A stretch of 64,000 nt of DNA from Bdellovibrio sp. NC01 (GTDB lineage: Bacteria > Bdellovibrionota > Bdellovibrionia > Bdellovibrionales > Bdellovibrionaceae), in contig NZ_CP030034.1 in assembly GCF_006874625.1 (NCBI RefSeq), positions 2,046,001 through 2,110,000 of the forward strand, given 5' to 3'. Made by a program: the position numbers and the translations under genes. Positions 1-64,000 of the stretch are shown piece after piece. The stretch's first letter is position 1; every line of letters starts with the position of its first letter. Under the pieces are notes generated by a model. The model was not told the DNA's origin. It searched no databases and was given only the letters and a program-made list of their open reading frames with translations.

Positions 1-1367
1 CTTCTTCACCAACAAGTATGCTTCATGTAGAATCAGCAAGTGTTGTCGGCAATCAATCGATGGTACTCTTAAAAGGCAACCAACCAGCGGGTGACGTTGA
101 TGACAATTCTGCTGTCAGCATGGATTTCACTTTAACGGATTCAAATACGAACGCTCCAACAAACCCACAAGCGCGCATCGCTGCAAAAGTAGGTTCGATT
201 CATGGAACTGCAGCTGGTGAAGCTTCGGGACAATTGGCGTTCTATACATCCGTAGGCGACACGACCAACCAAACTTTCAATACCAACACCCTTGTTGAAC
301 GCATGCGTATCACTGAAAACGGTGACGTTGGAATCGGCACATCAAGTCCTGGCATTAACAACGATTTAATGGGTCGTACTTTCCTAACACTTAAAGGAAG
401 AGGCACAACCGCACCGTACGGTTCAGGTATCTTGCAATTAACTTCGAATGCAGTTGATGGCGTGGGAACTAATCTGGGTAATATTGAATGGATGGATCTA
501 AATAATAATCAGGCCAGCCAACGTGTTGGTTATATCAGCATGGGCACATCAACTGCGACGGCAAACAACCGCGGCGCTGACATGGCGTTCGCAACAAGAC
601 CAGACGCTGGCACTGGTGCCATTGAGCGCATGAGAATCAACGCTATCGGTAACGTCGCCATCGGTACAACTAATAATAATATCAATGGTAAATCATCAGC
701 TCTACTAGTCAGCAGTTCCAACGCGAATGGCTGGGCCATCTCAACTTATATTCCGACGACAGCAAATGCCAACCAAATTACATTCAACAATCCAAATGGC
801 GAAGTGGGTGTGATTAACACATCCGGCTCAACGACAACATACAGCACGACATCAGACCGTCGCATGAAAACCAACATCGCAGACCTCGATGCCGAGAAAA
901 ACGATGCGATCTTCGACAAACTCCAACCACGCAAATGGAACTGGAAATACGAACAAGGCCAACCGCAAGGCGAAGGATTTATCGCTCAAGAACTTTATGA
1001 GTTGATCCCAGCAGCTGTCAGCAAAGGCGAAGGCTCAGCCAATAGCAAACCTGGCGACAAAGATTTTAAAATGTGGACCGTCGACTATAGTAAGCTCACG
1101 CCTTATCTTGTCGCGGAAGCAAAATATTTGAAAAAGAAAATTGTAGATCTAACTGCAAAAGTGCAAACATTGTTCACAACAACTGACCAACACTCCCGCG
1201 AAATCGCGTCACTTAAAGAGCAAAATATTGTGATGAGAAAAAACTCAGAACAATTACGTCACGAGAACGAAAAAATAAAAGCCAACGCACTTCACTTGGA
1301 ACAACAAAACCAAATGATGAAGTCCTACCTATGCAAAAAAGACCCAAGCGCCCCATTCTGCAAATAA
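1..1367 (+). CDS. Fibre/adhesin with C-terminal endosialidase-type chaperone (5' truncated)
   Basis: The reading frame is already open at the left edge (S-S-P-T-S precedes the first Met at 18), so the true start lies outside the window. The visible part has repeats of the type ERMRI..NG-VGIGT(S)SP, typical of phage-tail-like fibres. About residue 280 from the first Met a TTSDRRMKTNI motif opens a peptidase S74 (intramolecular chaperone of endosialidase) domain with GFIAQELYELIP. A coiled coil follows (about 370-430), ending CKKDPSAPFCK. In this family the chaperone trimerises the fibre and cuts itself off at the Ser of the SD motif. Bdellovibrio species carry many such fibre-like surface proteins, so a prey- or surface-binding role is plausible but inferred. 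Confidence 0.85.
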   Translation, partial: SSPTSMLHVESASVVGNQSMVLLKGNQPAGDVDDNSAVSMDFTLTDSNTNAPTNPQARIAAKVGSIHGTAAGEASGQLAFYTSVGDTTNQTFNTNTLVERMRITENGDVGIGTSSPGINNDLMGRTFLTLKGRGTTAPYGSGILQLTSNAVDGVGTNLGNIEWMDLNNNQASQRVGYISMGTSTATANNRGADMAFATRPDAGTGAIERMRINAIGNVAIGTTNNNINGKSSALLVSSSNANGWAISTYIPTTANANQITFNNPNGEVGVINTSGSTTTYSTTSDRRMKTNIADLDAEKNDAIFDKLQPRKWNWKYEQGQPQGEGFIAQELYELIPAAVSKGEGSANSKPGDKDFKMWTVDYSKLTPYLVAEAKYLKKKIVDLTAKVQTLFTTTDQHSREIASLKEQNIVMRKNSEQLRHENEKIKANALHLEQQNQMMKSYLCKKDPSAPFCK

Positions 1368-1449
1368 CCCCAACGCAAACACTCAACCAAAAGTAAGTCC
1401 ATACCTTCTCGACGAAAACCAAAAATAAGCCACACCCGTCCCGGTCCGC

Positions 1450-1713
1450 TTTCGATCTCATAGTCGCAAACTCTGTCGACATTTTTTTGATTCTTATTAT
1501 TCGAAGATACATTTTCTGAAGAAGTATTTCAGCGCTTCTGCGTAGAGCGGCCTTCGTCGGCGCCACGATGGCGCGAACCACAGCGCAGCTGTGGCGACGA
1601 TCGAGCCCGGACGGCGTGCCGCTCGAAGAAGAAGTGCTGAAATACTTCTTCAGAAAATCCCCGCACTACGAAAAACGAAGACCCAAAAAGTACGAAGCCC
1701 GTCCGACTATGAA
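1450..1713. repeat. Long imperfect palindrome in a 403-bp gene-free stretch
   Basis: The stretch 1368-1770 has no convincing gene. Its core is an inverted repeat: arm 1511-1538 (begins attttctgaagaag) matches arm 1631-1658 at 27 of 28 positions, and the one mismatch (g1534/t1635) would be a G-U pair in RNA. Inside, gagcggc 1545-1551 pairs with gccgctc 1618-1624, and two local hairpins lie at 1561-1573 and 1578-1594. Outside, tcatagtcg (1458-1467 region) mirrors cgactatga at 1704-1713, with patchy similarity between. The whole could fold as one long structure. It may be a decayed MITE-like element, a structured RNA or a large bidirectional terminator. Confidence 0.7.
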
Positions 1714-1770
1714 TCGAAACGGGCTCAGATCTCCCCCACAGAGATAATCTTTTAAATCTAAATTTGAATA

Positions 1771-2247
1771 TTAAAGCGCTTGCGCTTTAGCGATGATCGC
1801 TGGAACTTGATCAAGGTGCGCTTTACCGTACTTGATCATAGCGATTGCATCTTTTTGAAGAAGTTTACCTTGCGCCATTTTTTCGCAAAGAACTGGCTCC
1901 AAAGGATCTGTGATTGTGTACACGCTTACGTGTTGTGGCCACAAGTTATCTTCAGAGTTCGCGCCACCCATGCACAATGGAATATAGTGATCGATTTTGA
2001 ATTTTTGACGATCCATTTGCAAAGTGCGGTAGCCGATTTTGTCGTATTCACGGAAAACGTCTTTTTTAGTGCCTGAATCAACATTGCGTTCGCAGTAGTT
2101 AATACCTTCTGGATAGCGGTGTGATGTTGGACGTGTGCAAAGAGCACCAGGAGTTAGGTTAGCGTCTGGGCCTTTTGGGAATTGATCCGCAGCCTGAGAC
2201 ACAACAGAAACAAGGGACACAAGAGCAAGAGCGATTAACGTCTTCAT
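1771..2247 (-). CDS. Exported HNH-like nuclease domain protein
   Basis: The start is placed at 2247 because GGAGATAGA sits directly upstream and the first residues (MKTLIALALVSLVSVVSQAA) form a signal peptide; a longer frame upstream has no ribosome site. The mature protein is about 140 residues. The motif KIDHYIPLCMGGANSEDNLWPQ region resembles the His-Xn-Asn-Xn core of HNH endonucleases (D-H-x-P-L, then N-S-x-x-N-L-W-P). The product is likely secreted to the periplasm or outside. A role in DNA degradation is inferred from the motif only. It is a single gene with a terminator-bearing gap on its upstream side. Confidence 0.7.
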   Translation of the reverse strand: MKTLIALALVSLVSVVSQAADQFPKGPDANLTPGALCTRPTSHRYPEGINYCERNVDSGTKKDVFREYDKIGYRTLQMDRQKFKIDHYIPLCMGGANSEDNLWPQHVSVYTITDPLEPVLCEKMAQGKLLQKDAIAMIKYGKAHLDQVPAIIAKAQAL

Positions 2248-2373
2248 TCTATCTCCAAATAGACCATCATTTACGGCGATGGGTAGAAACGCCGGACCGT
2301 ATCTCCGACTTATATTTGCGTTCGTGCGGTTACTGATAGCCGTGAGATTTCTTACTTGCAATCAAAATAAAAA

Positions 2374-2398
2374 AGGTCTGCGCTTTTGACGCAGACCT
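2374..2398 (-). terminator. Intrinsic terminator of the H1-like gene
   Basis: A 9-bp perfect stem (aggtctgcg 2374-2382 with cgcagacct 2390-2398) has a 7-nt loop. On the minus strand it is followed by a T-rich run (complement of 2364-2373). It lies just past the stop of the gene at 2458-3393, which it probably terminates. Confidence 0.8.
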
Positions 2399-2457
2399 AA
2401 AATAAACAATTTCCAGTGGATTAACAATTGTAAATCCATGATTTTACAGCGTTTGGA

Positions 2458-3393
2458 TTAGTATTCGTCCTCTTCGACGCCGCCACCGCTGTCGCCCATA
2501 CCACGAACTTCTTCGATGTAGGCGCTTGTATCTTCTTCAAATTCGTTTTCACCCACTGATTCATCGATCTCAAGCTCTTGAATAGCAGCCAAGAAGTCTT
2601 TTTCAGTGCGCAAATCACGACGGATCATCTCCAAGAATTTATCTGGATAACGAGACGTCAACTCTTCTACGTAACGCTCAAGTTTACCATCTTGAAGGAT
2701 CTTCTTACGAACTTGGATTTTCTTCCAGAACATCAAGTAGTGGAAACGGCAGTAAGCATCAACAACTGCGATCTGATCGCAATCACGAGCACGGCAGTAA
2801 CGACGACCTTCAGCATCTGTCAGGATGATTTCTTCATCTGATTTTGCTTTCTCTTCGCCCGTCCACTCTTCAACAAGATCCACATCTTCTTCAGACTCTT
2901 CAACGGCTTTCAGTTCTTCTTCGTACTCGCCGATTTCATCGCCCATCATGTCGTCATCGGCGATAAAGTCATCATCAAGATCAGATTCTTCTTTTTCTTT
3001 ACCTTTAGCAGCCTTGCCTTTTTTAGGAGCTTTCGCATCCTTCTTAGGAGCTTCTTTAGCAGCCGCAGGTTGAGGCGCTGCTGCTTTCGCAGGAGCTTTT
3101 TTCGCCGTCTCTTTAGCTTCGGCTTTTACTTCCTTCGCAGCAGGTTTTGCTGCAGGAGTTTTTGCTTCCGCTTTCGCAACGGGTTTGGCTTTCGCTTCAA
3201 CCTTTTTCTTAAGCTCAGGTTTTTTTGAAGCCGCTGCCTTCGCAGGAGCTTTTGCTTCAACCTTTTTCTTCACGACAGTTTTTGGTGCCGCTTTTTTAGC
3301 TGGAGCTGGCTTTGCAGCCGCTTTCGCTGGAGCTTTTTTTACAGGTTTTGCTGCGGCTTTCGCTGCAGGCTTCTTTTTAACGATTTTTGCCAT
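2458..3393 (-). CDS. Histone H1-like Lys/Ala/Pro-rich protein with Cys/His zinc-finger-like motif
   Basis: The protein has 311 residues in two halves. Residues 1 to about 130 are made almost entirely of K, A, P and E in PAKK/KAPAKAA repeats, like bacterial H1-type or AlgP-type DNA-binding tails. A strongly acidic linker follows (about 135-190). The C-terminal part is globular and contains YCRARDCDQIAVVDAYCRFH (about 200-219), a C-x4-C-x9-C-x2-H pattern like small WRKY19/EsV-1-7 type zinc fingers. It then continues as a helical region and an acidic tail. A nucleoid or transcription-associated role is inferred; I do not recognise a named family. Confidence 0.75.
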   Translation of the reverse strand: MAKIVKKKPAAKAAAKPVKKAPAKAAAKPAPAKKAAPKTVVKKKVEAKAPAKAAASKKPELKKKVEAKAKPVAKAEAKTPAAKPAAKEVKAEAKETAKKAPAKAAAPQPAAAKEAPKKDAKAPKKGKAAKGKEKEESDLDDDFIADDDMMGDEIGEYEEELKAVEESEEDVDLVEEWTGEEKAKSDEEIILTDAEGRRYCRARDCDQIAVVDAYCRFHYLMFWKKIQVRKKILQDGKLERYVEELTSRYPDKFLEMIRRDLRTEKDFLAAIQELEIDESVGENEFEEDTSAYIEEVRGMGDSGGGVEEDEY

Positions 3394-3529
3394 ATTGTAC
3401 CTAGGTTAGCTAAAACTGATTGAGGCTATTCAACAAGATCAGACGCACACTCGCATCAAGCATTGCGTCATGAAGACCTACTTCAACAGCCTGATACAAG
3501 CTGTGATGTATTTATAAATTTGTGTCAAC

Positions 3530-4516
3530 TCATTTTACGATAATTGCGCCGTCTTGACTGCGCACAAAAATACTTCCGCGTTGACCTTCACCGCGCAAAC
3601 GACCACGCACGCTTTTCTCAGAGCTTAATTTGTTCACACGAAGTTCGTTAGGAACAAAAATATCACCTTCGATTGTAAGCAGATTGACGCTCGCTCCCGA
3701 GCCCGCAGGTGCTTGAACTTGCACGCGACCTGCTTTGGATTTGATATCGACTTCAGAATCCATCGCCATTTGCACTGTGACAGAACCTTCTTGATTTTGA
3801 CCATCCACGCGTCCTTGGAAACCTTGGATATTCAAACCACCTTTGCCATTTTCAAATTGCAAAGTTCCTGTGCCCTGCAAAATTTTAGCAGGACCAATTT
3901 GTGAAGTGATTGCGCAAAAGCCATGCACTTTCTCAAGAGAAAGTGGACCTGTGAACAAAGAGGCATCAACGTCGCCTTGGACATTCTTAATGCTCATGCT
4001 ACCTGCATAAGTGTCCGCACTGACTTTCCCTGTATGATCTGCGACGTTCACGTCACCTTTTTGCACGTAAACTTGCAAGTTGCCGGAGCCATTCAACGAA
4101 GACACGCGGCCCTGAGTCAAACTCACCTTCAAGTCTTTGCTCCATTTTTGCGCAACAACGGAGCCACCGCGCAAATGAATTTCCGTGGGAACGGGTAAAC
4201 CTGAAATCTCAATTTTTCTCAGTTGTGATGACGCTTTTGGCAAGATATTCATCCAGGCTTTTTTGCCGTCGTATTCATTCATACGCACTTCGATGATATT
4301 ATCTTTTTTGGAGATCACATAAGCGCCTTCTGCCGAAGAATTCTCGTCAACACCGACTACTTTCACGGCATTACTTCCCGGGATAGAAACAAGCTGGACC
4401 TGCGCTTCAAGTCCTTTAAGGACCAAACGATCGCCTTCTTGAACTGGCACAGCAAAAGCCGCTGCGAAAACAGGCTGAATAATAAGCTTTGCTAGAATGA
4501 GGCTCATCGCTGACAT
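3530..4516 (-). CDS. Exported DUF4097-like (adhesin-type beta-helix) protein
   Basis: The protein has 328 residues. GGAGA precedes the ATG by about 8 nt. The N-terminus (to about residue 22, ...PVFAAAFA) is a signal peptide. The rest is short repeated beta-strand units (GKVSADTYAGSMSIKNVQGDV, then GRVDGQNQEGSVTVQ and similar), the pattern of the DUF4097/GIN putative adhesin families, which build a right-handed beta-helix in the envelope. The target is unknown. It is transcribed away from the thiolase operon, sharing a 94-bp divergent gap. Confidence 0.7.
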   Translation of the reverse strand: MSAMSLILAKLIIQPVFAAAFAVPVQEGDRLVLKGLEAQVQLVSIPGSNAVKVVGVDENSSAEGAYVISKKDNIIEVRMNEYDGKKAWMNILPKASSQLRKIEISGLPVPTEIHLRGGSVVAQKWSKDLKVSLTQGRVSSLNGSGNLQVYVQKGDVNVADHTGKVSADTYAGSMSIKNVQGDVDASLFTGPLSLEKVHGFCAITSQIGPAKILQGTGTLQFENGKGGLNIQGFQGRVDGQNQEGSVTVQMAMDSEVDIKSKAGRVQVQAPAGSGASVNLLTIEGDIFVPNELRVNKLSSEKSVRGRLRGEGQRGSIFVRSQDGAIIVK

Positions 4517-4610
4517 GCGTTGTCTCCAAGGTCTGATGGTGTGTGATGTCTTGACTCAGACTCTATTTAAGTAAATCTTTTTACGATTTTCAACATTAAG
4601 AGGTGAATAA

Positions 4611-5786
4611 ATGGAAAATGTAGTGATTGTCAGCAGCGTAAGAACCCCAGTGGCTTCTTTCCAAGGCGCGTTCGGATCTGTACCTGCACCAAAGCTCGGT
4701 GCAGCAGCTATCAAAGAGGCGCTAAATCGTGCGCAAGTTTCTCCAAATGAAGTTGATGAAGTGATCATGGGCGAGGTCTTGACTGCAGGTGTTGGTCAAG
4801 CTCCAGCTCGTCAAGCGGCGTTGTATGCAGGACTTAGCAACAACACTCCAGCAATGACGATCAATAAAGTTTGTGGTTCTGGTTTGAAAGCCGTCATGCT
4901 TGCGGCAGATAACATCCAATTGGGTAATACAAAAATCGCAATCGCTGGCGGTCAAGAGAACATGACTTTGGCTCCGCACTTGCTTGAAAATTCTCGTTCT
5001 GGTTACCGCATGGGTCCGACACAAATGACAGACTCTATGATCAAAGACGGTTTGTGGGATCCATACAACAATTTCCACATGGGTAATGCGGCAGAAATCT
5101 GCGTGAAAGAACATAACTTCACTCGTGAAGAACAAGATGCTTTCGCAGTTGATTCCTACAAAAAAGCACAAAAAGCTTGGGCTGATGGCGCATTCAAAAA
5201 TGAAATCGTTGCAGTAACAGTTGAGGGCCGCAAAGGCGCCGTAACTGTTGATAAAGACGAAGAGCCATTCAACACAAACTTCGATAAAATTCCTGGTTTG
5301 AAACCAGCTTTCGATAAAGCAGGCACTATCACTGCGGCGAACGCTTCAAAAATCAACGACGGTGGCGCAGCTCACGTGTTGATGTCTGAAAGCGAAGCTA
5401 AAAAACGTGGTTTGAAACCACTTGCGAAAATCGTTGCTCACGGCACATTCGCACACGAACCAAAATACTTCACAACAGCTCCAGTCGGCGCGATCAAAAA
5501 AGCGTTGTCTAAAGCAGGTTTGAATGTTGGTGATATCGATCTTTGGGAGATCAACGAAGCATTCGCAGTTGTGACTCAAGTTGCAATGAAAGAACTTGAA
5601 ATCCCTGCAGCAAAAGTAAACGTACACGGTGGTGCGGTTGCGATCGGTCATCCGATCGGTGCTTCTGGTGCGCGTATCTTGACGACTCTTGTGCATGCTC
5701 TTCACACTCACAACAAACGCTATGGTCTAGCGACTTTGTGTATCGGTGGTGGTGAAGCAGTCGCTTTGATTATTGAAAAAGCGTAG
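4611..5786 (+). CDS. atoB: Acetyl-CoA C-acetyltransferase (thiolase)
   Basis: It condenses two acetyl-CoA to acetoacetyl-CoA, or runs in the reverse direction. Its length of 391 aa is usual for the family. The active-site residues are all visible: Cys88 in NKVCGSG, His347 in GHPIGASGAR, and Cys377 in CIGGGEA, almost the same positions as in E. coli AtoB. It is first in a three-gene operon with both CoA-transferase subunits (6 bp and 3 bp gaps). The operon therefore likely takes acetoacetate plus succinyl-CoA (or another CoA donor) to two acetyl-CoA. AtoB is the best label, although PhaA-type thiolases are alike in sequence. Confidence 0.95.
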   Translation: MENVVIVSSVRTPVASFQGAFGSVPAPKLGAAAIKEALNRAQVSPNEVDEVIMGEVLTAGVGQAPARQAALYAGLSNNTPAMTINKVCGSGLKAVMLAADNIQLGNTKIAIAGGQENMTLAPHLLENSRSGYRMGPTQMTDSMIKDGLWDPYNNFHMGNAAEICVKEHNFTREEQDAFAVDSYKKAQKAWADGAFKNEIVAVTVEGRKGAVTVDKDEEPFNTNFDKIPGLKPAFDKAGTITAANASKINDGGAAHVLMSESEAKKRGLKPLAKIVAHGTFAHEPKYFTTAPVGAIKKALSKAGLNVGDIDLWEINEAFAVVTQVAMKELEIPAAKVNVHGGAVAIGHPIGASGARILTTLVHALHTHNKRYGLATLCIGGGEAVALIIEKA

Positions 5787-5792
5787 GCCGCT

Positions 5793-6491
5793 ATGAGCAG
5801 CAAAGTTTATAAAGACGCCATGTCAGCTTTGGCTGGCGTCAAAGACGGAATGACTTTGGTCGTTGGCGGATTTGGTCTTTGTGGTATTCCGGAAAACTGC
5901 ATTTCTGCTTTGACTGAAATCGGCGTAAAAAATCTGACGTGCGTTTCTAACAACGCCGGCGTTGACGATTTCGGTTTGGGTTTGCTTTTGCAAAAACGCC
6001 AAATCAAAAAAATGATTTCATCATACGTTGGTGAAAACGCCTTGTTCGAAAAGTTGTACATGAGCGGTGAACTTGAAGTTGAATTCTGCCCACAAGGCAC
6101 TTTGGCTGAACGCATTCGCGCTGGTGGTGCGGGAATCCCAGGATTCTACACTGCAACGGGCGTGGGTACGCAAATCGCTGAAGGCAAAGAAATCAAAAAC
6201 TTCAACGGTCGCGATTATGTTCTAGAGCGCGGTATTGTTGGCGACTTCGCACTTGTGAAAGCTTGGAAAGGCGACAAGTTCGGAAATTTGATTTTCAGAA
6301 AAACAGCTCGCAACTTTAATCCGATGGCAGCAACCGCTGGTAAAATCACAGTTGTTGAAGTTGAAGAATTAGTTGAAGTTGGCGAATTAGATCCAGATCA
6401 AATTCACACTCCTGGCGTTTACGTACAACGTATCTTCCAAGGTACGAACTACCAAAAACGTATCGAACAAAAAACTGTGAGCAAGGGGTAA
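5793..6491 (+). CDS. scoA: 3-oxoacid CoA-transferase subunit A
   Basis: The protein has 232 residues, a usual length. The N-terminal glycine-rich block [15 protein letters not shown] is the CoA-transferase family I alpha-subunit signature, and the chain later carries ISSYVGEN and [10 protein letters not shown]. It pairs with the next gene to move CoA between succinyl-CoA and acetoacetate (ScoAB) or acetyl-CoA and acetoacetate (AtoDA); sequence alone does not separate these. It lies 6 bp behind the thiolase. Confidence 0.93.
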
Positions 6492-6494
6492 GTC

Positions 6495-7151
6495 ATGCCA
6501 TTAACAAGAGAACAAATTGCTCAACGTATTTCTAAAGAAGTTCAAGATGGCTACACTGTAAACTTAGGTATCGGCATTCCAACTTTAGTTGCAAACTACA
6601 TCCCTGCCGACAAAACGGTTATGTTACAGAGCGAAAACGGCCTTTTGGGCATGGGTCCCTTCCCGAAAGAATCGGAAGTCGATCCAGATCTTATCAACGC
6701 TGGCAAACAAACTGTGACAACAGTTAAAGGCTCAAGCTTCTTTTCAAGTGCTGACAGCTTTGCGATGATTCGCGGTGGTCACGTTGATTTGACTGTGCTT
6801 GGTGCGATGGAAGTTGACGAACAAGGTTCGATCGCTAACTGGATGGTTCCTGGCAAAATGGTAAAAGGTATGGGCGGCGCCATGGATCTTGTTGCTGGTG
6901 CTCAGAACGTGATCGTGGCCATGCAACACACGGACAAAGAAGGCAATTCTAAGCTTCGTACGAAATGCACTCTGCCTTTGACTGGTATTAAATGTATCAA
7001 GAAAATCGTCAGCGATTTCGGCGTGATCGAAGTAACTCCTCAAGGTTTTGTCTTGAAAGAGTACGCTCCTGATTTGACTCCAGAAAAAGTTTTAGCAGCC
7101 ACTGAAGGCAAGATGACCATCGCGCCTGACTGCAAAGCTATGACGTTCTAG
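6495..7151 (+). CDS. scoB: 3-oxoacid CoA-transferase subunit B
   Basis: The protein has 218 residues. The family signature SENGLLGMGP holds the catalytic glutamate (Glu47), which forms the CoA thioester intermediate. Other typical parts are GIGIPTLVANYIP and GGHVDLTVLGAMEVD. AAGGGG precedes the start, 3 bp after subunit A, so the subunits are co-expressed. The operon ends at a hairpin at 7158-7187. Confidence 0.94.
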   Translation: MPLTREQIAQRISKEVQDGYTVNLGIGIPTLVANYIPADKTVMLQSENGLLGMGPFPKESEVDPDLINAGKQTVTTVKGSSFFSSADSFAMIRGGHVDLTVLGAMEVDEQGSIANWMVPGKMVKGMGGAMDLVAGAQNVIVAMQHTDKEGNSKLRTKCTLPLTGIKCIKKIVSDFGVIEVTPQGFVLKEYAPDLTPEKVLAATEGKMTIAPDCKAMTF

Positions 7152-7157
7152 TTAACA

Positions 7158-7187
7158 ATAGAAGACTCTGGTTACAGGGTCTTCTAT
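7158..7187 (+). terminator. Terminator-like hairpin after the CoA operon
   Basis: A 9-bp stem (atagaagac 7158-7166 with gtcttctat 7179-7187) has a 12-nt loop and lies 6 bp past the scoB stop. The run after it is pyrimidine-rich (ctctctta), not a pure T tract, so it may be a weaker terminator. Confidence 0.6.
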
Positions 7188-7251
7188 CTCTCTTATCTGT
7201 CTTGTTTTGAATCATCTCTGATCTTTAGTCTAGCCTTCGGGTTTTGCTGAA

Positions 7252-7280
7252 TTGCACCTCTGGTTCTTTCCATAGATAAT
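7252..7280 (+). promoter_or_regulatory. Sigma-70-type promoter of the cNMP-binding gene
   Basis: TTGCAC at 7252-7257 and GATAAT at 7275-7280 are separated by exactly 17 bp. A transcript would start near 7287, about 23 nt before the GTG start of the gene at 7310. Confidence 0.55.
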
Positions 7281-7309
7281 CTAAGTCTATTCTTCGAGAG
7301 GACTTACCT

Positions 7310-8293
7310 GTGGCAGACGCAAAGAAAATCGCAAAAGACCATTACTTGTTCCGTGAAGGCGACGCGCCTGATGCGATGTACATCGTAAAATCTGGAACTT
7401 TAGCTGTCACAAAAACTAAAGGTAACACCGAAGTTGTTCTTGCTGAAATTCAAGCCGGCGCAATGGTTGGCGAGATGGCCTTGTTCGACAATAAACCTCG
7501 CAGTGCCAACGTCAAAGCGACTAAAGAAACAGAAGTGATCGCTCTGCCCTATGATTCATTGAACAAACAAATGGATACGTTGCCAGTGTGGGTTCGCGCG
7601 ATCATGAAAAACCTGAATGAAAATTTGCGTGAAGCCAACAAGAAGATCAAACTTCTGGAAAATTCAAATCCGAATGAAGAGCGCTTCCCGCCTCATATCG
7701 TAAATAAATATCTTTCCATTCTAAATTTGGTTGGCAACAAATACGGAAAAGCCGAGCCAAATGATGGTTTGAGCATTTCATCAGTCTTGCTTCGCAACTA
7801 CACAATTCAAATCTTTCAAGAAGCCACAAACAAAATGCAAACTGTTGTGAATGCATTGACGGATCTTGGTTATGTGACTCAAGAAGATCGCGGCGATGGT
7901 TCGCAAAAAATCACGAACCTAAAACCGCAAGAATTGTTTGGCTTTGTTGATTGGTATAACGAGTGGTTGTTCAAACAAGAAAAAGATCGCTTACCAGAAA
8001 TCACAGAAGCTGAAGTCAAAATCTTGAATGGCATTTTGCTATTTGCAAAACGCTCAGAGCCAGATCGTAAAGGTCTTTACAAAGTAAACTTAAACGACGT
8101 ACAGAACGAATCCATGAAAGAAACTGGCAGCTTGATCAAAGTGGATGACGTGAATCCGTTGATCGAGAAAAAATATCTGACGGAAAAAATTATGGACACA
8201 GCCGGCGTGTACATTCTTGTCGAGCTACCTTACGTCGAGCCGCTTGCACGCAACTGGACGCTAGTTAACAACCTCCGTAAAAAACTCAGATAA
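7310..8293 (+). CDS. Cyclic-nucleotide-binding domain protein
   Basis: The start is GTG, with GAGAGGAC about 8 nt upstream. The N-terminal 110 residues are a CRP-like beta-roll: FREGDAPDAMYIVKSG, then a GAMVGEMALFDNKPRSANVKA block that matches the phosphate-binding cassette (GE(M/L)AL...PRSA). The rest (about 120-327) is mostly helical; I see no clear CRP-type helix-turn-helix, though a winged-helix-like part (NALTDLGYVTQEDRGDG) could bind DNA. It may sense cAMP or another nucleotide and act on a partner. It is monocistronic. Confidence 0.8.
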   Translation: MADAKKIAKDHYLFREGDAPDAMYIVKSGTLAVTKTKGNTEVVLAEIQAGAMVGEMALFDNKPRSANVKATKETEVIALPYDSLNKQMDTLPVWVRAIMKNLNENLREANKKIKLLENSNPNEERFPPHIVNKYLSILNLVGNKYGKAEPNDGLSISSVLLRNYTIQIFQEATNKMQTVVNALTDLGYVTQEDRGDGSQKITNLKPQELFGFVDWYNEWLFKQEKDRLPEITEAEVKILNGILLFAKRSEPDRKGLYKVNLNDVQNESMKETGSLIKVDDVNPLIEKKYLTEKIMDTAGVYILVELPYVEPLARNWTLVNNLRKKLR

Positions 8294-8317
8294 TATCCGA
8301 GCAAAAGTTTCAATAGA

Positions 8318-8339
8318 GCGCATGTACTTTAGCATGCGC
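8318..8339 (+). terminator. Hairpin after the cNMP-binding gene
   Basis: A 7-bp GC-rich stem (gcgcatg 8318-8324, catgcgc 8333-8339) has an 8-nt loop. There is no T tract, so it may be a Rho-independent terminator of low strength or an mRNA end stabiliser. Confidence 0.4.
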
Positions 8340-8397
8340 CTCATACACTCAATTACTTCATATTCTTCGATGTTAACATCTTTCTAGAGGATTCCGT

Positions 8398-9807
8398 ATG
8401 GACCTAGAAGGTTTTAACACCATTCAAGTTCTTCATCATCTTTACAACTTAGATCAGTTGCTTATCGGAAAAGATTATATCCGCGCACTTGTACAAAGAA
8501 TTGGGGAAGAGTTGCACGTGAAATACGTGATGGTGGGCCATGCGATAGAACCCGAACAAACGAAAGTTGAATCCGACTTCATGTGGGCCGATGGGCAATT
8601 CGTTGATAACGTGATTTACGATCTAGAAGGAACTCCTTGCGTTCACGTTTTATGCGGCACTCGTGTGAACTGTTACGCGCAAGGGGTTGCTTTGGCATTT
8701 CCCGAAGACAAAATGTTAACGAATATGAAAATTGAATCCTACATTGGCGCTCCGTTTTTACACACGGATGGTGGGCTGATCGGATTACTTGTTATCATGG
8801 ACGACAAACCCCTTGAAGAATATGAAACACTGCAAACAGTTGTAGAGTTCTGTGCTGCCAGAATTGGGACGGAATATCGTCGCATTGCTTTTGAAGAATC
8901 ACTTCGCAAAGTGAAAGAAAATCTTGAACAACAAGTTCAAGATCGTACCAAAGAATATCAACTCGCCTTTGAAAAACTACAACGTACTCAACGCCAGATG
9001 ATTTCCCAAGAAAAACTGGCAACCATCGGACGCATCACCTTTGGTATCGCTCATGAGCTTAAAAATCCATTAAACGTGATTATCAACTCGGCAGAGATCA
9101 TTCAGGACTTAATTCACGAAGATATGTGTGCCGAGTCGATTGAAAAACTTGCGTTGATGATTCACGAACACGGTGACCGCGCGAACGAAATTATCACTTC
9201 CATGTTAAAACAAGCTCGCCAAGAATCCGAAGACACGACAGAGTCTATCGACGTCCCCACTTTGATTGATCGCTCTCTAGAAATGTGCTTGCGTTCTTTA
9301 TCAGATCTATCTTTCAAATCAGATCTTAAAGTTGAAAAAGACATCGGCTCTAATTTAAAAACTTTAGTCGTAAATCCAGCCGGCATCGAGCGGGTGTTTA
9401 TTAACCTTTTTGATAACGCTCTTTATGCGATGTCGAAAAAATATCATTCTGAAAAAGCTCAAGGATATAAACCGATTATTAAAGTCGCTTTGGAAAAAGT
9501 AGAAAAAAATTTGAAAATCACAATCCGTGACAATGGCACAGGAATTCCTAAAAAATTTCTTACCAACCTCTTCACCGAATTCTTTACGACCAAACCAAGC
9601 GGCGAAGGCACAGGCCTTGGACTTTATATAGCTCGCCAAACACTACAAAAAAGTGATGGCGACATCAGTATCAACAGTGAAGACGGTCAATTTACAGAGA
9701 TCATCATCTTCTTGCCACACCAAGAACTTCCGTCCCCTACCTTGAACCCCACAAAAGATATTGCTACGGACAAAAAACGTCCCACAACAAATGAGGCGAT
9801 GCCATGA
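8398..9807 (+). CDS. GAF-like sensor histidine kinase
   Basis: The protein has 469 residues and no membrane segment, so it is cytoplasmic. Residues 20-165 look like a GAF sensor domain (CxxLxGTRVNCYAQGVALAFPED...YIGAPFLHTDGGLIGLLVIMDD). A coiled linker (about 170-205) leads to HisKA with phospho-acceptor His219 in GIAHELKNPLN. The HATPase domain follows with N-box LFDNALYAM, G1 DNGTGIP and G2 GEGTGLGLYIA. The stop overlaps the response-regulator start by 4 nt (ATGA), so the two form a coupled pair. Confidence 0.92.
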   Translation: MDLEGFNTIQVLHHLYNLDQLLIGKDYIRALVQRIGEELHVKYVMVGHAIEPEQTKVESDFMWADGQFVDNVIYDLEGTPCVHVLCGTRVNCYAQGVALAFPEDKMLTNMKIESYIGAPFLHTDGGLIGLLVIMDDKPLEEYETLQTVVEFCAARIGTEYRRIAFEESLRKVKENLEQQVQDRTKEYQLAFEKLQRTQRQMISQEKLATIGRITFGIAHELKNPLNVIINSAEIIQDLIHEDMCAESIEKLALMIHEHGDRANEIITSMLKQARQESEDTTESIDVPTLIDRSLEMCLRSLSDLSFKSDLKVEKDIGSNLKTLVVNPAGIERVFINLFDNALYAMSKKYHSEKAQGYKPIIKVALEKVEKNLKITIRDNGTGIPKKFLTNLFTEFFTTKPSGEGTGLGLYIARQTLQKSDGDISINSEDGQFTEIIIFLPHQELPSPTLNPTKDIATDKKRPTTNEAMP

Positions 9808-10202
9808 CTCAAGAGCCTTTAAACTTAATTGTGGTGGATGATGAAAGGGACGTAGGACTTCTGAGCGAATTGAATTTTCGCAGCGCTATTTCAACCGGTA
9901 AAATACATTTTCACTATTTTGAAGATCCGCTGAAATGCTTACAGTATTTGGAAAAACACGACGGCGGTTCTGATACTTTAGTTTTGACTGACATCAACAT
10001 GCCAGAACTGACTGGCTTTGATTTACTTGAAAATATTCGCGATAAACACCCGAACGTCTTGGTATTTATGATGAGCGCCTACGACGATAACGACTGTATT
10101 GAGAAGGCCATGCGCTTAGGTGCGACCGGTTACTTTACGAAACCGGTCAGCTATAAAAAGGTCAAATCCCGCATCACCGAGGAATTTGGAATTGCGATTT
10201 AA
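9804..10202 (+). CDS. Single-domain response regulator
   Basis: The protein has 132 residues and only a receiver domain. Acidic pair Asp12/Asp13 (VVDDERD), phospho-acceptor Asp63 (LTDINMPELTG), Ser in MMSAYDD and Lys in FTKPVS are all present. It has no output domain, so it works by protein contact, as CheY-like regulators do. It is coupled to the kinase before it and ends 2 bp from the convergent pyruvate kinase gene. Confidence 0.92.
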   Translation: MTQEPLNLIVVDDERDVGLLSELNFRSAISTGKIHFHYFEDPLKCLQYLEKHDGGSDTLVLTDINMPELTGFDLLENIRDKHPNVLVFMMSAYDDNDCIEKAMRLGATGYFTKPVSYKKVKSRITEEFGIAI

Positions 10203-10204
10203 AT

Positions 10205-11692
10205 TTATTCTATCGGTGGGTCCATCTGGCAGCGCAAAGGCAACTGCTCATCCGGAAGCTTGCTATACGATTCACCACCCACTGTATGCACATAGATAGA
10301 ATTCGTTTTTGCACCCTGAGCAATCGGCTGACCTAATGTCAGAATCACACGATCACCTGTTTTTGCAAGACCGTGAGTCACCAACAATTGATCAACTTGA
10401 GTCAGGATATCTTCCATCGTTTTGTACGATTTAATCACGTGAGTTTGAATACCCCACGCAAGCTCCATCTGATTCAAAACATCCATATGCTGAGTTACTG
10501 AAATAATTCGTGCACGTGGTCTGAAGCCAGAAATGATATTCGCAGTCTTACCTGAAGTCGTCAGACAAATAATCGCTGTCGCATTTAACTTCAACGCACT
10601 TAATGAAGCACTTGCCGCAATCGCAGCTGGCGCGCTCAAGAATTCGTTTTCCAATGAAAGCTTGTAGTATTTTTCTTCATTGTTTTCTACTTCGCAGATA
10701 ATTTCATGCATCGTACGAATACACTTGAATGGATGCTTACCACTTGCAGACTCTGCTGAAAGCATCAAAGCATCAGTACCATCTAAAACGGCATTCGCTA
10801 CGTCCGTAATTTCGGCGCGAGTTGGGCGCGGATTTTCAACCATGCTATCAAGCATTTGTGTTGCTGTGATCACTGGGCGACCCAATTGGTTACAGACCGA
10901 AATAATACGTTTCTGGAAACCTGGTAGACGGCTTTGACCGACTTCAACAGCCAAATCACCGCGTGCAACCATCACGGCGTCACTTAAACGGCAAATCTCT
11001 TCCAAGTTTTCAATCGCTTCAATCATTTCGATCTTCGCGATAATTTTGGCGTTGGATTTACGCTCTTCAAGAATTTCGCGAAGTTTACGAATGTCACGAG
11101 CATGACGAACGAAACTTAAAGCGATGTAGTCGACTTTATTGGCGATACCAAATTCAAGGTCTTCCAAGTCTTTTTCAGTCATACAATCAACCGGAAGATT
11201 TACACCCGGAAGATTCATACCTTTACGGTCTTTCAAAATACCACCGTAAATAACTTCAACATCAAGCTCTTCACCACGAACTTGAAGAACTTTGATTTCC
11301 ATCAAGCCGTCATCCAAAAGGATTCTTGTGCCAGGCACACAGGCCAATGGAAGTTCTTTAAAGTCAGAAGGAATAAGCCCCGGCTTACCTAAAACTTTTG
11401 CTGTTGTAACAACAAGTTTTTCACCAGGTTTGATTTCAATAGAACCGTTTTCGAATTTACCTACACGAACTTTCGGTCCTTGAAGGTCTTGAAGAATCGC
11501 GACTGGAGCGCGAAGTTCTTTCGATAATTTTCTTAAAGAGTGAACCACTTTCAAGTGGTCTTCATGGCTTCCGTGAGAAAAATTAAGGCGAGCCACGTTC
11601 ATGCCCGCCTTAATTGCTTTTTCCAGGTTTTTTTCATCACGAGTCGCCGGGCCAATTGTGGCTACAATTTTTGCGCGTCGATCTGCTAACAT
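10205..11692 (-). CDS. pyk: Pyruvate kinase
   Basis: The last step of glycolysis: phosphoenolpyruvate plus ADP to pyruvate plus ATP. Length is 495 aa. Visible motifs are ATIGPATRD at the N-terminus, ARLNFSHGSHEDH, ILQDLQGPKVRVG, the active-site stretch IIAKIEMIEAIEN (catalytic Lys and metal-binding Glu), VMVARGDLAVEVG, and ATQMLDSM.ENPRPTRAE. A C-terminal allosteric domain is present. The downstream tail PIAQGAKTNSIYVHTV is also typical. It starts 5 bp past the stop of the coiled-coil gene upstream, so the two may be one transcript. Confidence 0.96.
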   Translation of the reverse strand: MLADRRAKIVATIGPATRDEKNLEKAIKAGMNVARLNFSHGSHEDHLKVVHSLRKLSKELRAPVAILQDLQGPKVRVGKFENGSIEIKPGEKLVVTTAKVLGKPGLIPSDFKELPLACVPGTRILLDDGLMEIKVLQVRGEELDVEVIYGGILKDRKGMNLPGVNLPVDCMTEKDLEDLEFGIANKVDYIALSFVRHARDIRKLREILEERKSNAKIIAKIEMIEAIENLEEICRLSDAVMVARGDLAVEVGQSRLPGFQKRIISVCNQLGRPVITATQMLDSMVENPRPTRAEITDVANAVLDGTDALMLSAESASGKHPFKCIRTMHEIICEVENNEEKYYKLSLENEFLSAPAAIAASASLSALKLNATAIICLTTSGKTANIISGFRPRARIISVTQHMDVLNQMELAWGIQTHVIKSYKTMEDILTQVDQLLVTHGLAKTGDRVILTLGQPIAQGAKTNSIYVHTVGGESYSKLPDEQLPLRCQMDPPIE

Positions 11693-11697
11693 CTGAA

Positions 11698-13374
11698 CTA
11701 TGCCTTCCTAGAGTATGAACTTAACTTCGTAGATAAGTTTTGCATATCCTCTTGGTGGCGTCTATTCATTCTATCAAGTTGATCTTGATGCGACTCGTTG
11801 AGCTGAGCCAAACGAGCTTCATACTTCATCTCTACAGACTGTTTTTCACTCTTTGCTGACTTCTCGCGCTCATCCAAGCGTTGAGAATACATATTCTCAA
11901 CACGTTTCAATTCGCGATCTTGATTCTCTTTAAGAGCCGCAAGTTTGTCCTCATAAGACTTTACAGTTTGTTCCAGGCGCGAATTGAAATTTGCTTCCAT
12001 ACCGCGAAAACGCTCTGTCATGACCTTATTAAGAGCCGTCTGATCTGCCGTTGTCTTTTCACGCTGGCCGTCCATGCGTTCCGTATAGTTCGCTTCCATC
12101 TGATCTAGAGAATCGGCGTAATACTTACCTAAGACCTTTTGGTTTTTATTGGTAAGATCTGCCATCTTACGAACACGGCTTTCCGCGTTGTTATTCACTT
12201 GCTCTAATTGATCTTTGTGTTGCTGTTGCATCGTTTCGCGTTCTTCGCGATGACGAAGATTCGTGATCGTTGAGTTCGACTTAGCCTCACGGTCCGCGTT
12301 CTGCAAAAGCTTTTGCGTACGATCGTTGATATCAGAAATACGGCCGTCATTCAGTTCCTTCATGCGATCGATAGCGTCGTCACGCTGCTCATTCAATTGA
12401 GCCATGCGCTTTTCGTAAGCATTCGTTAGATTTTTTCTTTCGATGCCACGCAAACGCTCATTCTTCGACATTTCATTGTTCAGTTTTGAACTTAAACGCT
12501 GAATTTTGCTATCACGAGAACGAATTTGACCATTCACTCGCTCATTGACTGAATCACGGAACTCTTCATTCTGCCGATCCAATGCTTCAGTCTTTGCTTC
12601 TAATTTATTATCGTATTTATCACGTAAAGAACCGCGTTCCTGATCAAGCAATTGTTGCTTAATATCTAAATTGTCAGCGTATTCTTCAGCGCTATTTTTC
12701 ACTGTATCAGAGTATTTCTGCGACCAACGTGCATTGTCGGCTTCTCTCATGCGTTCGCTGTTTTTCAAACGACCTTCATAAGATTTGCGCATTTCATCCG
12801 TCGCGCGATTTTTAGCAGCCATTTGGTCTTCACTCGAACGGCGCATCGCAGTCACTTCTTTTTCGTGAGCTTCATTAAGCTTACGCGTGTTGCTTTGTAC
12901 AGATTCTTGGGCTTTTTTACGATTTGCTTCAATAGCTGTATTGAAACGGTCATCACGTGAACTCACCTCATCGTTCATTTGTCCGACGAGATTCTGTTTC
13001 TGTGATTCATTGATTTGCTTTTGCTTTTCAAGAGTCGATTCGTAAGCCGATTTTTGGGCTTCACGTTGATCGTAAGCTTCTTCCATCTTATTGCGTAAAG
13101 AATTGCGATACGTTTCGCGAACTTCATCAATCTTACGATTGTTTTCGAAGTCTTTGTTCGTCAACGTCTCGCGATTGCGATCTTTAAGTTCCGCAATACG
13201 ATTTTCATATTCATCAGTAATATTCTTGATTTCTTCGTGATGGCGAGACTCGAGTCGTTTTAATTCCTCGCTACGGCGCTTGGTATTTTCACTCTCACGA
13301 TTTTCGTATTCTTCGCGAGTTTGTCTGACCCTGTCATCTTGACGAGATCTATCTGATGATGAAATAGAAGACAT
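11698..13374 (-). CDS. Long coiled-coil protein
   Basis: The protein has 558 residues with almost no hydrophobic core outside heptads, and is very rich in R, E, K, N, Q and D. Repeated units such as YE.R..E...RN....NKDFENNRK and NEA..KEV.AMRRSSEDQ run from about residue 15 to the end, so it is predicted to be one continuous helical rod. There is no signal peptide or membrane segment. GGGAGGATAGG precedes the ATG. A cytoskeletal or filament role like other bacterial coiled-coil-rich proteins is possible but not shown. Confidence 0.75.
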   Translation of the reverse strand: MSSISSSDRSRQDDRVRQTREEYENRESENTKRRSEELKRLESRHHEEIKNITDEYENRIAELKDRNRETLTNKDFENNRKIDEVRETYRNSLRNKMEEAYDQREAQKSAYESTLEKQKQINESQKQNLVGQMNDEVSSRDDRFNTAIEANRKKAQESVQSNTRKLNEAHEKEVTAMRRSSEDQMAAKNRATDEMRKSYEGRLKNSERMREADNARWSQKYSDTVKNSAEEYADNLDIKQQLLDQERGSLRDKYDNKLEAKTEALDRQNEEFRDSVNERVNGQIRSRDSKIQRLSSKLNNEMSKNERLRGIERKNLTNAYEKRMAQLNEQRDDAIDRMKELNDGRISDINDRTQKLLQNADREAKSNSTITNLRHREERETMQQQHKDQLEQVNNNAESRVRKMADLTNKNQKVLGKYYADSLDQMEANYTERMDGQREKTTADQTALNKVMTERFRGMEANFNSRLEQTVKSYEDKLAALKENQDRELKRVENMYSQRLDEREKSAKSEKQSVEMKYEARLAQLNESHQDQLDRMNRRHQEDMQNLSTKLSSYSRKA

Positions 13375-13471
13375 CCTATCCTCCCAGACCTCAGCTTAAC
13401 ATAAGCAATAGCCCGAGAGAAAACCAGACTTGGCCTTCCCTTTGCGAAATCACAAAAAACAAGACTTTAGT

Positions 13472-14209
13472 TTAGCGTTCGAATGTGCGTTGAAAGTAGA
13501 GACTCTTAAGTTCTTGGCGTTTTTGTTCGTCCAAACGCTTTTTTGCGGCCTCTTTGCGCTCGGCTTCAGCCACTGCAGCAAGTTTGCGCTCTGTCGTGAC
13601 TTTATAAACGGCGGCGCTCTTTTCAGCCATGTCGCCCCAGTTTTCCTTAAGATCTTTGACTTCTTTGACGAAATTTTCCTTCGATCCTTTATAAAGAGCA
13701 TTCCACACCGGCAAATGCTCTTTCATATCGATCGGACGAATCATGCCATATTCATTTTGATTCTTAGAATTAAAACCAGCGACCCAAAATTCAAAGCCCG
13801 ATGGCACTTCAAGTTTTTTACCATCACGTAAAGTCACTTCAAGTTCCGCATCAATATTGCGAATTGTGATTTTGTCGCCCTGATCCAACACCCAGTATTG
13901 GCCATGAGTCGCTTTCACTGTCGCATAGACCGTTTCAACTTCAACGTTATTTGCTTCTTCCATCCATACAGTGCCCTTCATCAGGCGCCATTGCTGAGCT
14001 GAAGCACGCATCAAAGTCGAATCTTCTGAAGCATGCATTTTAAAATCACCACGTTCCAAGTGAAACACCGGACCCGTGACATGAATTGTGCAGCTTTCTT
14101 TGGATTTCAAACATGCCGTCGGCTGTTGCATGACGTCGCCGGAAGCTCTGACTCGAACTTCCATCTGAAATGCCATAATGAAGATCAGAACTCGAAAGAA
14201 CTTCTTCAT
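13472..14209 (-). CDS. Exported FecR-like domain protein
   Basis: The protein has 245 residues with a signal peptide (to about residue 22). Residues 40-150 resemble FecR-type beta repeats (GTVWMEEANNVEVETVYATVKATHGQYWVLD, then KITIRN..AELEVTLRDGKKLEVPSGFEFWV). The C-terminus (about 185-245) is a K/E/R-rich helix. The ATG overlaps the stop of the TPR gene by 1 nt (TAATG), so the pair is translationally coupled. Likely an envelope protein of unknown function. Confidence 0.65.
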   Translation of the reverse strand: MKKFFRVLIFIMAFQMEVRVRASGDVMQQPTACLKSKESCTIHVTGPVFHLERGDFKMHASEDSTLMRASAQQWRLMKGTVWMEEANNVEVETVYATVKATHGQYWVLDQGDKITIRNIDAELEVTLRDGKKLEVPSGFEFWVAGFNSKNQNEYGMIRPIDMKEHLPVWNALYKGSKENFVKEVKDLKENWGDMAEKSAAVYKVTTERKLAAVAEAERKEAAKKRLDEQKRQELKSLYFQRTFER

Positions 14210-14889
14210 TATTTGTACTCTACATTCTGCGCTAATTTCTTAGCTTGTTGTTTCAGAGTTTCGTTTTTGAAGTTTTTAAGAACGGCATTGTAAACTTCGG
14301 AAGCTTCTTCAACTTGATTGTTGGCTTCGCTGATTTGACCCATTCTTAAAAGGATAAAACCCGTCAGATCGTTGTCTGGATATTGCGACACCATGGTGTC
14401 GATCTCTGACAAACAAGATTTATAGTCTTTCTTTAAGAAATAGCTTTCTGCCACAAAGAAGCGAGCTTCCACATTGTGTTTAGACAACGGGTATTTTTCG
14501 ACCATCTCATTAAACTGACGGATCGCTTTTTCATAGTTTTGTGACTGGAAAAACTTCTTACCTTTTTCAAAATAAACCGCAGACAAATCGATACCTTCAT
14601 CGCTTGCCGGAGTTCTGATCGACGAAGCGAAATTCTTCGCTTCGTACTTAGCTTGAAGTTTTTTATTTTCTGGAAGGACCTGCGCAACAGCCTGCTGGAA
14701 GTCCTTCAATTGATAAGACAATACAGAATTGCTAAAGCGTTCTTCAGACACCTGCTTTTGCAAGGCACTGATGCGCATTTCGTATTCTTGATGGCCATTA
14801 AAATAGCCTGTGAATACGTTATAAACACCTAACAAACCAATCGTTAGGCAGAGGCAAAAAATCACAAACAATGCGTTTTGGTTTTTCAT
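14209..14889 (-). CDS. Membrane-anchored TPR protein (CpoB/YbgF-like)
   Basis: The protein has 226 residues. One N-terminal membrane segment (about 7-27) is followed by a coiled coil (about 38-75), then by three TPR units (FEKGKKFFQSQNYEKAIRQFNEMVEKYP, VEARFFVAESYFLKKDYKSCLSEIDTMVSQYP, FILLRMGQISEANNQVEEASEVY...). Anchor, coil and tail TPR resemble CpoB/YbgF, a partner of the Tol-Pal system, but no tol genes are near. A small hairpin (14897-14916) lies just before its ribosome site. Confidence 0.72.
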   Translation of the reverse strand: MKNQNALFVIFCLCLTIGLLGVYNVFTGYFNGHQEYEMRISALQKQVSEERFSNSVLSYQLKDFQQAVAQVLPENKKLQAKYEAKNFASSIRTPASDEGIDLSAVYFEKGKKFFQSQNYEKAIRQFNEMVEKYPLSKHNVEARFFVAESYFLKKDYKSCLSEIDTMVSQYPDNDLTGFILLRMGQISEANNQVEEASEVYNAVLKNFKNETLKQQAKKLAQNVEYK

Positions 14890-14896
14890 GCCTCAC

Positions 14897-14916
14897 TTAT
14901 CGGTAAAAACCGATAA
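14897..14916 (-). promoter_or_regulatory. Hairpin upstream of the TPR gene
   Basis: A 7-bp stem (ttatcgg 14897-14903, ccgataa 14910-14916) ends 8 nt before the start codon on the minus strand, next to the GTGAGGC ribosome site. It could terminate the gene upstream or affect translation; the T-run in the loop, not after the stem, argues against a good terminator. The short direct repeat gagactgt lies just upstream. Confidence 0.35.
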
Positions 14917-14949
14917 ATATTGAGACTGTCTTAATTTGAGACTGTGACT

Positions 14950-15657
14950 CTAGTCTAAGGTATAGACCGTTTCGGCATCGAGCTGCTTCAACTTCCCATC
15001 GACATCTTGGCGCGGTTGCACTCGACCCTTCATGATCATCAATTTCTTATCACTCACGCGATACCACAGATGAATGGGATCAACGATAGCGGCAATCACA
15101 AAACTTGTAGGCTTCATGCGCAGCTCGATAGCTTTTTGCCCTTTAATCTCTGCATCGCCGACTTTAGTTAAAGTAAAACCTACGGTTTCTTGGCGATCCC
15201 AAACCGCGTAGCGCACAGGAATAGCTTTCCCCGCGTTAAAGCTGTCCCAATTTTTTCGAACAAAAGCCGTGAAATTTGCTGGCGTTAAAATCTGACCGTC
15301 GATTTTTTCATTCGCAGATTTTTTCTTACCACCAGGACCTTCGTACTCGAAATAGACTTTACCATCGCGAGTGAAGATATGACCTTTTTCTTCGGTCTGC
15401 GGACGCTCCAAAGTATAATCTTTTAGTTCATCACCTTGAGCTAAACCTGTTTCTTGCACAACCACTTTGCCATTAAGATCTTGATACGATGTTTTCGAAT
15501 GTGTTCCATCTGCTGCATCTGTCGTTTCAATGGTTAGTGTGAATAACTTTTTTGTTTGATTTGATTTCAAATCGTACAGAATCGCAGAGGTTTTTTCCTG
15601 TGCGAACGCTTGTGCGAAAGAAAAAGAAATTATCAAAGACAAGAAGAAATTCATCAT
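14950..15657 (-). CDS. Exported protein of unknown function
   Basis: A GGAGG sits 5-8 nt before a double ATG (15657/15654), which decides the start; the longer frame from 15672 has no ribosome site. Residues 1-19 form a signal peptide ending AFA. The rest (about 215 residues) has alternating beta-strand character with DLKSNQTKKLFTLTIETTDAADG and ends KQLDAETVYTLD. I do not recognise the family. It is probably periplasmic or on the outer membrane. Confidence 0.65.
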   Translation of the reverse strand: MMNFFLSLIISFSFAQAFAQEKTSAILYDLKSNQTKKLFTLTIETTDAADGTHSKTSYQDLNGKVVVQETGLAQGDELKDYTLERPQTEEKGHIFTRDGKVYFEYEGPGGKKKSANEKIDGQILTPANFTAFVRKNWDSFNAGKAIPVRYAVWDRQETVGFTLTKVGDAEIKGQKAIELRMKPTSFVIAAIVDPIHLWYRVSDKKLMIMKGRVQPRQDVDGKLKQLDAETVYTLD

Positions 15658-15762
15658 GACCGCCTCCATCATTTCAAGACTTAAAGACTATTTCATTTTA
15701 TTTAACTTGACCATTTTTAGGGCAAAATTTAATTTTTGCTTCCTGGCACCGAAGGATCGCAA

Positions 15763-16035
15763 ATGAACAAAGCTCAGCTGATTGAAATTGTCGCGGAAAA
15801 AACTAAATCCACAAAATCACAATCGGAACAAATTCTCGATGCCACTCTTAAAGCGATTCAAGAAGCTTTAAAAAAAGGCGACGAAGTTAAACTTGTAGGC
15901 TTCGGCACATTTTCTCGCACGACTCGTAAACCGCGTCAGGGGCGCAATCCTAAAACAGGTGAAACTGTTAAAATTCCTAGCGCCCATATTCCTCGTTTTA
16001 AACCGGGGAAGGATCTGAAAGACGCTCTGAACTAA
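15763..16035 (+). CDS. hup: HU-family DNA-binding protein
   Basis: The start at 15763 (MNKAQLIEIV) gives 90 aa, the standard HU length, with AAGGATCG upstream. The protein bends and compacts DNA as a dimer. The DNA-binding arm is intact: GFGTFSRTTRKPRQGRNPKTGE, then IPSAHIPRFKPGKDLKDALN. The 3' end overlaps the convergent GYF_2 gene by 38 bp. Confidence 0.95.
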   Translation: MNKAQLIEIVAEKTKSTKSQSEQILDATLKAIQEALKKGDEVKLVGFGTFSRTTRKPRQGRNPKTGETVKIPSAHIPRFKPGKDLKDALN

Positions 16036-16441
16036 TCACAGGTGCAAATTCAGGGCGGTCTTTCAACTGACACCAACCGCTCAATCCTGTTTTCCAAACA
16101 TACTGATATGGTGACACTGTTCCCGCGATCAATCCTTCGCGCAACTCTTCAATGGCAAACGGCCCTTCTTGAAGCGCTTTACCACCTTCACCTTGTCCTT
16201 TAAGTAAAACCCACTCACGCGTATACAGATCAAACTCTGCCCCCTGCACGACTCCTTGAGTGGCTGGGAATAATTGAAACTCAAATACGCCCCACTCTAT
16301 CGCCGGCATCCATTTATCATCATCACCGCAGATCAAATCCTGTGGACCGATTTCACCGCGATGAATTTTGCCACGCATTTCTTCCATCGAAAACGGGCCT
16401 TGAGGTTTTAAATTCTGACTGCAATACCATTTGTTGCTCAT
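15998..16441 (-). CDS. Protein with two GYF_2-like domains
   Basis: The protein has 147 residues. Two copies of the DUF4339/GYF_2 pattern are visible: WYCSQNLKPQGPFSMEEMRGKIHRGEIGPQDLICGDDDKWMP (about 5-47) and WVLLKGQ..KALQEGPFAIEELREGLIAGTVSPYQYVWKTGLSGWCQL (about 75-125). Such domains bind proline-rich peptides or membranes-associated proteins in larger proteins; here they stand alone. It overlaps the ChaN-like gene by 4 nt (ATGA), so it is coupled to it. Its last 38 bp run antisense to the hup end. Confidence 0.75.
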   Translation of the reverse strand: MSNKWYCSQNLKPQGPFSMEEMRGKIHRGEIGPQDLICGDDDKWMPAIEWGVFEFQLFPATQGVVQGAEFDLYTREWVLLKGQGEGGKALQEGPFAIEELREGLIAGTVSPYQYVWKTGLSGWCQLKDRPEFAPVISSERLSDPSPV

Positions 16442-18087
16442 AGTTTTTCTTTCTTACTGTGAAATGGTGCTGGAAGTGATTCGATCACTTCTAAGAATGA
16501 ATAATAAGCTACTTCGAAATTTTCATTATCTAAAGGCTTCTTTAAAAAGCTTAAGATATTTTTCGTACTAACTAAGTTATCATGATATCCGGCAAACAAG
16601 CGCTCCCCCATCATGCCACCCAAAAGACGTGCGGCAATAACGAAGCTCCATTTTTTACGAGGCTGCGCCTGCAAGCGATGTTTCGGCACACCGGTGATAA
16701 CCATCAATTCATGCATCTTCTGCGCAAGGGCAAGCTGCAATGATTCTTTACCCATATCATTAGGACCCCGCGAAGCCAGGGTCGCTTTGATGTCGGCAAT
16801 CGTATCAGTTTTACGTTTATGATTGATGATCTTAGAGCCAAAATACGAAATGGCTTCAATCCAAATCAAACGCAGAAAATCTTTCGGCATATCGGTGAAA
16901 AGCAGTTTACGACCCGCAAGCTGCGCATGCACGAATTGCATCGCCAAGGTCGCAGCATGGTTCACCGAAGCACGCGCCAGATAAGCCGCTTCAATTTCCG
17001 GCAAATAAAAAGAAACTTCATCGGCAATCAAAGCCTCAATCCATTTCAATTTCTTCGCATCGTATTTTTCACGGGCCTGCACCCAGAATGCAGAATCATG
17101 TGCGGTATAAACCGACAAATTTGCCGTCGAAACAGGTTGCCCTAATTCTTCAGAAATAATTTGCACATAACGACCGACGTGGTCGGAATAATCGAGTTCT
17201 TCTTCCTCGTCGTCATCATCCCAATCGTCATCATCTTCGCTTTCAAACAAAACGCGATCATAAGTCTGCTCAAGATACATCAAGTAGTTTTGCCACTTCA
17301 CCCACGGCGGAACGCTCATCAAGCAGAACGTATTTTGCGACAACCGAACTAAATCCGTTGTTGCTTCCAAATCTTGTTTTAACAATTGGAAATAGATTTT
17401 TTCCGCATTCTGAAAAATGCGTAGAATTTTTTTAGCGCTCGGTTTGCCTAAACAATTCACGATCTCTTGTGGAATATGGGCACCCGCTAAATGCAGATCT
17501 CCGTAAATCACAAAAACCAGATGCTCCGGATTCGCTTTAACAATTTCCGCAACTTTTTTGCCCGCAAAGACGTCACGTGATTTTAAAGTTGTGGCATTAC
17601 GCTTCTTATAGCTTTTGTTAATGCCATACACGCGGACTTTGTTTTTTTGAGCCCAGCGCATTAAGGGACGATAGTGTTCCCAGGGAAAACCCCAACGCGT
17701 TTGCCACTGTACGCCCTTTAAAAACTCTTTTTCAGAAAGTCGCCCGGCTAAGTACTTATCGATCTTTTCTTGATCGGCCGCCTCGAAGAATTCCACCGCC
17801 AACGATACCGGTCGCCCCGGAGGCAGCGCTCTTAAGATACGGACCTGGGCTTTTTGCGACTGATGAAGGGCGTGGAAATCTCCAATGAGAACTATCTGAG
17901 AATTCTGAATTTGCGACCACAGATCTTCTTTCGTCGCGGCCTGCCACTTTTTCGAGAACTCTTGGTCATAGACCTTATGATAACGCATCAATTCAGGGGT
18001 GTCCTCCCCCAAACGATGGCGAACCTGCTTTTGCATTTGCAGGTATAGGTCTTTACGAATGCGGATCCATTTTTCTAAGTCGCTCAA
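16438..18087 (-). CDS. ChaN/Tiki-superfamily protein
   Basis: The start is TTG, with AAGGATGAGAG just upstream. The protein has 549 residues, much longer than typical ChaN (about 300). The N-terminal domain shows IVLIGDFHALHQSQ (about 66-77) and VFVIYGDLHLAGAHIP (about 190-205), the paired GD.H motifs of the ChaN/TraB-like/Tiki fold that bind heme or act as metalloproteases. There is a striking acidic run (ESEDDDDWDDDDEEEELDYSD region, about 278-300) and a 250-residue helical C-terminal extension of unknown role. No signal peptide is seen, which is odd for a ChaN lipoprotein. Confidence 0.75.
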   Translation of the reverse strand: MSDLEKWIRIRKDLYLQMQKQVRHRLGEDTPELMRYHKVYDQEFSKKWQAATKEDLWSQIQNSQIVLIGDFHALHQSQKAQVRILRALPPGRPVSLAVEFFEAADQEKIDKYLAGRLSEKEFLKGVQWQTRWGFPWEHYRPLMRWAQKNKVRVYGINKSYKKRNATTLKSRDVFAGKKVAEIVKANPEHLVFVIYGDLHLAGAHIPQEIVNCLGKPSAKKILRIFQNAEKIYFQLLKQDLEATTDLVRLSQNTFCLMSVPPWVKWQNYLMYLEQTYDRVLFESEDDDDWDDDDEEEELDYSDHVGRYVQIISEELGQPVSTANLSVYTAHDSAFWVQAREKYDAKKLKWIEALIADEVSFYLPEIEAAYLARASVNHAATLAMQFVHAQLAGRKLLFTDMPKDFLRLIWIEAISYFGSKIINHKRKTDTIADIKATLASRGPNDMGKESLQLALAQKMHELMVITGVPKHRLQAQPRKKWSFVIAARLLGGMMGERLFAGYHDNLVSTKNILSFLKKPLDNENFEVAYYSFLEVIESLPAPFHSKKEKL

Positions 18088-18171
18088 ACTCTCATCCTTG
18101 AGGTGGTCGAAGTATTCATATTTACATAAATTATATTGATTTCAAGCGACATTCTAAGATTGAATAAGGTC

Positions 18172-19377
18172 ATGAAAAATACAGGCAACAAAAACAAGTT
18201 CCTACTTCTGGCTCTTATCTTCACCCTTGTCGCCATCGGCGTTCATACTTACCTAACTCAACACTTTTATGGTGTGAAGTTCGGCCTTGCAGAGGGTGAA
18301 TCCGTCTGTAACATCAACGAAGTCCTTAACTGTGACGCTGTGACTGCCAGCAAATACTCAGCCTTCTTGGGTATTCCTATGGCACTTTGGGGAGCTGCGA
18401 CGAATCTGATTCTGTTGTTCTTCCTATTCGTAACTCGCTACAACTTGGTGCAAGATCGCGCTAAAACAAGCCGCTATGCTTTCTTAATCTCATTAATTAC
18501 TGTGATCGCTTCCATCGTGATGGGCGTGATTTCAGTCACTAAGATGAGCAACCTGTGCATCTTCTGTATCTCGGCCTATGTTCTATCAATCTTAGGTTTC
18601 ATCTGCATTTACCTTGGCGCTGAAAATTTAAGCACAAAAAACATCTCTGACGATATTAAAGACATGTTCGTGACGGATCGTTGGGCTTTGGGTGCATTCA
18701 TTGCGATCCCCGTATTGGCCTTCATCGGCAACCTTATGTATCTAGAAAGCCATGGCTTAAGCGATATCGAAAAAATCGCAAACGAAAAAGTGACTTACTG
18801 GCAAGCAGCTCCGGCGCAAAATTTCGATCCAGCAGCAGGCCTTCAACTTCAAGTTGGTAAAACAGAACCGGTGATGACAATCGTGGAATTCGCCGACTTC
18901 CGCTGCCCACACTGCAAACACGCAGCTCCAAGCTTGCACGCCTTCACACAAAGTCATCCTGATGTTAAATTGATCTTTAAGCCGTTCCCTCTTGATGGCA
19001 CTTGCAACGATGCGATCAAAGGCGGCGGCGATGGCATCTCTTGCGGCTTGGCATTTGCTGTTATGTGCTCTGAGCAAATCAACAAAACAGGCTGGAAAGC
19101 ACACAACTATTTCTTTGATAACCAAATGGATATCATTCAAGCCAACAGCTTGGATAAAAACTTAGAATCAGTTGCTCCAGTGGTTGGAATTCCAAAAGAC
19201 GATTTGAAAAAATGCGTTGAAGGCCCAGATGTTCGCGCTTTGGTTGTGAAAATGGCCAACGAAGGTGCAACGGCTCAAATTGGTGGTACGCCAACTGTAT
19301 TTGTTAACAACAAACTTCTTAGCGGCGGCCAACTACTTCCAGTTCTAGATGCTGCTTACAAATCTTTGAAGAAATAG
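18172..19377 (+). CDS. VKOR-DsbA fusion (disulfide-forming) protein
   Basis: The start at 18172 has AATAAGG upstream. The protein has 401 residues. The N-terminal half is a vitamin K epoxide reductase domain with four to five membrane helices, the loop pair Cys in VCNINEVLNCDAV and the CIFC active site. The C-terminal half (about 230-400) is a periplasmic DsbA/thioredoxin domain with CPHC in DFRCPHCKHAAPSL. The fusion lets the quinone-linked VKOR oxidise its own DsbA, which then forms disulfides in exported proteins. LptD and other Cys-rich envelope proteins in this window are possible clients. Confidence 0.92.
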   Translation: MKNTGNKNKFLLLALIFTLVAIGVHTYLTQHFYGVKFGLAEGESVCNINEVLNCDAVTASKYSAFLGIPMALWGAATNLILLFFLFVTRYNLVQDRAKTSRYAFLISLITVIASIVMGVISVTKMSNLCIFCISAYVLSILGFICIYLGAENLSTKNISDDIKDMFVTDRWALGAFIAIPVLAFIGNLMYLESHGLSDIEKIANEKVTYWQAAPAQNFDPAAGLQLQVGKTEPVMTIVEFADFRCPHCKHAAPSLHAFTQSHPDVKLIFKPFPLDGTCNDAIKGGGDGISCGLAFAVMCSEQINKTGWKAHNYFFDNQMDIIQANSLDKNLESVAPVVGIPKDDLKKCVEGPDVRALVVKMANEGATAQIGGTPTVFVNNKLLSGGQLLPVLDAAYKSLKK

Positions 19378-19421
19378 CCCCCCTGCTCCGACAAAGTCGG
19401 AACTCAGATAGCTGAAAACAA

Positions 19422-19449
19422 AAAAAGCGGAGTTATTACTCCGCTTTTT
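19422..19449 (+). terminator. Bidirectional intrinsic terminator
   Basis: A 12-bp perfect stem (aaaaagcggagt 19422-19433 with actccgcttttt 19438-19449) has a tatt loop, with A-run and T-run on the two sides. It can end the VKOR gene on the plus strand and the gene at 19472-20062 on the minus strand. A small hairpin tccgac/gtcgga at 19387-19401 lies before it. Confidence 0.85.
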
Positions 19450-19471
19450 ATTTTAAATTGAAAGTCTTAGT

Positions 19472-20062
19472 TTAAAAACCGATTCGCTCTGCCAGCCAAT
19501 TCGCCAGTTTCCCAAAGCCATCATCGAAAACAACGATACTTGTTTTCATCAGGCCATTGACGATATCCAACCAGAAACCCAAGATAATAATACCCACTGT
19601 CGCAAGCCACAAAGCGCGCACAACATAGATCGTCGAACGCACGTCAGCCACACGCAAATCACCTTGAATTTTCTCAACAACTTTAAGGATATATTGCAGC
19701 TCTTTATAGTGCTCTTTAAACTTTTCACGAAGCTCTTGCTGCTTGGCGCGAGTCAAAGAGTTAATACCTGGAAAACTACGCTTTGCTTTGATCGCATAAA
19801 TCAAATCAATCGAGTGATGAATATAACGAGTCACCTTGTTTTTGAAATTAGGATACTCGGACGGCTTATCCAAAAAGTCTTTCAACTCTTCAATGGCTCT
19901 GTCATAGCGCTCTTCAAGAACCCACGTCAGAATGCTATAGCGCAACGATTCAGGTCGCCCCATTTCTGAGCGATCTACACCCACATCGAAAAAGGCTGAT
20001 TCTTCCTTTTTCTTTGCTTCTTCTATTGCTGCTGATGCTTCTTTTAAAGCTGGAACTGCCAT
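19472..20062 (-). CDS. Helical protein with one C-terminal membrane segment
   Basis: The protein has 196 residues. The first 130 residues are helical and charged (LEERYDRAIEELKDFLDKPSEYPNFKNKVTRYIHHSIDLIYAIKAKRSFPG). A probable membrane segment is at about 152-172 (ALWLATVGIIILGFWLDIV), followed by a short amphipathic end. I do not recognise the family. It lacks a good ribosome site, so the start is less sure. It is divergent from the coiled-coil gene at 20205. Confidence 0.6.
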   Translation of the reverse strand: MAVPALKEASAAIEEAKKKEESAFFDVGVDRSEMGRPESLRYSILTWVLEERYDRAIEELKDFLDKPSEYPNFKNKVTRYIHHSIDLIYAIKAKRSFPGINSLTRAKQQELREKFKEHYKELQYILKVVEKIQGDLRVADVRSTIYVVRALWLATVGIIILGFWLDIVNGLMKTSIVVFDDGFGKLANWLAERIGF

Positions 20063-20204
20063 ACCAAATACGTTTCGGCCTATTCAGCGAATTCATTAAG
20101 TACATAGATCTTGGTCTAGCTTTCCAGCCCATAGTTTGACGACCAACGTCTCGTCCTGAGATGATAAAGACTAAATGGCGACCTAGACTTCATGGAGGAG
20201 GGCT

Positions 20205-21344
20205 ATGGACACCGAAACTTTTCAAAGCGCAAGACTTGGACTATTAGATTTTGAACCTGAACAGGAAGCCCGCCCGGTCATCCCGGCTGTGGGGCAAATC
20301 CCATTGCCTGATGAGATGCCGAAGCGTGCAGATCTCAGTCATTTGCCAAAGGAAATTTTAAAATCTTCAACTGTCGAAAACCTTATTTCACAGAATGAAG
20401 ACCTTATGGCGCGATTGAAAGTGGCTTTACGCCGTCTTTCACTTCTTGAAACCGAAAACCAAAAAATGAGCGAAGAGACGAACAAAGCTCGCCTGGCTCA
20501 GTCTTCAATCACAGACCAAATTTTGGTATGGAGAGAAAAAGACAATCTTTGGAAACAAAAATTCGATCAAGTTGAACGCGAAAAAGAAATTCAAACTGAG
20601 AAATTGCGTGCTCTTCAAGAACGCGTACGCACAATGACAGCAGATTTGATCCGCCATGAAAAATATCATGATCGTATCAAAACTCAGGTGAAGCCTTACA
20701 TCACGCAACTGAAAGAGTATTCACACACTCAAGATTTAAAACTGCAAGATCTGGAAACAGATTTAGCTCGCAAAGAAGCGCAGTTGCGTGACATTCGTCA
20801 TCAAATCATTGAAGTGACGAAGAATTCTCGTTACCAAGTGGAAGCGTCAGAGAAAAAAGCTCAAGAAATGATTCAATTCTATGAGGATCAAATCCAGAGC
20901 ATGAGCAAAGAACTTCAAGTACTTCATCAAGCTCAAGAAGATCTTGAAGTGAAAACTTTGAAGCTTCATACAGCACTTGAACGCCAAGATGCGCTTGAAA
21001 ATGAACTTGTGACTTTGCGTAGAAGCAAAGAAGATATGAAAGAGCGCTTGGATGCCGAAATTGAACGCCTTCAAGAACGCCAAAGCGAATTGATTCGTCA
21101 GAATCAAAAATTGGGCGTTGAACATGCAGATCTACAGATCCGCGTGGTTGAAGATCAAGAACGCATCCAAACTTTAGAGCGCGAAAATCGCCAGTTTATT
21201 GAGCAGCTTGAAAGCCTGCGTTACATGTGGACTGCGAAGAACGAAGAAAATGAAAAACTCAAGGTCGCTGCATCCGCTTTGGAGCGCTTAAACCTTGAGC
21301 TCAGTCAGAAATTGAATGAATTAAGAGGAACTACTCAGCCTTAA
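20205..21344 (+). CDS. Coiled-coil protein
   Basis: The protein has 379 residues, starting behind a strong GGAGGAGGGCT. Residues 1-60 are a proline-rich, likely disordered head. From about 65 to the end the sequence is one long coiled coil rich in E, Q, K, R and L (for example LSLLETENQKMSEETNK, ERLQERQSELIRQNQKL). No membrane or signal segment. The function is unknown; it could be a scaffold or cytoskeletal partner. Its stop overlaps the convergent STAS gene by 4 bp. Confidence 0.7.
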   Translation: MDTETFQSARLGLLDFEPEQEARPVIPAVGQIPLPDEMPKRADLSHLPKEILKSSTVENLISQNEDLMARLKVALRRLSLLETENQKMSEETNKARLAQSSITDQILVWREKDNLWKQKFDQVEREKEIQTEKLRALQERVRTMTADLIRHEKYHDRIKTQVKPYITQLKEYSHTQDLKLQDLETDLARKEAQLRDIRHQIIEVTKNSRYQVEASEKKAQEMIQFYEDQIQSMSKELQVLHQAQEDLEVKTLKLHTALERQDALENELVTLRRSKEDMKERLDAEIERLQERQSELIRQNQKLGVEHADLQIRVVEDQERIQTLERENRQFIEQLESLRYMWTAKNEENEKLKVAASALERLNLELSQKLNELRGTTQP

Positions 21345-21670
21345 ACGAAGCTGAGTAGTGCATTTTCCACACTTTCGTGGACTTCTAGATTTTTACACTC
21401 TGTAAAACTGAAAAGACGTTGGAAATCCGGGTTCAAACCCGCGATTTTCGCGTTCATTTTGTTGTTCGCGTTAAGATCGTTCAATACACCGAAGAACGAT
21501 TGAATGCCTGAAGAACCGACAAAGTTTAAATTCTTCATGCAAAATACGATTTTTTTATTCTTGAAGTTAGACAAGCAAGCTTGCTTGAACGATTGCGTTT
21601 TCTCGATTTCAATACGACCACTCAATGACACAACGGCGATATCGCCATCAAGCAAGATTTTTACTTCCAT
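21341..21670 (-). CDS. STAS-domain protein (anti-sigma antagonist type)
   Basis: The protein has 109 residues, all one STAS domain: DGDIAVVSLSGRIEIEKTQSFKQACLSN, then IVFCMKNLNFVGSSGIQSFFGVLNDL. The SSG motif holds the Ser that is phosphorylated in SpoIIAA/RsbV-type antagonists. No kinase or sigma gene is adjacent, so the partner is unknown. GAGG lies 8 nt before the ATG. Confidence 0.8.
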   Translation of the reverse strand: MEVKILLDGDIAVVSLSGRIEIEKTQSFKQACLSNFKNKKIVFCMKNLNFVGSSGIQSFFGVLNDLNANNKMNAKIAGLNPDFQRLFSFTECKNLEVHESVENALLSFV

Positions 21671-21806
21671 GAAAGACCTCGTTAGATAAAAAATGACGTG
21701 CTATTCCTTAACGGTCTTTAACTGTCACTTTTAGAGTCCAAAAAGAGGCCAGAAAATCTTCAATTTCTAGCTCGACAAACGACCAACCTCTTCCTAGACT
21801 TATCCC

Positions 21807-24221
21807 GTGCTTCAACGCTGGACCATCTTAGTATTTCTACTTCTGTCGCTTGCGACATCGCTGACTTTTGCGCAGGACTCACAGCCCGTAGCCAAAATCC
21901 AGGGCATTTTGATCAATGCTGACGATATGTTCCGCGATTCTGAAAAAGAAACTGTTGAACTCGAAGGCAACGTGCAAATTGTCTATCAAGGTCAACACAT
22001 CAAAGCCGATCGCGCCAAAGTTTACTTGCGCACAAAACGCGCAGAACTTCAGGGTCACGTTGAGATCGTCGATCAAAAAAACTCCATTAAAGGTGACCAA
22101 GTTACTCTTGATTACGAAAGCAACACCGGCATTATCTACAACGGTTATGTGCAAGCAGGCCTTGTGCGCTTTAGTGGTGATCGCTTAGAAAAAATCGGCG
22201 AATCAGAATTCATCGTTTCAACCGCTGATTACACGGCTTGTACAAACTGTCCATCGACATGGAGTTTTTCAGGAAGTTCGGTACGCGCTGAAATGGGTGG
22301 CTATGCTTACATCAAAAGCGCTGTCCTGCGCATCAGCGATGTTCCGGTCTTCTGGCTCCCCTACTTAGTTGTTCCACTAAAGAGTGATCGCCAGTCAGGG
22401 CTATTAACACCCGGCTTCGAACAATCCGACACCGGCGGTTTCACATTCATTCAACCTTACTTCTGGGCGATCAATCGCAGCAGCGACGCCACCCTGACCG
22501 CAAAAAACTACGAACACAGGGGCTTAAAAGGTTTGGCGGAATATCGCTACATGCTGAATGAGCAAAGCGAAGGTATTTTAAATACGGCTTTATTAGACGA
22601 TAAGGCCTTCGGTGATGATGAACGTTTGAATCGTTTCCGCAGTCCCGCCGACAAGGGCAGTTCTCTTGAGCGTTGGTTCGTGCGCTATCAGCATTATTAT
22701 GAAATGCCTGACGACGTTGTCGCGCGCGCACAAGTCAACCTGGCAAGTGACCTTCAATATCCAAAAGATTTCCCTTTTGAGACTGAAAACTACGGTGACC
22801 CGGCGATGGAAAATCGCATCTCTGTGACAAAGAATACCAAAGACAGTCACATGAGTTTGGATACGTCCTATTACGTCAACATGTTGCAATCAGATCCACG
22901 CGCTGGAAATGACGACGCTGTTCACAGAGCTCCTGAACTTCGCTATTCAGCCACTCAAAAAAGTATTGGCGATAGCAACTTCATTTATTTCTGGGACTTG
23001 GACTACGTCAACTTCACTCGTGCAGGAAATGCTTACGATAATATGACGACGGGTGCGACTAGCACGGGGTCACCGCTTAAATATCAAACCAATAACTGTA
23101 ATAAGCCGAACTGGTCTGACGATCCTGCCTGTCATCCTGTGTACGATGGCGTGTACGACCCCAATCAAGACTTGATCCGTACTGGTCAACGCTTGGATTT
23201 CCGTCCATCTGTGTACTATCCATTCCAAATCACTGACGGCTTCGACATCGTACCGTCATTGAATTATCGTGAAACACACTACAACTTTAGCGTGGGCGAT
23301 GAACAAAGTTACGTTCGTCGCTATCTTCGTACTTCAGTGACAAGCCGTATGATCTTCAGTGGTATTTATGGCGATACGATCAATCCAAAATCGGATCGCT
23401 ATAAACACGAAATCATCCCCGAGGTCACGTACACAAACATTCCGTGGATTCAGCAGAAAGATCATCCATTCTTTGGCACAGGCCCCTTGAATGATGCTCC
23501 TTACTCTTCACGTGATGGCATCAGTGACGGTGACTTAACGTCGCCTTACGGTTTGCAGTTTGACTATCAAGACCGTATTTACGATCGCAACCTTGTGACG
23601 TTCGGTTTGACGAACAAACTCACTGAAAAACGCTGGGTGGGCGATCGTCCTGAATATCAACAGATTGCCTCGTTGAAGCTCTTGCAGTCTTACGACGTTT
23701 CACAAAAAGATCGCAGCAACAGCACACGCGAACCGTGGTCTGACTTGATGGCGATCTTGGATGTGCGTTTAAAACACTTCCAAACTTATTCGATCTTCGA
23801 CTACTTCCCTTATCAGGGTGTGACGAACATTTCATCTCGTGTACGCGTGATGGATGATATGGGTCTTTTCGGTCAGGTGGGATTGACTCAGCAATATAAA
23901 ATCACTCCAGGCCAAGCGGTTCAACAATCAAGCCGTACGGAAGATTATACGTTCGCTGCCGGCTTCGTTTCTGCTTACGTGAACTTGATGGGCCAGGTGG
24001 TTTACGATTCCAACTGGCAAGCAGCCGTGAACGGCAAGCCGGTTAAGTCGTGGGCCTACATCGCGCAATTCAAACCACCGGGCGATTGTTGGTTGATCAC
24101 TTTGATTCAAGACCAAGTTACTGGTGGTGAGGCGAACACACGCTTGAACTTCGAATTCACATTCGACGGAAATCCAAAACCGCCGCTTAAACCAGAGGCC
24201 TTGGATCAATTCGGTTTCTAG
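21807..24221 (+). CDS. lptD: LPS-assembly outer-membrane protein LptD
   Basis: The start is GTG. The protein has 804 residues. A signal peptide ends at SLTFAQ (about 22). The OstA/LptA-like beta-jellyroll is at about 30-135 (INADDMFRDSEKETVELEGNVQIVYQGQHIKADRAKVYL). The rest is the LptD barrel, with the conserved start of the barrel (AYIKSAVLRISDVPVFWLPYLVVPLKSDRQSGLLTPG) and a Cys pair in the CTNC motif. It places lipopolysaccharide in the outer leaflet of the outer membrane and needs LptE, which is not in view. Confidence 0.92.
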   Translation: MLQRWTILVFLLLSLATSLTFAQDSQPVAKIQGILINADDMFRDSEKETVELEGNVQIVYQGQHIKADRAKVYLRTKRAELQGHVEIVDQKNSIKGDQVTLDYESNTGIIYNGYVQAGLVRFSGDRLEKIGESEFIVSTADYTACTNCPSTWSFSGSSVRAEMGGYAYIKSAVLRISDVPVFWLPYLVVPLKSDRQSGLLTPGFEQSDTGGFTFIQPYFWAINRSSDATLTAKNYEHRGLKGLAEYRYMLNEQSEGILNTALLDDKAFGDDERLNRFRSPADKGSSLERWFVRYQHYYEMPDDVVARAQVNLASDLQYPKDFPFETENYGDPAMENRISVTKNTKDSHMSLDTSYYVNMLQSDPRAGNDDAVHRAPELRYSATQKSIGDSNFIYFWDLDYVNFTRAGNAYDNMTTGATSTGSPLKYQTNNCNKPNWSDDPACHPVYDGVYDPNQDLIRTGQRLDFRPSVYYPFQITDGFDIVPSLNYRETHYNFSVGDEQSYVRRYLRTSVTSRMIFSGIYGDTINPKSDRYKHEIIPEVTYTNIPWIQQKDHPFFGTGPLNDAPYSSRDGISDGDLTSPYGLQFDYQDRIYDRNLVTFGLTNKLTEKRWVGDRPEYQQIASLKLLQSYDVSQKDRSNSTREPWSDLMAILDVRLKHFQTYSIFDYFPYQGVTNISSRVRVMDDMGLFGQVGLTQQYKITPGQAVQQSSRTEDYTFAAGFVSAYVNLMGQVVYDSNWQAAVNGKPVKSWAYIAQFKPPGDCWLITLIQDQVTGGEANTRLNFEFTFDGNPKPPLKPEALDQFGF

Positions 24222-24222
24222 A

Positions 24223-24681
24223 TCACAGCTCTTCAAAAACTGTGACTGTGAAATTCGAATCCACGAACGCCCAATGAAATTCAACCAGACAATCAAAACG
24301 AGCTGCTAAGAATTGCGCAGCTCGCGCAAGGCGTGACCATTGCCGCTGATTCACTCGCGCAGGTAAAAAATCAGCACTGTTCGAGGTCTTCACTTCAACC
24401 AATATCAAATTTCCACTGGGCGCACGAAACAACAAATCAACTTCCGCATAGGGAGTTTTCAATCGCTGTCTTAGCAATTCGCAGTTTTTCTTTTTATAAT
24501 GAAAGATAACGGACTTTTCAGATTCAAGCCCACGAAAGTGGGCCCAATAGAGTTTACTCTTCTTGTGGAAGGTATTCTTTAACTCCGGCGAAGGACTTTC
24601 TGTGCCAGATGCACGGTCCGTGTTCGACGATGGAGTTTTTGTGAACCGGCGTTGAGTAGCCTTTGTGAAGTTCGAAGCCAT
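24223..24681 (-). CDS. yraN: YraN-family (UPF0102) endonuclease-like protein
   Basis: The conserved part is [25 protein letters not shown], then [20 protein letters not shown], matching the UPF0102 (restriction-endonuclease-like) core, in which the Asp-Glu-x-Lys acts on nucleic acid. The only standard start in this frame is the ATG at 24681, which makes 128 bp overlap with rnhB in another frame. Similarity to the family begins only at about residue 48, so a non-standard start near the end of rnhB is possible. The role in this family is still unclear. Confidence 0.65.
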
Positions 24682-25294
24682 AAGCTGGGTATTGCGCTCC
24701 CAATTCCTTCATCAAACGATCACGCGTCACCTTCGCAACAATGGAAGCTGCAGAGATAGGTGCTGCACGCAAATCGCCTTGGATTAAAGTGCTTTGCTCG
24801 AAGCCAACAAGGTTTGGAATTTTTTGATTTCCATCTACTAGCACATGCCCTGTTGAAACTTTCAAAGCCTCGATAGCTCTTTTCATCGCAAGCAATGATG
24901 CCTGCAAAATATTAAGCTCATCGATCTCTTCAACAGTTGCATGACCGATTCCCACATGATGATGTTTGCAAATCAGCTCTGCCAACTCTTCACGACGTTC
25001 TTCGGATATTAATTTTGAATCAGTTACTTGATCAGCAAGTTCATCGGATTTGAAAATGACGGCCGCCGCATAAACAGGCCCCGCAAGGCATCCACGCCCT
25101 ACTTCATCGACACCAATAATTGGATGTGGAGAGTATTCACGCCATTCCACTTTAGGAAGCTCCGGTTTCTTTTTAGCTGGCTTCTTTATCGGTTTCTTCG
25201 CGACTGCGCTTGAAAGTGATTTCTTTGCAGGTTTGACAGCGACCTTGTTCGCCGTCTTAGTCACAGATGATTTACGAGATGTTTTTACTGCCAT
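24554..25294 (-). CDS. rnhB: Ribonuclease HII with Lys-rich N-terminal extension
   Basis: The protein cuts RNA in RNA-DNA hybrids. It has 246 residues. The catalytic core has [15 protein letters not shown] (about 60-74, first catalytic Asp-Glu), [26 protein letters not shown], and [29 protein letters not shown]. The first 50 residues are unusual: a KKPAKK/AKKS-rich tail not found in standard RNase HII. There is no good ribosome site before the ATG at 25294, so the extension start is not certain. The stop region overlaps yraN. Confidence 0.92.
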
Positions 25295-25320
25295 TGTTCA
25301 CAATTCCGTCTCAGGTCTAC

Positions 25321-25339
25321 ACTCCGGCTTCGCCGGAGT
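25321..25339. promoter_or_regulatory. Strong isolated hairpin between rnhB and rplS
   Basis: An 8-bp perfect GC-rich stem (actccggc 25321-25328 with gccggagt 25332-25339) closes a ttc triloop. No T tract follows on either strand, so it is not a classical terminator. It lies in the 5' region of rnhB; its role is unknown. The rest of the 281-bp gap holds only the rplS terminator. Confidence 0.4.
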
Positions 25340-25511
25340 AGAAAAGTCTACCCTCAGCTCTTACGGAATTTATGTATCTCTTTTAGACGGAACTTCAGCA
25401 GTCAGTCACGAATGAAAGTATCAGATCATGAATTTGCAAAGGCGCATAAATAATTTCGCCTCGACAAGAACGAACTCGACTCATCGAATGCGAAATCACT
25501 CGTATCCTGAA

Positions 25512-25550
25512 AATAAAAAAGGCCTGGTTTTTACACCAAGCCTTTTTATT
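25512..25550 (-). terminator. Terminator of the rplS transcript
   Basis: A stem of about 14 bp (ataaaaaaggcctgg against ccaagcctttttat, with one G-U pair and one bulged A) has a loop of Ts and A. It sits 25 bp past the rplS stop, with T-runs on the minus strand. Confidence 0.8.
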
Positions 25551-25575
25551 AAAATTCAATTTTATAAGACTGAAA

Positions 25576-25995
25576 CTATTCAGCAGCTGCTGTAGCAGCA
25601 GAAGCCAATTCAGATTCGATCTTAGCAGCTTTACCAGAAAGGTTGCGCAAGAAGTAAAGTTTAGAACGACGTACTTTACCTACGTTAACCAATTCAACTT
25701 TGTCCAAAGCTGGAGAGCTGAACGGGAAAGTTCTTTCAACACCAACACCCGCAGAGATTTTGCGAACTGTGAATGATTTAGCAGCGCCAGCACCTTGGAT
25801 TTTAGTTACGATACCTTTGAAGAGCTGAACACGTTCTTTTTCACCCTCTTTAACTTTAACGAATACGTTGATTGTATCGCCAGAGCTGAAAGCTGGGATG
25901 TTTTTGTTAGCCGCTTTTACGCTGATACGACGAACAAGGTTAGTTTCTTTAACTTCAGATTTAGTTTTCACAGTTTTTTTAGCAGCTTTAGCCAT
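25576..25995 (-). CDS. rplS: 50S ribosomal protein L19
   Basis: The protein has 139 residues; standard L19 has about 115, so it has extra ends. The core shows [87 protein letters not shown]. The N-terminus [16 protein letters not shown] is an added basic stretch. The C-terminus is Ala/Glu-rich. It is the last gene of the trmD cluster, 48 bp after the SPOUT methyltransferase. Confidence 0.96.
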
Positions 25996-26043
25996 TGCTT
26001 AGTCCCTTATGCTCAATTTTTTCTTCAAAAGTAAAACAAGGGT

Positions 26044-26622
26044 CTACCATGGACCCATTACGCGGTCAAGACAGATACTTACTGCCGATCTCACTGAGAG
26101 ATGGCGATAATCCTGAGGGGGAGCCCCTCTGATGCTTTCCAAAACTCCGGAGCAAGACTGTAAAAGCTCTTCCGTCAAACCGTTGCCCGTACCAAATAGC
26201 ATAAAAACGGGTCTTTTTTCTACATGCATTTCATGTCGCAGCTCAGCAAAAGAGTACTTTTTTAGACCTTCATTTCGAGCTGAAGTCGCAATTAACAGAG
26301 CTTCAGGAACATTCCAGTCTTCTACGGCCTTTTGAACGCTGTCGGCGGTAAAAACGGGGCCCAATGCTGTTCGGCGCATGGGATTGTATTTCGCCCCTTG
26401 CCCCACTCTCCAGTGATCAAGAACGCGCTCAACGAACATTTGCTGATCCTGCATGGGATGGATGATGTAATATCTTTCCACCCCATAGACCTGAGCCGCT
26501 CTCGCGATGTCGTGGATATCGAAATTTGTGACATTTGTAGCAACCGTCTTACCCTGGCGATCGCGCACCGGGTGATGCACAAGACCGATAGCTAAGCGCG
26601 GAACATAGATTTCTTCAGCCAT
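26044..26622 (-). CDS. SPOUT-type RNA methyltransferase (trmD-linked family)
   Basis: The start at 26622 ([19 protein letters not shown]) overlaps the trmD stop by 8 nt and has GAGGAAGA upstream; a longer frame has no such site. The protein has 192 residues. It fits the SAM-dependent RNA methyltransferase family (Methyltrn_RNA_4) often placed beside trmD in deltaproteobacteria, with [24 protein letters not shown] and [16 protein letters not shown], the last like the SAM-binding knot. The substrate RNA is unknown. Confidence 0.78.
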
Positions 26623-27442
26623 TAAAATCTTCCTCGACCAATCCTTCAAGACCCAAGATCTTACGATCTCGTTCTGATAAATTCAGCCAAAACTTCTTCA
26701 GCTCCATTAATGGAACTGCCGTCTTTTTCTTTTTCAAAGAACGGTATTTTTCATTTTCTAATTCAATATGCGAATGAAATAAATCAGGACGTTTCACCAT
26801 CGTGACCAAAGCAGAAACTTTGTATTTCCAATCCGCGATTTTCTTATGATCCCCGCTTAATAAAATTTCGGGAACTTCCTGATTCAAATACTCACGCGGG
26901 CGAGTGAAATTAGGATGCTCTAAAAGCCCTTCAGAAAAGCTATCCTTATCCGCACTCTCGTTATGGCCTAAAACCCCAGGAACGAAGCGTGAAAGCGCAT
27001 CAATCACGATCAATGCACCCAACTCCCCGCCTGATAAAACGTAATCACCGACAGAGATCTCTTCGTCGACATAAGTGTTGATAATACGTTGATCAATTCC
27101 GCCGTAACGACCGCAAATAAAAACCAGATGTTCTTCTTTCGCCAAAGCTCGCGCCTTCGCGTCTGTCAGAACATCCCCTTGCGGAGAAAGATAAATCACC
27201 TTGGAATTCTTATGTTGCACTTTCTGAATGGTTTTTTCGAGGGGCTCTGCCAGCATGATCATGCCGTCGCCACCACCGAATGGACGATCATCGACAGTGC
27301 GATGACGATCTTGTGCAAATTCACGTGGAGTGTGGGAAGAAACTTTTAAGAGATCACCCTTGATGGCCTGACCAAGAACGCCGAAACTTGCGGCGCTTTG
27401 AACCATCTCTGGAAAAAGGGTGATCACATCAATTTGCAACAT
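26615..27442 (-). CDS. trmD: tRNA (guanine37-N1)-methyltransferase
   Basis: It methylates G37 of tRNAs that read CNN codons, next to the anticodon. The protein has 275 residues with the family marks: [72 protein letters not shown], and [13 protein letters not shown]. The C-terminal part is longer than average. The start overlaps rimM by 1 nt (TAATG), so the genes are coupled. Confidence 0.97.
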
Positions 27443-27957
27443 TAAGCGTTCTCGAGGTCGAGCAACCCTTCAGGCAAATCCATAACAACAGCTTGGTGCT
27501 TGAAATCAATTTTCTTGATGAAAGCATCCACGAATGGAATTTCAACTTTCTTACCATTCACATCAACCACCAAAAGGTCTTGAACACCGTTCGTAGAGAA
27601 ATCAACGATCTCGCCCAACACAGTTTGTTCAGGATTTTTCAATTTGAAGTTTTTGATTTCAGACAAGTAGATCGTTTCGCCAGGCTTTGAAACCAACAAG
27701 TCGTCTTCAATAAAGAATTCGAAGTGTTCAATACCTTCAGCCGCGGTACGATCTGTGATTTCAGCTGCCTTCACGATGATACCTTTTTTAAAAGGCTTCA
27801 CGCGCTCTACAGTGAACTCTTGAAGTTCTGCTTCACCTTTTCCTTGAAGCGCAAATTTCTTCATGCGCTTAGCCCAAGTGATGTCGCCAGAGAAGATCAC
27901 AACATAAAGATCTCCTTTAAGTCCGTGCGCTTCTCTTACTTTACCTACTAATTTCAT
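27442..27957 (-). CDS. rimM: 16S rRNA processing protein RimM
   Basis: The protein has 171 residues and helps mature the 30S subunit, binding S19. It shows the N-terminal RimM barrel ([21 protein letters not shown]) and the PRC-like C-terminal barrel ([42 protein letters not shown]). AAGGTTTAAGT lies before the ATG. It is the first gene of the rimM-trmD-methyltransferase unit, with its own leader region upstream. Confidence 0.95.
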
Positions 27958-28149
27958 ACTTAAACCTTTACTTTAATTATCTCTTTCTTAATCACATTGC
28001 TTTTGCCGCAGCGCAAGTGAGTTGCTGTCGCAATGTACAGACTACACTCCCTCACACGGGCCAAATCTCGTTGTCGGGACGCGAAGAAAGAGCGAACGGC
28101 TTGTACGCTGATCACGAAGCAACGAGAAGATGAAGCCTTTGAGAAAAAT
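27958..28149 (-). promoter_or_regulatory. Structured leader region upstream of rimM
   Basis: This gap between the khpA terminator and rimM has two nested inverted repeats: acattgc 27994-28000 with gcaatgt 28030-28036 (inner cagc/gctg), and ctcgttg 28067-28073 with caacgag 28120-28126. No protein-coding frame here is convincing. A ribosomal-type leader that controls the rimM-trmD-rplS unit is possible; the promoter itself I could not pin down. Confidence 0.35.
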
Positions 28150-28177
28150 AAAGGGGTTGTTTGTAGACAACCCCTTT
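28150..28177 (-). terminator. Intrinsic terminator of the ffh-rpsP-khpA unit
   Basis: An 11-bp perfect stem (aaaggggttgt 28150-28160 with acaaccccttt 28167-28177) has a 6-nt loop. On the minus strand it is followed by ATTTTTCTC. It lies 37 bp past the khpA stop, so the translation genes form two transcripts. Confidence 0.85.
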
Positions 28178-28213
28178 TGAGAATCAAATTTTAATAAGCG
28201 TAATTATATAAAA

Positions 28214-28453
28214 CTATTCAACGATATCTAAGTGATAACGCTTGTTGAGCTTTGTACCAGCTGCACGAATAATAGTTCTCATAGCAGCTGCAGTCTTACC
28301 TTGCTTACCAATTACTTTGCCCAGGTCTTCTTTATCAACCTTAAGAGCAAGCAACGTCGTTTGCTGACCTGGAATTTCATCCACTTCAACTTTTTCAGGC
28401 TTGTCGACAAGAGACTTAGCCATGAACTCAACGAGGTCTTTCAAGCTATCCAT
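28214..28453 (-). CDS. khpA: KH-domain RNA-binding protein KhpA
   Basis: The start at 28453 follows AGGAG; it gives 79 residues, the usual KhpA length. The KH core is KEDLGKVIGKQGKTAAAMRTIIRAAGTKLNKRYHLDI, holding the GxxG loop (IGKQGK). KhpA pairs with KhpB/Jag in other bacteria to bind RNA and control cell shape and division. It sits between rpsP and rimM, the usual place. Confidence 0.93.
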   Translation of the reverse strand: MDSLKDLVEFMAKSLVDKPEKVEVDEIPGQQTTLLALKVDKEDLGKVIGKQGKTAAAMRTIIRAAGTKLNKRYHLDIVE

Positions 28454-28533
28454 AATTACTCCTGTTAAGCAACGGTCCTCCAAAAAGGACCACTAAACGA
28501 TATTCTATCGAATATCGCTCATATGCCAACTAC

Positions 28534-28782
28534 TTATTTAGCTTGGGCCAACTTAATAACGTGCTTAACACGGTCTGTAGGTTGAGCACCTTTTTTGATC
28601 CAGTCTTGAACTTTAACTAGGTCAAGTTCAACTTTCTTGTCTGCACCACGCGGAGTTGGATTGTAAGTTCCCAAGATATCTAGGAATTTACCAGTTACAT
28701 AACGACGAGAATCCGCAACAGTGATGCGGTATTTAGGATCGTGCTTAGAGCCCATACGAGCCAAACGAATAACAACTGCCAT
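28534..28782 (-). CDS. rpsP: 30S ribosomal protein S16
   Basis: The protein has 82 residues with the S16 pattern MAVVIRLARMGSKHDPKYRITVADSRRYVTGKFLDILGTYNP and a C-terminal DWIKKGAQPTDRVKHVIKLAQ. GAGGTTTAAGAA precedes the ATG. Order ffh-rpsP-khpA-rimM-trmD-rplS is a common bacterial cluster. Confidence 0.97.
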   Translation of the reverse strand: MAVVIRLARMGSKHDPKYRITVADSRRYVTGKFLDILGTYNPTPRGADKKVELDLVKVQDWIKKGAQPTDRVKHVIKLAQAK

Positions 28783-28850
28783 TTCTTAAACCTCATTGTT
28801 CAAAACAGTAAGACCAAGTGTGTACTGTGTTCAGGATTAAATATCAAGCT

Positions 28851-30182
28851 CTAAAATGGGAACTTCATTCCGCCTCGACCCATTCCCATTTTCATTAGGC
28901 CGCCCATCATCTTTTTAGCGTCTTCAAACTGCTTAATCAGCTTGTTAACGTCTTGAACCTGAGTTCCGCTACCCTTCGCAATACGCATACGACGCGAAGC
29001 GTTCAAAATCTTATGATTCTGGCGCTCTTGGATCGTCATAGAGTGAATAATCGCCTCAATCTTTTTCATTTCGGCGTCTGGCGGAGCCATGTTCTTCAAT
29101 TGTTTCGAAATATCACCCATGCCAGGCAAAAATTTCAAAATAGATTCGAAGCCACCCATCTTTTTTAGAGATTGGATCTGAGTCAGGAAGTCTTCCAACG
29201 TGAATTCGTTCTTCATGAGCTTCTTAGCAGAGTCACGAGCCGCCTTCTCATCAATCACTTCTTGAGCTTTTTCAACTAAAGACAAAACGTCGCCCATATC
29301 CAAGATACGTCCCGCAAGACGATCCGGATGGAAGACTTCTAGTGCGGTCACCTTCTCACCAACACCCAAGAACTTAATTGGAATGCCTGTGACTTCACGA
29401 ATAGACAAGGCCGCACCACCGCGCGCATCCCCGTCGACTTTTGTTAGAACCAAACCTGTTAGCTCTAAACGTTTATGGAAACCTTCTGCCACGTTGACTG
29501 ACTGCTGACCTAACATCGCATCGGCAACCAAGAGAATTTCTTGTGGCTTCCAGATATCTTTCAAACGACCTAGTTCGCCCATCAACTCGTCGTCGATTTG
29601 CAAACGGCCCGCAGTATCCACGATCACAACATCAACCATGTTGTCGCGCGCCCACTGTTTAGCGTTTTCAAGAATCTGTTCTGGTTTCATACCCACTGGC
29701 GTTGGATATGTTGGAATATTATTTTGCTTACCCAAAACTTGTAGCTGATCAATCGCCGCTGGACGATAAATATCGGCAGGAACCAAGCCCGGCTTTTTTC
29801 CTAATTTTTGACGGATATAAAGAGCCAACTTCGCAGACGATGTTGTTTTACCAGCACCCTGCAAACCGACCATGAAAATCACACTTGGATTTTCGCGCAC
29901 GTTGATATCAACGGCACCACCGCCTAATGTTTGCACCAATTCATCGTGCACGATTTTTACGAATTGCTGACCTGGGTTTACGTTTTGAAGAACGTCAGCA
30001 CCCAAGGCTTTGGCTTTCACTTTGTCGATGAAGTTTTTAACGACTTTAAAGTTTACGTCAGCTTCAAGAAGACTCAGGCGAATCTCTTTAATGACTTCCT
30101 CAATATTCGCTTCCGTGATCTTGCTTTGACCACGAACCTTCTTAAGGCTTGCCATGATTTTATCTGATAAATTTTCGAACAT
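28851..30182 (-). CDS. ffh: Signal recognition particle protein Ffh
   Basis: The start at 30182 (MFENLSDKIMASLKK) follows GGGAG; it gives 443 residues, the standard length. It binds signal peptides of membrane proteins and the 4.5S RNA. The N domain, then the GTPase G domain (GLQGAGKTTSSAKLA, DTAGRLQIDDELM, TKVDGDARGGAALS), then the methionine-rich M domain with a glycine/methionine-rich end (MMGGLMKMGMGRGGMKFPF) are visible. Confidence 0.97.
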   Translation of the reverse strand: MFENLSDKIMASLKKVRGQSKITEANIEEVIKEIRLSLLEADVNFKVVKNFIDKVKAKALGADVLQNVNPGQQFVKIVHDELVQTLGGGAVDINVRENPSVIFMVGLQGAGKTTSSAKLALYIRQKLGKKPGLVPADIYRPAAIDQLQVLGKQNNIPTYPTPVGMKPEQILENAKQWARDNMVDVVIVDTAGRLQIDDELMGELGRLKDIWKPQEILLVADAMLGQQSVNVAEGFHKRLELTGLVLTKVDGDARGGAALSIREVTGIPIKFLGVGEKVTALEVFHPDRLAGRILDMGDVLSLVEKAQEVIDEKAARDSAKKLMKNEFTLEDFLTQIQSLKKMGGFESILKFLPGMGDISKQLKNMAPPDAEMKKIEAIIHSMTIQERQNHKILNASRRMRIAKGSGTQVQDVNKLIKQFEDAKKMMGGLMKMGMGRGGMKFPF

Positions 30183-30337
30183 CGCCAAACTCCCAAAACT
30201 GCCGACCACGTCGGTATTCAAGCAAAGGATTTTATTACCTTATTGGGCAAGGAATGACAAAGAATGGGGCAATGACTTTTAGCGTCGCAAGCCTCAGGCT
30301 TCATTTAATTGGATTTTATTAGGGCAAAACTGCTGGT

Positions 30338-30592
30338 TTACAATTTCTTATCTTGCGAGCCGGAATCCCCACCCCACTGCCAGCGAGGAGTTTCGCCGTA
30401 TTTATAGCAGATCCCAATAAAGACCGCTGTGAACACAATAAGCAAAACAAAAAAAGCCAGCATCGAGATCGGCGCCACCAGCGAAGTCGTAAGAGCTAAG
30501 GCCACATAAAGCAAAGTCACGATCCAGCCGCGAAGATTCGCCGGAGTCCAACCCCAACCGTATTTTTTGCGTTTAAACCAGATCTCTTTCAT
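30338..30592 (-). CDS. Small membrane protein
   Basis: The protein has 84 residues with two membrane segments (about 23-45 and 47-66). The end (YGETPRWQWGGDSGSQDKKL) is polar. GAGGATGTT precedes the ATG. It follows the lipoprotein and ABC transporter genes on the same strand (18-bp gap), so it may be co-transcribed with them. No family recognised. Confidence 0.6.
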   Translation of the reverse strand: MKEIWFKRKKYGWGWTPANLRGWIVTLLYVALALTTSLVAPISMLAFFVLLIVFTAVFIGICYKYGETPRWQWGGDSGSQDKKL

Positions 30593-30610
30593 AACATCCT
30601 CTTTCAGATA

Positions 30611-31108
30611 TTACTTCGTATGCTTTTCCTGAAGAGACTTAATATTGAACGTGCCTTTTTCATTGAATGGCACCGTGAAGCCCGAGACTTTCGCTTTACC
30701 AGCAAACACGTAAGCCACGTCTTCGCCTTTCAGAGCTTTAATCAGTCCACCCGCCAGGCGCATGTATTCAAAGGGCATTGGGACTTCAACTGCTGTCGTG
30801 GCTTCTGATTTTAAAATGATTTGTTTATCGATTGTCGTCTTTGCGAAACTTTGGCCATCCAATTGAATTTCGTAATCGACCTGATCGATTTTTAGATCTG
30901 CTTTATTTGGATTTTTCACATCCAAAACAAAAACCAAAGTCGCCGCCTGAAAGTTCGCATCTTGCAAATAAACTTGTGCAAGCTTCACTTCAGGTTTTTG
31001 TCCATAACGCTCTTTAAAAAATGCGCACGACGACAATGTCATGCTGATCACCATCAGCAATAACAAACTCGTCGCGATCAAATATTTAGAAGAGCTTCGG
31101 CTTACCAT
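30611..31108 (-). CDS. LEA14-like (WHy domain) lipoprotein
   Basis: The protein has 165 residues. A signal segment ends at the lipobox LSSC (Cys about 28), so it is likely a lipoprotein. The rest shows the LEA_2/WHy pattern: LDVKNPNKADLKIDQVDYEIQLDGQSFAKT (about 62-91), as in desiccation-related LEA14 proteins. It overlaps the ABC permease end by 7 nt, so it likely belongs to that operon and might help the exporter or the envelope under stress. Confidence 0.7.
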   Translation of the reverse strand: MVSRSSSKYLIATSLLLLMVISMTLSSCAFFKERYGQKPEVKLAQVYLQDANFQAATLVFVLDVKNPNKADLKIDQVDYEIQLDGQSFAKTTIDKQIILKSEATTAVEVPMPFEYMRLAGGLIKALKGEDVAYVFAGKAKVSGFTVPFNEKGTFNIKSLQEKHTK

Positions 31109-31875
31109 CTTTGGAACGATCCTTTTTTAAGACTGAACAAAGCCATGCCGTAAAACACCACAAAGCCCGCTAAAGAGATTGGCACTGCGATCGTCATTGG
31201 CACGTCACTGACACCCACGACTCCGTAACGAAGGCCATTGATCAAATAAAGCAATGGATTCAATTTCGAAATGAATTGCCAAATAGGGTGCAGGTTTTCG
31301 ATCGATAAGAACACACCACCCAAATACGTTAATGGCAAAAGAATGAAAGCTGAAAACGCCGACAATTGGTCAAAACTTGTGGCCCAGAACGCGACTGAAA
31401 TGCCTAGCAAACCAAAGATCATTCCACCCATAACGATGAAGTAGAATACGTAAATAGGATGAGCCAAGCTTAAAATCTCTCCGATTTGGTAATAACAAAA
31501 TACCGAACCGACGATGAACGTGATCACTGACACGACAAAACCGCGCACCAAGGCCGCAAGTCCCATTGCCCAGATGATCTCTTGATTTGAAAGTGGTGAC
31601 ACTCGCAAATCTTCCAAGTCGCCGGAAAATTTCGATGAGACGATTGAAGACGATGAGTTTTGAAAGGCGTTATTCATTAAGCCCATCATCATTAAACCAG
31701 GAATCAAGAATGCCAAATACGGAACCCCTTCATGACTTGGCATCTTTGCACCCAACGAAACACCGAAAATCAAAAGGTAAAGAAACGAAGAAATAAAAGG
31801 CGTGATCACCGTTTGCACGATGACTTTCAGAAAACGTGCGATTTCTCTTTGAAACAAAGTCCAGAATGCTGTCAT
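31102..31875 (-). CDS. yadH: ABC-2 type permease (YadH-like)
   Basis: The protein has 257 residues, as E. coli YadH (256). About six membrane segments are visible, for example SFLYLLIFGVSLGA and LNPLLYLINGLRYGVVG. It forms the channel of the exporter with the ATP-binding protein before it. AAGGAGCGAAGTA lies upstream and the start overlaps the ATPase stop by 1 nt. The transported molecule is unknown; YadGH-like exporters have no proven substrate in most bacteria. Confidence 0.85.
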   Translation of the reverse strand: MTAFWTLFQREIARFLKVIVQTVITPFISSFLYLLIFGVSLGAKMPSHEGVPYLAFLIPGLMMMGLMNNAFQNSSSSIVSSKFSGDLEDLRVSPLSNQEIIWAMGLAALVRGFVVSVITFIVGSVFCYYQIGEILSLAHPIYVFYFIVMGGMIFGLLGISVAFWATSFDQLSAFSAFILLPLTYLGGVFLSIENLHPIWQFISKLNPLLYLINGLRYGVVGVSDVPMTIAVPISLAGFVVFYGMALFSLKKGSFQRW

Positions 31876-32798
31876 TACTTCGCTCCTTGAACTGTTGCTG
31901 TCGTTGATGGAGTCTGCACGACTTTCATGAAGGCCTCTTCCAAATTACCCTCTTCGATTTTTACGTCGCTGATAAGGTTTACTGGAATTTGCAGTTCCGT
32001 CAGGAATTCACCCATTGGTTTTCCAGGAGGAACCAAGAACAGATAATCAGCACCTTCTTGGAAAAATAAGTAGTTTGTTTTAAACGCAAACGGCGCACTC
32101 AACGTCAGACGGATTTTCTTTTGCGTGTATTGTTTAACGAGTTCTTTCGTCTCCCCCACACACTCTAGATTGCCTTGATTGATGATTGCGATGCGATCGC
32201 ACAGCTGCTCTGCTTCTTCAAGATAGTGAGTTGTCAGCAAAATCGACATGCCTTCTGCACGCAGCTCGCCCACGAACTTCCACAGCGTTTCGCGAAGACC
32301 GATGTCGACACCGGCTGTGGGTTCATCCAAAAGCAATAGTTTTGGATTATGAACCAAGGCCTTTGCAATCATCAAACGGCGCTTCATCCCGCCTGACAGT
32401 TGTTTTACTTTTTTGCGGCGATGTTCATACAAAGAAAGCTTATGCAACAGAAACTCGATGCGCTCTTTGTTGTTACGAATGCCGTAGTATCCAGATTGGA
32501 AAGTCAGGATTTCTTCAACATCAAAAAAACCTGAATTGATCACTTCTTGGTGAACAACGCCGAGTTGTTTTTTTGTGTAGTTTGGATTCTTCTGCACTTC
32601 TTGATCGAAAACTTGCACTGAACCGCTGGAAGGCTGTTCAAGCGTTGTGATCGTCGAAATGATCGTGGTTTTACCGGCACCATTTGGTCCCAGGAGTCCA
32701 AAGATCTCTCCAGGTTTTACATCGAAAGACACACCTTTGACGGCTTGTTGGCCACTTGGGTAGGTCTTTTTAAGGTTCTCAATCTTTAAAGGCAGCAT
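31875..32798 (-). CDS. yadG: ABC transporter ATP-binding protein (YadG-like)
   Basis: The protein has 307 residues, like E. coli YadG (308). It has Walker A LGPNGAGKTTII, signature LSGGMKRRLMIAKAL, Walker B LLLLDEPTAGVD and a switch His in LLTTHYLEEAEQL. The C-terminal 70 residues are an extra domain found in this subfamily. It lies first in the operon with the permease and the lipoprotein, 13 bp past prfC. Confidence 0.9.
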   Translation of the reverse strand: MLPLKIENLKKTYPSGQQAVKGVSFDVKPGEIFGLLGPNGAGKTTIISTITTLEQPSSGSVQVFDQEVQKNPNYTKKQLGVVHQEVINSGFFDVEEILTFQSGYYGIRNNKERIEFLLHKLSLYEHRRKKVKQLSGGMKRRLMIAKALVHNPKLLLLDEPTAGVDIGLRETLWKFVGELRAEGMSILLTTHYLEEAEQLCDRIAIINQGNLECVGETKELVKQYTQKKIRLTLSAPFAFKTNYLFFQEGADYLFLVPPGKPMGEFLTELQIPVNLISDVKIEEGNLEEAFMKVVQTPSTTATVQGAK

Positions 32799-32811
32799 GA
32801 TTTAAATCCTA

Positions 32812-34419
32812 TTAACGAGCGCGCGAAATACTTGTGTGGAATTCAACGTCTGGGTTTTCACGCTTCAACCAGTTCAAATCCCATTCTTGATTTACAAGAA
32901 CAACCGGATTGTCGATCAGATCGTAGAAGATGTTTGCTCCACCTTTCAGATCTTTCACTGGTTTGCCGTCAGCTGTTCTTGGCCAACGTGCCACAGAGTA
33001 TGGCAAGCGATTGAGCTTTACTTCCAAGTTGTATTCGTCTTGCAGACGATGCATCAACACTTCGAATTGAAGTTCACCGACCGCGCCGATGATAGGATCT
33101 TGCGGGCCTAACAACGGATCAATGAACAATTGAATCGCACCTTCTTCAGACAAGTGCTTCAATGCCTCTTGCATCTTTTGACGTTTCAAAGCGTCTCGTA
33201 CAGATAATTTACCGAACAATTCCGGAGCGAATTTTGGAATGTCTTCGAATTGCACTTTACCAGACGAAGCCACACAGTCACCAATCGCAAAGTTGCCCGT
33301 ATCGCCGACACCGACGATATCGCCTGCAAATGCTTCATCGACAGTTTCTTTGTCAGCAGCAACGAATTGTGAAGAATATGACAGACGCAATTCACGTTCT
33401 AAGCGTGAGTGTTGCACTTTCATACCACGCTCGAACTTACCAGAGCAGATACGAATAAAGGCAATACGGTCACGGTGACGACGATCCATATTGGCTTGAA
33501 TTTTAAATACGAAGCCTGTGAATTTCGCATCAAGTGGATCAATCTCTTTATCATCTTTCGTATGACGTGGTTGCGGACCTGGCGCATACTTCGTAAAGAA
33601 TTGCAGGAATGTATCCACACCGAAGTTCTGTTTTGCAGAACCAAATGTCACAGGCGAGATTTGCCCGCTTAAGAATTCGTTCACATCAAATGGCGGCAAG
33701 GCACCTTCGATCAAATCAAGCTCTTCAAGAACTTGATCTGCTGATTCTTTATCTAAGTAATCGTAAAGAATCGCGTCGTCTTTACCTTTAATGAATGGAA
33801 TGATTTTATAATCTTCCACTTCTTCACGGCGTTGATCGTAGATCCAAATTTCTTGAGTCATACGATTGTAGATACCACGGAAACGCTGACCAATACCCAA
33901 AGGCCAAGTCACAGGATAACATTGCATGTTCAAAGTTTTTTCAACTTCGTCAATCAACGTCAGTGGGTCTTTACCTTCACGGTCCAATTTATTTACGAAA
34001 GTGAAAATAGGAATTTTACGAAGGCGACAAACTTCGTAAAGTTTTTTCGTACGTTCTTCCACGCCTTTAGCAACGTCGATCAACATCGCTGCAGAATCTA
34101 CGGCCATCAAGACACGGTATGTATCTTCAGAGAAATCTTTATGGCCCGGAGTATCCAGCAAGTTCACACGCAAATCATTGTAGTCGAATGTCATCACTGA
34201 CGACGTGATCGAAATCCCTTTTTGTCTTTCAAGTTCCATCCAGTCCGAAGTCACTGCCTTCGTGCCAGACTTACCTTTGACTTCACCGGTTTCGTGAATC
34301 ACGCCACCATGATAAAGCAATTTCTCTGTCAGAGTTGTTTTACCAGCATCGGGATGCGAGATGATCGCGAAGGTGCGGCGTCTTTGAATTTCTTTCTGAA
34401 TTTGCGGTGTAGCGAGCAT
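32812..34419 (-). CDS. prfC: Peptide chain release factor 3
   Basis: A GTPase that recycles RF1 and RF2 after termination. Length 535. G1 HPDAGKTTLTEKLL, switch (SDWMELERQKGISITSSVM), G3 DTPGHKDF, and G4 NKLDREGKDP are all clear. The C-terminal part ends in LNWLKRENPDVEFH, a typical RF3 end. AAAGGCTTAAGC precedes the ATG. Confidence 0.96.
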   Translation of the reverse strand: MLATPQIQKEIQRRRTFAIISHPDAGKTTLTEKLLYHGGVIHETGEVKGKSGTKAVTSDWMELERQKGISITSSVMTFDYNDLRVNLLDTPGHKDFSEDTYRVLMAVDSAAMLIDVAKGVEERTKKLYEVCRLRKIPIFTFVNKLDREGKDPLTLIDEVEKTLNMQCYPVTWPLGIGQRFRGIYNRMTQEIWIYDQRREEVEDYKIIPFIKGKDDAILYDYLDKESADQVLEELDLIEGALPPFDVNEFLSGQISPVTFGSAKQNFGVDTFLQFFTKYAPGPQPRHTKDDKEIDPLDAKFTGFVFKIQANMDRRHRDRIAFIRICSGKFERGMKVQHSRLERELRLSYSSQFVAADKETVDEAFAGDIVGVGDTGNFAIGDCVASSGKVQFEDIPKFAPELFGKLSVRDALKRQKMQEALKHLSEEGAIQLFIDPLLGPQDPIIGAVGELQFEVLMHRLQDEYNLEVKLNRLPYSVARWPRTADGKPVKDLKGGANIFYDLIDNPVVLVNQEWDLNWLKRENPDVEFHTSISRAR

Positions 34420-34529
34420 GCTTAAGCCTTTAATTTGTCTATTAAAAGCGTATTTAAGCGAACCCGCACCTTGGTAGCAAGTTTTTACCCCCCTCGGGTT
34501 GGATTTAACGCTAAAGGTCGCTTTTGCTC

Positions 34530-34558
34530 TTGCGGAATGGGCTTTCGGGTCTTATAAA
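34530..34558 (+). promoter_or_regulatory. Sigma-70-type promoter of trhO
   Basis: TTGCGG at 34530-34535 and TATAAA at 34553-34558 are 17 bp apart. The transcript would have a 5' leader of about 90 nt before the ATG at 34656; the leader holds a small cttgg/ccaag hairpin. The rest of the 236-bp gap to prfC shows no other structure I can support. Confidence 0.6.
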
Positions 34559-34655
34559 AGGCGCATACATAACTTTCAACTCCGCTTGGTTTGGAGCCAA
34601 GATGGTTTTTGGGGCTTTTTACTCTCAAAAACCTAGGATAACTGAGGTGCCTTCT

Positions 34656-35711
34656 ATGGATACTAATGCGACGAAGCATTATGTTACGACTTTCTATAAA
34701 TTCTTGAAACTTGCGAACCCTGAACAAGTTCAAAAAGATCTCGAAAACAAAGCTGAAGAATTGAATGTCAAAGGTCTCGTGATTCTTGGTCACGAAGGCT
34801 ACAACTCAACCGTTTCTGCGTCTTCACAAGAGTCTTTCGAACAGTGGAAGCAATTCGTGCGCGAATACTTCAATCAGCCGGATCAATTCTATAAAGACTC
34901 TTATTCTGAAAAAGCTCCATTTCGCAGATTCAAAGTAAAAATCCGCGAAGAAATCGTAACAACTGGGATTCCAGAAATGATGCCGCCAGAAGGCATCAAT
35001 CACCATTTGACACCAACAGAGTGGAACAAAGTTCTTAAAGAAGAAAAAGATTATGTGATGATCGATACTCGCAACTGGTACGAGTACAAGATCGGAACTT
35101 TTAAAGGTGCTTTGAATCCGAACATCGAAAAATTCACAGACTTCCCGCAATACATTGAAGCGCAAGGCATTTCGAAAGATAAAAAAATGTTGATCTTCTG
35201 CACGGGTGGCATTCGTTGTGAAAAAGGTATTCTTGAATTGCAAAAGCAAGGCTACAACAACGTTTTCCAATTGGACGGCGGGATCATCAATTACTTAAAT
35301 GAATATCCGAACGATCAATACGAAGGCGAATGTTTTGTTTTCGATCACCGTGTGGCTCTTGATCAAAACCTACAACCTTCAACGAAATACGGTTTGTGCC
35401 CACACTGTGGCCAACCTTCAGAAATTAAAATTGATTGCGCTCGTTGCGACAGCGAAGAGTTGATCTGCGTTGATTGTGCGAAATTAGAATTCAAAAAAGA
35501 CACGTGCTCTAAAAACTGCGCACATCAGTGGAAACTTCACCCAGGCAAAAAAGGCGCGAAACAGCTCGTTCCTTTTGAAGTTGAAAAAATGAAAGCAAAT
35601 GGTGTCACTGACGACAATTTGCCGACGATCCAAGTTAGTAAAACTAAAGTGGTGCAAATTAACTCTCAAGGCCAAGCAGAAACTGTTAGTAGCACGAACA
35701 CTCGTTCTTAG
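34656..35711 (+). CDS. trhO: tRNA uridine(34) hydroxylase TrhO (rhodanese family)
   Basis: The start at 34656 follows GAGG and gives 351 residues, about the length of E. coli YceA/TrhO (350). It hydroxylates U34 in tRNAs with O2. Key parts: GYNSTVSA (N-domain), rhodanese domain with catalytic Cys182 in FCTGGIRCEKG, and a Cys-rich C-terminal tail (CPHCGQP, CARCDSEELICVDCA, CSKNC) that may bind zinc. A longer frame from 34524 has no ribosome site. Confidence 0.93.
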   Translation: MDTNATKHYVTTFYKFLKLANPEQVQKDLENKAEELNVKGLVILGHEGYNSTVSASSQESFEQWKQFVREYFNQPDQFYKDSYSEKAPFRRFKVKIREEIVTTGIPEMMPPEGINHHLTPTEWNKVLKEEKDYVMIDTRNWYEYKIGTFKGALNPNIEKFTDFPQYIEAQGISKDKKMLIFCTGGIRCEKGILELQKQGYNNVFQLDGGIINYLNEYPNDQYEGECFVFDHRVALDQNLQPSTKYGLCPHCGQPSEIKIDCARCDSEELICVDCAKLEFKKDTCSKNCAHQWKLHPGKKGAKQLVPFEVEKMKANGVTDDNLPTIQVSKTKVVQINSQGQAETVSSTNTRS

Positions 35712-35739
35712 TAACGCCTCTTCAGTTTAAAATAAAGTT

Positions 35740-35774
35740 GAAGGCCTAGCATATTGCTGGGCCTTCTTTTTTTT
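35740..35774 (+). terminator. Intrinsic terminator of trhO
   Basis: A 12-bp stem (gaaggcctagca 35740-35751 with tgctgggccttc 35755-35766; one G-U pair) is followed by a T8 run. It lies 28 bp past the trhO stop. Confidence 0.88.
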
Positions 35775-35912
35775 AGCGCACTCGCGCTCCAATTTCATTC
35801 TTACTTCGTGAATTTTTCAGAGCCATTTTGACTTTTCTCTGAAGGTACAAGCCTTGCATCATGAAATCCACGTCCACAGCTTTTTTAATTTTATGATGAG
35901 ATGAGGTTACTC

Positions 35913-37223
35913 ATGTACATTCGTTCCACATTTATCGCTACAGCCCTTTTTGTATCGCAAAGTTTTGCGACGACCTTTGGAACACCGGGTGCTAGCGCAC
36001 AGATTGGTAATAACGGTCGCAATGGTTCTAATGGCCAAAATATTTCAGTCTTCGCGCAAACGCTGAATCACGCGACTGCTTTCGATCTTGATGGTGCCGA
36101 TGGCAACAACGGCTACGACGGTCAAGATGGTGAAGATGCCAAGAACTGTTCGATGAGACAAGGCACAGAAGATCTTCAAGGCGCTAGTGCTTCAAATGGC
36201 GGCGAAGGAGGCAATGGCGGTCGCGGCGGCAACGGCGGCAATGCCACAGTTTATTATTCTGATATTGAGCAATTGAAAAATATTAAAATCAGCGCAGTTG
36301 CCGGCAAAGGCGGCAAAGCAGGTTTAGGTGGTCGAGCTGGTGAACGCGGCTGTCGTTGCACGACAGGGACTTGGAGCGTAAAGACATGCCATGGTTCTAC
36401 ATGCAGAAATGAACAACATTACTGCCGAGATGGCGAAGAAGGTCGTGATGGTCTGAATGGTTCGCGAGGGCAAAACGGCAGTTACGGGCAATTACTTGTG
36501 GTGAAGTCCGATACCGCTTTACCAAAGGAGTACTCTTCAGCAGCTATTTCAATCAGCACACTGAGCGCGACAGAACCATCATCTGCTGAACTTACTGAAA
36601 ACCTTTTTGTTAGCAGATCTGGTGCAACAAAACTTTTGGCCGCGGGATCACAAGTCGCTGATAAATACTTAGAGTTCACAAAGAACATTCAAGAGTCAGT
36701 GCGAATTATCTGGGCCAACGACAAAGATCCAAAAAAATACTCCGGCCGAGTTTTAGCAATCCTCCACAATGGTGAGGTTCAATTCGACTTTGATTCATCG
36801 GATATTTTCGTTGGAGAAAAGTCCGTTGACGACGGTGGGACTGTTTTTCGCATTACAAATGCATTTAAATCTTCTGACTTCGCAAATATTAGTTTAAGCA
36901 AAGTGGGTGCAGGAAAAGCCACTCAGATCATCGCGACTGCGCCAACTCCCCGCCCGGAACTTGTGCATGATTTCTATCACGTGCAAATTACGGAAGTCCG
37001 TTGGCTGCTTAAAGATCGTCTGGTTTATGACGGCGAGATTCCGGCATCGCTGATTCAACGAGGCTCGGTCAAAACTGTTATTCGCCTGGGACAATTGCAA
37101 TTCAAAGATTCAGATTCACTTTGGAATAAAAAATTAAAAGCGACTGTGTTTTTAACCCGCGTGATTGGCGATCACACGCAAAGCGTTGCTAAAAAATTGG
37201 AGTACATTCAAGACAGCCAATAG
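35913..37223 (+). CDS. Exported glycine-rich (collagen-like) protein
   Basis: The start at 35913 follows GATGAGG. The protein has 436 residues with a signal peptide (ending SFATT, about 20). Residues 30-190 have short Gly repeats (NGGEGGNGGRGGNGG, KGGKAGLGGRAGERG, DGLNGSRGQNGSYG) and an internal Cys-rich insert (CRCTTGTWSVKTCHGSTC.NEQHYC). Residues 200-436 are a beta-rich domain. It resembles surface proteins with collagen-like or polyglycine-sheet stalks. Unknown partner. An island lipoprotein at 58156 has a similar Gly-rich layout. Confidence 0.7.
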   Translation: MYIRSTFIATALFVSQSFATTFGTPGASAQIGNNGRNGSNGQNISVFAQTLNHATAFDLDGADGNNGYDGQDGEDAKNCSMRQGTEDLQGASASNGGEGGNGGRGGNGGNATVYYSDIEQLKNIKISAVAGKGGKAGLGGRAGERGCRCTTGTWSVKTCHGSTCRNEQHYCRDGEEGRDGLNGSRGQNGSYGQLLVVKSDTALPKEYSSAAISISTLSATEPSSAELTENLFVSRSGATKLLAAGSQVADKYLEFTKNIQESVRIIWANDKDPKKYSGRVLAILHNGEVQFDFDSSDIFVGEKSVDDGGTVFRITNAFKSSDFANISLSKVGAGKATQIIATAPTPRPELVHDFYHVQITEVRWLLKDRLVYDGEIPASLIQRGSVKTVIRLGQLQFKDSDSLWNKKLKATVFLTRVIGDHTQSVAKKLEYIQDSQ

Positions 37224-37230
37224 AAACGAA

Positions 37231-37257
37231 AAGCCCTCTCTGCAGAGGGCTTTTTTT
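37231..37257 (+). terminator. Intrinsic terminator shared by converging genes
   Basis: A 9-bp stem (aagccctct 37231-37239 with agagggctt 37244-37252), ctgc loop and following T-run lie between the collagen-like gene and the MscS stop at 37262. It ends the plus-strand gene; on the minus strand the A-rich flank (37224-37230) could also serve. Confidence 0.85.
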
Positions 37258-37261
37258 ATTT

Positions 37262-38404
37262 CTAATGCGCAGGTCCTGTTTCACGACGTCGTTCCGTAGG
37301 AACTTGCGTAACTTTCTGCGTTTGTTCCGCGCGATCCTCATCAAAATCCTGTAACTGAAATGCTTGTGCAGGCAATGCGATACTAACTTTTTCATCACGC
37401 AGACGATTAATTATTTTAAATAGTAAGATTTGCTGTAAATCCATGTACTTATTGTAGTCAGGATCCGTGACCCAGAAGATCGTTTCTATATTGAACGACG
37501 ACGCCCCGATTTCAGAAAAATGACTGCGCTCGAAGCTCAGGAGTTTTTCTTCTTCAATAAAACCTTTAATCCATTGCGGAATCTGACTTAAAATCTGCGA
37601 GGACGTTTCAAAAGGCACGCCGAATTTTAGAGACACCCGTCTTTTCCACATGCGCTTAAAATTTTTCACACGACTTTCCAAAAGATCTTTATTGGAAAAA
37701 ATCAGCTCTTCACCAGTTAAGCTGCGCACGCGCGTGGTTTTGATTCCGATATTTTCGACTGTCCCCTGGTCATTTCCTACGACAATATAATCGCCAACGA
37801 CAAAAGGCTTATCTAAAACAATTGAAAGCGAGCCAAACAAATCGCCCAGAATATTCTGCGCGGCTAAAGCAATCGCGATACCGCCAATTCCCATTCCCGC
37901 AAGCATCGCCCCAATATTCACACCTAAGTTGCTTAAGCAAATCATCAAGAGGGCCGCAAAGAACACTACATTCGTGGCAGTGATCAATAAGTTTATGGCA
38001 GAAGCCGCACTGGCATCGTGACTGACTTTCACCGAGAGATAATCTTTCTGCCAGCTTCGCAAAGAATAGCTGCCCCAAATTCCCACCTGCAAGGTCGTCA
38101 GCACCACGAAGACAATATAAACCGCGCGATGCAGATCAACTTCGCCTTCGATGAAATTTCCAAGCGGATGCAAGGTCCAGATGAAAAGCGCCCAGATGCG
38201 GGTATTATCCAGACACGCCACCAAAACATCATCCCACTTCCACGCAGTTTTTCTTGCGACTTCGCGCAAACGTCCACCTACGAAACGCAAAATGGCTTTC
38301 GCAATCAACGCAATCACGATGGCATAGCCGATCGCGACCAGCCACTCTAATGGACTGCCTTTGTAGATGAAGGGACTAAAGTGGATTATGTCGGATTGCT
38401 GCAT
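37262..38404 (-). CDS. Small-conductance mechanosensitive channel (MscS family)
   Basis: The protein has 380 residues. Membrane segments lie at about 20-40, 65-85, 95-115 and 145-165, then the pore helix GAMLAGMGIGGIAIALAAQNILGDLFGS (about 163-190) typical of MscS TM3. A beta and an alpha-beta cytoplasmic domain follow (ENIGIKTTRVRSLTGEELIFSNKDLLESRV). It opens when membrane tension rises and lets small solutes leave. It overlaps the OtsBA gene by 29 bp, so channel and trehalose synthesis are co-expressed. Confidence 0.92.
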   Translation of the reverse strand: MQQSDIIHFSPFIYKGSPLEWLVAIGYAIVIALIAKAILRFVGGRLREVARKTAWKWDDVLVACLDNTRIWALFIWTLHPLGNFIEGEVDLHRAVYIVFVVLTTLQVGIWGSYSLRSWQKDYLSVKVSHDASAASAINLLITATNVVFFAALLMICLSNLGVNIGAMLAGMGIGGIAIALAAQNILGDLFGSLSIVLDKPFVVGDYIVVGNDQGTVENIGIKTTRVRSLTGEELIFSNKDLLESRVKNFKRMWKRRVSLKFGVPFETSSQILSQIPQWIKGFIEEEKLLSFERSHFSEIGASSFNIETIFWVTDPDYNKYMDLQQILLFKIINRLRDEKVSIALPAQAFQLQDFDEDRAEQTQKVTQVPTERRRETGPAH

Positions 38405-40631
38405 TTTCCTCTCCTTTGCGTGTCCCTTGATTGTTTTTATTTTCCATATATTTCAAAAGCTCTTCTAAAAAGATCACGACATCTTTTTGTGAAAATAATC
38501 TGTATTGTGCATTCGAAATTCCGGCACCGACTTTGATCGAAATTCCTTTATCGCCAAGAGTTTTAAACATGTCTTCATCGGTACGATCATCGCCGATGCA
38601 AATGTAAGCCGTATCGGAATCAGAATTCTGCATCAACCAGCGCAAGAAGCTTCCTTTGTTGCATTCAATGGCTTTCGCTTCAACGATACGTGAACCCATT
38701 GCGACCGTCACAGGTTCATTCGACATACCGACTTGCAGTTCATCATCTAACTTTTTTGCTTGATACATTGCGAAGTCTTCTGGGGATTGCCTAAAGTGCC
38801 ACACTAGACTTGCACTTTTCTTTTCTACAAACGACAGCGGCACTCGTCCGGCATAGTCGTTCATCACTTTTTCAACGTATGGATACCACGAGCTGATATC
38901 CGAAGAGATTCGACTTTGCCAGTCTCCACCAGAAATACGATAAAAGGCGCCGTGTTCTGCCGCTAAATCAATCGGTAGATGATCAAATTGCAGGTCGAGG
39001 AATTTTTTCGAACGTCCACTTAACACAAATACGTCCAGATGATCATGCAAACTTAACAACAAATCTTTTGTTTCTGATAGCAGCACTGCTTGTTCAGGTC
39101 GTTTGGTTAAAGCGACCACGGTGCCATCGTAATCCAAAACAATTTTAATTTTGTCTTTGCGTAAGAACTCAAGCAAACGTGTCGGCCAACTGCTGATTTT
39201 TGGAACCAACTCCTGAGCTCCCCGTTTGGTATTTTTAATTTGAATGCGCTCAAGATCTGAAAGAAAGCCTTCAGCCCATTTTGTCGAAGAATAACGCGAC
39301 AGAATGTCTTGAAGGTGCGCCATTCTTTCAAAGCGCTCATCATAACTCATCTTAAATGCTTTATAGATCGCATCTGCGATAGCATCGACATCCCATGGAT
39401 TGATAATCAATGCATCACTTAACAACGAGGCGGCCCCTGCAAATTCACTTAATATCAATGAACCAGGTGTCGCAAGATCTTGAGATACGACGTATTCCAT
39501 GGCGACCAAATTCATCCCATCACGTTTACTTGTTATAAGTGCCGCATTGGCTTTTCGATACAATGCCAATAATTCTGTTTCATTGACGGAATTGAAAATA
39601 TAATGAACCGGATTGTAATCGGGCTTGCCAAATTCTCCGTTAATTGCGCCGACCAACTGTTCGACCTCTTTTTTTATTTTCATATACGCAGGAACTTTTT
39701 CACGTGTAGGAACCGCAACCTGCAACAAGGAAACCTGCGAAACCAAATCTGGATATTTTCTTAACGCCTGTTGAAAACCGCGCAATTTTAATTCAAGACC
39801 TTTGGTGTAATCCAAACGATCAATTCCAAGAATCGTGAACGGCACGGTACTCATCGCTTTATAACTTTCGACTTTTTCTAAAACGGCCGCAGAACTGGCT
39901 TTTTCTTTTAATAAATCGGTTTCGATACTGATCGGAAATACTCCAAGATGTGCGGTATGTCCGTCGATCTCTGCACGAAAAAAGGAAGAATCAATGCCTA
40001 ATGTGGTTGTAAGACTCACTATGAATTGGCGCAGATAAGAGTGCTCATGAAAACCGATCAGATCACTTTGAATAAGACCGCGCAGAATTTCTTCGCGCAC
40101 TGGAAGTTGTCTAAACAACTCAGCTGCCGGAAATGGAATATGCAAGAAGAAGCCAATTTTTACCTGCGAAATTAATTGCCGCAACATTTGTGGCAAAAGT
40201 AAAAAATGAAAGTCATGAATCCACACGGTGTCACCGGGATTTGCGACTTTTGCAATCGCTTCGGCCATTTTTTGGTTGGCTTTTTTATAGGCTTCCCAAT
40301 TGTTGCGATTAAAATTTGCTAGATGTGCCTCATAGTGAAACAAAGGCCAGATAATATCATTCGCAAAACCGTCGTAGTATTTAGTGTACAGCTCTTTTGA
40401 AAGCAGAACTGGATGCAATTCCATTTGCGGATGAACATCCTTGTCTTTTTCCTCAAGTACTTTTGCGACTTTTTCATCTGTCTCGAAACCAAGCCATGCA
40501 AAGGGCTCATCAAGACTTACTCCCAGCAGTGCTGATACCAACCCTCCGCTTCCTCTTTTTAGTTCGCCGTTGACGTCAATGCTAAACGGCAGTCTATTAC
40601 TAATAAAGATTCTTTTCGGCTTTTGTGGCAT
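38376..40631 (-). CDS. otsAB: Trehalose-6-phosphate synthase/phosphatase fusion
   Basis: Start: ATG at 40631, five nt after GGAGG (a TTG just before it is unlikely). The protein has 751 residues in two parts. Residues 1-470 are OtsA (glycosyltransferase 20: RIFISNRLPFSI, RGSGGLVSAL, WIHDFHFLLLP, LGIDRLDYTKGL, MNLVAMEYV). Residues 490-740 are OtsB, HAD phosphatase with DYDGT (about 497) and CIGDDRTDEDMF. Together they make trehalose from UDP-glucose and glucose-6-phosphate. Bacterial two-domain fusions are less common than separate genes. Confidence 0.94.
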   Translation of the reverse strand: MPQKPKRIFISNRLPFSIDVNGELKRGSGGLVSALLGVSLDEPFAWLGFETDEKVAKVLEEKDKDVHPQMELHPVLLSKELYTKYYDGFANDIIWPLFHYEAHLANFNRNNWEAYKKANQKMAEAIAKVANPGDTVWIHDFHFLLLPQMLRQLISQVKIGFFLHIPFPAAELFRQLPVREEILRGLIQSDLIGFHEHSYLRQFIVSLTTTLGIDSSFFRAEIDGHTAHLGVFPISIETDLLKEKASSAAVLEKVESYKAMSTVPFTILGIDRLDYTKGLELKLRGFQQALRKYPDLVSQVSLLQVAVPTREKVPAYMKIKKEVEQLVGAINGEFGKPDYNPVHYIFNSVNETELLALYRKANAALITSKRDGMNLVAMEYVVSQDLATPGSLILSEFAGAASLLSDALIINPWDVDAIADAIYKAFKMSYDERFERMAHLQDILSRYSSTKWAEGFLSDLERIQIKNTKRGAQELVPKISSWPTRLLEFLRKDKIKIVLDYDGTVVALTKRPEQAVLLSETKDLLLSLHDHLDVFVLSGRSKKFLDLQFDHLPIDLAAEHGAFYRISGGDWQSRISSDISSWYPYVEKVMNDYAGRVPLSFVEKKSASLVWHFRQSPEDFAMYQAKKLDDELQVGMSNEPVTVAMGSRIVEAKAIECNKGSFLRWLMQNSDSDTAYICIGDDRTDEDMFKTLGDKGISIKVGAGISNAQYRLFSQKDVVIFLEELLKYMENKNNQGTRKGEENAAIRHNPL

Positions 40632-40685
40632 CAAGTCCTCCGTTAAACTAAAAGCTGGAAATTTATTTTTAAAGAAAGGTCCACA

Positions 40686-42494
40686 GTGGAACGTGAAACA
40701 CTTTCGGCGAATTCACCCCATCGTTATGAGCATGCATTGATTGGCAATTGTGCCTACACTGCTCTGGTAGATAAACAGGCTAACATCAGTTGGCTGTGTT
40801 GGCCAAGGTTCGATTCAAGTTTTATCTTTGGATCCCTAATTGATTTAGAAAAAGGTGGCGAGTTTGCAATCTCCTCTTGTGCAGAGAAGGTTTCAACACA
40901 ACAAAACTACATCAGAAATACAAATATTTTATCGACTCGCTTTGAAACAAGCGATGGCATTTTCGAAGTGATTGATTTTGCTCCGCGCTTTAGTTTGTTT
41001 GAACGCTATCACAAACCGCTAATGCTATTTCGCAAAATCAAAAAAATCTCCGGCCATCCGCGCATTCGCGTGCGCTGCAAACCCGTTGGTGATCACGGAA
41101 AAATTATTCCGCAAGCACTGATGGGCAGTAATCACATTCGCTATGAAGGTCTAGAACAACCCGTACGTCTGACGACGAACGCTTCACTGACGTACATTTT
41201 AGAAGAGCGAGATTTTACTTTAAGTGAAGATTTGTACTTAGTGCTTTCATGGGGCATTCCCCTTGAAGGCCCGCTACAAACAACGTTCGAAGAATTTTTA
41301 AATCGCACAGAAACTTATTGGAAAACGTGGGTTGAACACTGTCATCTTCCGCGCGTGTTTCAAAAGGAAGTGATTCGCTCTGCTTTGACTTTAAAGATGC
41401 ATCAATATGAAGACACTGGTGCCATCATCGCTTCCGCAACAACAAGTTTACCGGAAATTCACGGCGAAGGTCGTAACTGGGATTATCGTTTCTGTTGGTT
41501 GCGCGATACTTATTATACTCTTTCTGCTTTAAATTCTTTGGGACACTTCGAAGAAATGGAAAAGTATGCGCACTTTATTGAGAATTTAAATCTCGACGAT
41601 CTTGAAAGCCTGCAACCCGTGTATCGCATTGATGGTACGGCTGACATGACTGAAATTGAAATGCCACTGGCTGGATATCTTGGTAACAAACCTGTGCGCA
41701 TCGGAAATCAGGCTGCCTTGCAAATTCAGCACGATGCTTACGGGCAGATTCTTTTAGCACTATTTAAACTCTACACCGACGAACGCTTATCCGGTCGTGG
41801 AGATCGTTCCTCGTCACGCTTGATGCGTTCTGTTCTTCGTTATATTGAAAAAACGATGGAAGTTCCCGACAACGGCGTATGGGAATTCCGTGGCAAGCAA
41901 GCCGTGCACTCTTACACACTCATGTTTCATTGGGCAGGAAGTGCGGCAGTTAGAAAAGTTGCGCGCTTATTGAAAGATGATGAGCTGATTGCTCGGTCAG
42001 AAAAAACTTTGCGCCATGCTGAAGAATTACTTGAACAGTGTTATTCAGAAAAAAAACAAGCTTACGCGCAGGCGGTTGGTTCCAACGAACTTGATGCGAG
42101 CATGTTACAATTAATTACTCTGGGATATTTTTTCGATAAACCCAAAGAGCGCGCGTTCTTGCACCTTGAAGCCATTGAACGTGAACTTGCGCTGGCTCCA
42201 GGATTTTTACTTCGCTATCGCCATGAAGATGATTTTGGTCTGCAAAAGTCTGCCTTTTTAGTGTGCAGCTTCTGGTATATCGAAGCACTTGCGCACTTAG
42301 GTCGCGCTCACGAAGCGGAAGAATTATTGCGAGTCGTGATTAAAACTCAGAATCATGTGGGCTTGATGAGTGAAGATTTCGACGTTGAGACTGGCAGTCA
42401 GTGGGGTAACTTTCCACAAACTTACAGTCATGTCGGCCTCATTAACTGTGCTTTCGCAATCGATCGCGCGCTGAAATCGCCCGTGTTCTTTTAA
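40686..42494 (+). CDS. Glycoside hydrolase family 15 protein
   Basis: The start is GTG with AAGAAAGG upstream. The protein has 602 residues. The GH15 core is clear: SWLCWPRFDSSFIFGSLID near the N-terminus, EGRNWDYRFCWLRDTYYTLSAL (about 261-282, first catalytic acid region), and LMSEDFDVETGSQWGNFPQTYSH (about 558-580, second catalytic Glu region). The family holds glucoamylases and trehalases; its place next to otsAB makes trehalose hydrolysis likely but not proved. It is divergent from otsAB with only a 54-bp gap. Confidence 0.9.
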   Translation: MERETLSANSPHRYEHALIGNCAYTALVDKQANISWLCWPRFDSSFIFGSLIDLEKGGEFAISSCAEKVSTQQNYIRNTNILSTRFETSDGIFEVIDFAPRFSLFERYHKPLMLFRKIKKISGHPRIRVRCKPVGDHGKIIPQALMGSNHIRYEGLEQPVRLTTNASLTYILEERDFTLSEDLYLVLSWGIPLEGPLQTTFEEFLNRTETYWKTWVEHCHLPRVFQKEVIRSALTLKMHQYEDTGAIIASATTSLPEIHGEGRNWDYRFCWLRDTYYTLSALNSLGHFEEMEKYAHFIENLNLDDLESLQPVYRIDGTADMTEIEMPLAGYLGNKPVRIGNQAALQIQHDAYGQILLALFKLYTDERLSGRGDRSSSRLMRSVLRYIEKTMEVPDNGVWEFRGKQAVHSYTLMFHWAGSAAVRKVARLLKDDELIARSEKTLRHAEELLEQCYSEKKQAYAQAVGSNELDASMLQLITLGYFFDKPKERAFLHLEAIERELALAPGFLLRYRHEDDFGLQKSAFLVCSFWYIEALAHLGRAHEAEELLRVVIKTQNHVGLMSEDFDVETGSQWGNFPQTYSHVGLINCAFAIDRALKSPVFF

Positions 42495-42541
42495 AGCACA
42501 AATGACCCGGGGTATTAACTACAAATAAAACAAGTGAGGGG

Positions 42542-42573
42542 TTGACCTCAACCTCTTAGTTCTATACAACTGA
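42542..42573 (+). promoter_or_regulatory. Likely promoter of the tRNA-fMet gene
   Basis: TTGACC at 42542-42547 is followed by tatacaac; depending on the -10 chosen (TATACA at 42563 or TACAAC at 42565) the spacing is 15 or 17 bp. The tRNA starts about 20-25 nt downstream. Confidence 0.45.
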
Positions 42574-42594
42574 ATCCTCTGGAGCAATCCTTGT

Positions 42595-42671
<77 letters not shown>

Positions 42672-42822
42672 ATTTTCTTCTTTTTTTCTCTCATAAAATT
42701 AAACACTTAAGAAAATCACGAATTGCTTATTCTCATAGCAAAAATCGCTGTTTTTTCTAAAAAGGTCCACCGATGGTCCACCAGTCTACGAACACGTCAG
42801 AATTTGATCGAAATTTACCGAA

Positions 42823-44007
42823 CTAAACTTTTCGAATTTCTCGAAAAATATCATTCGAGTTCTCTTCTTCTTCCTTCAATAATCGAAGCCTGTTTGATTG
42901 TTCAGCCGGAACTAAAGATATCTCTGCGGCAACTTTCGATACAGCTTCAGAGAGCATGTGTGAATATTCCATCGTCGTAGTTATACTCGCATGCCCCGCT
43001 ACATCCTTCACCGTCTTTAGATCAATCTTTTTACTCACCATAAACGTGATCGCTGTATGCCTAAGATCATGGAAGCGAATTCTTCGACCTCCCCATGTCA
43101 TCAGATCCTGATTAAACCTTCTTGCGACGAAGTTCTCGTGACAAATAGCTTTTCCAGTTTCTGTACTAAAAAGAAGATCGTCCATTCCAAGTGCTCGGTC
43201 CATACACCAGACTCTCAACTCCTGAAGGAGATAATCGTTCGCTGGAACCACCCGAGCATTTTTACCTTTGGTATGAGTAAGTTTGAGCGACACTCGATTA
43301 AACTGACGCCAAACTGAAATCGTTCCACGCGTCTGATTAATATCTGAACGCTTAAGCCCCCAGATCTCTCCCGCACGCATTCCCGTATTAAGCGCAATCA
43401 AGTAAACGAGATAAATCCATCGATCCTTTGAGTGCCTTTGATACTTTAGGTTTATATGCAACAGAAACTGCCTCGCCTCATCCTCGCTCCAAAATTTCAT
43501 CTCCACACTTTGTTTGGAGAACTTTTTGAAACCTACTGAAGGGTTAGACGGAATTCTTCTTTGCTTGACTGAGTAGTTTAATATCGCAACCAAAATTTCA
43601 GTTTTACGATTACAGGTAGCGACCGAAGATCCTCGACCTACAGTGTCCATCTGAAACTTAGTCAAAAACTGCGGAGTGAACTTTTTAATCTGAAGATTTC
43701 CGTAATTGATGTGGAATTCAGAAATAAATGCCTTTGCTTTGTTATAATGACCAGGAGAAAACCTTTCCTTATTTGAAGTAAGCCAATATTGCGCCTCCTC
43801 CAAAAAGTATTTGTTCTCAAATGTCACTGCCGCAAAAGGATCTATAACCAGAGTCTCCTTGCGCTTCCCGAAGTCTAACAGAAACTTCTCTGCATCAATC
43901 TTCTTCTCGAAACGCCTCTTAACTCTTCTTGATCCACGCCCGCTTTCACGAGCACGGACTTCCCAGCGAACTTCACCACTACTTGTTGTTACTTTTTTTA
44001 CTGACAT
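42823..44007 (-). CDS. int: Tyrosine-recombinase integrase
   Basis: The protein has 394 residues. The N-terminus has an Arm-binding-type domain (SSGEVRWEVRARESGRGSRRVKRRFEKK), then a SAM-like core-binding domain (about 75-160). The catalytic part has GMRAGEIWGLKRSDI (first Arg, about 210), FHDLRHTAITFM (HxxR, about 311-314), GHASITTTMEYSHM (His and catalytic Tyr, about 335-348). All five key residues are there. It likely integrates and excises the element at tRNA-fMet. AAAGGACAACTTC precedes the ATG. Confidence 0.95.
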   Translation of the reverse strand: MSVKKVTTSSGEVRWEVRARESGRGSRRVKRRFEKKIDAEKFLLDFGKRKETLVIDPFAAVTFENKYFLEEAQYWLTSNKERFSPGHYNKAKAFISEFHINYGNLQIKKFTPQFLTKFQMDTVGRGSSVATCNRKTEILVAILNYSVKQRRIPSNPSVGFKKFSKQSVEMKFWSEDEARQFLLHINLKYQRHSKDRWIYLVYLIALNTGMRAGEIWGLKRSDINQTRGTISVWRQFNRVSLKLTHTKGKNARVVPANDYLLQELRVWCMDRALGMDDLLFSTETGKAICHENFVARRFNQDLMTWGGRRIRFHDLRHTAITFMVSKKIDLKTVKDVAGHASITTTMEYSHMLSEAVSKVAAEISLVPAEQSNRLRLLKEEEENSNDIFREIRKV

Positions 44008-44023
44008 GAAGTTGTCCTTTCAC

Positions 44024-44278
44024 TCACGGACTAAAAAGCCCGTTCTGCGATAAGATCCACTTTCGAAGAATGTCAGTTCGGATGAATAGTTTTCGATTCA
44101 CCTTAACGAAAAGTTCTTCGGGTACTCCCCTTAACACTCCCCTATATTTCCAATCATAGATTGTCTTAATTGAAATATTGAGGAGATCACAAACTTCTCT
44201 AGGTGTTAGCAATGCCTTTAAATTTTCAAAGAGCCTAAATTCCCTGGAACTTGCTTCCAGAGCTTGAGTTGCGATCAT
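44024..44278 (-). CDS. xis: Excisionase-like helix-turn-helix protein
   Basis: The protein has 84 residues. The core LLTPREVCDLLNISIKTIYDWKYRGVLRG...FVKVNRKLFIRTDILRKWI fits MerR-type/excisionase helix-turn-helix_17 domains. It lies 16 bp before the integrase on the same strand, so both are expressed together. Role as recombination directionality factor is inferred from position and fold. Confidence 0.8.
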   Translation of the reverse strand: MIATQALEASSREFRLFENLKALLTPREVCDLLNISIKTIYDWKYRGVLRGVPEELFVKVNRKLFIRTDILRKWILSQNGLFSP

Positions 44279-44344
44279 CGTATTACCTCTTAATAGTTAT
44301 TCAAATATTTTCTCGCGGACGACCATCCGCATGATTGAAAGAAT

Positions 44345-44716
44345 TTAAGTCTCTTTTTTAGTTGCTACGATTTCACCTGACAGAAGTTTGCCTAGGAATT
44401 GGCTGCGGGTGAGTTTTCCGTGAGTCTTTTGATATTCTTCGTGGGCGATATTGAATCGGTCTTCTTCAGACAAAGAGTTTTCTTGCAAGAGAACCAAATG
44501 CTTTGGCTCAATTAATGTAAGTGCGAGTGCGATGATTTCGACGTCGCGGATTTTTCTTCCGTGTGGTTTCCTATTAGCTTTGGTGCTTAATCCTTCGAGT
44601 AGCTTTACAGTATTTAGATCAAGCTTCTTAATTCCGGATTTGGAGTCAGACGGTTTCTTTTCGGATGTTGGGTCTTTAACTGGCTTTGTTTTCTTAACTT
44701 CAATAGCTTCGGTCAT
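44345..44716 (-). CDS. Small basic protein of the integration module, unknown
   Basis: The start at 44716 follows GGAGAG, giving 123 residues; a longer frame to 44770 has no ribosome site. Residues 1-30 are a charged, likely disordered Lys/Asp/Ser tail. The rest is helical (LDLNTVKLLEGLSTKANRKPHGRKIRDVEIIALALTLI, then a polar end). I do not recognise the family; a DNA-binding or relaxosome accessory protein is only a guess. Confidence 0.55.
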   Translation of the reverse strand: MTEAIEVKKTKPVKDPTSEKKPSDSKSGIKKLDLNTVKLLEGLSTKANRKPHGRKIRDVEIIALALTLIEPKHLVLLQENSLSEEDRFNIAHEEYQKTHGKLTRSQFLGKLLSGEIVATKKET

Positions 44717-44849
44717 TTGCTCTCCTTGGTTTAGGTAGTTCCATAACCCAGGAGAGCAATATTGCGTCATATTTTAAGTGGTGAACTTTTAGAATTCAGA
44801 TTTCCACATCGGACATTTCGGTCCATTTCGTGTTTCCGCGGACCTCAGG

Positions 44850-45122
44850 TTATTTGACGTTCTCGACGGTAACTTCCGCTAGGGCACAATTACTCCAAAA
44901 ATGAGGATACTTATTTGATTCAAGTCCAAAAATTTTCTTACCATTATGAACTAGGCCATCTTTTTGTGATTTTTCACATTCAACTTTAGAATCAAACGAA
45001 ATTAGTCTCGAAGTATCGTTCTCGACGCTAGCCGATTCCGTATAGAACAGCAGATATTTCATTTTACCTTTTGCCGCTTGAGCGCTTGTAAAGGTTAATA
45101 CCGTTAGAAAAATATATTTCAT
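44850..45122 (-). CDS. Small secreted protein
   Basis: The start at 45122 follows a strong GGGGGGA. The protein has 90 residues with a signal peptide (ending AQAA, about 16). The mature part is about 70 residues with two Cys (CEKSQ, NCALAE), which could form one disulfide. I do not recognise the family. It is transcribed away from the next lipoprotein gene. Confidence 0.55.
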   Translation of the reverse strand: MKYIFLTVLTFTSAQAAKGKMKYLLFYTESASVENDTSRLISFDSKVECEKSQKDGLVHNGKKIFGLESNKYPHFWSNCALAEVTVENVK

Positions 45123-45197
45123 AAATCCCCCTGACCAAAACACTGAACTATAAACACGTTCTTGTCATATTTGTTTTTACGACTTAGACTTTTTCGT

Positions 45198-45506
45198 ATG
45201 TCTAAGTTGTACTTTGTCGTCTTAGTTCTTGTTGGTTCTTTATTATCTTCATGTGGTGGCTCTGGTGGGTCTTCTTCGGGGTCAGAGACGATTTCGTGCA
45301 AGACACAGAGATCTGCACATACGGGATGCTGTTCATCGCATGGTGGATTTGGTAGCGGCTGTCAGTCCGGCGAAGCACGCTACACTTCCGGCGGTGCCCT
45401 AGTATGCAACGACGGCTCCATCAGCCCCTCATGCACTTATTCAACAATTCCAGTAGAAAATCTAATTCAAAAATATGAAAAAAGCCTAAATCAGCCTAAT
45501 GAATAA
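45198..45506 (+). CDS. Small cysteine-rich lipoprotein
   Basis: The chosen start (MSKLYFVVLVLVGSLLSSC) gives 102 residues. The lipobox LSSC (Cys about 19) marks a lipoprotein. The mature domain (about 30-80) has six Cys and a CCSSHGG motif, similar to small secreted Cys/His-Gly-Gly proteins of the DUF3761 type. No clear ribosome site, so the start is uncertain. A 211-bp gap with no gene I can support follows (45507-45717). Confidence 0.55.
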   Translation: MSKLYFVVLVLVGSLLSSCGGSGGSSSGSETISCKTQRSAHTGCCSSHGGFGSGCQSGEARYTSGGALVCNDGSISPSCTYSTIPVENLIQKYEKSLNQPNE

Positions 45507-45717
45507 TATGTTCAAATATTTATTATTAATTCTCTTGGGTCTTCTTTGGTAAATTTTCAGAAATCACCACAGCGTCATTTTGGCGAGTACAATTACATTA
45601 TAATATAAAAACATCGCCTTTATGGTTTCTTGCATAAATGGATACCACCCTTCGACGCTCTGGAGGGCCCTGGAGACATTAGATATGATTTTGAATTCTA
45701 CCTGAATGCCAAAATGA

Positions 45718-46800
45718 TTAAGACAAAAAATTCTTCAACCGTTCAATGATGTGTTTAATTAACAAATTAAATTTAACTTTATTTGGAAGACACTTTGAAA
45801 TCGCCTTGAGATCTTGGGCAATTTTACTTTCCAGCTCCAAAAGTTCCGACTCAACCGTTCGCAAATCAACGCTTTTTAAGACGTTCTCGTGATTATTCTT
45901 AAAACCGGAAATGACAGTCACCCTATCCAAAGACTTTCTCAAAACTGTTTGAATTCGACGAGATTGCGCTTGAAATAAACTTATACTATCAGTCCTGAAA
46001 AGTTCACCAACGCGTAGACAATCTTCCATTTCCAATGAGTTAGCTTTTCTGAGATCAATAAGCTTTAAATATTGCCCGAGTTTAAAAAAGTTTTGTTCAA
46101 GAGCTTCTAGTCGCGCCTCTAATAAGTGCAATGCTCCTAATACTTTGAACTTTTGAGTTCTTTGTTCATCCAATATTCGGTTGATACGCGCATAAGCAAA
46201 GTCGAATGAATTGTCGTCTAGATACCCGTAAGTTGTCGTAGAAGTTTCTACGATTCGCTGATTCCAATTTTGCTTCACTGTAGATTTGACAACTTTTCTT
46301 CCTTTATCAAATACGTTCGCAAACCCCATAGCCATCGCAGTAAGATCCGTAAAGACTTCGCTCTCCTTACGTGGGTGACGCAAGGAGTACAGAAAAACAT
46401 GCGACAACTCGTGCGCCACAATAGCGATAAAGGTTAAAGGCTCAAGCGACGCTTTGTCGGAGATTCCAATAGAAATTTGAAAATTTACCATTGAAGATGA
46501 ACCAAACAACGGAAGGTCCGAAGGCAAAAATACTTTAGCGGCTACATTAGATGTTCCGTTGTTGTAAGAAGTACTGTTTCGCCAATACCTTTTATCTGCA
46601 TTTTTCTCCAAATTTAAGTCGTAAAGATTCACTTTTATAGGCAATCGAAATGACTGAGCGATCAATGAAACCGCCTGTTCAATTTTATTTTCTAACAACA
46701 GGTGCGCAATTTGACCTTCATGAACAAACTCATTAAAGCCGAAGTCATCTGCCAATTCCTTTAATGCCTTTTCTACGAATTCTCTTGAGACTTTTTCCAT
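45718..46800 (-). CDS. HExxH metallopeptidase-like protein of the element
   Basis: I chose the ATG at 46800 (360 residues), as the longer frame starts with TTG at 46914 and has no ribosome site; both are weak. The zinc motif HELSH is at about residue 130, followed by ESEVFTDLTAMAMGF with an ExxxD-like third ligand, as in gluzincin or ImmA/IrrE-type peptidases. The rest is helical (LEALEQNFFKLGQYLKLIDLRKA). No signal peptide, so it acts in the cytoplasm. Substrate unknown. It is the last gene of the transfer-side unit and lies 231 bp past VirB10. Confidence 0.7.
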   Translation of the reverse strand: MEKVSREFVEKALKELADDFGFNEFVHEGQIAHLLLENKIEQAVSLIAQSFRLPIKVNLYDLNLEKNADKRYWRNSTSYNNGTSNVAAKVFLPSDLPLFGSSSMVNFQISIGISDKASLEPLTFIAIVAHELSHVFLYSLRHPRKESEVFTDLTAMAMGFANVFDKGRKVVKSTVKQNWNQRIVETSTTTYGYLDDNSFDFAYARINRILDEQRTQKFKVLGALHLLEARLEALEQNFFKLGQYLKLIDLRKANSLEMEDCLRVGELFRTDSISLFQAQSRRIQTVLRKSLDRVTVISGFKNNHENVLKSVDLRTVESELLELESKIAQDLKAISKCLPNKVKFNLLIKHIIERLKNFLS

Positions 46801-47031
46801 ATGCACTTTAAAAGCAATCCAGAGACCAAACAGATTCCAATATATGCGGTATGGTATTCCGGGAAATTTACAGACAGACAAATGACGGCTCATTCTCAAT
46901 TTGAGACTAATCAAGGATTGATCAAAAATGGTTGGGTTCGCGGAGGAAGGATTTTGATTCCCACAGGCGTACTCATGAAGTACGTCGAGGACAGTCGAAA
47001 GCCTGACAACAAAGAAGACGGCCGTTTTTCA

Positions 47032-47808
47032 TCAATCTGTAAGAAGGACTTGGAGAGTGCTGTACGGGGAGATAACCGTATACTCCGGAGCATTCCTAGA
47101 TTTTTCAGCATATCTCTCAGCACTTTTATTCAAAGCACTCCCCAATGCCTTCTTACCAGAAGTATCGAGGGAAGGTTCGTCGACGTAATTGCCGTACATA
47201 TTTTGTGATCTTGAGATGCTCGCGTCAGCGAAACCTGCAGCACCCGCTGCTAGGAATTCGGCTAAAAAGAATTTTCCTTCGTTTGTGTGATGTTCGCCTT
47301 CGACTAATGCATATCCAGAAATCGGATATGGGTCATGGTCTCTTGGGCTCACTAACTCTTTGAAGTTGATTGAGACTTTCTTTGAGTTCTTTTCTAGTGT
47401 TGCTTCACCAATAAGGACTGCGCCTTTTAGCCTTCCGGAAGTTACGACTACTCTTGCTGGGATTTTAGAATCTGGAAATGCAGTGATTTCTTCTCTGATT
47501 TCAGCTTCTAAAACATCGACTGGCTTCACACCTTTGATTTTTGCTATCAGCTTTTCTTTAGGCGTGATTTCACTCGAATCTTCTACTCGATAATTCGATT
47601 GAACTAAAATTTCGCTGTCGAGGTTCCCCAGCTGCGCTGAGGATGCAGAAGTGCGGAGCACTGGAGCTGGACTGCGCCCATGAATAACTTTTGATGGCGT
47701 CACAGTTGGTGACACGATTTCTTTTGGAGCGGTCACAGTCTGCACTGGCGCCTTGTAGAGTGACTCTCGCGCAAATGCGATCGACGTCAGAAAAATTATG
47801 ATACTCAC
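47032..47808 (-). CDS. VirB10/TraB-like (DotG-like) conjugal transfer protein
   Basis: The start is GTG, preceded by AGGAGGCGAGTA; it overlaps the VirB9 stop by 1 nt. The protein has 258 residues, short for VirB10 (about 380-480). An N-terminal hydrophobic signal is at 1-14. The core (about 107-180) fits the VirB10/DotG beta-barrel: SKIPARVVVTSGRLKGAVLIGEATLEKNSKKVSINFKELV, then ISGYALVEG. A final strand ISPYSTLQVLLTD is like the VirB10 end. It likely forms part of the T4SS outer-membrane core. Confidence 0.72.
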   Translation of the reverse strand: MSIIIFLTSIAFARESLYKAPVQTVTAPKEIVSPTVTPSKVIHGRSPAPVLRTSASSAQLGNLDSEILVQSNYRVEDSSEITPKEKLIAKIKGVKPVDVLEAEIREEITAFPDSKIPARVVVTSGRLKGAVLIGEATLEKNSKKVSINFKELVSPRDHDPYPISGYALVEGEHHTNEGKFFLAEFLAAGAAGFADASISRSQNMYGNYVDEPSLDTSGKKALGSALNKSAERYAEKSRNAPEYTVISPYSTLQVLLTD

Positions 47809-48395
47809 TACTCGCCTCCTAATTTTACTGACTCTATTAGTTTTGCATTAGTTTCTGATCGCCGCGTATTGCTTTCAGCAAGCCCTGTGGGCTGCGTGGC
47901 CATGGCGGGCGATCCGTAACTACCCCTGATCAAGACGTAGTCTTGATGCGAATTCCGAGAAGGAATTAGATCAAACACATACACGCGCTTCTCTATCCTT
48001 ACGATCATGTTTGTTGGTTCGGCGTTTTGGTATTTTAGGCGAAGTGTGATTTCTTTTGGGTTTGATGGTGAGATTTCGGCTTTGATGGAATTATTGTTCC
48101 CGACCTTCACTCCCCATACTGGAGCCGTAAATTCAACAGTTGAAACCAATCCAGCATGAAGATAAATTTTCTTCACTTGGGATAAGTCTTTGTTTATTGC
48201 ACTAATGCGATTTACTGCGCTTGCTCTAGAAATTTCGATGAGAAGTAAAATTGGCAAAATCAAGGCGCGAAGAAATGAGACGCGGAGGCTTACTGAAGGT
48301 AAGTAGCACAAGCCGACTGCCCGAGCAACGCCGAGTTTGGCATTTTGACAAGCATCAAATAGCAGCATCAGTGATGCTAGTAATTTCATAACCAT
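47808..48395 (-). CDS. VirB9/TraK-like conjugal transfer protein
   Basis: The protein has 195 residues. A hydrophobic signal segment (about 45-60, LILPILLLIEISRASA) is followed by the VirB9-like beta domain: VKKIYLHAGLVSTVEFTAPVWGVKVGNNNSIKAEIS, then NPKEITLRLKYQNAEPTNMIVRIEKRVYVFDLIP. The N-terminal 40 residues lie in the VirB8 gene (41-nt overlap) and no ribosome site is seen, so the real start may be inside. It likely forms the outer-membrane core with VirB10. Confidence 0.72.
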   Translation of the reverse strand: MVMKLLASLMLLFDACQNAKLGVARAVGLCYLPSVSLRVSFLRALILPILLLIEISRASAVNRISAINKDLSQVKKIYLHAGLVSTVEFTAPVWGVKVGNNNSIKAEISPSNPKEITLRLKYQNAEPTNMIVRIEKRVYVFDLIPSRNSHQDYVLIRGSYGSPAMATQPTGLAESNTRRSETNAKLIESVKLGGE

Positions 48396-48915
48396 ACGCG
48401 TTCGCTTCTGTTCGCTCAGTTTTACGATACTCGATATTCACCTTTAACTTTACTTGCTGGTCATTCATTCTGGCTTTGATCTTTAAAAGCAAAATCGCTT
48501 CAATCTTGAAGTTATCCACTCGATCAATGGAAAGAATCTCCACCGATTGACTTAACGGTGTCTTCTTTAAGTTTGCTCCTATCTGAGTGATCTTTTCGCG
48601 CTCTTCTTGCCAAAGTTCTTCACTGAACAAATCTGTAGCTAGCCGCATTCGTTCATTGTAGTTGACGTCGTTATAACCGTAATAAAGCTCAAAGAAGTTC
48701 TTAAAGAAGACTTTTAGTTCGTTTTGAATTAGTCGGTCTGATTGATTGGCAATAAGACGAGTTCCTGCTTCATCCATACCGATGACGATGATTTTTTCTT
48801 TTTTGCTTAGTCCCCAGGCGATACTTAAGAGTGCGCATACGCCTAAAGAGATAAGTGCAATCCAGTGTTTTATCTCTTCGCGCATTAATTTGCTTTTATA
48901 GATGAGCTTAATCAT
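48355..48915 (-). CDS. VirB8/TraE-like conjugal transfer protein
   Basis: The protein has 186 residues. A single N-terminal membrane segment (about 17-34) is followed by a periplasmic domain of VirB8/TraE type (FFKNFFELYYGYNDVNYNERMRLATDLFSEELWQEEREKI, then KLKVNIEYRKTERTEANAYGYEI). It overlaps VirB6 by 4 nt (ATGA) and is behind GAGGTAGCAGTAA. A bridge between inner membrane complex and core is the known family role. Confidence 0.8.
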   Translation of the reverse strand: MIKLIYKSKLMREEIKHWIALISLGVCALLSIAWGLSKKEKIIVIGMDEAGTRLIANQSDRLIQNELKVFFKNFFELYYGYNDVNYNERMRLATDLFSEELWQEEREKITQIGANLKKTPLSQSVEILSIDRVDNFKIEAILLLKIKARMNDQQVKLKVNIEYRKTERTEANAYGYEITSITDAAI

Positions 48916-49703
48916 TTACTGCTACCTCTGTCTTTCGAAGCTGACGTGCTCACAAACTTATTGAAGGCTTTTACTTTCATGTAAGTGCCCGTTGAAACAC
49001 CCACAATAGTTCCAAGCGCTCCGAGGGCGCTTGCTGCTGAGAAAGATGAGAAAAGAGAAATGCAAAATATGGGTGATAGAAATTGGAAGAACTTAATGAG
49101 ACTCCAGTACACCACTGTCCGAAATGGGGACTCAAAGAACTTAGGCCACATGCTAGCTCCTAGCGTTCCAAGTAAATTCCAGAGTATCGGCCACATTGAT
49201 GTGGCGAAGAGAATTTTAAAATAGGTACCTATGCCGCTTGATAATTTTAGAATGGTTGAACTAAAGATAACGATTGGAGCGATTGCAAGTAAAAGCCCTA
49301 TCATGATGGAGTAGCAGCTTTGCACAATGACGATAAGACTTATGTCACCGATCTTCTCCCATATTTGCATAATCACGTAGTCGCCTGACATGTATTCAAA
49401 GAACTTTTCAGAAGCTTCGTTGACTCCGGACATTTCCGGAGATCCGACTTTTGCGGCTATCTGGATCACAGTCTGCATGAGAAGTTTTACGAGCATTGGA
49501 AAAACATTTATAAGAGCGAAATACGCAATGACATCTTGAAAAAGACTTGCGTAGGCATCGACTCCTCTAAAGGTTACCTGATAAAAGACGGCACGCATAA
49601 GAAAACACACGGCAACTGATCCCGTGACCACCACTGAGACTTTAGAAAAAAGTTCTAGAGATCTTTCAAGAAGAAGTGAGTTGATTGGATCAAACGGGTT
49701 CAC
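48912..49703 (-). CDS. VirB6/TrbL-like inner-membrane transfer protein
   Basis: The start is GTG, overlapping the VirB5 stop by 4 nt (GTGA), with AAGGAAGC upstream. The protein has 263 residues with about six membrane segments (SVVVTGSVAVCFLMRAVF, AYFALINVFPMLVKLLM, SLIVIVQSCYSIMIGLLLAIAPIVIF and further). Length and layout fit VirB6-like or TraG-N-like components. The sequence itself is weakly conserved, so the label depends on position. Confidence 0.72.
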   Translation of the reverse strand: MNPFDPINSLLLERSLELFSKVSVVVTGSVAVCFLMRAVFYQVTFRGVDAYASLFQDVIAYFALINVFPMLVKLLMQTVIQIAAKVGSPEMSGVNEASEKFFEYMSGDYVIMQIWEKIGDISLIVIVQSCYSIMIGLLLAIAPIVIFSSTILKLSSGIGTYFKILFATSMWPILWNLLGTLGASMWPKFFESPFRTVVYWSLIKFFQFLSPIFCISLFSSFSAASALGALGTIVGVSTGTYMKVKAFNKFVSTSASKDRGSSK

Positions 49704-50359
49704 AGAATGCTTCCTTGAAATTCTGATCTCCTTCTACTCGATCCTTCTTCTTCTCTGATGGTTTCAAGGAAGTAGCTTCTGCGGTATCTAATTTCATTTT
49801 CGCGGATTGACTGCATGTACATGGATCTGCGCATTCTTTGTAGTTCGTCTAAGATCATGCCGTTTATTTTAAGTTGTTGAACGGAGTTCGCGATCATTCC
49901 GGCGCGCGGACGAAGTCCTGTTATTTCTGCGATACGTTTAGAGGCTGCGATCATGTTTTTAATTGCACGCAATTTTGCAGCCATAGAGTTTGCGCGTGTG
50001 AGATCTTCAGAAATCGCCGTGCGAATTTCTTCACGTGAGTATCTAAGGTCTCGAACTTTAGAGTTCAGATTTTCAAGATCAGTGACAGCTTTTTGTACTT
50101 CCGCTTCACTTGACGGTTCAATATCCAGTTCTTGCATGAGGTCCGTCAGCGCAAACCCCACATCAATCGCCTCATCTGCCCCACCTATTCCACCAAGTAT
50201 CCCCCCGAGGGAAGAGAGGCCGTGGGATAAAGTAGTTGGGTCAAAGGCGAAGGCTTTTGCTCCCGACAGTGCAACGGTTAGACTCACGGCCGAACAAATG
50301 CGGATCCACCAACAGCGGATGGATAACTGCTTTTCGAACTTATCTGAATCAATTAACAT
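49700..50359 (-). CDS. VirB5-like secreted helical protein
   Basis: The start at 50359 follows GAGGTAGCG; the longer frame to 50410 has no site. The protein has 219 residues. A signal peptide (ending AKAFA, about 38) precedes long helices (EAEVQKAVTDLENLNSKVRDLRYSREEIRTAISEDLTRANSMAAKLRAIKNM). A long helical secreted protein between VirB6 and a pilin cluster fits VirB5, which sits at the pilus tip. The function is inferred from position and shape. Confidence 0.62.
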   Translation of the reverse strand: MLIDSDKFEKQLSIRCWWIRICSAVSLTVALSGAKAFAFDPTTLSHGLSSLGGILGGIGGADEAIDVGFALTDLMQELDIEPSSEAEVQKAVTDLENLNSKVRDLRYSREEIRTAISEDLTRANSMAAKLRAIKNMIAASKRIAEITGLRPRAGMIANSVQQLKINGMILDELQRMRRSMYMQSIRENEIRYRRSYFLETIREEEGSSRRRSEFQGSIL

Positions 50360-50526
50360 CGCTACCTCGGAGTCTGCTTGAGCAAATTCCAGGCCGATGT
50401 AGTTGATCATAGAAGTGATTTAACCTCCGAAATCACAAAAGCAATCAACATAAGAACAACAAGATTTTGTTGAGAGCGGATACGATTGAATGTAACTTTA
50501 TAAAAACCAGGGGATTGGATAGTTCG

Positions 50527-51933
50527 ATGCCATTTTGTTTAACATTCATAGCTTTTTTATTATGTTCGACGTTAGGTTTCGCAGAGTCGCCAAAACTTGA
50601 AGATAACTTAATACCTTTAGGTAATTCATTTAGCCAGATCGCTGGAACCACAGTCGCTAATTGGATTAGGGGGGACCAAGCCCCAATGCCTCGCCTTTTA
50701 GATAACGTAAATAGCTTAATAAATCAGTGGACGCACGCAGCTACGACGCCGATGGAGGCGCAATATTTAAAAGAGATAACGGAAGGAAAGACACCCCAGA
50801 TTTCTACGTTCTTACTAGGCCAAGCCCGAGAACATCTGAGATTTACTACTCAGCTCGGTATCGAATCAAAGTCATTAAATAAGTATATAGATCAAATTCA
50901 GAACTCCAATTATATGCACCGATGCGAGATTGAGGTTACTGATGTTTGCAACAACAACACCGCCCTACTGTTCGGTGTGTACACTTCTGTAAAGCGAATT
51001 ACATGGATGGGGGTTTTATCAAATCCTGCAGAAGTTGACGCGATATTATCTCGACTAACGTTATTACTTTTACATCAAAAAACTTCGAACGAAAAAAGAG
51101 GACTCATATTTTTGCTATATTATCTTCACTCCAATGAATCTAATTTTTTGGAGAATTTTAGAATATTAAAAGATGGAAGCAAGAGCGAAGGCCCTATCGA
51201 CACCACATATTTAAATTCGCAATTTTCAGCCTCCCATCCTTTCGCAAATACGAATAGCTGGCGCATTTTGAGTGCCATTCTTAAAAACCTATCGAAGAAC
51301 AAAGCCGATGCTGATGACGCCCTGGCACAAAGTACAATAGAAAGAATGACCAAACTCATTGAGCCCAGCCTTAATGAAATGGAATACTGGAAAAAAAATA
51401 ATCTAGTATCTTATAACGGGCTCAACAGTTCAGAGCTATACGTGGACATCGAATTGATGGCCGAATACCTCAGATTTCGTGGTCAACTAACTAAAGCAGA
51501 GAGCCTTCGGATAATTCAAGGCAATCTTCGATCAACTCAGTCGGAGTTAATAAATAGTCCAACCGAACGATTTTTTTATAAATTATTTTGGGGATTTCCA
51601 ACAGATTATGGAACTTCCATTCATAAAGTTGGAATTTCTGTTCTAATTTATTTTTTAACTATCTGGCTTTTGTCTTACATATACTGGGGTAAGTTCACTA
51701 CCTACAGAAAACAAATATCAATCTTTGGCTTCAAAAAATCGCTACCTTTTATAAAACAGAACATCACCTCTGCACCATCGCGCTCGTTCGAAACCGCTGT
51801 TCTATTTATTACGATTAGAGATGACGATAAAATATCTAATAAGAAGCTTGTTAACTTTTTGCGGTTATCATCGACCTTTTTAATTACATGCGCACTTGCC
51901 TATTTAATTGCTTTCATCTCAAGATCATTCTAA
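50527..51933 (+). CDS. Exported two-TM protein, cargo gene inside the T4SS cluster
   Basis: The start at 50527 (MPFCLTFIAFLLCSTLGFA) gives a signal peptide and 468 residues; a frame from 50467 would lack it. The region after it is helical, with LERMT.. type helices. The C-terminal third has a membrane segment (about 365-390, ISVLIYFLTIWLLSYIYW) and a second at the end (about 440-468). It is on the opposite strand to the whole transfer operon, between VirB5 and VirB4, and its sequence looks more AT-rich. No family recognised. It could be exclusion or immunity cargo. Confidence 0.6.
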   Translation: MPFCLTFIAFLLCSTLGFAESPKLEDNLIPLGNSFSQIAGTTVANWIRGDQAPMPRLLDNVNSLINQWTHAATTPMEAQYLKEITEGKTPQISTFLLGQAREHLRFTTQLGIESKSLNKYIDQIQNSNYMHRCEIEVTDVCNNNTALLFGVYTSVKRITWMGVLSNPAEVDAILSRLTLLLLHQKTSNEKRGLIFLLYYLHSNESNFLENFRILKDGSKSEGPIDTTYLNSQFSASHPFANTNSWRILSAILKNLSKNKADADDALAQSTIERMTKLIEPSLNEMEYWKKNNLVSYNGLNSSELYVDIELMAEYLRFRGQLTKAESLRIIQGNLRSTQSELINSPTERFFYKLFWGFPTDYGTSIHKVGISVLIYFLTIWLLSYIYWGKFTTYRKQISIFGFKKSLPFIKQNITSAPSRSFETAVLFITIRDDDKISNKKLVNFLRLSSTFLITCALAYLIAFISRSF

Positions 51934-54084
51934 AGATAAGATCTTTATCGCCTGCTGTGTCGTTAACCCTGGCACAGCTTCCATCATTTTTCGCATCTTC
52001 TCTTTATCAGTCTTTGATGAGGTTCTTTCCCAGTATTCTTCACGCGACAACTTAATTACATGCTTGCGCATTCCTTCTTCGGTTTGAAGGGCTACTTCGG
52101 AATATTGACCTGGAATACTTTGAAGTCCGTTCAAGATCGGCTGATATTGCTCCTCCACATGCGCGGTCGCGCCAAAGAGGAATCTCTGCGATATGTTTTC
52201 AACTAATCCCATATCGCCCTCAACAATCAAATGATCCATCAATTGAGAAATTGGAATGACCGCGTGACCATATTTACGAAAGTTTGCTGCCGTGAACTTG
52301 ATGAGATCAAAACATTGTTTAATAAAAAATGGGACCTCATCTAGTACCAAAACTAGTCGGCGTCCGTCATTTGCCAGAACTTGCGAATTCACTTCAGCCA
52401 TTAGCGCAGCAAAACCTGCGACCGCAAACTCAGGGTCTGCTGCCTGAAAGATTTTGCTAAAGTTATAGTACTTCAGCCTACGGCTAGGATATGGTAGCGT
52501 CGTGGCGCGAACACTGGACTTACCCCAATCAGCTTCAGGCGCTACCACTCCTTCAGCACTGTTGCCAAAGGCAGAGCCATAAAGTCCACCGTTCGTCCAA
52601 CGCTTCAACAACCCAACCCTTGGGAAGGTTGGAGACTTCTCTACAAAATCGCTGATCGATGGGTTTTGAGGAACTGATTCGAAATAACTTCGCACGTGAC
52701 TTTCGATCTCTCCCCGCATTTCTTTGGTGAGATCCTTTTCCCCAATTTCTTGAATGAGAACACTTAAGAACTTTGAAGCGATCGCAATACGCTCAGACAA
52801 TGAAGCATTGTGCATCATTAAAGACTTTAACGGATTTAGATTTGAAGGCGTGTTTAGTTCAAATACGAACTCTTCACCTCCCAAAAGTTCACACTCTTTT
52901 GAATGAGAGCCTCCGACATCGATTTTGATCACATGAACTTCTGGTGCATTCAGAACTGCCGTTGTTAGAAGTCCAGTTAGAACTGATTTACCTCTGCCTG
53001 TTGGCCCCACAATTAATGCGTTGAACGAATTGAACAAAGGATTGAAAAGATCAAACTGGAAAAGCGTATTGTCTGAGCGGTGTAGTGTTAACACGCGATC
53101 CGATCTTAGAACTTCCACTTCGCGTGGAGCAAACAGAGGTAGTGACTGGACTAGCGCATCTTCATTTTCCAGAAGCGGCACATGAAGCCTGCTTCCCGGT
53201 AACGTGGCTGCGAAGCTTGGAAGAAGTCCGAAAGTTTCAATCATCGATTCACAGAAAAGACTTAAAGCTGATTGTGAGGTTCTTAAATCTTTAGATAACT
53301 CTTTCTGCGAGTCTCTACTAAGTACTAAAAGCGATTCAATTTCAAATAGTTGCATGCCACTTGTGAATGCGTCACTTTGAGCATCTTCCATTGATGCCTG
53401 CTGCAATCTTTCTTCAACTTTATGAGATCCTTCAAGTTGTTTACTCTTTCTATCAAGTAGTACTTTAGCTTTTGCCTCTCCTAACCTTTGAAATGAAACG
53501 ACGTACTTGAAAGGTTTTGGAAGTTTTAAAAGAGCTTTATTTAAATCGTGGAAATTAAATTCGGCGTGCGGGTTTTTGAGAATTCGAACCACGCCTGTTG
53601 ATTCAGTTGGACCTTCAAGAGACCTTTCACCAATCACTAGATCACCGGGAAAGGATTGAACCGTTTGAGCTTCGCTCAGTGGTTGAAGATCAAATCCTAG
53701 ACTTTTAAAGCTCTCAACAGTTGTTGTGAGCAGTTCAAAGAGGTTTTGCGGTCCTTGCTTTTTACGGAAGAGATTAAAAACAGGCGGATGTACTGAGATG
53801 AAAATTCTAGCTTCGTTTTGTACGAATCCAATTTCATTGATGGCTTTTGAGCGCGGTATATCCTCGTTTAAGTCGTTTCGTTCTTTTGATTCAAGTTCTA
53901 CGCGAACGATGATTGAGGGGTCTAGCGGCTTTAGAACCTGAACAAGTCTTTGATGAAATGAGCGAGCATCATCAATCTCGTAATCGCAGAATGGAGTTGT
54001 GAAACCAATAAACACAACTCCATCTGTGGTGACGGCAATCTGGAAGTTAAGATAATTTTCGAAATGACTAAAAACAGGAATCAT
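51925..54084 (-). CDS. virB4: VirB4/TraC-type conjugation ATPase
   Basis: The protein has 719 residues. N-terminal half: TraC/VirB4 N-domain with a long helical part. Walker A GPTGRGKSVLTGLL (about 358-371), Walker B RLVLVLDEVPFFI (about 572-584), then AHVEEQYQPIL and SQLMDHLIVEGD of the C-terminal ATPase core. It powers pilus building and substrate transfer. It overlaps VirB3 by 4 nt (ATGA) at the start; the 3' end overlaps the cargo gene's end by 9 bp. Confidence 0.93.
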   Translation of the reverse strand: MIPVFSHFENYLNFQIAVTTDGVVFIGFTTPFCDYEIDDARSFHQRLVQVLKPLDPSIIVRVELESKERNDLNEDIPRSKAINEIGFVQNEARIFISVHPPVFNLFRKKQGPQNLFELLTTTVESFKSLGFDLQPLSEAQTVQSFPGDLVIGERSLEGPTESTGVVRILKNPHAEFNFHDLNKALLKLPKPFKYVVSFQRLGEAKAKVLLDRKSKQLEGSHKVEERLQQASMEDAQSDAFTSGMQLFEIESLLVLSRDSQKELSKDLRTSQSALSLFCESMIETFGLLPSFAATLPGSRLHVPLLENEDALVQSLPLFAPREVEVLRSDRVLTLHRSDNTLFQFDLFNPLFNSFNALIVGPTGRGKSVLTGLLTTAVLNAPEVHVIKIDVGGSHSKECELLGGEEFVFELNTPSNLNPLKSLMMHNASLSERIAIASKFLSVLIQEIGEKDLTKEMRGEIESHVRSYFESVPQNPSISDFVEKSPTFPRVGLLKRWTNGGLYGSAFGNSAEGVVAPEADWGKSSVRATTLPYPSRRLKYYNFSKIFQAADPEFAVAGFAALMAEVNSQVLANDGRRLVLVLDEVPFFIKQCFDLIKFTAANFRKYGHAVIPISQLMDHLIVEGDMGLVENISQRFLFGATAHVEEQYQPILNGLQSIPGQYSEVALQTEEGMRKHVIKLSREEYWERTSSKTDKEKMRKMMEAVPGLTTQQAIKILSLE

Positions 54085-54344
54085 CTTTTATCCGTTGAGA
54101 CAGTGTTTGGAAGGATTGATTTACGAAGGTAATCGCGGATAGTTTTTGGACGACTTTTTAAGCGGATGTTCACCAAGAAAAGGAGTGCGATTCCAGCAAT
54201 TGGAAACGCTAGCAGCTCAAACCCAAATGGTTGCAAAAGAGAATTAGCTATGATGAGCGTATATGCAACGATAGCGAGGTCCCAAACAGATAGCCCTAGC
54301 CACCCAGAGCGTTCATTAAGGAGTCTGGCACTTCTATATTTCAT
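54081..54344 (-). CDS. VirB3/TraL-like pilus-assembly protein
   Basis: The start at 54344 gives 87 residues; AAGGAGT is 8 nt upstream, in the stem of a hairpin (54311-54364). Residues 22-40 and 43-58 are membrane segments (WDLAIVAYTLIIANSLL, AFPIAGIALLFLVNIRL), then a basic tail. Length and layout fit VirB3/TraL, which works with VirB4 next to it. A longer frame from 54386 would have another start but no ribosome site. Confidence 0.75.
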   Translation of the reverse strand: MKYRSARLLNERSGWLGLSVWDLAIVAYTLIIANSLLQPFGFELLAFPIAGIALLFLVNIRLKSRPKTIRDYLRKSILPNTVSTDKR

Positions 54345-54364
54345 TGCTAGACTCCTTAATGAAC
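54311..54364 (-). promoter_or_regulatory. Hairpin that holds the virB3 ribosome site
   Basis: Arms gttcattaaggagtct (54311-54326) and agactccttaatgaac (54349-54364) match over all 16 bases, with a 22-nt loop. On the minus strand the Shine-Dalgarno AAGGAGT of virB3 (54351-54357) is inside the stem and the AUG (54342-54344) in the loop, so the site is hidden when folded. The stop of the upstream 56-residue gene is in the loop too, so a ribosome reading that gene would open the stem. Confidence 0.75.
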
Positions 54365-54504
54365 TTAAATGTTGAAAAGATGCCATCTACTTTGTTGTTA
54401 GCTTCACATCTGTCCTCTGCGTATTGATACATACGCATGCGGGAAATGCGAAACTTCCGCCTCGTATCTGACACCTTTTGACCATTTATCAAATCAGTGC
54501 TCAT
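54334..54504 (-). CDS. 56-residue coupled protein between pilin and VirB3
   Basis: The ATG at 54504 overlaps the pilin stop by 4 nt (ATGA), and the TAG stop overlaps the VirB3 start by 11 nt. This tight fit supports it as real. The protein is basic and polar (KVSDTRRKFRISRMRMYQYAEDRCEANNKVDG) with no membrane segment. No family is recognised. It may work mainly as a leader that couples pilin and VirB3 translation through the hairpin. Confidence 0.6.
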   Translation of the reverse strand: MSTDLINGQKVSDTRRKFRISRMRMYQYAEDRCEANNKVDGIFSTFKFIKESSNEI

Positions 54505-54791
54505 AGAGAACTGCCTGTGATTGAGCTGAAGATTTTTAAGATAGCGGCCATGCCTAGGATTATCGTTGCGCCGATGCCGCCGTTGATGAGTAAGATGCGA
54601 CCCCATTGTCCGAGACCGATGCTATAAAGAATTCCTGCGATGGTGATACCAATGCCGACTGTTGCAATACCAATGCGGAGGAAGTAGGCTTGAGCGGACG
54701 TGCCCATTTCTACTGCGTCTCTCGCGAAGGCGATGTTTTCAATACTGATAAAGACGATTGCGGCGAATAGAATTAGATAAAGGTATTTCAC
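54501..54791 (-). CDS. VirB2/TraA-like pilin
   Basis: The protein has 96 residues. A signal segment (ending IAFARD, about 25) is followed by two membrane helices (about 34-60, 66-90) with FLRIGIATVGIGITIAGILYSIGLGQWGRILLING. This is the standard prepilin layout. It starts the cluster of VirB2, small gene, VirB3, VirB4. The pilin is the main unit of the conjugative pilus. Confidence 0.78.
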   Translation of the reverse strand: MKYLYLILFAAIVFISIENIAFARDAVEMGTSAQAYFLRIGIATVGIGITIAGILYSIGLGQWGRILLINGGIGATIILGMAAILKIFSSITGSSL

Positions 54792-54831
54792 GGATTAAGC
54801 CTCCGTGAGCCCTTTGTGCAAAGTTACGACC

Positions 54832-55143
54832 TTACATGCGGTGCTTTTTCAACCATTCCGCGTTCGCTTTCTGGACAGCGGCTTTGTCTCGAAGATTCAA
54901 GCCGCAGTGATTGCAAACTTTTGGGACGAAAGTGAAATTTCGTCTCGTGTCGTGTTTTTCACCTGTTCGAAAAACAAGTTTCCCTCCACACCTTGGACAC
55001 CTGATCGCCCAACGCATAAACACGAGCGAACAACCACCTAACATAGCTAGCAAAACGAATATTTCATTTCTAAGATTAATGAAAGGTAGTGCCATTCCTA
55101 TGAAACTCAGCCCGATTAATATGTTATAGATGCGATACTTCAT
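54832..55143 (-). CDS. Membrane protein with C-terminal zinc ribbon (copy 2)
   Basis: The protein has 103 residues. Two membrane segments (about 7-25, 28-45) are followed by a zinc ribbon CPRCGG...(23-24 residues)...CNHCGLNLRDKAA. The next gene upstream (55160-55426) has the same plan, so the pair is a tandem duplication. Function unknown; zinc-ribbon membrane proteins may be adaptors of the secretion complex. Confidence 0.62.
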   Translation of the reverse strand: MKYRIYNILIGLSFIGMALPFINLRNEIFVLLAMLGGCSLVFMRWAIRCPRCGGKLVFRTGEKHDTRRNFTFVPKVCNHCGLNLRDKAAVQKANAEWLKKHRM

Positions 55144-55159
55144 ATCGAAGTCCTATTGT

Positions 55160-55426
55160 TTATCTTAAATTAACTCCACAGTTATCGCAGACCTTAGGAA
55201 TAAACCAATATCCTACACGAACACCCCAAATTTGTTTTTTCTTTTGCATAATCTTCCAACCACACTTTGGACATCTTAGCCGCCAAGGAAAGAAAATTCT
55301 GCAAATGCCAGACGCAATAAAGAGAAATATGAACCAACCATTATAAGGATCAAAGAAAAATGGAATGGCCGCAGCAACGCTCAGAAAAATTAGAAAATTA
55401 TAGAACCAGTATTTGACCGGCCTCAT
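55160..55426 (-). CDS. Membrane protein with C-terminal zinc ribbon (copy 1)
   Basis: The protein has 88 residues: two membrane segments (about 8-24, 30-45), then CPKCGW...VCDNCGVNLR. It is a paralogue of the next gene downstream, 16 bp away; both share WxLRCPxCG and FIPKVCxxCGxNLR. It is the first of the minus-strand transfer run. Confidence 0.6.
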   Translation of the reverse strand: MRPVKYWFYNFLIFLSVAAAIPFFFDPYNGWFIFLFIASGICRIFFPWRLRCPKCGWKIMQKKKQIWGVRVGYWFIPKVCDNCGVNLR

Positions 55427-55484
55427 TGCAATCCTCGACCATTCATGAATTGAAATATAAACATCAGCAATTATACTTTGAAAG

Positions 55485-55910
55485 ATGTTTATAGCAAGAC
55501 AGAATCTTTATCGCTGGATCGCACTTTATTTAACGGCAAAAACTTTGATTGTTTTTATTTGGTTTGGGACTCCACTTTGGGTTTTGTACACAGTTCCGTT
55601 ATGCTGTTATTTCGCTGCTGAAGTTCTTTCAACGAAACGAATTCAGAGTGTCGTAAACTTCGCTGTGCTAATACTCGCCATACCTGCTTCACTTCTTTGC
55701 GTTTACGCGGTCATGTGGGCATTAGGCATTCAAAGTAGCGGTTGGGAAAATATTTTCCATCAAATCAAACCTAAACTGTCTGATTTAACAACCGTTTCCT
55801 TAACGATCGTAATGATCTCAGCAATACCAGTGTCATGTGTATTTATCTTAGCTCAATTGACTAAGAGATTTCTACTTCCGAAGGTGTTTAAATCAAAAAC
55901 AATTCAGTGA
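55485..55910 (+). CDS. Membrane protein of unknown function
   Basis: The protein has 141 residues with four probable membrane segments (about 12-30, 32-50, 58-80, 100-125). It is divergent from the zinc-ribbon gene with a 58-bp gap. Start is uncertain: the site before the ATG (TTTGAAAG) is weak. Not recognised. Confidence 0.5.
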   Translation: MFIARQNLYRWIALYLTAKTLIVFIWFGTPLWVLYTVPLCCYFAAEVLSTKRIQSVVNFAVLILAIPASLLCVYAVMWALGIQSSGWENIFHQIKPKLSDLTTVSLTIVMISAIPVSCVFILAQLTKRFLLPKVFKSKTIQ

Positions 55911-55979
55911 CGATACCTCCTACTCGCTCCTTCCAGTCTCTCGCATCCGGCATGTAGGACATTAAATTCCCCTTTTACG

Positions 55980-56165
55980 ATGAAATTTGAATTCCTGAGG
56001 GTGATCAGAAATATTTAGATGCAAGGCAGAGAGGCAGTTTCGAAGCGTAGACGTACATGTGAGTACGTTGGAGAGAAGAAACTGACGCGGTCGGCATAGC
56101 ATGATGCTATCCCGAAGCGTAAGTCCGAAGGAAGAAAGGCAGGAGCCTTTCTCATAACGCCGCAG
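55980..56165. ncRNA. Structured intergenic RNA-like element
   Basis: The 315-bp gap 55911-56225 has no gene. It contains several stems: cagtttc 56035-56041 with gaaactg 56078-56084, enclosing acgtac 56051-56056 with gtacgt 56063-56068; atagc 56096-56100 with gctat 56106-56110; gaaaggc 56134-56140 with gcctttc 56145-56151. Such a run of nested palindromes suggests a structured RNA or DNA site, for example an origin of transfer or repeat element. It is an inference from pairing only, so no strand is assigned. Confidence 0.45.
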
Positions 56166-56187
56166 ATGAATGTTTATCATCATCCTG

Positions 56188-56225
56188 GCCTCGACAGAAG
56201 AGCAGAGATCCTCTACTGTTGAGGC
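56188..56225 (+). promoter_or_regulatory. Hairpin abutting the SRAP start codon
   Basis: gcctcgaca (56188-56196) pairs with tgttgaggc (56217-56225; one G-U), with inner agag/ctct. The stem ends at the base before the ATG. The only ribosome-like sequence (GAGG) is inside the right arm and too close to the ATG, so translation of the SRAP gene may be limited or controlled. Confidence 0.5.
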
Positions 56226-57212
56226 ATGTGTTATAGCGCGATGGTGAAGCAACAGATTAAATCTCTTGGGGTCAAGTACGAGGCTCGTATTGACTATGAG
56301 CTTTTGCAGAATATGTTTTATCGTCGTCTTTCAGATGAGCGCATTAAGATTTGTAAAGCTTTAGAGGCTGAGTTTGATGATGCTGAAAATTCTGAAGAGC
56401 GCGAAATTCAAAAGCTCATTCAAGCTTACCGCAAAGTGAAACTCAAAGAACTTGAACTTGATCTTGAAAAACAAGAAAAACGCCTAAAAGCTGCCGAAGA
56501 GGCTCTTGCTCTGAAAGAAACCAAAAAGTTTCTCAACGAAAAGCGCATTGCTACAAATCACATCGAAAAAAATACTGCACGCATTAAAGGAATGAAGAGA
56601 TCTGAGCTCATCCCTACTGATTCACGTGTTTTTCCTATGACCTATGCGCCGATTATAGTTCGTGAAAATGATGAGAACGTTATTAAGCTTGCTCGTTATC
56701 ATTGCAGACCGGCTGATAAGCCTGAGAGTATTGATATCAAGTACAACGGCCTCTACAATGCTCGTCGGGATAATTTAGGAAATGCGTTTTGGCGTGATCT
56801 CTTTGGGCATAAGCATGGATTCTTTGTTGTTCAGAGTTTCTACGAAAACGTATCTTCATTAGATTATAAAGTTGCATCAGCTACCCGCCCCCAGGCGTCC
56901 AGCTCTGCGGCGATCCCGCCGGAAGACAAAAACCTCATAGTTCAGTTTACTCCTAAAGGAAATCACGATCTCAAAATTGCGTGCCTTTATGATCTTTGGG
57001 GAACATCTCCTGAAGATTCGTTTTACTCGTTCGCGGCACTCACTCATGAACCCACTCCGGAGATTTCCCAAACTGGTCATGATAGACTTATTATTGCTTT
57101 GAAAGATGAAAATCTTGAGCCTTGGCTTTCGCCCGAACAAATGACCAAGGTTGAACTTGAAGCTATTCTTGACGATCCAGAACACCACATATATGAGCAC
57201 GTACTGAGTTAA
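56226..57212 (+). CDS. SRAP-domain protein (HMCES/YedK family, abasic-site crosslinker)
   Basis: The protein has 328 residues and starts MCYSA; Cys2 is the catalytic residue exposed when Met is removed. Other conserved residues: Asn178 (NARRDNL), Glu207 (VVQSFYEN), His285 (TGHDRLIIAL). It resembles SOS-response SRAP proteins that crosslink to abasic sites in single-stranded DNA. A helical, Lys/Glu-rich insert (about 45-130) lies between Cys2 and Asn178; YedK has its Asn near 75, so this is an extended subfamily. On a conjugative element it could shield incoming single-stranded DNA. Confidence 0.82.
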   Translation: MCYSAMVKQQIKSLGVKYEARIDYELLQNMFYRRLSDERIKICKALEAEFDDAENSEEREIQKLIQAYRKVKLKELELDLEKQEKRLKAAEEALALKETKKFLNEKRIATNHIEKNTARIKGMKRSELIPTDSRVFPMTYAPIIVRENDENVIKLARYHCRPADKPESIDIKYNGLYNARRDNLGNAFWRDLFGHKHGFFVVQSFYENVSSLDYKVASATRPQASSSAAIPPEDKNLIVQFTPKGNHDLKIACLYDLWGTSPEDSFYSFAALTHEPTPEISQTGHDRLIIALKDENLEPWLSPEQMTKVELEAILDDPEHHIYEHVLS

Positions 57213-57335
57213 AAGTACTAGCCAAAGAATAGTAATGAGACCAATTGAAATGAAATAAGTTAGACCGTGATCAAATGTCAGACAAAGAAACTATTTTTAA
57301 TTGCCCATTCTTTTTGATGAACTCATTATTAAGGT

Positions 57336-57737
57336 ATGAAGTCTGCCCAAAGAAAATGGTACTTTTCATTCGTGATCCTGTTCGTAATTAGTTCAATTTT
57401 TGCGTTGCTGGATACTCGTCGCAATCCCCATCTACTTTGCGGAACATTTTCCCCTAGCGTTGGTATCGTTACAAAAATAAATTTCGCTTTAATCATTCTA
57501 TTCTCGTTATTGACTCTAATTTTCTTGGTTCGACTCAAAACAAAACCGCAAGAAAAGTTGAACACAAAGAGCTATCTCAGCTTTTCTATATTCAATCTTA
57601 TTTTTTACATAGTTTTCCCTATAGCGTTATGGTTTGGTTTGAATGAATTAATAACTCCAACCTGCATTCCCACTGATGTATTTTTTTATTTGCCGGGGAT
57701 CAACGACGGTGGAATCAGTTCCATCGCTTTGTCTTGA
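57336..57737 (+). CDS. Three-helix membrane protein, unknown
   Basis: The protein has 133 residues with three membrane segments (about 7-25, 45-65, 78-100). Its end overlaps by 52 bp with the converging lipoprotein gene at 57686, so one of the two 3' ends may be non-functional overlap. Not recognised. The 123-bp gap before it holds no feature I can support. Confidence 0.45.
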   Translation: MKSAQRKWYFSFVILFVISSIFALLDTRRNPHLLCGTFSPSVGIVTKINFALIILFSLLTLIFLVRLKTKPQEKLNTKSYLSFSIFNLIFYIVFPIALWFGLNELITPTCIPTDVFFYLPGINDGGISSIALS

Positions 57738-58156
57738 TGAACGATTCGATTTTCACCATCATCCACCCACTCGTCCATTGAGTACACTTTCCACTCTCCA
57801 GGATTGACCATCGCGCGATACTTTTCTGGAATTCTCGCACCAAAGGTTGCTGGTCCCTGACTTATAACTTTAGGTTCAGTGAATTGATCAAGCCTCGCTT
57901 TGAGAGATTGCACTTCTTGGCGAAGCTTAATTTCTTCTTTATCTGGTCCTTCAAAGTAAAGAGTTACAGCTGCTGCAACCGCGGCCCCTACAGCTCCGTA
58001 CATCACACTTTGTGTGGTTTTGTATTCGGGCTTAGTTGCACCGTAGATGGCGCCAGCTGTTCCCGCCAGGATCATGTTTTGGTAGACTTTTTCCGTAGAT
58101 GTCGTCGCACAGCCACTTAGAAATGCAATTGTGCTTATTAGAATTAGAATTTTCAT
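57686..58156 (-). CDS. Lipoprotein with glycine-zipper-like segment
   Basis: The start at 58156 (MKILILISTIAFLSGC) overlaps the upstream stop by 1 nt (TAATG). The protein has 156 residues. The lipobox LSGC gives a lipoprotein with Cys at about 16. Residues 28-70 are Ala/Gly-rich (ILAGTAGAIYGATKPEYKTTQSVMYGAVGAAVAAAVTLYF), like glycine-zipper outer-membrane lipoproteins. A coiled coil follows (EEIKLRQEVQSLKARLDQF). Its place suggests a VirB7-like T4SS part, but it may be separate cargo. Confidence 0.6.
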   Translation of the reverse strand: MKILILISTIAFLSGCATTSTEKVYQNMILAGTAGAIYGATKPEYKTTQSVMYGAVGAAVAAAVTLYFEGPDKEEIKLRQEVQSLKARLDQFTEPKVISQGPATFGARIPEKYRAMVNPGEWKVYSMDEWVDDGENRIVHQDKAMELIPPSLIPGK

Positions 58157-59100
58157 TAGCGACACTCGAATGTATCAGTTGATCTTAGTTTTATGCAGAC
58201 ACGCCCAAAAGTTCCATCGGTGCCAGGCTGAGGTTTGACCGTCTGGCAAGTGCCAGTTGTGATGGTGTCTTTTCCGTGGGACCATGGTGCGCCACCGTTT
58301 GGACCTTTCATGCCAACATAGCGATTTACCAAAAGTGCGAGAGTTGTGCCGTCGGCGATATCGATTTTTAGTTCGCCGGAGTTTCCGCCATTTCCGCCTG
58401 GTCCGGAAAAGCACTGTTGTGTTGAGCCAAATGCGCCCATAACAGCAGACTTACCTTCACCACCGTTTTGCCCACGCATTTCAATTGCGAGGTTGCCAGA
58501 AGCCTTTTGGGCAGAAATAGAGATATTTCCTCCCTTAAGTCCATTAGTCGCAATCGCTTTTTGTGATTCACCGTCTGCGAAGTTTGTGATGAGACCACCT
58601 TCGGCTTTTATGGTGTCAGCAATAATTGTGAGATTGAATTGTTTGGTGAGGATTTTTGCGTCTTTAGAGATGTAGATACGACCAGCGTTGATGATGGTGT
58701 CTTGCTCTAAGGTTGTTTCTTTATCCCAGAAGAGGTCTTTAGGGACTGTGCCTAAAATTTGGACGGATGAGATGATTTTATTATCCGTAGATAAGTGTTC
58801 AACGAGGTATGAGACCTCCGTGCCGCCTTGAACTGGGACCGAGTAAGACGTGAATTGTCCGGAAAGAGTCGCCAGTACCTTTGAGTTTTCGAGGATACGG
58901 ATCGTGCCTTGAGCTTCGGGCCACGTGATGATGGCTTGATATGAGTTTGCAGAATCGTTTGGTGTGAATGAGATATGAACTTGAGATTCGGATAGAATTC
59001 GGACACCGGATGGTGGTTCTTCTTGTTTGTGATCTAGTTCATTTGCGCAGCTACTTAAAAGTAGAGTTGAGATAATTAGAAAAGTGATTTTGTCGAGCAT
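58156..59100 (-). CDS. Lipoprotein with glycine-rich C-terminal domain
   Basis: The start at 59100 follows AGGAGGAGCA. The protein has 314 residues with lipobox LSSC (Cys about 18). Residues 25-115 look like an immunoglobulin/fibronectin-type beta domain (VHISFTPNDSANSYQAIITWP). Residues 140-210 are a beta-helix-like run. Residues 210-314 carry glycine-rich stretches (RGQNGGEGKSA, GPGGNGGNSGEL, MKGPNGGAPWSHGKD, GTDGTFGRVC) like the exported protein at 35913. It is coupled to the next lipoprotein. Function unknown; an exposed adhesion role is possible. Confidence 0.65.
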   Translation of the reverse strand: MLDKITFLIISTLLLSSCANELDHKQEEPPSGVRILSESQVHISFTPNDSANSYQAIITWPEAQGTIRILENSKVLATLSGQFTSYSVPVQGGTEVSYLVEHLSTDNKIISSVQILGTVPKDLFWDKETTLEQDTIINAGRIYISKDAKILTKQFNLTIIADTIKAEGGLITNFADGESQKAIATNGLKGGNISISAQKASGNLAIEMRGQNGGEGKSAVMGAFGSTQQCFSGPGGNGGNSGELKIDIADGTTLALLVNRYVGMKGPNGGAPWSHGKDTITTGTCQTVKPQPGTDGTFGRVCIKLRSTDTFECR

Positions 59101-59201
59101 TGCTCCTCCTAAAAACAGGAGAAGCAATCTGATATGCCAATTCAATTTCTCTAATCCTTACAAAAAAAAACGAAATTCGAACAAATTTTTATCGTTGTCC
59201 C

Positions 59202-59711
59202 TTAAGATATATTTTTTTTATTTTTTAGAAACATCATTCCCAATAATAATGCAGGTAGGCCGTTAATGGTTGGAGTAACAAAACCATTTAAGAGAACGAA
59301 CAATTTCATAAGAAAGGAGAACCAGGAAAAAACTACCAAATATACAGGTAAATCATGGGAAGGAATTGCAATATTCTTCCATTCAACATTTGGTCCGCTG
59401 AAGATAAATGATTTATACAAAAAAACCATAACATCTAAGACAAAACTAAAAATTAAAATTTTTCCAATTTTTTCAAGAACTTCAAAAGTAATCGAGGTCA
59501 AATTGAAGAACGTATCTTTGGGAAGATTTTTGAAAATTAAATACCATAGTAAAAACCTAATGCCATCTAACGATACTGGGATTGATGCCTTGAAGGTACT
59601 CATCAAACTTTCGGATCGGAACAACAATTCAATAAGTAGCGCACCAACACTAAAAACCAGTGTTAGTGTGCCAAGAGTTAAATACAAATACTGAAAAGTT
59701 CGTTTTATCAT
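59202..59711 (-). CDS. Four-helix membrane protein, possible Rhs immunity
   Basis: The protein has 169 residues with four membrane segments (about 10-30, 47-62, 84-105, 122-145). It lies 14 bp past the Rhs stop on the same strand and its sequence is very AT-rich, like toxin/immunity cargo. Rhs proteins usually carry a variable toxic tip with a small immunity protein next door, so this is the natural candidate. Not proved. Confidence 0.6.
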   Translation of the reverse strand: MIKRTFQYLYLTLGTLTLVFSVGALLIELLFRSESLMSTFKASIPVSLDGIRFLLWYLIFKNLPKDTFFNLTSITFEVLEKIGKILIFSFVLDVMVFLYKSFIFSGPNVEWKNIAIPSHDLPVYLVVFSWFSFLMKLFVLLNGFVTPTINGLPALLLGMMFLKNKKNIS

Positions 59712-59725
59712 AAAGAATTTTTCTC

Positions 59726-62700
59726 TTACTTCTTTGACATGTCAAGAATAGGTGTAGTCCCTATCTTATCCAACGGATTTTCAGGCGGGGGACAACAATT
59801 TAATTTAGGATTACAGCTATTTTGAGATGTATTTCCTTTACCTGGTGTCTTTGAATTGTCGAGCAAATAATTTTCAGCTGTCCACTTACCGAGATCTTGG
59901 GCAGCCTTCCCAGGTGTCCACGGATCATCAATCGGAATCTGTTCGCATTTTTTAGTGTTTGCACAATATGTATTATAAAGATTGACTCCAATTAAATATC
60001 CTAATTCTCCGGATTCCCAAGCATCAGACGATTCACCGTCGGGATCCGTGAAATTGATCGGGTCTTGCAAGACGTAACCATACAGATTAGTATCTCGTCC
60101 TCCAAACAAAATTGGATCTTTACTTAACCACGTGCCAGTTTCTCCATCATATTCACGTTTTCCGAATTTTACGAGCTGAGTGAACTGATCGTAAATGCCA
60201 CCAGCAAAACCATATGCTTGAAAGCCCTTATTGCTATCAACCAAAACCTTGCCAAGATCAGAATACTCTATTTTTTGGGCTATTGATCCATCAGAACTAT
60301 TTACCACAAAACGCACAGATCCAAGGTGGTCTTTAACTATAAAATAATTTACACCTGAGCTTTTTATGTAGTCGGGCGCCACAGTACCTGAAGCATACAT
60401 GTACCGCTTTCCATAAATACCTTGATCGCTTACTTGTGCCGCAATTTTAAGAGGAGACTCGTAAATATAACGCGCGCTCGTAGAACCATTAACAGCGACT
60501 CTAACACGGTCATGATTACCGTCGTGGGCGTAAGTAAGAACTCTGCCATCCGCCAAAATCGCTTGCCTCAATCCACTTAGAGGATCCCACCTGAACGACT
60601 TAGATTGTGTTTCCGACATTTGCACTTTCGACAAGTCACCATTTGAGTTATAAAAATATTTATTTTGATTATAACTCACTAGTTTATCTTGCTTGTCGAA
60701 AATCGACACGAATGGAACAGAGGCAGTGTACCCACTGACTCTGTTGCCATTAAGATCATAATTGTATGACGAATAAAGGGAGCTATTTTTCCATACTTTG
60801 GTAAGTCTGGCAGAACTATCATACTCATATGAGTATAGAGTGGTCACACCCAAACTGGTTTCTGATTTAGTTAAAATTCGCCCTTCCGAATCTCTCGTCA
60901 AGGTATATGAGAAAATAGTTTGAACAGGGCCAGAAGTTGGCGTGTAAATAGAACTGTAAGTAACAATCCTGCCCTGAGAATCATAAGTTCTTTGATCAGA
61001 AACTTTCGCTAACTGTGTAGTTTTTAATTTTCCAGTGAAAGAGTCATATCCAAGACTCAGCTCACCTGCCTGAAGAACTTTTCCATCACCATTGTAGGTG
61101 TAATTAATCACCGAAGGAGATCCCGAACCCGCAGCTCCAGCGATTGATCTAGACGCCACTCTATAGTGCGAATCGTAGGTGAAGTTTACCGAACCATACA
61201 ATGCTTGCGATGCTGTATTTGTCCAAGTCAGACTAGCAAGTTTTGTACCCCAATAAGAAAAAGCATTTGTAATGCCATCATAAGAATCAATTTTAGTAAG
61301 AACGTAATAGTCTGGATCGTAATAATATCTGTTAACACCTAGATTAGAAAATCTTTTTTCATTAATCTTTCCGGTCTGCGCATCGTAGTAGTTTCTCACG
61401 TACTGCAAATCAGGACGTTTTAATTCAACTAATTGGTTGTCACTATTATAAGTAAACCTAGTTTGTTCTTCGCGGCCACCAACAAGAGGTGCTTTATAAG
61501 AAATCAATGTATCGTTTGGACTATATTCTAATAAATGACTTATCCCTGAAGGTGTCACAATTTGCGTTATATTACCATTCTTATCATATCTAAATTCGGT
61601 CACTCTACTATCTGGAGAAATTCTTTTAACGACCTTTCCCAGTAAATTATTTATGAAAGTAAAAGTCTCATTTCGAGAATTTCGCACAGAAGACAAATAC
61701 CCATATTGATCGTAATTAAAGCTTAAAGAGCTAGCGCCTTGAGTTACAGATTTAATTTCTCCAGAAGAAAAATAGTCGTATTCAATTGGATCGAGAGTTC
61801 CAACTTGAATTTGTTTTGGTTTTTCGTCTTCATTTATTAAAACGCTGGTTACAATTCCAGCGGGGCTAGTCTCAATAAATTTTTTTTGCACCTTATTAAA
61901 AGTAGAAGTTAGCGTTTCACCATTTGTAGTTTTAGCCGTAGTAACGGATGTAAAATTAAATGGATCAATTAGTCCGACAGCACTTTGTGTAATCGATGTG
62001 TTTAGAATCGTATCACCAAAATCCTTGGACTCAAAAGTTGGAATAGCTGCGAGCGAACCAAATCTAATATCAGGGCCATAAGTTGTTTCAGTTCTAACCA
62101 AATCAGTTTCAACAGTCTTTGAGTTATTATCACTTATGTCAGTTTGCTCATATGAACCATCTGGATTCGTTTTAACACGGCGATAAGTGTTATCGGGATA
62201 TCTCACCATTTCGTACTGGGTTTCTCTGTTAAGAGCAGTAGACAGTGAAATTCCTTGCAATCCATAATTAAAGTTCATGTTTAGATTCGTAATATTTCCG
62301 GCATCATTAGTATCTTGGATTAATTTTCCAGCTTCGTCATAACTTAGATATGTTGTGTTTCCATTTGGCTTAACAAAAGTTTTTAAAAGCTCGGTACTAG
62401 CTACATATGACATTCGATAAAAGTCGCCGTTTGGAAGAATCACTTTCACAAGTTTATCTGCAGAATACTCTAAGTGAGTTACCAATCCTGATGAAGTGGT
62501 GATTTTAATTAAATGCCCACTTGAATCACGTTCAAAGTTGGTAAGGTTGCCATAAGCATCAGTTATAGAGCTGATTCGATTTGAATTGTATATGAACGAA
62601 TATTTTGTAAAACCAGTTAATGAACCTTTTGTAGCAATCTGCTTGCCTGTCGAATCAAAAATAAATACCTCGCCATCCCCTAAAACCAGATACGTCCCGT

Positions 62701-63412
62701 CCGGTTGTAATAGTTTAGCTTTTACTGCGCTACCACCGGATCCCAAAAATAATCTTTCATTTGCTATATCATAAAAATTTATTCCACTGATACTCCAGCC
62801 CAAATCATGAAACTTTGGTTGAGTTCCGATATTTGTGTAAGTTGAGATATACTGGGAAGTAAAAGATGATGTATAAGTTAGAGAAAACGGAGTTCCAAAA
62901 ATAGGAATTGATTCCGACATTGACTGATCATCGACTCGAATAAATGAACCTGTCTTACAATCTCCGTCAGCCGGATCGCTTGGTGGTATCACGTACTCCA
63001 TCGCGTTTGCAGTTCCACTAACATTAAACAACTGAGATGATCCATCCGATTGCCATATACCAAGCACGGTCACAGAAACATTTTTTACGCCGGCCGAGGT
63101 GCCGACAAACTCAAGTTTATATTCACATGATCCTCCAAGAAGCATTTTTCCGGAACAACCATCTTGGGTAATTTTATATTCAGAACTACCACTAAGAATT
63201 AGATTTCCAAGTTGAATAGGTTGATTAACAGAAATTTCCAAAATCACCCACCCAAGCTGTCCAATCCCTAACGTTCCAAAATCATAAGAATAGTTAGTTG
63301 TTCCTTTTCCCTTATTTAAAACTATAATTTTTTTTTGAGCCGCAGTTGGGGCAGCCTGTACGGTCACAAAACCTAAAATTACCAATAAAATTTTAAAAAA
63401 AACATTTCGCAT
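59726..63412 (-). CDS. RHS/YD-repeat protein with variable C-terminal tip
   Basis: The start at 63412 follows GAGGTATGTG. The protein has 1228 residues with a signal peptide (about 1-22). Residues 25-140 resemble a choice-of-anchor D (HYDIN-like) beta domain (YSYDFGTLGIGQLGWVILEISVN, then GGSCEYKLEFVGTSAGVKNVSVTV). Next are many YD repeats (YDxxGxLxxVxxxxG..., about 230-1070). The RHS core is at about 1080-1130 (GKREYDGETGTWLSKDP, DPINFTDPDGE). The last about 95 residues differ in style and form the likely toxic or effector tip. Rhs proteins form hollow shells around such tips. Confidence 0.93.
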   Translation of the reverse strand: MRNVFFKILLVILGFVTVQAAPTAAQKKIIVLNKGKGTTNYSYDFGTLGIGQLGWVILEISVNQPIQLGNLILSGSSEYKITQDGCSGKMLLGGSCEYKLEFVGTSAGVKNVSVTVLGIWQSDGSSQLFNVSGTANAMEYVIPPSDPADGDCKTGSFIRVDDQSMSESIPIFGTPFSLTYTSSFTSQYISTYTNIGTQPKFHDLGWSISGINFYDIANERLFLGSGGSAVKAKLLQPDGTYLVLGDGEVFIFDSTGKQIATKGSLTGFTKYSFIYNSNRISSITDAYGNLTNFERDSSGHLIKITTSSGLVTHLEYSADKLVKVILPNGDFYRMSYVASTELLKTFVKPNGNTTYLSYDEAGKLIQDTNDAGNITNLNMNFNYGLQGISLSTALNRETQYEMVRYPDNTYRRVKTNPDGSYEQTDISDNNSKTVETDLVRTETTYGPDIRFGSLAAIPTFESKDFGDTILNTSITQSAVGLIDPFNFTSVTTAKTTNGETLTSTFNKVQKKFIETSPAGIVTSVLINEDEKPKQIQVGTLDPIEYDYFSSGEIKSVTQGASSLSFNYDQYGYLSSVRNSRNETFTFINNLLGKVVKRISPDSRVTEFRYDKNGNITQIVTPSGISHLLEYSPNDTLISYKAPLVGGREEQTRFTYNSDNQLVELKRPDLQYVRNYYDAQTGKINEKRFSNLGVNRYYYDPDYYVLTKIDSYDGITNAFSYWGTKLASLTWTNTASQALYGSVNFTYDSHYRVASRSIAGAAGSGSPSVINYTYNGDGKVLQAGELSLGYDSFTGKLKTTQLAKVSDQRTYDSQGRIVTYSSIYTPTSGPVQTIFSYTLTRDSEGRILTKSETSLGVTTLYSYEYDSSARLTKVWKNSSLYSSYNYDLNGNRVSGYTASVPFVSIFDKQDKLVSYNQNKYFYNSNGDLSKVQMSETQSKSFRWDPLSGLRQAILADGRVLTYAHDGNHDRVRVAVNGSTSARYIYESPLKIAAQVSDQGIYGKRYMYASGTVAPDYIKSSGVNYFIVKDHLGSVRFVVNSSDGSIAQKIEYSDLGKVLVDSNKGFQAYGFAGGIYDQFTQLVKFGKREYDGETGTWLSKDPILFGGRDTNLYGYVLQDPINFTDPDGESSDAWESGELGYLIGVNLYNTYCANTKKCEQIPIDDPWTPGKAAQDLGKWTAENYLLDNSKTPGKGNTSQNSCNPKLNCCPPPENPLDKIGTTPILDMSKK

Positions 63413-63420
63413 CACATACC

Positions 63421-64000
63421 TCAACGAAAGAAAATTAAGAACTCTGATGAATAGCCTGGCCAAGGGACAATGATACTGGCTGCAACGGGATCAGAATTGA
63501 TTTTTGCCCAAAATGGATCAATTTGTGCCCCACTAGTTTTGAAAAAGCGGCCGTCAGCCCAAATCCGCAAAATGTGACTTCCATTTGCGGAATCATTTGC
63601 CAATTCAATCAGTTTTGTCGCAGCCATTTCACGTTCGTAAACCTGTTCCGCAGCCTCTACCTCGTTCTTGGCTGCAGCCAAATTATACCAACTAGGAGAA
63701 TATCTAGCAGCATCTCCGAACTCACTTCCATAACCTAACGGAGTACCCCCATTCATCGGCGACAGTAAGGTAAAAAACGTCGAGTAGTTGTCTTCCAAAT
63801 AAGCCACGTACTTTGCGACTTGGGGAAGAACCCATTCAGTTCCACCTTCGCCAATTGCGATTTTTGTGTTTCTTGAGTCCAAAAAATTGTAATAAAATCC
63901 AATTGCAGGAAGCTTTCCAATAGTAAGAACTGCCGTATCGTCATGAGGTCCCTCGCTAATAGCCTCAACCGAAACAGTTGCTTCACTTTTTTCCGGAAGT
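63421..64000 (-). CDS. Unknown protein, truncated at the right edge
   Basis: The reading frame is open to base 64000 (translation ...EGPHDDTAVLTIGKLPAIG), so the start is outside the window. The visible 192 residues have no clear motif: a helical stretch (NEVEAAEQVYEREMAATKLIELAND) and an aromatic end (WPGYSSEFLIFFR). It ends 8 bp before the Rhs start and is likely in the same operon. Role unknown. Confidence 0.6.
   Translation of the reverse strand, partial: LPEKSEATVSVEAISEGPHDDTAVLTIGKLPAIGFYYNFLDSRNTKIAIGEGGTEWVLPQVAKYVAYLEDNYSTFFTLLSPMNGGTPLGYGSEFGDAARYSPSWYNLAAAKNEVEAAEQVYEREMAATKLIELANDSANGSHILRIWADGRFFKTSGAQIDPFWAKINSDPVAASIIVPWPGYSSEFLIFFR

Follow-up and report, generated by a model that had tools for sequence, protein, structure and literature searches.

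MITEs such as Correia/NEMIS, ERIC and RUP are non-autonomous imperfect palindromes of 100–200 bp that occupy intergenic DNA and have a related sequence in a full insertion sequence. Intrinsic terminators consist of a short GC-rich stem followed by a T-run. REP elements and BIMEs, which are associated with RAYT transposases, occur in many copies as dispersed extragenic palindromes at the 3′ ends of genes, including inverted pairs (PMC2817692, PMC3733652). Individual REP elements measure 20–40 bp, form one simple hairpin with conserved stems and carry an unpaired 5′ tag (GTAG, or GTGG/CGTC), the RAYT gene is flanked by the repeats, and the elements are thought to move as single-stranded hairpins (PMC2817692, PMC3733652). 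Bdellovibrio is not mentioned in the text of either paper. For inverted repeats in general, quasi-palindrome template switching is an established way in which the arms stay complementary (PMC8794818, PMC7202029).

In Bdellovibrio sp. NC01, a long imperfect palindrome occupies a 403-bp intergenic spacer (1368–1770) between a plus-strand gene (18–1367) and a minus-strand neighbor (1771–2361). All positions refer to the window, meaning the whole 64,000-nt stretch of DNA that was analyzed. The palindrome is probably a copy of a dispersed, Bdellovibrio-specific family of mobile hairpins that acts at the DNA level and behaves in ways reminiscent of REP/BIMEs and MITEs. It is best read as a new, genus-restricted mobile hairpin family, which by behavior belongs with the REP/BIME/MITE class and lacks defining features of each of its members.

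The likeness to REP elements lies in high copy number, extragenic placement 3′ of genes, and frequent inverted pairs whose 5′ ends face each other, as in BIMEs. In contrast to the short simple REP hairpin, the Bdellovibrio unit is about 171 bp long and has a branched core and, in almost every copy, arms with a sequence of their own. The core helix is preceded on its 5′ side by a GTAG-like motif (CGTAG, CGAAG or CGGAG; consensus CGNAG), a tag that varies among copies. With MITEs the family shares size, intergenic place, lack of autonomy, an imperfect palindrome, and a related module inside an insertion sequence; unlike them, it has neither convincing terminal inverted repeats in common with that insertion sequence nor a consistent target duplication, and its arms are not conserved in sequence. 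The sequence-only reading held that the palindrome fits no common feature type, which is correct in part, since hypervariable self-complementary arms combined with a conserved branched core depart from the standard REP and MITE designs.

Anatomy and distribution of the repeat unit

The features of the window copy are collected in Table 1. Within the core, helix P2 closes a three-way junction with hairpins P3 and P4, and hairpin P5 then follows, all enclosed by P1b. In an alignment of 26 cores, several unpaired stretches show little or no variation, namely CTT before P2, GAAC between P3 and P4, GA before P5, and GTG after P5. The arms behave differently: their sequences are unrelated between most copies, yet each pair is almost perfectly self-complementary. 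Whole units, arms included, are nevertheless common to some same-genome copies (L009/L012, L020/L022 and L054–L057/L026). Of the copies examined, fewer than half have a recognizable stem base (ATTTG/CAAATC), and the outer ends fall into subtypes.

Table 1. Features of the palindrome and its surroundings, in window coordinates
Feature	Position	Strand	Description	Basis
Repeated unit	1501–1671	+	About 171 bp; layout 5′ to 3′: TCGAAG..AxATTTxc – arm – branched core – arm′ – AAATCCCCGCACTACGA	Ends common to same-genome copies, e.g. L009, L012, L020, L022, L026
Left stem arm	1511–1538	+	Copy-specific	27/28 complementary to 1631–1658
Right stem arm	1631–1658	+	Copy-specific	27/28 complementary to 1511–1538
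Covariance model R1 match	1534–1634	+	Conserved core and arm tips; genome 2047534–2047634	105.6 bits
Conserved core within helix P1b	1545–1624	+	GAGCGGC 1545–1551 / GCCGCTC 1618–1624	Fold, covariation
Helix P2	1554–1600	+	TCGTCG 1554–1559 / CGACGA 1595–1600; closes three-way junction	99% paired; two-sided changes in 5/6 pairs
Helix P3	1560–1574	+	GCGCC-ACGAT-GGCGC	Core alignment, covariation
Helix P4	1578–1594	+	CCACAGC-GCA-GCTGTGG; triloop; most variable core helix	Two-sided changes in 6/6 modeled pairs
Helix P5	1605–1615	+	GCC-CGGAC-GGC	Core alignment, covariation
Outer inverted repeat, left	1446–1466	+	Locus-specific, outside the unit	Score 14 vs shuffle maximum 12
Outer inverted repeat, right	1704–1722	+	Locus-specific, outside the unit	Overlaps terminator-like hairpin of minus-strand gene

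Sequence comparison recovered each element of the palindrome as it had been described from the sequence alone: the gene-free spacer, the arms with their single mismatch (G1534 against T, a possible G-U pair), the inner pair that corresponds to P1b, and an outer pair (tcatagtcg 1458–1466 / cgactatga 1704–1712). The arms are part of a longer complementary pair of 41 nt, in which 37 positions (90%) match. The RNA fold of 1440–1720 has an energy of −120.1 kcal/mol, whereas shuffled sequences average −75.3 kcal/mol (z = −8.7), and none of 200 shuffles was as low.

The outer pair extends further than first described, as CCGCTTTCGATCTCATAGTCG (1446–1466 against 1704–1722), and its score is beyond chance (2000 shuffles). 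Since this repeat is specific to the window locus and lies outside the unit, being no part of the family, the 260-nt span consists of two nested things rather than the single extended stem with which the sequence had been called compatible. The outer repeat is perhaps a template-switch copy of the terminator hairpin of the neighboring gene, and it may be a local inverted duplication. To this extent it agrees with the idea that the palindrome arose by chance or as a scar of local rearrangement, an idea that the sequence-only reading had offered as its own refutation. For 1501–1671, however, this explanation is refuted by a multi-copy family with covariation across the genus, which leaves it next to no probability.

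The 281-bp region gave 22 matches when used as a query against the host genome. A covariance model, R1, was built from aligned cores at 19 places in the host genome and seven from relatives, and a search with it (E ≤ 0.001) found 26 copies in the host genome. Copies are present in 22 of 24 Bdellovibrio genomes, with 3–31 per positive genome and about 338 in the genus as the sum of per-genome counts. In a phylum sample of 291 genomes, matches outside the genus were limited to seven genomes, whose copies are few or weak; the strongest of these are in G035, from another genus of the same family. There, two inverted copies flank a stretch between two flagellin-like genes. An exact core 21-mer occurs in only 3 records among 84,980 species, all of them Bdellovibrio sp., in a search from which records very near the genome of the window may be left out. 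The viral contigs and the phage and plasmid collections searched contained no match to the family. Furthermore, no description of it was found in the literature on Bdellovibrio repeats, REPs, insertion sequences and small RNAs. The family is a previously unnamed, genus-wide repeat of a predatory bacterium, nearly confined to Bdellovibrio and almost absent elsewhere, with no described counterpart found.

Two further observations concern the make-up of individual copies. The motif TCGAAGC/CGAAG, a candidate binding or nicking site, is found repeatedly: at the outer ends of many copies, in the P4 loop, in the internal loop next to the core, and also in spacers close by (e.g., the flanks of L150, L153, L185 and L196). 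In G022, a small open reading frame lies in the roughly 350 bp enclosed by an inverted pair of copies (about 1143–1496 of that locus, L161), an arrangement that is composite-like.

Covariation and the level at which the fold acts

Conserved pairing was assessed on 80 distinct sequences and 28 modeled pairs. Standard pairs occupy 98.0% of the cells, compared to 28–44% in slid structures, and two-sided changes affect 613 cells, compared to 189 in shuffles, and involve 23 of the 28 pairs; because the alignment was fitted to R1, the absolute values lean towards the model, and the contrast is still large. Between close copies, 47 double changes were observed where about 8 would be expected under independent change. 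The fold is kept under strong constraint, so that the suggestion of a decayed mobile miniature element is wrong as to decay; its other half, a miniature mobile kind, agrees with the number of copies and with one polarized insertion described below.

Very strong covariation and a conserved branched fold whose loop nucleotides do not vary would also be expected of a structured RNA family, a second candidate of the sequence-only reading. The copies would then be 3′ UTR elements or small RNAs in which the branched core is functional and the arms serve as a stability stem, duplicated to many genes. That they lie mostly downstream of genes, where transcription would reach, is in keeping with this explanation. 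RNA folds, however, normally tolerate G-U and not A-C pairs, and the core of the hairpin family tolerates hardly any of either, with 9 G-U (about 0.3%) and 4 A-C against 2945 Watson-Crick pairs. The control, a purine riboswitch from 22 orthologous loci of the same genus, has 34 G-U (8.8%, 34/388), 0 A-C and 354 Watson-Crick pairs, a comparison that rests on one RNA family, and very GC-rich RNA helices may also have few G-U pairs. Isolated mismatches in the arms comprise 31 G.T, 16 A.C and 51 others. This weak one-strand excess of G.T over A.C would be produced by an RNA as well as by a single folded DNA strand, and it may indicate which strand folds. Where close copies differ by a recent single change, there is no wobble preference (38 G.T, 30 A.C), and in codirectional spacers there is no bias towards the sense orientation (26 sense, 36 antisense).

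The scarcity of G-U and A-C pairs together with the lack of orientation bias favors a fold at the DNA level, and the near-pure Watson-Crick pairing points to a DNA hairpin and/or homogenization by template switching rather than to RNA. Furthermore, Rfam has no match over the window element at the gathering score, and its sub-threshold matches at E up to 10, e.g., a microRNA-like stem, are not meaningful. A simple consensus scan found no sigma-70-like promoter at the window copy. A study of strain HD100 lists eight attack-phase sRNAs (PMC3627812). Altogether, a structured RNA family is an unlikely explanation for the palindrome.

Two narrower roles were considered for parts of the unit. As two of the core loops read GGAU or CGAU, a CsrA-type decoy RNA came into question; it was discarded, since most copies have CGA as the first loop and the pairing is not RNA-like. 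An internal-guide function, as in bridge or seek RNA, was considered for the variable arms and dismissed, as these do no more than pair with one another.

Template switching may be the process by which the arms are kept complementary. It is known to produce multi-base compensatory changes (PMC8794818, PMC7202029), and here it would account for the arms, but neither for the invariant core loops nor for the dispersal of the family. The hairpins offer a natural test of how bacterial palindromes stay near-perfectly paired while their sequence changes, with selection on RNA, selection on a DNA fold and replication template switching as the candidate causes. They also warn that covariation alone is no proof of RNA, and the near absence of G-U pairs could become a cheap criterion for separating covariation at the DNA level from that at the RNA level.

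One copy lies just upstream of the start codon of a pilM-like gene, at the same position in six Bdellovibrio species, and across these six copies the arms have changed together while the GTATAG..CTATAC part is invariant. Its retention in six species with compensated arms suggests a putative host function, for which it is the best candidate in the family; this speaks somewhat against the mobile-hairpin reading, and the copy is possibly a domesticated regulatory one.

Genomic position, insertion sequences and mobility

Copies sit at the 3′ ends of genes in either orientation. By a simple codon-usage gene caller, 48 lie between convergent genes and 7 between divergent genes. Convergent and divergent spacers are equally frequent on any circular chromosome, and the same caller found 10 convergent and 9 divergent neighbors in the window. 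This distribution is what a bidirectional 3′-end device would produce, that is, a very large terminator, as the sequence-only reading had also considered, or an mRNA-stabilizing hairpin between convergent genes. Comparison of the window locus with 22 other genomes is in line with such a device in that most of them have an ordinary short terminator in this spacer; only one (G009) has an adjoining R1 match, which is weak and a different copy. Yet the search of 1300–1900 yielded no site resembling a terminator with its T-run. Separate ordinary terminators, moreover, persist beside the hairpin unit, and a terminator has no need of a branched core with invariant loops. A 3′-end device is consequently very improbable.

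Movement of the unit is suggested by one presence/absence difference. A copy in G001 (L166) is missing in the close relative G018, whose two flanking sequences adjoin directly at AAAATA, and the site is also empty in the outgroup G020. In G001, about 240 extra bp lie between AAAATA direct repeats, immediately beyond the stop codon that ends the left gene. The difference is best read as an insertion that took place in the lineage of G001. However, a short terminator outside the hairpin unit is also part of the extra segment, and the empty site, too, has a short terminator in the same spacer, which again fits the 3′-end device. The 6-bp AAAATA is the one target duplication seen and could be microhomology; inspection by eye revealed no consistent target duplication at other copies.

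The unit also resides inside insertion sequences. In G012 and G009, it is found within IS1-like elements of about 1.08 kb that have the inverted repeats AAACTGATC/GATCAGTTT or variants, where it lies between the transposase stop and the right inverted repeat. All five lineages with closely related transposases (58–100% identical) carry this module, although in that of G019 only its arms and ends remain. Insertion sequences whose transposases are 35–43% identical are without the module and have short terminator-like hairpins in its place, which is a further point of agreement with a 3′-end device. The module-carrying transposase matches the IS1 family model NF033558 of NCBIfam with 44 bits (E 2e-11), below the curated cut-off of 100. 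Judged by the IS1 profile and terminal inverted repeats, the IS-borne copies are thus weak members of the IS1 family, and the window copy is not a member. The IS1-like loci concerned are L243–L247 and L257.

These associations raise the alternative that the module is the 3′ hairpin of an IS1-like lineage, and that solo copies are leftovers of it or derivatives mobilized by it. Its presence in five lineages at one fixed place speaks for such an origin, as does the finding in G012 that the nearest relatives of the IS core among solo cores belong to the same genome. However, solo copies have neither the terminal repeats AAACTGATC..GATCAGTTT nor a transposase. No relative of the module-carrying transposase was found in the genome of the window, which is one of ten among the 24 genomes without such a match, several of which have at least 20 copies. 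IS-borne cores do not form one clade but lie dispersed among solo cores in a tree built on about 100 positions, and the more distant relatives without the module likewise do not fit. For the first three of these reasons, the insertion sequences are better regarded as carriers than as the source, and an IS origin is rather improbable, somewhat below the RNA explanation.

Two transposases were considered as partners of the family and rejected. The IS1-like enzyme is associated with the module in five lineages, yet is absent from the genome of the window. Of the 24 genomes, 21 have RAYT/Y1 transposases, but the 1.5 kb on either side of the 12 Y1/RAYT (Y1_Tnp) genes tested, one of them from the genome of the window, are free of copies, which is unlike the flanking repeats of RAYT genes in REP systems.

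Under the preferred reading of a mobile hairpin family acting at the DNA level, the unit would fold as a single-stranded DNA hairpin or a cruciform, on the lagging strand or as a transposition intermediate. The invariant core would then be recognized by a protein, probably a transposase borrowed in trans, which would insert new copies. The sequence of the arms would drift, with complementarity kept by quasi-palindrome template switching at replication and by selection for the fold. Surviving copies would accumulate between convergent genes, where insertion would be least harmful. A more specific version can be put forward tentatively: a new kind of mobile DNA hairpin, moving through a single-stranded intermediate, in which only the branched core is recognized and the arms are rewritten in each copy while staying complementary through template switching, with IS1-like insertion sequences also carrying it as a 3′ module and the copy upstream of pilM as its domesticated derivative. 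The family is, in addition, a natural test of how hairpin repeats can spread when no transposase gene is dedicated to them.

Neighboring genes

The minus-strand neighbor, taken here as 1771–2250, is preceded by the purine riboswitch that served as the control above (RF00167, 52 bits, 2240–2337, minus strand), which is kept in the 22 orthologous loci aligned. The equivalent of position 74 is C, which we take to denote a guanine-type purine riboswitch. The gene product, a small protein that appears to be secreted, has an HNH-like motif, DHYIPLCMGGANSEDNLWPQ, and no Pfam match was found for it. Secretion of a nuclease under guanine control would be sensible for a predator that digests the DNA of its prey. 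On the other side of the spacer, the protein of the plus-strand gene has a Peptidase_S74 (endosialidase chaperone) domain at its C terminus, like self-cleaving fiber or adhesin proteins.
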